Translations under genes and position numbers: made by a program
The notes under the pieces: model-generated
What the model saw: the letters and a program-made list of their open reading frames with translations, nothing else
Databases searched by the model: none
What the model was told of the DNA's origin: nothing
IMG/VR virus record: IMGVR_UViG_3300011115_000270
Coordinates: 1 to 21,019 of that record
Length of the DNA: 21,019 bases
Reading direction: 5' to 3' (one strand)
Source of the DNA: a virus
Shown here: positions 1 to 21,019 of the stretch, piece after piece
Layout: each line of letters starts with the position of its first letter
Position numbering within the stretch: position 1 is the stretch's first letter

Positions 1-1
1 A

Positions 2-25
2 TGATAGACTGCGTGCAGTCTATCA
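2..25. repeat. 24-bp near-perfect palindrome
   Basis: Two 11-base arms (2-12 and 15-25, TGATAGACTGC and its exact complement) are separated by only two bases. No T-run follows on either strand, so it does not look like an ordinary Rho-independent terminator. It could be a protein-binding site or part of a structure belonging to sequence left of the window. The remainder of 26-115 shows no gene. Confidence 0.6.
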
Positions 26-82
26 CTCAGGGCTACCCCCGCACAGAGAACTGGTGCAAAGCCCATACCAAAAAACCATAGT

Positions 83-101
83 GTTTACGCTGTAAACCCT
101 A
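83..101. promoter_or_regulatory. Inverted repeat GTTTAC-GCT-GTAAAC overlapping a TAGGGTTTAC motif
   Basis: GTTTAC (83-88) and GTAAAC (92-97) form a 6-3-6 inverted repeat. Bases 92-101 are the complement of TAGGGTTTAC, a ten-base word also found at 357-366 and 10391-10400. The 13-base word at 81-93 recurs exactly at 1021-1033, beside the -35 box of the leftward promoter. The site lies just beyond the leftward terminator. A regulator-binding role is inferred only. Confidence 0.4.
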
Positions 102-115
102 AACCGAGCGGGCAC

Positions 116-140
116 AAAAAAGCCCCGTAAAAACGGGGCT
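116..140 (-). terminator. Rho-independent terminator of the leftward unit
   Basis: On the minus strand AGCCCCG and CGGGGCT form a stem around a T-rich loop, followed directly by six T residues. This is a standard Rho-independent terminator. It sits about 20 bases after the stop codon of the 51-aa gene. No T-run exists in the rightward direction, so it should act only on leftward transcripts. Confidence 0.9.
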
Positions 141-159
141 TGGTGGGAGAGGGAAAACC

Positions 160-315
160 CTAGTTTACTTGCCAGTCTCGCAACCATGCATGCTGCACGT
201 CATCCCATAGCGGGTGAAACGGGGATGTGGGCGCAAGTAGGCGGCTGTCATTGTCTAGGGTTTCATCCGTAGGTGCATCATAAAAGCAAACGCGGGTTTC
301 AAAAGAATAGTCCAT
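160..315 (-). CDS. Small unknown protein (51 aa), second gene of the leftward unit
   Basis: Unrecognised. The frame opens at ATG 313-315 (protein begins MDYSFETRVCFYDAPTDET) and closes at TAG 160-162. A ribosome binding site (TGGAG) lies eight bases upstream of the ATG on the minus strand. The product is acidic in its first half and ends in a Trp-rich stretch (HPLWDDVQHAWLRDWQVN). It has no membrane segment or cysteine pair. It lies between a 183-aa gene and the terminator, so it is probably co-transcribed with that gene. The two are separated by a GC-rich hairpin. The frame is short, so coding status rests on the ribosome binding site, the position before a terminator and the lack of a competing gene. 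Confidence 0.6.
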   Translation of the reverse strand: MDYSFETRVCFYDAPTDETLDNDSRLLAPTSPFHPLWDDVQHAWLRDWQVN

Positions 316-334
316 GATAGGGGCTCCAGTTAAC

Positions 335-356
335 GGGGCCGGGTTTCCCCGGCCCC
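335..356 (-). other. Intercistronic GC hairpin with GAAA tetraloop
   Basis: On the minus strand nine GC pairs (GGGGCCGGG with CCCGGCCCC) enclose the loop GAAA, a GNRA-type tetraloop. The hairpin starts about six bases after the stop codon of the 183-aa gene and ends about 20 bases before the start of the 51-aa gene. With no T-run behind it, it is more likely an mRNA stabiliser, processing site or weak attenuator than a full terminator. Confidence 0.65.
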
Positions 357-362
357 TAGGGT

Positions 363-914
363 TTACGCTGCGAAAACGTCCTTCGCCATTCTCAGCATTT
401 TGATTGCTTCGATAGCGTCAAAATCAACCTTATCCTCTTTCGCCTTGCGAATCGAATCAATCATATCCTGACACTTTTTTGCGTACACTTCGCCCATTGT
501 CTTTTTCGCCTGAGCGCCGCGCTCGGTTTCTTCAAACTTTTTCAAGTGCTCCGCGACACGTTTCATGTGCACATTGTCCACACGATTTTTGTAGTACCGG
601 CGGTCGGCGCGCTCCTGGTCAGTGAAACCGATTGTGCTGCTAGCAGTAAGCAAAGTAGCTACATTCGGTTTTTGCGCCTGAATCACAATTTCGCGGATAC
701 GCTCATATGTGGCTTTCACATAGTCCGAGCTGTTATCCACAATGTGGCCGAAACGCACGCCAGCCATGTATAGGTTGGACGCCGCCGAAACCCACTTAGC
801 ATTAGCAGCATCCTCTTGACCTACTGCTACTGTGAGAGCTTTTACAACCTCAGGGCTGTTAAGGGTGAGCTCTTTTGTGGCCTTGGCCACGGGGGAAATA
901 ACATTTACTGACAT
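363..914 (-). CDS. Unknown protein (183 aa), first gene of the leftward unit
   Basis: I do not recognise this protein. It starts at ATG 912-914 with a good ribosome binding site (AAGAGG, about seven bases upstream) and ends at TAA 363-365. It is hydrophilic and mostly helical in character. Residues 105-165 are rich in Lys, Arg and Glu (for example DRRYYKNRVDNVHMKRVAEH) and could form a coiled coil. There is no signal peptide, membrane segment or zinc motif. A near-consensus promoter at 992-1020 and an inverted repeat at the predicted transcript start lie directly upstream. It is divergent from the terminase operon, which suits an early, accessory or regulatory gene. A virion role cannot be excluded. 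Confidence 0.8.
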   Translation of the reverse strand: MSVNVISPVAKATKELTLNSPEVVKALTVAVGQEDAANAKWVSAASNLYMAGVRFGHIVDNSSDYVKATYERIREIVIQAQKPNVATLLTASSTIGFTDQERADRRYYKNRVDNVHMKRVAEHLKKFEETERGAQAKKTMGEVYAKKCQDMIDSIRKAKEDKVDFDAIEAIKMLRMAKDVFAA

Positions 915-960
915 ATCTAAACCTCTTTACATCTAATCACTAGGAAACCGCCTAGCCGGT

Positions 961-984
961 ATGGACACTATGTTGTGTGTCCAT
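961..984. promoter_or_regulatory. Operator-like inverted repeat at the leftward start site
   Basis: ATGGACAC (961-968) and GTGTCCAT (977-984) are exact complements separated by eight bases. Given the -10 box at 992-997, leftward transcription should begin near 985, so the repeat starts at about +1. It could be a repressor operator or a hairpin at the mRNA 5' end. A smaller repeat (CTAGG, 941-945, and CCTAG, 952-956) follows within the leader. Confidence 0.55.
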
Positions 985-991
985 GAGCTGA

Positions 992-1020
992 ATTGTACCA
1001 CGAAATAACCCCCATGTCAA
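992..1020 (-). promoter_or_regulatory. Sigma70-type promoter driving the leftward unit
   Basis: On the minus strand TTGACA (complement of 1015-1020) is followed after exactly 17 bases by TACAAT (complement of 992-997). The bases TGG just before the -10 box also give an extended -10 element. The -35 hexamer is perfect and the -10 has one mismatch. This is the best promoter in the window and faces the 183-aa gene. It implies recognition by host RNA polymerase with its main sigma factor. Confidence 0.88.
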
Positions 1021-1154
1021 GTGTTTACGCTGTTACCCCTATCCGAGACCCCCACACCCCCTTTTTACCTAGAAGGAGTCCCAGGGTCCCCACACAGTGC
1101 GGAACACACCCGGTACTCATTTTTAAACTCGACCCCCCACCCCCTATATATTTT

Positions 1155-1173
1155 GTAGTACTTTTTCCCCTTT
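1155..1173. repeat. 19-bp direct repeat, copy 1
   Basis: GTAGTACTTTTTCCCCTTT occurs here and again at 1234-1252, with a start-to-start distance of 79 bases. Both copies lie in the divergent intergenic region, outside any gene. Confidence 0.8.
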
Positions 1174-1233
1174 TGGTCTCCCACTGCATCACGCTTTCTG
1201 CGCGCACTCTACGCGTTTCAACTCCGCTACTTC

Positions 1234-1252
1234 GTAGTACTTTTTCCCCTTT
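1234..1252. repeat. 19-bp direct repeat, copy 2
   Basis: Exact copy of 1155-1173. The sequence between the copies is unlike either copy, so this is a spaced pair rather than a tandem array. It may be a protein-binding repeat of a packaging or replication site. Confidence 0.8.
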
Positions 1253-1336
1253 CTGCTTTCTAACACCTACCCGGTGACCACCACCCCCCTTCTTTTTGTA
1301 CCCCCGGATACCCCCTTTTGTTTTTCAGTCCCTTTG

Positions 1337-1356
1337 CTCGCTAACCGGCTAGCGAG
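1337..1356. repeat. Inverted repeat upstream of the terminase genes
   Basis: CTCGCTA (1337-1343) and TAGCGAG (1350-1356) are exact complements around ACCGGC. No T-run follows, so it is not an obvious terminator. It is about 75 bases before the probable start of the small terminase and could be an operator or part of the packaging site. Confidence 0.5.
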
Positions 1357-1395
1357 ACACCCCCGGTAAGGAGTCCCAACCTCCTCCAGTTTTTG

Positions 1396-1404
1396 TGCTA
1401 CAGT
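1396..1404 (+). promoter_or_regulatory. Possible extended -10 promoter for the terminase operon
   Basis: TG-C-TACAGT at 1396-1404 fits an extended -10 element, with a start expected near 1411, about 20 bases before ATG 1433. No recognisable -35 hexamer is seen at 17 bases upstream. Transcription could instead come from a phage-specific or activated promoter elsewhere in the intergenic region. Confidence 0.3.
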
Positions 1405-1432
1405 GGTACATCTTCCCGTTTACTCGGTGCCT

Positions 1433-2041
1433 ATGATTAACGTAACGCCTACTGCGGAACACCCTGTTCCGTTTGACCTGTCCGATGAGCAGCCCAAGAC
1501 TCATGCGGATAGCGTAGCCATTGCCGTGAATACCGCTGACCTGATTGCTCAGCTAGGTGGAAGCATTGACTACGGTAACGAAGACCTAGAAGCTGCGAAG
1601 AAGCTCATACTAGGTGAGGGAAAACCCGAGAAGCCTAAAACGCTGGCCATATCTGCACAGGCCCAAGCTACATCGGTGCTCATCAAGCAGTTCGACTACA
1701 CGGCCTTTGCCGACCAACTACAAGCGCGGAACTTCATCACCAACCGCCTGATAGAGATAGCAGCGTGCGGAGACACGAAACATGAACTCAAGGCGTTAGA
1801 ACTGCTAGGTAAACACAGCGATATCGGCCTCTTCACTGAGCGCAGCGAGATTCATGTGCACCACACCACATCCGTAACACTTGAGAACAGCATCAAGGAG
1901 CGGGTCAAGCGGCTATTGAATGCCGAGGTCACAGACGTAACACCACTAGACGACCTTGACCTCCAGCTTGGGCCGGAAGAACCGTTCCAGCCCGTAGAAC
2001 ACCCACAAGACGAACAGTCAGAGGCCCAAAACGGTGAGTGA
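1433..2041 (+). CDS. terS: Terminase small subunit (probable)
   Basis: Probable DNA-recognition subunit of the packaging motor, which binds the packaging site and hands DNA to the large subunit. It is assigned mainly by position: it lies directly before the large terminase and overlaps it by eight bases. The content also fits. A helical central part (residues about 60-165 of 202) contains an ITNRLIEIAACGDTKHELKA-type segment and an oligomerisation-like helix (SIKERVKRLLNAEV), and is followed by an acidic, Pro/Gln-rich C-terminal tail. ATG 1433 is preferred. An in-frame GTG at 1403 would add ten residues but overlaps the possible -10 box. Neither start has a strong ribosome binding site. Confidence 0.72.
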   Translation: MINVTPTAEHPVPFDLSDEQPKTHADSVAIAVNTADLIAQLGGSIDYGNEDLEAAKKLILGEGKPEKPKTLAISAQAQATSVLIKQFDYTAFADQLQARNFITNRLIEIAACGDTKHELKALELLGKHSDIGLFTERSEIHVHHTTSVTLENSIKERVKRLLNAEVTDVTPLDDLDLQLGPEEPFQPVEHPQDEQSEAQNGE

Positions 2042-3554
2042 CATCACTCTAAAAGACATTGAGACCCTGCTTAGCTCGGGAAAATTGACCGAGAGTGACC
2101 TCCGTGTGCTCGAAGCGCAGCTAAATAAGCTGGAAAAGCTCAAAGAAAAAGAACTTTGTGCCACAAGATTCATCAAATTCGTTGAAAAAGTCTGGCCAAC
2201 GTTCATTTCTGGGGCGCACCACAAGAGAATGGCCAATGCGTTCGAGCGCGTAGCCCGTGGAGAGTGCAAAAGGCTCATCATCAACATGCCGCCACGGCAT
2301 ACCAAGTCAGAATTTGCGTCTTATTTGCTCCCGGCGTGGTTTTTGGGGCAGTTTCCGGGCAAAAAAGTCATCCAGACATCACACACTGCCGAGTTGGCCG
2401 TGGGTTTTGGTAGAAAAGTGCGTAACTTGGTGGACTCAGACATCTACCACGAGATTTTTCCCGAATTGCACCTCCAAGCGGACTCCAAAGCGGCTGGCCG
2501 GTGGAACACCAGCAAGGGCGGCGACTACTTCGCTATCGGTGTGGGCGGTGCGGTGACCGGTAAGGGTGCTGACATCCTCATCATTGACGACCCACACTCA
2601 GAACAAGAGGCGGCGATGGCCGCGAGCAACCCAGAAGTCTATGACAAGGTGTACGAGTGGTACACGTCAGGCCCACGTCAGCGTCTCCAGCCCGGAGGCT
2701 CTATTGTTATTGTTATGACCCGGTGGTCTCAGAGGGACTTGACCGGTCAGGTCTTGCGTGCAGCCGCTGCGCGTAGTGGTGAGGAGTGGGAGGTCATCGA
2801 GTTCCCGGCCATCCTGCCCTCGGGCAATCCACTGTGGCCGCAGTTCTGGTCTATTGAGGAGTTGGAGGCGCTGCACAAAGAGCTGCCCAACGCCAAGTGG
2901 CAGGCGCAGTACCAGCAGAACCCAGTGGGTAACGAGTCCGCTATTGTGAAGCGAGACTGGTGGAAATGGTGGGAGAAAGACCACCCACCCCAGTGCGAGT
3001 ACATCCTCCAGACGTGGGACACGGCGTTTGAGAAATCCAACCGGGCCGACTACTCCGCTGGGACGACGTGGGGGATTTTTAGCCTTGACGAGGACAAGCA
3101 GAACAAGAACATCATCCTGCTCAACACCTACAAGAAGCGGGTGGAGTATCCAGACCTCAAGCGCGACGTGCTGGCCGAGTACCGGGAGTTTGAGCCGGAT
3201 GGGGTGTTGATTGAGAAGAAGGCGTCAGGTGCACCTCTTATATATGACCTTCGGGCGATGGGCATACCAGTGCAGGACTACACGCCGGGTAAGGGCCAAG
3301 ACAAGATTGCTCGTCTCAATGCAGTATCAGACATAATCGCCTCGGGAAAAGTATGGGTGCCACAAACACGGTGGGCAGAAGAGTTGGTCGATGAGATTGC
3401 GGAGTTCCCGTCCGGGCAGCACGACGACTTAGTGGATGCGACAACATTGGCGCTTATGAGGTTCAGGCAAGGTGGGTTTCTCCGACTGCCCAGTGACGAG
3501 CCGGAAGAGATTCAGTATTTCAGACGCCGCAACGAGCGGTTCTATTCAGTCTAA
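2034..3554 (+). CDS. terL: Terminase large subunit (ATPase and nuclease)
   Basis: Packaging motor that cuts concatemeric DNA and pumps it into the procapsid using ATP. The N-terminal ATPase has a Walker A variant at residues 86-92 (PPRHTKS), a Walker B at 181-186 (ILIIDD) and a motif III-like VIVMTRW at 225-231. The C-terminal RNase H-like nuclease shows the expected acidic positions: D329 in QTWDTAF, E394 in VLIEKKASGA, and D464/D465 in GQHDDLVDAT. The length of 506 aa is normal for the family. The start is a GTG at 2034 that overlaps the end of the small subunit gene, suggesting translational coupling. Confidence 0.95.
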   Translation: MSDITLKDIETLLSSGKLTESDLRVLEAQLNKLEKLKEKELCATRFIKFVEKVWPTFISGAHHKRMANAFERVARGECKRLIINMPPRHTKSEFASYLLPAWFLGQFPGKKVIQTSHTAELAVGFGRKVRNLVDSDIYHEIFPELHLQADSKAAGRWNTSKGGDYFAIGVGGAVTGKGADILIIDDPHSEQEAAMAASNPEVYDKVYEWYTSGPRQRLQPGGSIVIVMTRWSQRDLTGQVLRAAAARSGEEWEVIEFPAILPSGNPLWPQFWSIEELEALHKELPNAKWQAQYQQNPVGNESAIVKRDWWKWWEKDHPPQCEYILQTWDTAFEKSNRADYSAGTTWGIFSLDEDKQNKNIILLNTYKKRVEYPDLKRDVLAEYREFEPDGVLIEKKASGAPLIYDLRAMGIPVQDYTPGKGQDKIARLNAVSDIIASGKVWVPQTRWAEELVDEIAEFPSGQHDDLVDATTLALMRFRQGGFLRLPSDEPEEIQYFRRRNERFYSV

Positions 3555-3569
3555 CGCGAAGGAAAGATT

Positions 3570-6077
3570 ATGGCTACGAGTTCAATGGACAAATCCCTGT
3601 ACCAAGCTCCAGTGGGGCTGGCCGAGATGATGGACGCTCCTGATGTGGAGATTGAGGTCGAAGACCCGGAGTCCATGAGTATCAGTATGGGGGACGTAGA
3701 GATTGACCTCGAACCCCAGAAAGAAACTGCTGAAGCCTTCGATGCAAACTTGGCCGACTTCATGGACGACTCGGAGCTTCAAGCTCTGGGTAACGACTTG
3801 GTGGACGACTTCGTCAAGGACGGCATGGACCGTAAGGACTGGATTAAGACCTACATTGACGGACTGAAGCTGCTGGGTCTGAACTACGAAGAGCGCACTG
3901 AGCCGTGGCAAGGTGCATGTGGTGTGTTCCACCCAATGTTGACCGAGGCAGTTGTGCGGTTCCAGTCCGAGGCGATGATGGAGACCTTCCCAGCGATGGG
4001 CCCGGTGAAGACACAGATTGTGGGTGAGACCGACCTGCTGAAGGAAGAGTCTGCTGCCCGTGTCCGTGAGGACATGAACTACCAGCTTACCGAGGTGATG
4101 ACCGAGTACCGCCCGGAGCACGAGAAGATGTTGTGGTCACTGCCGCTGGCAGGCTCTGCGTTCAAGAAGGTCTACTACGACCCGAGCAAAGAACGTCAGA
4201 TGGCGATGTTTGTCACCGCCGAGGACATCGTAGTGCCGTATGGAGCCAGTAGCTTGGAGACTGCCGAGCGGGTCACGCACGTCATGCGTAAGACCAAGAA
4301 TGAAGTGTTGAAGCTGCAAGAGGCTGGGTTCTATTGCGACGTGGACCTCGGTGAGCCGTCGATGGAGTTGGATGACATCGAGAAGCAGAAGGCTGAAGAG
4401 CAGGGCATGACTGCCTTGCAGGACGACCGGTTTCGTATCCTTGAGATGCACGTTGACTTGGACCTCCCCGGTTACGAGCACAAGAACAAGAAGGGTGAGC
4501 CCACGGGCATCGCACTGCCGTACGTGGTGACGTTGGAGAAGTCCACCCGTCAGATTCTGGCCATCCGTCGCAATTGGTACGAGGACGATGAGCTCCACAG
4601 CAAGCGCCAGCACTTTGTGCACTACCAGTACATCCCCGGCTTCGGCTTCTATGGATACGGTCTTATCCACTTGATTGGTGGCTACGCTCGTAGCGCCACG
4701 ATGCTCATCCGTCAGTTGGTGGATGCCGGTACGCTGTCTAACCTGCCCGGTGGCTTGAAGTCCCGTGGCCTGCGTATCAAGGGTGATGACACTCCCATCC
4801 AGCCGGGCGAGTTCCGCGACGTGGATGTGCCAAGCGGCTCTATCCGGGACAACATTCTCCCTCTGCCGTACAAGGAGCCAAGTCAGGTTCTGTTTGCGCT
4901 GTTCCAGAACATCGTCCAAGAAGGTCGGGCGTTTGCATCCAGCGGGGACATGAACGTCTCGGACATGAGCACCAACGCTCCGGTGGGCACCACATTAGCC
5001 CTACTCGAAAGAACCCTGAAAGTGATGACGGCTGTTCAGGCCCGCATCCACTACTCGATGAAACAGGAGTTCAAGCTCCTCAAAGTCATCATCGCCGACT
5101 ACACACCGGGGGAGTATGACTACGAGCCAGTGGATGCTGGCCGTCGGGCGAAGAAGGAAGACTACGATGCCGTGGATGTCATCCCGGTCAGTGACCCAAA
5201 TGCCGCGACGATGGCACAGAAGATTGTGCAGTATCAAGCGGTATTGCAGTTGGCCCAGTCAGCCCCGCAGTTGTACAACTTGCCACTTCTGCACCGTCAG
5301 ATGATTGAGGTCTTGGGTATCAAGAATGCCGAGAAGCTCGTGCCGGTGGATGATGACGCAGTGCCGACGGACCCCATACAGGAAAACCAGAACGTGCTGA
5401 TGGGCAAGCCGGTCAAGGCGTTTATGGAGCAGAACCACCAAGCGCACATTCAGGTGCACATGTCTGCGATACAGAACCCCAAGATTCAGCAGATGCTACA
5501 GATGAACCCAGCAGCCCAAGCCATCATGGCCGCAGCTATGGCGCACGTCAACGAGCACGTTGCCTTTGAGTACCGCCGACAGGTTGAGCAGGCGATGGGC
5601 ATGGCCCTGCCGTCTGAAGAGCAGAACAAGCAGGTGTCTCCTGAGTTGGCTGACCAGATTGCGATGTTGGCCGCGCAAGCATCCCAGCAGTTGCTCCAAC
5701 GTGACCAGCAAGCAGCCCAGCAACAGCAGGCTCAACAGAAGATGCAGGACCCCGTGGTCCAGATGCAGATGCAAGAACTCCAGCTACGTCAGCAGGACTT
5801 GGAGCTTAAAAAGCAAAAGCAAGCGACAGACGCTGCTGCCAAGGCCGACCAGATTGAGATTGAGAAGGCGCGGATTGCTGCCCAGAAGGAAATCGCAGCT
5901 ATGCAGGTAGGGGCTACCGCAGCCGCTGCACGGGACAAAGTTCAGAAACAGCAGCAGACCGATGGCATGCGTATGGGCGTGGAGATTGCCAAGCACAGGG
6001 CCCAGATGGTAGTGCAGAACGCACAGCGTATGGCACAGAGACAACAACCCTCGCAAAAACCGCCTAAGAAAGGGTAA
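3570..6077 (+). CDS. Portal (head-to-tail connector) protein
   Basis: Forms the ring at one head vertex through which DNA enters and leaves, and docks the terminase. The assignment rests on its place between the large terminase and the scaffold, its large size (835 aa), and sequence typical of large phage portals. That sequence includes an EPWQGACGVFHPMLTEAVVR stretch at residues 111-130 and a following FQSEAMMETFP segment. The first 60 residues are acidic. From about residue 700 to 790 the chain is very rich in Gln, Lys and Glu (QQAAQQQQAQQKMQD), a probable coiled coil. It ends in a basic tail. The start ATG 3570 has AAGGAA nine bases upstream. Many portals are shorter; the long Gln-rich tail is the unusual part. 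Confidence 0.88.
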   Translation: MATSSMDKSLYQAPVGLAEMMDAPDVEIEVEDPESMSISMGDVEIDLEPQKETAEAFDANLADFMDDSELQALGNDLVDDFVKDGMDRKDWIKTYIDGLKLLGLNYEERTEPWQGACGVFHPMLTEAVVRFQSEAMMETFPAMGPVKTQIVGETDLLKEESAARVREDMNYQLTEVMTEYRPEHEKMLWSLPLAGSAFKKVYYDPSKERQMAMFVTAEDIVVPYGASSLETAERVTHVMRKTKNEVLKLQEAGFYCDVDLGEPSMELDDIEKQKAEEQGMTALQDDRFRILEMHVDLDLPGYEHKNKKGEPTGIALPYVVTLEKSTRQILAIRRNWYEDDELHSKRQHFVHYQYIPGFGFYGYGLIHLIGGYARSATMLIRQLVDAGTLSNLPGGLKSRGLRIKGDDTPIQPGEFRDVDVPSGSIRDNILPLPYKEPSQVLFALFQNIVQEGRAFASSGDMNVSDMSTNAPVGTTLALLERTLKVMTAVQARIHYSMKQEFKLLKVIIADYTPGEYDYEPVDAGRRAKKEDYDAVDVIPVSDPNAATMAQKIVQYQAVLQLAQSAPQLYNLPLLHRQMIEVLGIKNAEKLVPVDDDAVPTDPIQENQNVLMGKPVKAFMEQNHQAHIQVHMSAIQNPKIQQMLQMNPAAQAIMAAAMAHVNEHVAFEYRRQVEQAMGMALPSEEQNKQVSPELADQIAMLAAQASQQLLQRDQQAAQQQQAQQKMQDPVVQMQMQELQLRQQDLELKKQKQATDAAAKADQIEIEKARIAAQKEIAAMQVGATAAAARDKVQKQQQTDGMRMGVEIAKHRAQMVVQNAQRMAQRQQPSQKPPKKG

Positions 6078-6079
6078 AC

Positions 6080-6277
6080 ATGGACAACGACCGGGTACTT
6101 AACTACCTTGCGACTGAGATTGAGAAATTACGTACCGACCAAGCTTCGTTTTTAGCTATGGGTCGAGCAAACGATTTTGCCGAGTATCGGCATGTCTGTG
6201 GAGTCATCCGGGGTCTGACTCATGCGGAAACCATCGTTAGAGACCTCGTGCAAAGACTGGAGAAAATTGATGACTGA
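6080..6277 (+). CDS. Small conserved-type protein (65 aa) after the portal
   Basis: Unrecognised by function. It starts two bases after the portal stop codon, with AAGGG five bases upstream inside the portal end. The product is short and helical (begins MDNDRVLNYLATEIEKLRTD) with a second helix, THAETIVRDLVQRLEKIDD, and has no cysteine pair or membrane segment. Its stop overlaps the next start (ATG 6270), so it is translated with the portal and co-chaperonin genes. It could be a small structural or assembly factor. Confidence is high that it is coding and low for any role. Confidence 0.75.
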   Translation: MDNDRVLNYLATEIEKLRTDQASFLAMGRANDFAEYRHVCGVIRGLTHAETIVRDLVQRLEKIDD

Positions 6278-6680
6278 ATTTGATGTCGCCGCTGTGGACT
6301 TGTCCGGCATTCTTAATACGAGTGCAGAAGACAAAGCCAAGCAGTTGCCTGACCCTAAGACCTTTCAACTTCTGTGCGTTGTTCCAGAAGCTATGGAGGA
6401 GTATGCGGACAGTGAAGTTGGGCTGCTTAAGGACAGCAAGACCATGCACTATGAAGAAGTACTGACCCCAGTGCTGTTTGTAGTCAAGATGGGCCCTGAT
6501 GCATTTCAAGACAAAACCCGGTTCCCTAGTGGGCCTTCGTGTGCACTGGGTGACTTCGTCATTGTCCGACCCAATTCAGGCACCCGCTTGAAGATTCACG
6601 GGCGTGAGTTCCGGCTCATTGCAGATACCTCAGTCGAGGCAACAGTCGAAGACCCTAGAGGCATATCAAGAGCAGCATGA
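6270..6680 (+). CDS. GroES-like co-chaperonin
   Basis: Residues 64-130 match the GroES fold pattern: VLTPVLFVVKMGPDAFQD, then GDFVIVRPNSGTRLKIHG (94-111), then EFRLIADTSVEATVED (113-128). These correspond to the bacterial VGPG..., VGDRVLF..YSGTEVK.DG and EY.I..E.DILAV segments. The first 60 residues form an extension absent from bacterial GroES. ATG 6270 has GGAGA six bases upstream; an in-frame ATG at 6222 lies deep inside the previous gene and is less likely. Phage relatives such as T4 gp31 replace host GroES so that GroEL can fold the capsid protein. Its place among portal, scaffold and capsid genes fits such a role here, which remains inferred. Confidence 0.8.
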   Translation: MTEFDVAAVDLSGILNTSAEDKAKQLPDPKTFQLLCVVPEAMEEYADSEVGLLKDSKTMHYEEVLTPVLFVVKMGPDAFQDKTRFPSGPSCALGDFVIVRPNSGTRLKIHGREFRLIADTSVEATVEDPRGISRAA

Positions 6681-7195
6681 AAACATGTTCTTCATGCAGG
6701 GTAGAAAAACCCGCAGACCAATTTGTAAGGGCGCAATGTAAACCTTGCCGCAATCAAAAAATTATGGCGTGGCGCAAGGCAAACCCGGACAGATGCAGGG
6801 CTGCAAAACAAAAGTACTACGCTTCGGATAAAGGTAAAACGCAGAAACGTAAAGAAGACGCCGCATATGTAGCGTCCGGGGGTAAGGCCCTTTCTGAACG
6901 TAAACGTGCGGAACAACCTGTATCTGAGGCTAGAAAACAAGCCAGACTCCGGTATCAATTGATGCGCCGGTCTGGTGAAAAAGTACTTAACCCATTTGAT
7001 GCTTGGGTATTGAAAGAAGCTGTCGAACTTGCCCGGTTGCGTAAGCAAGTATGTGGTGGGGAATGGCATGTGGACCACATTGTCCCAGTCAGCAAAGGTG
7101 GGCTATGCACACACGACAACTTACAAGTTGTCCCGGCCTATTGGAACCGGTCAAAATCCAACAAACACACCGAGCAATTTTTTGCCCGTGCTTAA
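6677..7195 (+). CDS. HNH endonuclease with N-terminal zinc finger
   Basis: A DNA-cutting enzyme of the HNH family. The catalytic region is at residues 128-163: HVDHIVPVSKGG (131-142) holds the HxxH/DH pair, followed by DNLQVVPAYWNRSKSNK, which supplies the conserved Asn and the final Asn/Lys. Four cysteines near the N-terminus (C4, C7, C21, C24) form a likely zinc finger. A basic, Lys/Arg-rich linker joins the parts. ATG 6677 overlaps the stop of the GroES-like gene (ATGA). It may be a free-standing homing endonuclease inserted among head genes, or an HNH protein that assists packaging, as known for some phages. The sequence does not decide between these. Confidence 0.88.
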   Translation: MKTCSSCRVEKPADQFVRAQCKPCRNQKIMAWRKANPDRCRAAKQKYYASDKGKTQKRKEDAAYVASGGKALSERKRAEQPVSEARKQARLRYQLMRRSGEKVLNPFDAWVLKEAVELARLRKQVCGGEWHVDHIVPVSKGGLCTHDNLQVVPAYWNRSKSNKHTEQFFARA

Positions 7196-7205
7196 GGAGT
7201 AATGT

Positions 7206-8153
7206 ATGCCTGAATATGATGAGTTTGACTTCCCTGATGAGGTAGAGGCTAAGGCTTCTGCCAAGGTAGAGGAAAAGTTTGAGGTGGAGATTGAAGACGA
7301 TACTCCGCCCCAAGACCGTGGCCGCAAACCCGCGCCTCCGGTTGATGACCCCACTGAAGACGAGTTGGCTGGCTACGACGAGAAAGTCCAAGCGCGTATC
7401 AAAAAGTTCACCCGTGGTTATCACGATGAACGCCGCGCCAAGGAAGAAGCTCTGCGTGAACGCCAAGCCGCCGAAGCGTTTGCCAAGCAGGTGTTTGAAG
7501 AGAACAAGCGCCTCCAGCAACAGCTATCTACGGGCAGTAAAGCTTATATCGAGCAGTCCCAGCACAGCGCAGAAAGTGAACTTACTTCAGCCAAGAAGAA
7601 GTACAAAGATGCGTATGAGGCCGGGGATGTGGATGCGCTAACTGAAGCGCAGGCTGAGATTGCCGCAGCAACCTTGAAGATTGATAAGACGCGCAATATG
7701 CGTCCCGTTGAAGTCGAGGAGAAAGAATATACCCCCGCGCAAAATGCTGCACCGCAACAACAGAAACTTAGCCCCCGCGCTCAGAAATGGGCCGACAGCA
7801 ACCAAGATTGGTGGGGTAGGAATGAAGAAATGACAATGCTCGCTATGGGTATTGACAGAAGGTTGCAAAAGGAGTATGGTGCCGAGTATGTGGGTACTGA
7901 AGAGTACTTCCGCACCATCGATAAAACGATGCGCAAAAGATTTCCTGAGCATTTTGAAGATGTTCAGAGCGAAGAACCGGACGAGGAACCAACTCCCCGC
8001 CGTGCAACTAAAGCTACTGTCGTGGCACCCGCTGCGCGTAGCACATCGCCTAACCGTATTCGGTTGAAGGCATCCGAAGCCGCCACTGCGCGTCGTCTTG
8101 GGGTACCTTTGGAAGAATATGCTCGTCAGGTTGCTTTACTTAAAAGAGGTTAA
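7206..8153 (+). CDS. Head scaffolding protein (probable)
   Basis: Probable internal scaffold that guides capsid assembly and is then removed. It is 315 aa, very rich in charged residues, with an acidic start (MPEYDEFDFPDEVEAKASAK). A long predicted coiled coil at about residues 55-160 contains RRAKEEALRERQAAEAFAKQ and an Ala/Glu-rich repeat-like stretch. The C-terminal end is basic (ARRLGVPLEEYARQVALLKRG), as often seen where scaffolds bind the capsid protein. It lies after the portal and before the capsid gene, the usual place. AAGGAG precedes ATG 7206 at a good distance. Assigned by composition and position; no catalytic motif is present. Confidence 0.78.
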   Translation: MPEYDEFDFPDEVEAKASAKVEEKFEVEIEDDTPPQDRGRKPAPPVDDPTEDELAGYDEKVQARIKKFTRGYHDERRAKEEALRERQAAEAFAKQVFEENKRLQQQLSTGSKAYIEQSQHSAESELTSAKKKYKDAYEAGDVDALTEAQAEIAAATLKIDKTRNMRPVEVEEKEYTPAQNAAPQQQKLSPRAQKWADSNQDWWGRNEEMTMLAMGIDRRLQKEYGAEYVGTEEYFRTIDKTMRKRFPEHFEDVQSEEPDEEPTPRRATKATVVAPAARSTSPNRIRLKASEAATARRLGVPLEEYARQVALLKRG

Positions 8154-8155
8154 AA

Positions 8156-8614
8156 ATGGCTGAAGTTAAACAAAATCGTTTAGACCGTGAACTGGATACC
8201 CGCTCTGACTGGGCCCGCCCTGATAAATGGCGTGCCCCAGAAACGCTTCCACAACCTAACCCCCGCCCCGGCTGGAGTCACAGGTATGTTCGCATCAGCT
8301 TTTTGGGTCAACCCGACCCATCTAACATCTCTGGAAAGTTACGCGAAGGCTACGAACCCGTGAAAGCGGATGAATACCCCGAGCTTATGGTGCACGCCGT
8401 TGTCGATGGCCGCTTCAAGGGCAATATCGAAATTGGTGGGTTGGTGCTTTGCCGCATTCCGGCTGAGTTCATGTCACAACGGGATAAACATTATTCCGAC
8501 TTGAACAAGTCTCAGATTGAATCGGTTGACAACAACTATCTTCGTAACAGTGACCCTAAGATGCCTATGTTCGCAGAACGCAAATCTAAGGTCACATTTG
8601 GTTCAGGTTCTTAA
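8156..8614 (+). CDS. Conserved-type head-region protein (152 aa), unknown role
   Basis: No family that I can name. It starts two bases after the scaffold stop, with AAGAGG upstream in the scaffold end. The N-terminus is polar and Pro/Trp-rich (WARPDKWRAPETLPQPNPRP). A middle part looks like a small mixed fold with WSHRYVRISFLG, LMVHAVVDGRFKGNIEIGGL and LVLCRIPAEFM. The C-terminus ends Lys/Gly/Ser-rich. It has no membrane segment or zinc motif. Position between scaffold and the probable decoration protein suggests an assembly or minor head role, which is inference. Confidence 0.75.
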   Translation: MAEVKQNRLDRELDTRSDWARPDKWRAPETLPQPNPRPGWSHRYVRISFLGQPDPSNISGKLREGYEPVKADEYPELMVHAVVDGRFKGNIEIGGLVLCRIPAEFMSQRDKHYSDLNKSQIESVDNNYLRNSDPKMPMFAERKSKVTFGSGS

Positions 8615-8632
8615 TTTTTTCTAGGAGTTTTT

Positions 8633-9466
8633 ATGGCATATCCTGTCGTATCAGCGCCGTACGGTCTCTTGCCGCAGAACCTTATTGGAGGTCAAGTATT
8701 TGCTGGTTCCACCCGCATGTACAACATCCAGTACGGTTACGCGACTGACATCTTCTACGGTGACTTTGTTGTTCTATCCCGTGGCTTTGCCACACGCGCC
8801 TCGGTTACTACCGGCACTGGTCTGAATCAGACCGTTGGTATTTTCTTGGGTTGCACCTACACCAACCCCACGACTAAGCAGAAGCTGTTCTCTCAGTATT
8901 GGCCCGCAAGCACCGCTGCCGGTGACTGCCAAGCCTATATCTTGGATGACCCTGATGCCGTGTTCAAGGCGGTTGTTTGCAGTTCCGGCACTACCGTTGC
9001 TTCTGGCGCTATGGCGATGATTGGCACTAACCTGTCAGCCATCAACAACACCGGCAGCACCAACACCGGTAACTCGGCTAACGCTGTTTTGGCTCCTTCG
9101 GACACTCCTGTTACCACCACCCTGCCTTTGCGCATGATTGGTCTGGTTACGGATACCGCAGTTTCCTTGGGTACTGCTACTTATAGTTCGGGTACTACTA
9201 CCCTGACCGTGAGTGCTCTGCCTTTTGCACTGCCCGTTGGTACGGACGTTTCTGTGTTGACTACTAGTGGTCAGCTTGCACAGACTGGTTCTTTTGTGGA
9301 TACCGCAGCAGCCGCTGGCGCAACCTCCGTTGTGCTGAACCAAGCCGCGTCTTTCACTCTGAACTCGGGTGTTTACACCTCGACCGTCGTTTTCACCCAG
9401 TACCCCGAAATCTTGGTTAAGTTCAACCAAGGTCTGCACGGTTACTACTCTGCCACTGGCGCATAA
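8633..9466 (+). CDS. Probable head decoration or minor capsid protein
   Basis: A structural protein of 277 aa directly upstream of the major capsid gene. The N-terminal part (AYPVVSAPYGLLPQNLIGG, then YATDIFYGDFVVLSRGFATR) resembles phage head-surface proteins with an initial beta barrel. Residues about 175-255 form a Thr/Ser/Val-rich beta domain (TATYSSGTTTLTVSALP, ATSVVLNQAASFTLNSG) that interrupts the more usual sequence before the terminal VVFTQYPEILVKFNQGLHGY. A strong ribosome binding site (CTAGGAG) precedes ATG 8633. Pairing with the capsid gene supports a role in coating or stabilising the capsid. It could instead be a head fibre or other structural subunit. Confidence 0.7.
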   Translation: MAYPVVSAPYGLLPQNLIGGQVFAGSTRMYNIQYGYATDIFYGDFVVLSRGFATRASVTTGTGLNQTVGIFLGCTYTNPTTKQKLFSQYWPASTAAGDCQAYILDDPDAVFKAVVCSSGTTVASGAMAMIGTNLSAINNTGSTNTGNSANAVLAPSDTPVTTTLPLRMIGLVTDTAVSLGTATYSSGTTTLTVSALPFALPVGTDVSVLTTSGQLAQTGSFVDTAAAAGATSVVLNQAASFTLNSGVYTSTVVFTQYPEILVKFNQGLHGYYSATGA

Positions 9467-9476
9467 GGAGTAAATC

Positions 9477-10388
9477 ATGGCTATTTCACGCGCACAGCTA
9501 CTTAAAGAGTTGCTCCCCGGATTGAACGCTTTGTTCGGTCTGGAGTACGCCCGCTACGGCGAAGAGCACAAGGAAATCTACGAAACCGAAACCTCGGAGC
9601 GTAGCTTTGAAGAGGAAACCAAGCTGTCTGGCTTCTCCGCCGCTCCGGTGAAGAACGAGGGCTCTGCCATTGCTTATGACAATGCGCAGGAAGCTTGGAC
9701 CACTCGCTACAACCACGAGACCATCGCTTTGGGCTTCTCCATCACTGAAGAAGCAGTGGAAGACAATCTGTACGACAGTCTGTCTGCCCGCTACACCAAG
9801 GCTCTGGCCCGTGCTATGGCGTACACCAAGCAGGTTAAAGCTGCTGCTGTTATCAACAACGGTTTCTCCGCAGCTTATGCTGGTGGCGACGGCGTTGCTC
9901 TGTTCAGCACTGCTCACCCGCTGGTCAATGGTGGCACCAACAGCAATCGTCCTTCCACCGCTGCCGACTTGAACGAGACTTCCTTGGAAGCCGCCGTTAT
10001 TCAAATCGCTGCTTGGACCGACGAGCGTGGTCTGTTGATTGCTGCTAAGCCTAAGAAGCTGATTGTTCCACCATCTCTGCAATTCGTTGCTACCCGTCTG
10101 TTGGAAACCAGCCTCCGTGTTGGTACTACCGACAACGATATCAACGCGTTGAAGAACAACGGTTCGATTCCTGAAGGTTACACAATTAACCACTTCTTGA
10201 CGGACAGCAACGGCTGGTATCTGACCACTGACGTGCCTAACGGTATGAAGCACTTTGTGCGTTCGCCTTTGGCTAACTCAATGGACGGTGATTTTGACAC
10301 CGGAAACGTACGTTACAAGGCCCGCGAGCGTTATTCGTTCGGCTGGTCTGACCCTCTGGGTATGTACGGTTCGCCCGGTTCGTCCTAA
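9477..10388 (+). CDS. Major capsid protein
   Basis: Main shell subunit, 303 aa, of the HK97-like fold by inference. It follows the probable decoration protein and ends the first rightward unit before a strong terminator, the usual place for a capsid gene. Features typical of this capsid group include an N-terminal helical arm (SRAQLLKELLPGLNALFGLE), a TRYNHETIALGFSITEEAVE segment at about residues 75-95, GVALFSTAHPLVNGG near the middle, and a PKKLIVPPSLQFVATRLLET segment of the core domain. The C-terminus reads RERYSFGWSDPLGMYGSPG. AAGGAG lies seven to eight bases before ATG 9477. Codons lean towards GCT/GGT/CTG, as in highly expressed genes. Confidence 0.9.
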   Translation: MAISRAQLLKELLPGLNALFGLEYARYGEEHKEIYETETSERSFEEETKLSGFSAAPVKNEGSAIAYDNAQEAWTTRYNHETIALGFSITEEAVEDNLYDSLSARYTKALARAMAYTKQVKAAAVINNGFSAAYAGGDGVALFSTAHPLVNGGTNSNRPSTAADLNETSLEAAVIQIAAWTDERGLLIAAKPKKLIVPPSLQFVATRLLETSLRVGTTDNDINALKNNGSIPEGYTINHFLTDSNGWYLTTDVPNGMKHFVRSPLANSMDGDFDTGNVRYKARERYSFGWSDPLGMYGSPGSS

Positions 10389-10389
10389 T

Positions 10390-10405
10390 CTAGGGTTTAC
10401 CCTAG
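10390..10405. promoter_or_regulatory. CTAGGG-TTTA-CCCTAG inverted repeat after the capsid gene
   Basis: A perfect six-base inverted repeat around TTTA, starting two bases after the capsid stop codon and just before the terminator hairpin. The same TAGGG-N4-CCCTA pattern occurs at 14242-14255 and 14368-14381. The word TAGGGTTTAC also occurs at 357-366 and, inverted, at 92-101. It could be a binding site or an RNA element; no function is shown. Confidence 0.5.
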
Positions 10406-10410
10406 TTGAG

Positions 10411-10436
10411 AGGGGCCCCTTCGGGGGCCCTTTTTA
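10411..10436 (+). terminator. Strong Rho-independent terminator after the capsid gene
   Basis: GGGCCCC (10413-10419) pairs with GGGGCCC (10424-10430) around a TTCG tetraloop, and the stem extends with G-T and A-T pairs into a run of five T residues. This is a textbook terminator ending the packaging/head unit. Some read-through to downstream structural genes is likely. Confidence 0.92.
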
Positions 10437-10440
10437 TTTA

Positions 10441-10469
10441 TTGCACCCCCCTGAAAAATGGTGTATATT
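10441..10469 (+). promoter_or_regulatory. Sigma70-type promoter for the second structural unit
   Basis: TTGCAC (10441-10446) and TATATT (10464-10469) are separated by exactly 17 bases, right after the terminator. Transcription should begin near 10476 and yield a leader of about 84 bases before ATG 10560. Each hexamer has one or two mismatches to consensus. The terminator-promoter pair allows separate dosing of downstream virion genes. Confidence 0.78.
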
Positions 10470-10478
10470 GCACTCACT

Positions 10479-10535
10479 CCGGGGTTACCGGCGCATCAAA
10501 CTAGTCCCGGCTAGACGACATACCGATTGATGCGC
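10479..10535 (+). ncRNA. Structured mRNA leader
   Basis: GCGCATCAA (10491-10499) is exactly complementary to TTGATGCGC (10527-10535), giving a nine-pair stem enclosing 27 bases. Inside it CTAG/CTAG around TCCCGG may form a small hairpin, and CCGG-GGTTA-CCGG (10479-10491) may compete at the 5' side. The stem ends 24 bases before the ATG and leaves the ribosome binding site (AAGGA) free. It is probably an mRNA-stabilising leader or regulatory element. No known riboswitch class is recognised. Confidence 0.5.
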
Positions 10536-10559
10536 TTCACTTGTATGTAAGGACTCATC

Positions 10560-11090
10560 ATGGGATTCGCTACTCACCTTGGCCCGTGGCTGCTTGGCAC
10601 TGTTAAAAACACCACCGGCACTACCGTAGGCACTATTGAAAACCTCGGCGCGACCGTTGTTTCTCAGACCTTCAAGAAGGACTACACAGGTCAAGCTGCT
10701 TCGGCAACCACTGACACCATCTGCGTACTCCCCGCAGGCGCTCAGATTGTCAACATCATGATTGACACCACCGTCGCGTTTACCGGCTCTACCGCCGCTA
10801 ACGTCAGCATCGGTGATGGCACTACCGCCGCTTTGTATTGGGCCTCTACCGATGTGACCTCTGCTGGCCGTGCTGCTATCAGCGGCGCAGCAGCTAAGTT
10901 GGGCGCATGGTGTGGTGCAGCATCTACCGCATCCCCCAACGGTGTTGGTATCGGTTCGACAGACGTGAAGGTCGTTGCCACAATGACCCCAACCGTTGCT
11001 GCGGTGACCGCTGGTACTGTGCAGTACACAATCCAGTACGTTGTTGCTAACTCCAACGGCGCTCAGTTCCCATCGCCCACTGAACAGTAA
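10560..11090 (+). CDS. Probable virion surface/structural protein (176 aa)
   Basis: The first gene of the second unit, with its own promoter and AAGGA before ATG 10560. The product is rich in Thr, Ala, Val and Gly and almost free of Lys and Glu after residue 45. It has alternating beta-strand patterns (AQIVNIMIDTTVAFTGSTAA, DVKVVATMTPTVAAVTAGTV), a composition typical of phage head or tail surface proteins. It has a short N-terminal stretch GFATHLGPWLLGTVKNTTGT but no convincing signal peptide. A separate strong promoter right after the capsid gene suggests a high copy number, as for decoration or head-fibre proteins. No precise family is claimed. Confidence 0.75.
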   Translation: MGFATHLGPWLLGTVKNTTGTTVGTIENLGATVVSQTFKKDYTGQAASATTDTICVLPAGAQIVNIMIDTTVAFTGSTAANVSIGDGTTAALYWASTDVTSAGRAAISGAAAKLGAWCGAASTASPNGVGIGSTDVKVVATMTPTVAAVTAGTVQYTIQYVVANSNGAQFPSPTEQ

Positions 11091-11097
11091 TTAGTCT

Positions 11098-11118
11098 CGG
11101 GGGCTTCGGCCCCCGCTT
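11098..11118 (+). terminator. UUCG-loop hairpin, weak terminator or attenuator
   Basis: CGGGGGC (11098-11104) pairs with GCCCCCG (11109-11115) around TTCG, seven bases after the stop of the 176-aa gene. It is followed only by CTTTA, so termination is probably partial. Such a hairpin could protect the upstream message and lower expression of the small genes that follow. Confidence 0.65.
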
Positions 11119-11133
11119 TATAGGAGATTGATT

Positions 11134-11412
11134 ATGATGCAGACAGACGTTAAAGCTACGCACGTAGAAGCTACGGGCACAGTGGTATCTGGGCGCAACC
11201 GCCTCAAGGCATACCATTGCATTTCCGGTGGGACAGCAGGTGACGTTATTTTCCGAGACGGAGGTGCTTCTGGCACGATTCGCCTGCAATTTAATATTGG
11301 TACAGGTACGCAACCCGTTTCATTGCTCATCCCCAGCGAAGGCATTTTGTTCAATACGGACATCCATGTAACGCTTCCTACCGCCGCAAAAATTACGACG
11401 TTCTATGGCTAA
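11134..11412 (+). CDS. Small beta-rich structural protein (92 aa)
   Basis: Unrecognised by name. Begins MMQTDVKATHVEATGTVVSG and consists mainly of beta-prone segments (GDVIFRDGGASGTIRLQFNI, VSLLIPSEGILFNTDIHVTL), with a pattern like small trimeric or surface virion proteins. AGGAG lies seven bases before ATG 11134. ATG 11137 is a possible alternative, and an upstream TTG at 11128 is too close to the ribosome binding site. The end overlaps the next start by eight bases. Position between a probable surface protein and the small basic gene cluster suggests a virion component. Confidence 0.72.
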   Translation: MMQTDVKATHVEATGTVVSGRNRLKAYHCISGGTAGDVIFRDGGASGTIRLQFNIGTGTQPVSLLIPSEGILFNTDIHVTLPTAAKITTFYG

Positions 11413-11659
11413 GAAAAACCCCTCTCTTGCAGTTGGTCGTGGCGAGAAGCTGCCCGTTTCCAAGGGGGCTGGTTTGACGGCTAAGGGCCGTGCCAAGTAC
11501 AACGCTGCAACAGGCAGCAATCTCAAAGCTCCGCAGCCGCAAGGTGGCCCGCGCAAGAAGTCATTCTGTGCTCGTATGAGCGGTATGCCGGGGCCAATGA
11601 AAGACGAGAACGGGAAGCCAACCCGTAAAGCTGCCTCTTTGGCAAGATGGAAATGTTAG
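11405..11659 (+). CDS. Small basic protein (84 aa), Lys/Gly-rich cluster
   Basis: Strongly basic, without membrane segment. Key stretches are KLPVSKGAGLTAKGRAKYNA, PRKKSFCARMSGMPGPMKD and the C-terminal RKAASLARWKC. The FCARM...KC arrangement with two cysteines could be structural. It resembles a small conserved phage family of unknown function that I know from other genomes, but I cannot confirm the family name. ATG 11405 overlaps the previous gene's stop codon, so translation is probably coupled. It is the first of several small basic genes up to 13833. DNA-associated or head-internal roles are guesses from charge. Confidence 0.78.
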   Translation: MAKKNPSLAVGRGEKLPVSKGAGLTAKGRAKYNAATGSNLKAPQPQGGPRKKSFCARMSGMPGPMKDENGKPTRKAASLARWKC

Positions 11660-11668
11660 GAACACAAA

Positions 11669-11893
11669 ATGGCTGATATCAAATACACAGACTCAACCCC
11701 CGTAGATGAGCCCGTGGCTCCTCCTCCAAAAAAGAAATCTTCCGCTACCAAGCAATCCAAGCCTGTTCTTTACCCTGACTCCGTCCCAGTGGATGAGCCA
11801 GTCCGTAAAGCGGCTGGTGGCTCGGTATCCAGCGCATCTTCTCGTGCAGATGGTGTTGCCCAACGCGGCAAGACAAAAGGACGGATGTGCTAA
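11669..11893 (+). CDS. Small protein (74 aa) with shared C-terminal basic tail
   Basis: The N-terminal half contains two similar acidic/proline units (TDSTPVDEPV at about 7-16 and PDSVPVDEPV at about 36-45) separated by a Lys-rich linker. The last 25 residues carry the tail GGSVSSASSRADGVAQRGKT followed by KGRMC. Almost the same tail ends the 203-aa protein at 12611 and a related one occurs in the 154-aa protein at 12136. Its synonymous codons differ from those copies, indicating selection on the protein sequence. Starts at ATG 11669 after a short gap with a weak ribosome binding site. Function unknown. Confidence 0.72.
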   Translation: MADIKYTDSTPVDEPVAPPPKKKSSATKQSKPVLYPDSVPVDEPVRKAAGGSVSSASSRADGVAQRGKTKGRMC

Positions 11894-12136
11894 ATGGAAT
11901 CGCTCAACACAGTATGGTCTGCGGGCCTAACAATGGCTACGACGGTAATCGGTTTTCTAATCAAGGAAAAATTTGCAGAACTGAACCGGATAAGCATTTT
12001 GCTCAACAAGACCCGAGAGGAAATTGCTCGTGATTACGTTACTCAAACAGAAATTCAGCGCATTACTGACCACATTGACCAACGCTTTAACAAGCTTGAA
12101 GCAAAAATTGACCAGCTTCTTCGTGCGGGGAAATGA
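11894..12136 (+). CDS. Membrane-anchored coiled-coil protein (80 aa), possible lysis accessory
   Basis: One hydrophobic segment near the N-terminus (about residues 7-23, VWSAGLTMATTVIGFLI) is followed by a polar, probably coiled-coil domain ending TEIQRITDHIDQRFNKLEAK and IDQLLRAGK. This single-span plus coiled-coil layout resembles XhlA/holin-associated or spanin-like small phage proteins, but no specific family is established. It directly abuts the preceding stop codon and overlaps the next start (ATGA), so it is expressed within the structural operon. A role in the virion or tail-membrane contact is equally possible. Confidence 0.75.
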   Translation: MESLNTVWSAGLTMATTVIGFLIKEKFAELNRISILLNKTREEIARDYVTQTEIQRITDHIDQRFNKLEAKIDQLLRAGK

Positions 12137-12600
12137 TGCCAGCGACAAGCGCTAAGCAAAAGAAATTCATGGATGCTGCAGCGCACAACAAAGCGTTTGC
12201 CCAGCAGTCCGGGGTACCTCAGTCCGTTGCAAAAGACTTTAGCGAAGCTAGCAAAGGAATGAAGTTTGGTAAGGGGCCTAAATCACGGGCCGATTTGCAA
12301 CGCATCAACAAGCCTGAGACTCGACAAGGCAAAATGGAACTATTTAAGAAAGGTGGTGACACTATGGCTACTAAGATGAACCCCGGTTTTATGGCGATGA
12401 TGGCTAAGAAGAAGGGCGCTGCTCCTTCCGCAATGGGTAAGCCGACCATGAAAAAAGGTATGGACGTGGCTAAAGACGGCATGAAGAAGATGGCTTCTGG
12501 CGGTCTGGCTGCTGGCCACAAGAGCGCCGACGGTATTGCCTCCAAGGGCAAGACCAAGGCTCGTCAAGTGAAGATGAACAAGGGCGGCATGGCTTGCTAA
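12136..12600 (+). CDS. Small basic two-part protein (154 aa) with KGG-type tail
   Basis: The N-terminal part (MPATSAKQKKFMDAAAHNKA then VPQSVAKDFSEASKGMKFGK) is a pattern I know from many phage small proteins of unknown function. The second part from about residue 77 (MATKMNPGFMAMMAKKKG) is Met/Lys/Gly-rich and ends with GHKSADGIASKGKTKARQ and KGGMAC, a variant of the tail found in two neighbours. ATG 12136 follows GGGG at a suitable distance; ATG 12133 one codon earlier is also possible. An internal ATG at 12364, preceded by AAGGTGG, could produce the second part alone. The two parts may be a fusion of separate genes. Confidence 0.75.
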   Translation: MPATSAKQKKFMDAAAHNKAFAQQSGVPQSVAKDFSEASKGMKFGKGPKSRADLQRINKPETRQGKMELFKKGGDTMATKMNPGFMAMMAKKKGAAPSAMGKPTMKKGMDVAKDGMKKMASGGLAAGHKSADGIASKGKTKARQVKMNKGGMAC

Positions 12601-12610
12601 GGAGCTAATC

Positions 12611-13222
12611 ATGGCTGATGAAGAAAAAACTTCCCCCAAGCGTCCTGACCAAAGCCGTCTCAAGGTCACTAAAGAAGAGCTAGAGGCATCGGGCCTTAGC
12701 TTGCGTGACTACATGAACAAACAGCTTGGGCTGAAACGTCGAGATGGCTCTGCTCCCGAGTCTGCTTCTACTGCAAAAGCCCCTGCAAAAGCCCCTGCAA
12801 AAGCCGCTATGTCTACCTCTGAAACGGCGGCGAATAACTTGGACTTTGACCCAGCAAGGAACAGCAGTGATAGGTTGGCAGAATCTCGGTACCGAACCAT
12901 GGAAGCTCAGCGTAGGTCTGATGACTACGGTGAAACAGCAAAGACCAACGCAGAAGTTGAAGCTAGGAACAAGCTGACGGACAAAGACTTTAATTCTTTG
13001 GGGAACATCCAACGCCGTAAAGCCGCCGTAGATACCGTGAAAAGCATTCCTTCTGCTATTGGGGACTACGTAAGTAGCCTTGGGGCACGAGAGCAAAAAC
13101 ACGGAACGTACGTAAAAGACGGCAAAGTGGTGAAGTACGCCAAAGGTGGCTCGGTCTCTAGCGCTTCCAGCCGTGGCGATGGTTGTGCGCAACGGGGCAA
13201 AACCAAAGGCCGTTATCTATGA
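12611..13222 (+). CDS. Protein (203 aa) with SAP-like start and shared basic tail
   Basis: Residues about 18-40 (KVTKEELEASGLSLRDYMNK) form a short helical motif seen in phage proteins of unknown role. A low-complexity hinge (AKAPAKAPAKA, about residues 55-65) is encoded by a 12-bp tandem repeat. The middle is charged and helical. The end, residues 178-203, is YAKGGSVSSASSRGDGCAQR plus GKTKGRYL, nearly identical to the end of the 74-aa protein at 11669. AAGGAG lies six to seven bases before ATG 12611. It may be an unstructured or DNA-associated internal protein. Function is not known. Confidence 0.78.
   Translation: MADEEKTSPKRPDQSRLKVTKEELEASGLSLRDYMNKQLGLKRRDGSAPESASTAKAPAKAPAKAAMSTSETAANNLDFDPARNSSDRLAESRYRTMEAQRRSDDYGETAKTNAEVEARNKLTDKDFNSLGNIQRRKAAVDTVKSIPSAIGDYVSSLGAREQKHGTYVKDGKVVKYAKGGSVSSASSRGDGCAQRGKTKGRYL
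12771..12806 (+). repeat. 12-bp tandem repeat inside the 203-aa gene
   Basis: CTGCAAAAGCCC occurs at 12771-12782 and 12783-12794, and a third copy at 12795-12806 differs in its last base. It encodes an Ala-Lys-Ala-Pro hinge. Exact copies suggest recent slippage expansion, so the copy number may vary between related phages. Confidence 0.85.
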
Positions 13223-13494
13223 TAGCCTCTCGCGGCATGGGTGATATCAACCCATCCAAGATGCCCGGCGCGAAGAAAAAAGCGCGTCGGGATAACACCG
13301 ACTTCACGCAATATGCTGAGGGCGGTAAGGTCAATGCTGCGGGGAACTACACCAAGCCGAGTCTGCGTAAACGCATCCTGTCTCAAGTGAAGGCTGCGGC
13401 TACGCAAGGTACAGGCGCTGGACAGTGGTCAGCCCGTAAAGCGCAGCTTGTAGCTAAGAAGTACAAGGCTGCTGGTGGAGGATATCGTGATTGA
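13219..13494 (+). CDS. Small basic protein (91 aa), YAEGG/KYKAAGGGY type
   Basis: Starts at ATG 13219, overlapping the previous stop codon (ATGA). The N-terminal stretch SRGMGDINPSKMPGAKKKAR is a pattern I recall from many phage small proteins. It is followed by YAEGGKVNAAGNYTKPSLRK and a C-terminal GAGQWSARKAQLVAKKYKAA that ends in GGGYRD. It is highly basic with no cysteine and no membrane segment. The protein is predicted to be mostly flexible with one helix around residues 45-60. It is co-translated with the neighbours of the small basic cluster. The function is not known; nucleic-acid or capsid binding is only suggested by charge. Confidence 0.78.
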   Translation: MIASRGMGDINPSKMPGAKKKARRDNTDFTQYAEGGKVNAAGNYTKPSLRKRILSQVKAAATQGTGAGQWSARKAQLVAKKYKAAGGGYRD

Positions 13495-13603
13495 ACACAC
13501 TAAAGACTGTCTGCTTGAAGAAGCCGGTCAATGCACTTGCGATGCAATGACTGACAAAGAAATTGATGCTGAACTACTTGAAAAAGAGGACGCAAAAGAG
13601 TGA
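13487..13603 (+). CDS. Tiny acidic cysteine-containing protein (38 aa)
   Basis: Opens at GTG 13487 inside the end of the preceding gene, with a strong GGAGG six bases upstream, and closes at TGA 13601-13603, overlapping the next start (GTGA). The peptide reads MIEHTKDCLLEEAGQCTCDA and continues with TDKEIDAELLEKEDAKE. It is acidic in a run of basic proteins. The three cysteines (8, 16, 18) could bind metal or form a disulfide. Overlap at both ends plus a strong ribosome binding site argue for real translation. Role unknown; it might be a small partner of a neighbouring basic protein. Confidence 0.65.
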   Translation: MIEHTKDCLLEEAGQCTCDAMTDKEIDAELLEKEDAKE

Positions 13604-13833
13604 AAGCGCCGCAGCAATCCCTGAAAAATTGGGGCGACCAGAAATGGCGCACTAAGTCAGGGAAGCCGTCGTCAAAAACAGGTGAGCGTTACCTCCCTGA
13701 AGCTGCTATAAAGTCCTTGTCTCCATCCGAGTACGCTGCGACCACCAAAGCAAAACGCGCTGGTAAAGCAGCAGGTAAACAGTTTGTAGCCCAGCCCAAG
13801 AGCATTGCAAAGAAAACAGCAGGTTTTAGATAA
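13600..13833 (+). CDS. Small basic protein (77 aa), DUF5872-like
   Basis: The sequence SLKNWGDQKWRTKSGKPSSK followed by TGERYLPEAAIKSLSPSEYA is a recognisable conserved pattern, close to what I remember as DUF5872. The family name is from memory and not checked. The C-terminal third is Lys/Ala-rich (TTKAKRAGKAAGKQFVAQPK). Starts at GTG 13600, overlapping the stop of the 38-aa gene (GTGA); the next gene's ATG overlaps its last base. Function of the family is unknown; related patterns occur in phages and, as I recall, in large algal viruses. The conserved Trp, Gly-Lys-Pro and Glu-Arg-Tyr-Leu-Pro positions suggest a small folded domain. Confidence 0.8.
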   Translation: MKAPQQSLKNWGDQKWRTKSGKPSSKTGERYLPEAAIKSLSPSEYAATTKAKRAGKAAGKQFVAQPKSIAKKTAGFR

Positions 13834-14759
13834 TGGCCAATACCTCCGGCTCCACAGCTTTCAACCTTGACCTCACCGAGTTGGTCGAGGAGGCTTTTGA
13901 GCGGGCCGGAAGCGAACTGCGTACGGGCTATGACATGCGCACTGCGCGGCGCAGCCTCAACATCATGTTCGCCGACTGGGCCAACCGGGGCATCAACCTG
14001 TGGACGATTGAGCCGGGCACGATTACCTTGGTGCAGGGGCAGAACACCTACGCCCTGCCAGACGACACGATTGACTTGCTGGAGCACGTCATCCGCACGG
14101 ATGCCAACAGCACTTCCAACCAGTCTGACCTGACCATCACCCGCATCAGTGTTTCTACCTACGCAACTATTCCGAACAAGCTGACCCAAGCGCGGCCTAT
14201 CCAGCTTTGGATTCAACGGTACAACGGGCAGACTTCCGTAGTAGGGTTAACCCTAGCTACCACAATCACGAGCACTAGCACCGAAATCACCTTGAGCTCC
14301 ACAGTGGGCCTGCCCGCTTCGGGGTTCATCAAGATTGACTCCGAGACCATCAACTACGGCTACATAGTAGGGAATACCCTATATAGCTGTTTCCGTGGGC
14401 AGAACAACACCACCGCTGCGGCGCATACTGCCGGGGCTACTGTCTACTGGCAACAGCTTCCTGCCATCACCGTCTGGCCTACACCCGACAACGCACAGAC
14501 CTACACGTTCGCTTACTGGCGCCTGCGCCGCACCCAAGATGCTGGTGGTGGGGTGAACATCATGGACGTGCCGTTCCGGTTTATCCCTTGCATGGCAGCG
14601 GGGTTGGCGTTCTATATCGCAGGCAAGATTCCTACAGGCATGGAGCGACTGCCTATGCTCAAGCAGCAATACGATGAGACTTGGGAGCTTGCAGCCTACG
14701 AAGACCATGAGAAAGCGGCCCTACGTTTGGTGCCGCGACAGACCTATATCGGGCGGTAG
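13833..14759 (+). CDS. Head-tail connector/adaptor protein with inserted beta domain
   Basis: Probable ring protein closing the portal and joining the tail. The N-terminal helical part (residues 11-60: LDLTELVEEAFERAGSELRT, then TARRSLNIMFADWANRGINLW) resembles phage connectors of the T7 gp11 / P22 gp4 kind. It is followed by a beta segment (ITLVQGQNTYALPDDTIDLL). The final part (VWPTPDNAQTYTFAYWRLRR, then a helical C-terminus) completes the fold. Residues about 134-207 look like an inserted beta domain (TEITLSSTVGLPASGFIKID; FRGQNNTTAAAHTAGATVYW) of a kind found in phage fibre and tail proteins. It starts at ATG 13833, overlapping the last base of the previous gene. Confidence 0.78.
   Translation: MANTSGSTAFNLDLTELVEEAFERAGSELRTGYDMRTARRSLNIMFADWANRGINLWTIEPGTITLVQGQNTYALPDDTIDLLEHVIRTDANSTSNQSDLTITRISVSTYATIPNKLTQARPIQLWIQRYNGQTSVVGLTLATTITSTSTEITLSSTVGLPASGFIKIDSETINYGYIVGNTLYSCFRGQNNTTAAAHTAGATVYWQQLPAITVWPTPDNAQTYTFAYWRLRRTQDAGGGVNIMDVPFRFIPCMAAGLAFYIAGKIPTGMERLPMLKQQYDETWELAAYEDHEKAALRLVPRQTYIGR
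14242..14255. promoter_or_regulatory. Perfect 14-bp palindrome TAGGGTTAACCCTA inside the connector gene
   Basis: A perfect palindrome in the inserted beta-domain part of the connector gene. Together with 14368-14381 and 10391-10404 it follows the pattern TAGGG-N4-CCCTA. It may be a binding site, or a coincidence of encoding the residues VGLTL. Confidence 0.4.
14368..14381. promoter_or_regulatory. TAGGG-AATA-CCCTA inverted repeat inside the connector gene
   Basis: The third copy of the TAGGG-N4-CCCTA pattern, 126 bases after the second, again inside the inserted beta domain. It encodes part of VGNTLY, so protein similarity could explain some of the likeness. Confidence 0.4.
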
Positions 14760-14761
14760 TC

Positions 14762-15151
14762 ATGGGCAATAGATTCGCTTCTGGCAAGAATGCAATCTCC
14801 GAATGTGACCGTTGCGGGCAGCGGTTTAAGTTGAAGGTTCTGCGTACAGAAATCATCAAGACGAAGAACTACAATCTGCTAGTATGTCCAGCATGTTGGG
14901 ACCCTGACCAACCGCAGCTACAGCTAGGTATGTTTCCTGTAGATGACCCACAGGCTTTGCGTAACCCGCGTCCTGACCGTAGCTATGTGGCTTCTGGCTT
15001 AGATACGTTGGGATACCCCAGTGGGGGTAGTAGGGACATCCAGTGGGGCTGGAATCCTATTGGTGGAGCTAGTAGTTCTGATGTGGGTCTGACCCCCAAC
15101 TACTTGGTCGGAACTACGAGTGTTGGTACGGTAACAGTAACGGTTTCATAG
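14762..15151 (+). CDS. Zinc-ribbon virion-type protein (129 aa)
   Basis: Residues 15-45 hold two CxxC pairs (C15/C18 in ECDRCGQRFK and C42/C45 in VCPACWDP), a likely zinc ribbon. Next come DPDQPQLQLGMFPVDDPQAL and NPRPDRSY, a conserved-looking stretch I recall from comparable phages. The last 50 residues are Gly/Ser/Thr-rich and beta-prone (LVGTTSVGTVTVTVS). It lies two bases after the connector stop, with no strong ribosome binding site, so coupling is likely. Position between the connector and the second adaptor favours a minor tail or head-completion role over gene regulation. Confidence 0.78.
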   Translation: MGNRFASGKNAISECDRCGQRFKLKVLRTEIIKTKNYNLLVCPACWDPDQPQLQLGMFPVDDPQALRNPRPDRSYVASGLDTLGYPSGGSRDIQWGWNPIGGASSSDVGLTPNYLVGTTSVGTVTVTVS

Positions 15152-15160
15152 GAGTCCATG

Positions 15161-15358
15161 ATGGCTAAAGAAGACATGAAAAGTGATATGGCGCAAGACA
15201 AGGCCATGGTTAAAAAAGCGTTCAAGCAGCACGATGCCCAAAAGCATAAAGGCAGCAAGAGCACTTCGTTGAAACTGAAAAAGGGTGGCCCTACGTCTGA
15301 AGACCGTATGCGCCTTGGTCGTAACCTGTCTCGTGCAGCTAGCCAGAAAACGGGGTAA
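15161..15358 (+). CDS. Small basic protein (65 aa), KKGGPTSEDR type
   Basis: Begins MAKEDMKSDMAQDKAMVKKA, continues FKQHDAQKHKGSKSTSLKLK, and ends KKGGPTSEDRMRLGRNLSRA plus ASQKTG. It is a helical, Lys-rich N-terminal half followed by a Gly-Arg tail, similar in style to the small basic proteins at 11405-13833. ATG 15161 lies six bases after AGGAG; ATG 15158 is only three bases away and less likely. Separated from the main basic cluster by two structural genes, it belongs to the same operon. Function unknown. Confidence 0.76.
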   Translation: MAKEDMKSDMAQDKAMVKKAFKQHDAQKHKGSKSTSLKLKKGGPTSEDRMRLGRNLSRAASQKTG

Positions 15359-15361
15359 ATC

Positions 15362-15625
15362 ATGGCATACAGTATGAAAAAAGGCGGCAAGGAAGTTGGC
15401 CAAGCCAGCGTCTACGCGCCTCCACACACGATGGATGGCAAGGCGATGAAGATTGCTGCAAGCCCCGGCAAAGAACCCAACCGCAGCAAGCTCGACACTG
15501 CTGATATCAGCGTTGGTCAGTACAGCAAGTCCGCTGGCAATGAGCCTGCCAAGACCAGCGGTATCAAAGTCCGTGGTACAGGCGCAGCCACTAAAGGCTT
15601 GATGGCACGAGGCCCGATGGCATGA
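15362..15625 (+). CDS. Small Lys/Gly-rich protein (87 aa)
   Basis: Unrecognised. The N-terminus is AYSMKKGGKEVGQASVYAPP, again with a KKGG element. The middle is flexible (AASPGKEPNRSKLDTADISV), and the end is TSGIKVRGTGAATKGLMARG. No cysteines and no membrane segment. It starts three bases after the previous stop codon and its own stop overlaps the next start (ATGA). It is part of the connector-to-adaptor stretch and probably a small virion or assembly protein. Confidence 0.75.
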   Translation: MAYSMKKGGKEVGQASVYAPPHTMDGKAMKIAASPGKEPNRSKLDTADISVGQYSKSAGNEPAKTSGIKVRGTGAATKGLMARGPMA

Positions 15626-16317
15626 ACTATTCTGAGCTTTCGGCGGCGATACAGACTTACACGGAAAACAATTTTCCGACGATTACCCTTGCGGATTCGT
15701 CTACGGTCTCGTCTACGACTCAGATTAATCGCATCATCCAGCAAGCGGAGCAGCGCATCTACAACTCGGTGCAGTTCCCCTCGTTGCGCAAGAACGTGAC
15801 GGGGACTATCACGTCAGGCAATAAATACCTGTCCTGTCCCAATGACTTCTTGTCGTCGTACTCCTTGGCTATCTTTTCTGGTTCCGGCCCATACACATTC
15901 CTGCTCAACAAGGATGTGAACTTCATGCGTGAGGCATACCCTACGCCAACTGACACAGGAACGCCCAAGTACTACGCTTTGTTTGGCCCGACAGTTTCCG
16001 GTTCAACCATCAGCAACGAACTGTCGTTCATCCTTGGCCCCACGCCTGATGCGACATACTCCGCTGAACTGCACTACTACTATTACCCTGAGTCCATCGT
16101 GACTGCCTCCACCACTTGGTTGGGCGATAACTTTGATACGGTCTTGCTTTATGGTTCGCTGGTTGAGGCGTATACATTCATGAAAGGTGAAGCCGACTTG
16201 GTTGCGTTGTATGACGGCAAGTACAAGGAAGCCCTTGCATTGGCTAAACGTCTGGGTGACGGTCTGGAGCGTCAGGACGCTTACCGCAGTGGTCAGTATA
16301 GACAGGCGGTTACATGA
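15622..16317 (+). CDS. Second head-tail adaptor (SU10 adaptor-like)
   Basis: Probable adaptor between connector and tail. The N-terminus (MNYSELSAAIQTYTENNFPT, then TQINRIIQQAEQRIYNSVQF) and the following SLRKNVTGTITSGNKYLSCP, with NDFLSSYSLAIF, match the layout of phage adaptor proteins such as that of phage SU10 as I know it. The C-terminal part (DTVLLYGSLVEAYTFMKGEA; YDGKYKEALALAKRLGDGLE) is helical, as expected for a ring protein. Length is 231 aa. ATG 15622 overlaps the preceding stop codon. Family membership is from pattern memory; function is inferred from position after the connector and before tail-type proteins. Confidence 0.78.
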   Translation: MNYSELSAAIQTYTENNFPTITLADSSTVSSTTQINRIIQQAEQRIYNSVQFPSLRKNVTGTITSGNKYLSCPNDFLSSYSLAIFSGSGPYTFLLNKDVNFMREAYPTPTDTGTPKYYALFGPTVSGSTISNELSFILGPTPDATYSAELHYYYYPESIVTASTTWLGDNFDTVLLYGSLVEAYTFMKGEADLVALYDGKYKEALALAKRLGDGLERQDAYRSGQYRQAVT

Positions 16318-16733
16318 GCAGTATTGTCCAGACACAGACCACCAGCTTCAAGACGGAGTTGTATCAGGGTATCCACGACCTGTCTACGGACACTATCAAG
16401 ATTGCTTTGTACACTGCCAACGCTAACTTGAACGCGGACACCACGGTCTATTCAACTTCCAATGAAGTAGTGGCCTCTGGCTACACGGCAGGTGGCAACA
16501 CGTTGACTGGGGGGTCTATCAACTCTTCAGGCTACACGGCCTATGTGAACTGGGCAAACACGTCTTGGACGGCTGCGGTTACGGCCCGATGCGCTTTGAT
16601 TTACAACGCCTCGCAGGGCAACAAATCCATTGCAGTGATTGACTTCGGGGCAGACAAAACCTCGACCACGACCTTTACAATCACCATGCCCTCCAACACT
16701 TCCACCACTGCACTTATCAGGAGTTCAAATTGA
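16314..16733 (+). CDS. Beta-rich tail-type protein, paralogue A (139 aa)
   Basis: Contains TELYQGIHDLSTDTIKIALY, then TVYSTSNEVVASGYTAGGNT, then ARCALIYNASQGNKSIAVID and the terminal FTITMPSNTSTTALIR. The same order of motifs occurs in the protein at 16935, so the two genes are paralogues. The pattern is common in phage structural proteins of unknown role. ATG 16314 overlaps the adaptor stop codon. A place between adaptor and fibre genes suggests a tail or baseplate-like component. The two small differing copies could form hetero-oligomers or serve different rings. Confidence 0.8.
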   Translation: MSSIVQTQTTSFKTELYQGIHDLSTDTIKIALYTANANLNADTTVYSTSNEVVASGYTAGGNTLTGGSINSSGYTAYVNWANTSWTAAVTARCALIYNASQGNKSIAVIDFGADKTSTTTFTITMPSNTSTTALIRSSN

Positions 16734-16924
16734 TTGTCACTACGACCAAAGGCGAGATGGATGATTCCTTGCTAGAGCATCGTTCTGGCGAGGTGGACAA
16801 TGACAATGAGTTCACTACGTGGACGGAATACTGGCTGGATGGTGAGTTGGTGCACCGGTCTGTACATGTGACCTTAAAAAAACCAGCCGTCTTTGGTGGC
16901 GGCGAAACAGCTTCTTTTGCTTAA
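16730..16924 (+). CDS. Small acidic protein (64 aa) between the paralogues, TTG start
   Basis: Starts at TTG 16730 with AGGAG six bases upstream; the TTG overlaps the previous stop codon. The product reads MIVTTTKGEMDDSLLEHRSG, then TTWTEYWLDGELVHRSVHVT, with a compact beta-sheet look and no cysteine. The next in-frame ATG (16757) would lose the first nine residues and has no good ribosome binding site. I do not recognise a named family. Location between the two related tail-type proteins hints at a complex with one of them. Confidence 0.75.
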   Translation: MIVTTTKGEMDDSLLEHRSGEVDNDNEFTTWTEYWLDGELVHRSVHVTLKKPAVFGGGETASFA

Positions 16925-16934
16925 AGGATAAATC

Positions 16935-17411
16935 ATGGCAAATTCTCAATCGATGTGTACCTCGTTCATGGGCGAGTTGATGACAGCAACGCACAACTTT
17001 GGCACTGCGCCTATTCGTGCGGCTTCTACTGCGGATACCTTCAGGGGTGCTTTGTACTTGGCTTCCGCCACTGTCAACGCCTCAACCACTGTGTATTCAG
17101 CAACAGGTGAGGTGTCAGGCTCAGGATATTCTGCTGGGGGTGTAGTCGTAACAAACGCAACAGCCCCAATTGCCACCAATTCATCAGCAACTGCTGGTGT
17201 AGCCTACTGGACACCCTCCGCCAGTTTGACATACACCTCAGTGACTTTGACCACAGCGTTTGATGCCGTTTTGATTTACAACGCATCGCAAAGCAACAAA
17301 GCGGTGAGCGTTCACACGTTTGGTTCGCAGACCATTACGGCTGGCACTTTCACCCTGACAATGCCTGTGAACAATACCACCACAGCACTGTTGCGTTTGG
17401 CTACAACCTAA
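16935..17411 (+). CDS. Beta-rich tail-type protein, paralogue B (158 aa)
   Basis: Shares with the protein at 16314 the order GELMTATHNFG, RGALYLASATVNASTTVYSA, GEVSGSGYSAGG, then AVLIYNASQSNKAVSVHTFG and FTLTMPVNNTTTALLRL. It is about 20 residues longer, with extra Ala/Thr-rich sequence in the middle. AAGGA lies before ATG 16935. The shared motifs suggest a common fold and an ancient tandem duplication interrupted by the 64-aa gene. Likely a virion tail component; the precise role is unknown. Confidence 0.8.
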   Translation: MANSQSMCTSFMGELMTATHNFGTAPIRAASTADTFRGALYLASATVNASTTVYSATGEVSGSGYSAGGVVVTNATAPIATNSSATAGVAYWTPSASLTYTSVTLTTAFDAVLIYNASQSNKAVSVHTFGSQTITAGTFTLTMPVNNTTTALLRLATT

Positions 17412-17436
17412 GCGGAGGCGGCGTAGGCCGTAAGCC

Positions 17437-18282
17437 ATGTTTGGTATATCCGCATACGCGCAGTCACCATATGCCGCTCTTGGCGAGAATGTAGTCGTTG
17501 TCGCCCTGACGGGCGTGGCTGCGTCTGGGAATGTTGGGTCTGTAACAGAGGCAAGCACGGTCGCCCTAACAGGTGTTTTAGCCGCTGGCAATGTAGGTAC
17601 GGTTGTTGCCACAGGTTCACAGGCGATAACAGGAAACGAGGCGGCAGGAAGCGTTGGAACGGTTGTACAAAGTATTTCCGTTGCTCTGACTGGGGTTCTC
17701 TGTTCGCCGGATGTTGGCGGGGTAGATGAAACCAATCTGCCTGAGATACAAGAAGTCCACGCCAACGGTGAAGTTGGTACGCCTGTAGCGGAGCTGACGC
17801 TTGCTTTATCTGGGGTTGCAGCTTCGGGGGCGGTTGGTACAGTAACCAACGGTGGTGTAGAGGTTGCTCTGGCAGGCGTAGAGGCTTCCGGCTTTGCTGG
17901 AACGATGCTCTACAACGAGTCGGATGTAACAACCGGCGATATGGCGGTAGGCGAAGTTGGCGCAGTAGGGCCTGTAATTTCGGTTGCTTTGACGAGTGTC
18001 ACAGCTTCCGGCGCGGTTGGTGCGGTAGAGTTTGCGCAGGTTGCGTTCTTAACTGGGGACGAGGCGGCGGGTCTTGTTGGTACGGTTGGCCCTGTAGTAA
18101 CTGTGGCGTTGTCTGGGGTTCGAGCTACAGGCTCGGTTGGAAGTGTAATTGCCGTGTATTGGAAGTTGATAGATGACAGCCAAGACGCAAACTGGCAAAA
18201 TATAGATGATTCCGAGACCGCAGGTTGGGCACTGATAGATAACACAGAGACATCCAACTGGTCTTTGGTTGAAACGGCTTAA
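17437..18282 (+). CDS. Repeat protein with eleven 20-residue repeats and a Trp-repeat tail
   Basis: From about residue 20 to 239 the chain is built of some eleven copies of a 20-residue unit of the form VALTGVxASGxVGxVxxxxx (for example TVALTGVLAAGNVGTVVATG). The fifth copy is the most degenerate. It ends in a different repeat of 11 residues, W-x-L/N-I-D-D/N-S/T-Q/E, seen as WKLIDDSQDAN, WQNIDDSETAG and WALIDNTETSN. The regular beta-type repeats suggest an elongated fibrous or solenoid structure, fitting a tail spike or fibre shaft. ATG 17437 lacks a strong nearby ribosome binding site; a GGAGG at about 17414 is too far. The exact role is unknown. Confidence 0.78.
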   Translation: MFGISAYAQSPYAALGENVVVVALTGVAASGNVGSVTEASTVALTGVLAAGNVGTVVATGSQAITGNEAAGSVGTVVQSISVALTGVLCSPDVGGVDETNLPEIQEVHANGEVGTPVAELTLALSGVAASGAVGTVTNGGVEVALAGVEASGFAGTMLYNESDVTTGDMAVGEVGAVGPVISVALTSVTASGAVGAVEFAQVAFLTGDEAAGLVGTVGPVVTVALSGVRATGSVGSVIAVYWKLIDDSQDANWQNIDDSETAGWALIDNTETSNWSLVETA

Positions 18283-18290
18283 GGATACAC

Positions 18291-18761
18291 ATGGCTTTTG
18301 TACTTGCAGACCGGGTAAAAGAAACTACCACCACGACGGGTACGGGGACAGTCACGCTTGCTGGAGCATCGGCTGGGTATCAGTCCTTTTCAGCCATTGG
18401 CAACGGTAATACAACGTATTACACAATTGCAGCCCAAACCGGCACAGAGTGGGAAGTTGGTATTGGAACCTACACCTCGTCAGGAACCACGCTTTCCCGC
18501 ACCACGGTGCTGTCCTCCAGCAACTCTGGCTCCTTGGTCAACTTCTCCGCTGGTACGAAAGACGTATTCGTCACTTATCCTGCCGAGTTCACAGCTAACG
18601 CTATTGGCGGCGGTGTTGGTGCAGTTCTTCTTAACGCAGACACAGTTACTGCTAATGGAACAATTTCCACAGGGCAAAACGGTTTGAGCGTGGGGCCAGT
18701 CACCCTAGCATCGGGTGTATCCATCACAGTTTCCAGCGGTCAACGCTGGTTGGTCTTATAA
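18291..18761 (+). CDS. Tail-fibre-associated protein (156 aa)
   Basis: The N-terminal 100 residues (FVLADRVKETTTTTGTGTVT, then WEVGIGTYTSSGTTLSRTTV and SAGTKDVFVTYPAEF) match a module I know from many phage fibre proteins, where it begins longer fibres or stands alone. The C-terminus (TISTGQNGLSVGPVTLASGV, SGQRWLVL) is a short capping motif also seen at the ends of fibre proteins. AAGGA is located six bases before ATG 18291. Both ends are in place, so it looks complete rather than truncated. It probably assembles with the fibre genes that follow. Confidence 0.8.
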   Translation: MAFVLADRVKETTTTTGTGTVTLAGASAGYQSFSAIGNGNTTYYTIAAQTGTEWEVGIGTYTSSGTTLSRTTVLSSSNSGSLVNFSAGTKDVFVTYPAEFTANAIGGGVGAVLLNADTVTANGTISTGQNGLSVGPVTLASGVSITVSSGQRWLVL

Positions 18762-18770
18762 GGACAGAAC

Positions 18771-19973
18771 ATGTCAAGCATTTCCGCAGGAACCACATCC
18801 AGCACCGCGCTGGTTGCTACAGCCGACACCACTGGCGCATTGCAATTAAAAACCAACAACGGGACAACTGCGCTCACACTGGATACTTCGCAGAACGCTA
18901 CGTTTGCTGGCTACGCCAACCTGCCAAACACCTTTGGTTTCAAGAACCGCATCATCAACGGCGCGATGGTGATTGACCAGCGCAATGCTGGGGCGAGTGT
19001 TACTCCGACAAATGCACAATTTACAGTAGATAGATGGCGTTTCTTTTTGAGCCAAACATCTAAATTAACGACACAACAAAATCAAGGTTCTGTAACACCA
19101 CCAGCGGGATTTGCAAAATATATTGGTATTACTTCTTCGTCTGCCTATACTGTTGGAGCATCCGAACAATTTTCTTTGCTGACTAGTTTTGAATCTTCCA
19201 ATATATATGATTTTGCATGGGGAACTGCAAATGCAAAACCAGTAACGCTTTCTTTTTGGGTTTACAGTTCACTGACTGGTACTTTTGGCGGCGCTGTTCG
19301 TAATTGGGCGTATACATATTCATACCCTTTTACCTACACAATTTCTTCCGCAAATACTTGGACATTTATTACTGTCAATATTACTGCGCCCACCGCTGGT
19401 ACTTGGGTTATGGACGCAAGTAACAATGGCGCAATAGAATTGTTATTTGGTCTTGGAACCGGAGCGACTGTCAGTGGAACAGCAGGCGCATGGGCATCAG
19501 CAAACTACCAATCCGCTACAGGCGCAACCAGCGTAGTCGGAACAAACGGAGCCACGTTCTACATCACAGGCGTACAGCTAGAAAAAGGCAGCACAGCCAC
19601 ATCGTTTGATTACCGTTCGTATGGGACTGAGTTAGCTTTGTGTCAGCGGTATGCGTGGAAATATGGCGGGCTTGGCTCAGATATTTTTGGCGCTGGCCCC
19701 GGACTTTATGCAGATGGAAACGAAATTATCTTTGGGCCTGTAATGTGCCCTGTGTTGATGCGGACAACGCCGAGCCTGACTGTATACGGAACCCCAATAG
19801 TAAAATCTAATGGGGGCGCTACTACAGGATGGACAGTTACTATTGCTAGTGCAACTGCGCAAATGCCATTTGTTAGGATGTCAAAAACAAGTCATGGACT
19901 TACAGCAACCGTTACAACAAATCTGAATTTTAGCTCTACATCTGACTATTTAATTTTTTCTGCGGAGTTGTAA
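18771..19973 (+). CDS. Tail fibre / receptor-binding protein (400 aa)
   Basis: Residues 1-48 form an N-terminal module (TADTTGALQLKTNNGTTALT, LDTSQNATFAG) shared with the next fibre gene, probably for attachment or trimerisation. Residues 55-285 resemble a carbohydrate-binding, jelly-roll-like fibre domain: FKNRIINGAMVIDQRNAGAS, VDRWRFF, and the closing TFYITGVQLEKGSTATSFDY followed by ELALCQRYAWKYG. The last 110 residues are a variable beta-rich tip. From about 19020 to 19980 the DNA is clearly richer in A and T than neighbouring genes (22 of 60 G/C at 19201-19260 against 37 of 60 at 18781-18840). This suggests exchange of the receptor-binding part. AAGGA precedes ATG 18771. Confidence 0.88.
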   Translation: MSSISAGTTSSTALVATADTTGALQLKTNNGTTALTLDTSQNATFAGYANLPNTFGFKNRIINGAMVIDQRNAGASVTPTNAQFTVDRWRFFLSQTSKLTTQQNQGSVTPPAGFAKYIGITSSSAYTVGASEQFSLLTSFESSNIYDFAWGTANAKPVTLSFWVYSSLTGTFGGAVRNWAYTYSYPFTYTISSANTWTFITVNITAPTAGTWVMDASNNGAIELLFGLGTGATVSGTAGAWASANYQSATGATSVVGTNGATFYITGVQLEKGSTATSFDYRSYGTELALCQRYAWKYGGLGSDIFGAGPGLYADGNEIIFGPVMCPVLMRTTPSLTVYGTPIVKSNGGATTGWTVTIASATAQMPFVRMSKTSHGLTATVTTNLNFSSTSDYLIFSAEL

Positions 19974-20135
19974 ATGTACAAACTAATTAACAACCCACTT
20001 GGCGCAGTAAATGTTGTTTTGCGTATTGCAGATAACACCAGCATCCCCTTTGCGCCCGATAACACCGACTACCAGCAATACCTAGCATGGCTTGCTGCTG
20101 GCAACACACCTGAACCAGCGGATACACCAGCATGA
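19974..20135 (+). CDS. Small protein (53 aa) between fibre genes, possible fibre chaperone
   Basis: Starts at ATG 19974 one base after the fibre stop codon, with GGAG upstream in the fibre end. It begins MYKLINNPLGAVNVVLRIAD and continues NTSIPFAPDNTDYQQYLAWL, AAGNTPEPAD. The motif IPF-x-x-DN-x-DY-x-x-YL-x-W-L-x-x-GN-x-P is typical of the front part of phage tail-fibre assembly or tip-associated proteins. These are often longer, with further domains. The stop overlaps the next start (ATGA), so it is translated between two fibre genes. The role as a chaperone is inferred. Confidence 0.72.
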   Translation: MYKLINNPLGAVNVVLRIADNTSIPFAPDNTDYQQYLAWLAAGNTPEPADTPA

Positions 20136-21019
20136 CCACAACAATCAACGCCAGCAACAGCGGTAGCGGCGGCTTAATCCAAACCGCAGATGCCTCGGGA
20201 GTCCTTGCCCTGCAAACGGCAGGAACCACAGCGGTCACCATAGACACAAGCCAAAACGCCACGTTCAACAGCACAGGCGCATTGACGCTACCCAAAGGAA
20301 CTACTGCACAGCGCCCTGCAAGCACTACTACAGGGCAATTTCGTTACAACACAACCACGGGTCTTGTTGAGGTATACGCAGGTTCTGGTTGGGTTCCTGT
20401 TGGTGACCAAACAGCTACCTACACGGTAAATTATTTGGTTGTTGCTGGCGGCGGAGGGGGCAGCGGAGGTTCCGGTGGTGGTGGCGCTGGCGGTTATTTA
20501 GCTACATCCGCTACTGTTACTGGTGGAACTGCCTATACAGTAACTGTTGGCGCAGGTGGGGCGGCTCAACCCCCAGCAAGCAGTCCGGGAGATAACGGTA
20601 GTAATTCAGTATTTGGTAGTTTCGCCACTGCTATTGGCGGTGGTGGGGGTAGCTCCGGTACTGGTGTTGCTGGCGGTTCTGGCGGCGGAGGAAGAGGCGG
20701 TAACGCTGGAGGCGCTGGGACTACCGGACAAGGAAATGCAGGTGGCGCTGGAGGTGGTGGTAATGCGTGTGGCGGCGGCGGGGGCGCTTCAGCGGCTGGT
20801 AATAGTGGTTCCGGTTCTACTGGTGGAAATGGTGGCGCTGGAACAGCAAGCAGCATATCTGGCGCTAGTGTTACTTATGCTGGTGGGGGCGGGGGCGCGG
20901 GCGCGGGTAATAACGGCGGTACAGGCGGCGCAGGCGGTGGCGGCACATATCCAGCGGCAGGCACTGTAAATACTGGCGGGGGTGGCGGCAGTACTTGGAA
21001 TACAAATCTAGGTAGCTCT
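20132..21019 (+). CDS. Glycine-rich tail fibre protein, runs off the window (296 codons seen)
   Basis: The frame opens at ATG 20132, overlapping the previous stop codon (ATGA), and stays open to the last base, so the gene is truncated by the window edge. Residues 15-48 (IQTADASGVLALQTAGTTAV, TIDTSQNATFNSTG) match the start of the preceding fibre. Residues 52-91 (LPKGTTAQRPASTTTGQFRY, NTTTGLVEVYAGSGWVPVG) are a common phage fibre segment. From about residue 98 the chain becomes a glycine-rich domain (YLVVAGGGGGSGGSGGGGAG, TVTVGAGGA). Poly-glycine regions of this type form sandwiched helix bundles at the receptor-binding tip of T-even-like adhesins. The same architecture is plausible here but unproved. 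Confidence 0.88.
   Translation, partial: MTTTINASNSGSGGLIQTADASGVLALQTAGTTAVTIDTSQNATFNSTGALTLPKGTTAQRPASTTTGQFRYNTTTGLVEVYAGSGWVPVGDQTATYTVNYLVVAGGGGGSGGSGGGGAGGYLATSATVTGGTAYTVTVGAGGAAQPPASSPGDNGSNSVFGSFATAIGGGGGSSGTGVAGGSGGGGRGGNAGGAGTTGQGNAGGAGGGGNACGGGGGASAAGNSGSGSTGGNGGAGTASSISGASVTYAGGGGGAGAGNNGGTGGAGGGGTYPAAGTVNTGGGGGSTWNTNLGSS

Follow-up and report, generated by a model that had tools for sequence, protein, structure and literature searches.

The window analysed here is the whole stretch of 21,019 nucleotides from a viral genome, and its head-gene region carries the features collected in Table 1. The 136-residue open reading frame that the first-pass annotation had reported as a GroES-like co-chaperonin is borne out as a gene: it begins with an ATG that is overlapped for 8 nt by the upstream 65-residue reading frame, and it is preceded by a Shine-Dalgarno-like motif. 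Comparison with 74 relatives gave a median dN/dS of 0.075, a value that reflects purifying selection and argues that the gene is real and constrained. The length of the product is identical in 92 of 165 relatives. A sigma-70 scan around the gene yielded no signal exceeding chance.

Table 1. Coordinates of the co-chaperonin gene, its parts and its neighbours in the window
Feature	Coordinates	Strand	Basis
Terminase large subunit gene	2034..3554	+	phrog_38, E=3e-106
Portal protein gene	3570..6077	+	phrog_1216, E=4e-26
65-aa ORF overlapping the co-chaperonin start	6080..6277	+	found in 154/166 loci
GGAG Shine-Dalgarno-like motif	6259..6262	+	7 nt upstream of the co-chaperonin ATG; direct sequence reading
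Cpn10/GroES-like co-chaperonin gene	6270..6680	+	ORF, 136 aa; PHROG 3188; profile to PDB GroES; AF2 and Foldseek
N-terminal extension, residues 1-26	6270..6347	+	alignments; variable among relatives
GroES domain, residues ~27-128	6348..6653	+	profile alignment to PDB Cpn10; AF2 strands
Putative GroEL-docking mobile loop, residues ~42-62	6393..6455	+	alignments
Lys54 codon AAG at the GroES Leu27 position, third docking-tripeptide residue	6429..6431	+	gapless G-L-L-K / G-I-V-L alignment
HNH / endonuclease VII-like gene, between GroES and presumed scaffold	6677..7195	+	phrog_1035, E=2e-23
Presumed scaffolding protein, 315 aa	7206..8153	+	position only; phrog_28737 (unknown function); same slot in 163/166 loci
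Major capsid protein, 303 aa	9477..10388	+	phrog_371, E=3e-23; Pfam Phage_capsid_4, E=3e-15

The gene lies, as had been claimed, between the portal gene and a scaffold gene, the latter being presumed. The order terminase, portal, 65-residue reading frame, GroES, presumed scaffold, two small proteins and capsid protein is kept in nearly all of 166 loci when contig ends are allowed for, and the co-chaperonin occupies the slot between the portal and capsid genes, flanked by conserved neighbours, that characterizes the head module of HTVC023P-type phages. The HNH gene follows GroES in only 5 of the 166 loci, the window included, and resembles a mobile free-standing endonuclease. Three neighbouring small proteins encoded beyond the capsid gene (11669-11893, 12133-12600 and 12611-13222) end in much the same way, with a tail that reads SSASSRADG-x-AQRGKTKGR or nearly so.

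The relationship to GroES was examined with the single protein, with a profile of its relatives and with a predicted structure. Searched alone, the window protein matched the PHROG family phrog_3188, 'co-chaperonin GroES', over residues 71-127 (E=7e-4), with E=0.008 against NCBIfam and E=0.7 in a phmmer search of PDB sequences; no Cpn10 match was obtained against Pfam. A profile of 21 relatives matched Cpn10 proteins in the PDB (GroES and Cpn20) over residues ~25-126 with E values from 3e-11 to 1e-6, and 20 of the 21 relatives match the Pfam Cpn10 family (PF00166). The comparison with Cpn10 models that the first-pass annotation had proposed as a check is thus positive for the profile of relatives and negative for the single sequence against Pfam. 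An earlier AlphaFold run on 40 close relatives only was unusable (pLDDT 45) because the alignment was too shallow; the model was rescued by adding marine and canonical-type viral Cpn10 proteins, which gave an alignment of 102 diverse sequences, a pLDDT of 86.7 and a pTM of 0.75. The GroES-like beta barrel, whose absence the first-pass annotation had named as refuting its claim, is present in this model. In a Foldseek search of the PDB the first 36 matches were all Cpn10, GroES or gp31, with TM-scores to the target mostly of 0.55-0.78, and the closest viral folds are likewise named GroES. Identity to the solved Cpn10 proteins is about 10-24%. On these profile matches and this predicted fold we identify the product of 6270-6680 as a diverged protein of the Cpn10/GroES fold, and the GroES-like identity first proposed for it stands.

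The internal layout of the protein differs from the one first described, in which a core of residues 64-130 followed an N-terminal extension of 60 residues. In our alignments the domain starts at about residue 27, with the first predicted beta strand at residues 33-37 and the others at 68-74, 96-98, 105-109, 112-118 and 124-126, which leaves an extension of about 26 residues. Within the near clade this extension varies in sequence and in length (9-43 residues ahead of Pro29), and its identity to the window is 0.44, compared with 0.73 for the core. The idea that a non-standard N-terminus offers a new partner interface is not supported, the extension being brief and of low conservation; the altered interface appears to lie in the docking loop instead. 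The span from Pro29 to Gly75 comprises 46 residues in the window, 43 in most of the family and mostly 38-40 in short canonical-type viral Cpn10 proteins, so that the docking region is about 4 residues longer across the family than in these short proteins, and 3 residues longer again in the window subclade. The segment corresponding to the roof loop has 19 residues (18 in GroES) and is modelled without hairpin strands.

The docking loop also carries an unusual residue. In E. coli GroES the tripeptide Ile25-Val26-Leu27 touches GroEL, and the mutations L27A and L27D abolish binding (PMC5575113, PMC3514286). Instead of a fully hydrophobic tripeptide of the IVL type, the window protein has G-L-L-K, in which two residues remain hydrophobic and Lys54 takes the position of Leu27. 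We rejected the alternative of a register shifted by one residue because intermediate sequences of the pattern KT-x-GG-I-I-K anchor the alignment. Two of them, KTEGGIIKAD and KTAGGIFKSD, can be laid on KTKGGIVLPD with no gap, which makes the register safe. Lysine is found at the anchor position in 46 of 48 near-clade representatives. Of 51 sister sequences, 50 have a hydrophobic residue there (Leu, Ile, Phe, Met or Tyr); the 15 cellular GroES proteins sampled have Ile or Leu, and T4 gp31 has Ile. On a tree built with the anchor position left unmasked, lysine was gained once, on a branch with support 100/97, and its only later replacements are one by Arg and one by Met.

A lysine in place of Leu27 implies that docking to GroEL must be weaker or must use other contacts. 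A large branch of aquatic phages has fixed lysine at an anchor regarded as essential, and it may be, as we put forward tentatively, that its co-chaperonin therefore docks in another mode or has abandoned GroEL for a dedicated role in folding or assembling the proteins of one capsid family. The lysine is a variant that occurs in nature under strong selection, at a contact which, judging by laboratory mutants, is indispensable, and it provides a test of how the GroEL-GroES interface really works. The literature that we searched contained no report of Lys54 or of the association with the capsid protein described below; its coverage was partial, and either may already be published.

The lysine keeps alive an explanation in which the Cpn10 fold was retained, the capping of GroEL was lost, and the protein would serve directly in head assembly by binding capsid, scaffold or portal proteins. 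The loss of this very anchor ends GroEL binding in E. coli, the residue became nearly invariant after its single origin, and in most loci the gene lies immediately 5' of the presumed scaffold gene. However, the docking loop is kept and the other two tripeptide residues are still hydrophobic, the tripeptide is canonical in sister phages whose genes are arranged identically, and the position of Cpn10 away from the head genes in two genomes suits a diffusible lid; we consider this explanation rather unlikely. A modulator of the host chaperonin, which would, for example, mix into host GroES heptamers or dock more weakly and thereby favour phage clients or faster cycling instead of forming a full lid, would also accommodate the lysine. 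Folding of a client via single-ring GroEL persists when two modules of an engineered GroES ring are weakened (PMC5575113), and Lys54 looks like a weakened anchor. The divergence of the subunit from the solved Cpn10 proteins makes mixed rings doubtful, though, and we regard modulation as quite improbable.

The second characteristic feature of the gene is its association with one family of major capsid proteins. The capsid-protein search matched 21 phage records, and exactly one Cpn10 was found in each of the 14 distinct phage genomes tested that encode the window's capsid-protein family, among them Caulobacter phage GB2A, whose Cpn10 is annotated as hypothetical. Two of the genomes, W13 and W14, seemed at first to lack GroES because the slot in the head module is empty; this was rejected when a genome search located Cpn10 elsewhere in both, outside the head genes. 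No Cpn10 was detected in six unrelated phages (lambda, T7, P22, HTVC010P, HTVC019P and P-SSP7) by a search that did detect T4 gp31 as a control. As an unselected set we used 81 IMG/VR contigs, many of them fragments, retrieved with arbitrary short patterns; a 14-mer supplied the control set, whereas a 16-mer had matched a single contig and a gapped pattern had matched nothing. Cpn10 is present in 5 of 5 contigs with the capsid protein and in 1 of 76 without it (Fisher p 2.3e-7, or 9e-6 when contig G023, with a weak capsid match, is left out; both values ignore shared ancestry). The window's capsid family thus occurs in 5 of these 81 arbitrary viral contigs and in 5 of the 6 that bear Cpn10, and the group may supply most of the phage GroES genes in IMG/VR.

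The distances between GroES proteins correlate with those between capsid proteins (Spearman 0.87, reached in 0 of 500 permutations), as is expected from joint inheritance. The same correlation is predicted if the protein is an ordinary GroES lid that tolerates the lysine and serves the folding of late proteins in general, the capsid association being a consequence of the shared inheritance of the head module; since the whole neighbourhood is conserved, other neighbours would be equally possible clients. This seems unlikely to us, because the association survives at 25-40% capsid identity and in the distant W13 and W14, where Cpn10 has left the module, and because a merely tolerated lysine sits poorly with the Ile or Leu of all sampled cellular GroES proteins.

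The phages of this group appear to rely on a chaperonin that they do not encode. A search for Cpn60/GroEL found none in 15 long phage records of the group and 9 further capsid relatives (24 genomes), and it was positive in 14 of 14 cellular genomes used as controls; the co-chaperonin must therefore use the GroEL of the host, or no GroEL. One virus recorded with a Methanomicrobiales host (locus L474; vir526, 42883-43134) lacks Cpn60 although it encodes a Cpn10, located outside the head genes, which raises the question of which chaperonin its Cpn10 serves. Assignment of a host from genome bins was rejected, as the 23 matches in bins (loci L181-L203) are spread over bacterial and archaeal bins of unrelated phyla, with four in one Bacteroidetes bin, and are likely mis-binned phage DNA.

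Considering all of the above, we favour, with a probability of about 0.6, the interpretation that the co-chaperonin is a lid on host GroEL that helps to fold the phage major capsid protein and has a re-tuned dock. The proposed mechanism would include the following steps: (i) the Cpn10 subunits would assemble as a seven-fold lid, (ii) this lid would cap the GroEL of the host, the phages having none of their own, and (iii) the capped GroEL would help to fold the major capsid protein, which is encoded in the same head module. In the branch of the window the docking loop would have been re-tuned, being longer than that of GroES and having lysine as its third anchor residue. The first-pass annotation had suggested a GroEL-dependent capsid; the co-chaperonin role in this suggestion is supported by the fold, the neighbourhood and the strict co-occurrence with the capsid protein, and the dependence on GroEL, like the heptamer and the folding of the capsid protein, is what we infer from them. 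A precedent is provided by T4 gp31, which is required for the folding of the T4 capsid protein gp23 (PMC6318259). Speaking against this interpretation are the lysine at the site of the E. coli L27A and L27D mutants, the failure of the single sequence to reach the Pfam Cpn10 model, and the small size of the window's capsid protein (303 aa), which does not call for the larger cage that has been argued for in T4. The purpose of the known phage GroES genes is mostly assumed from T4, and because the gene pairs strictly with a single family of capsid proteins, a testable folding client can now be named.

GroES relatives are known from many aquatic phages, and a phage GroES gene in the slot between portal and capsid genes is not new either. 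All seven related phage records annotate the gene as GroES, and GroES has been reported to belong to the core genes of the HTVC023P-type pelagiphages (PMC9599517); it has also been reported in other phages, such as Pseudoalteromonas phage B8b (PMC4294664). The HTVC023P-type pelagiphages (HTVC023P, HTVC027P) and the Planktothrix phage Pag-Yong1 and Synechococcus phage MinM2 share with the window the head-module slot, the capsid-protein family and the family-wide lengthening of the loop. Their GroES proteins are about 25-45% identical to that of the window, whose subclade has 3 more loop residues, and they differ in the tripeptide region, which is hydrophobic in the pelagiphages (GLIL, GVIL), GIIR in Pag-Yong1 and MinM2, and GLLK in the window branch.

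T4 gp31, which works with host GroEL (PMC6318259), resembles the window protein in being a phage Cpn10 fold (PDB 1g31 was among the structural matches) with a lengthened docking loop, the gp31 loops having 22 residues compared with 16 (PMC6318259). The two show no close sequence similarity, the tripeptide is LII in gp31 and LLK in the window, and gp31 is without the roof loop (PMC6318259), whereas the corresponding segment in the window keeps the length found in GroES. Bacterial GroES/Cpn10 proteins share with the window protein the predicted fold and the position of the docking loop, but the latter is distinguished from them by its 26-residue extension, its longer loop and the lysine in place of Leu27, and also by a conserved FPxGPxC segment and a DPRGI tail.
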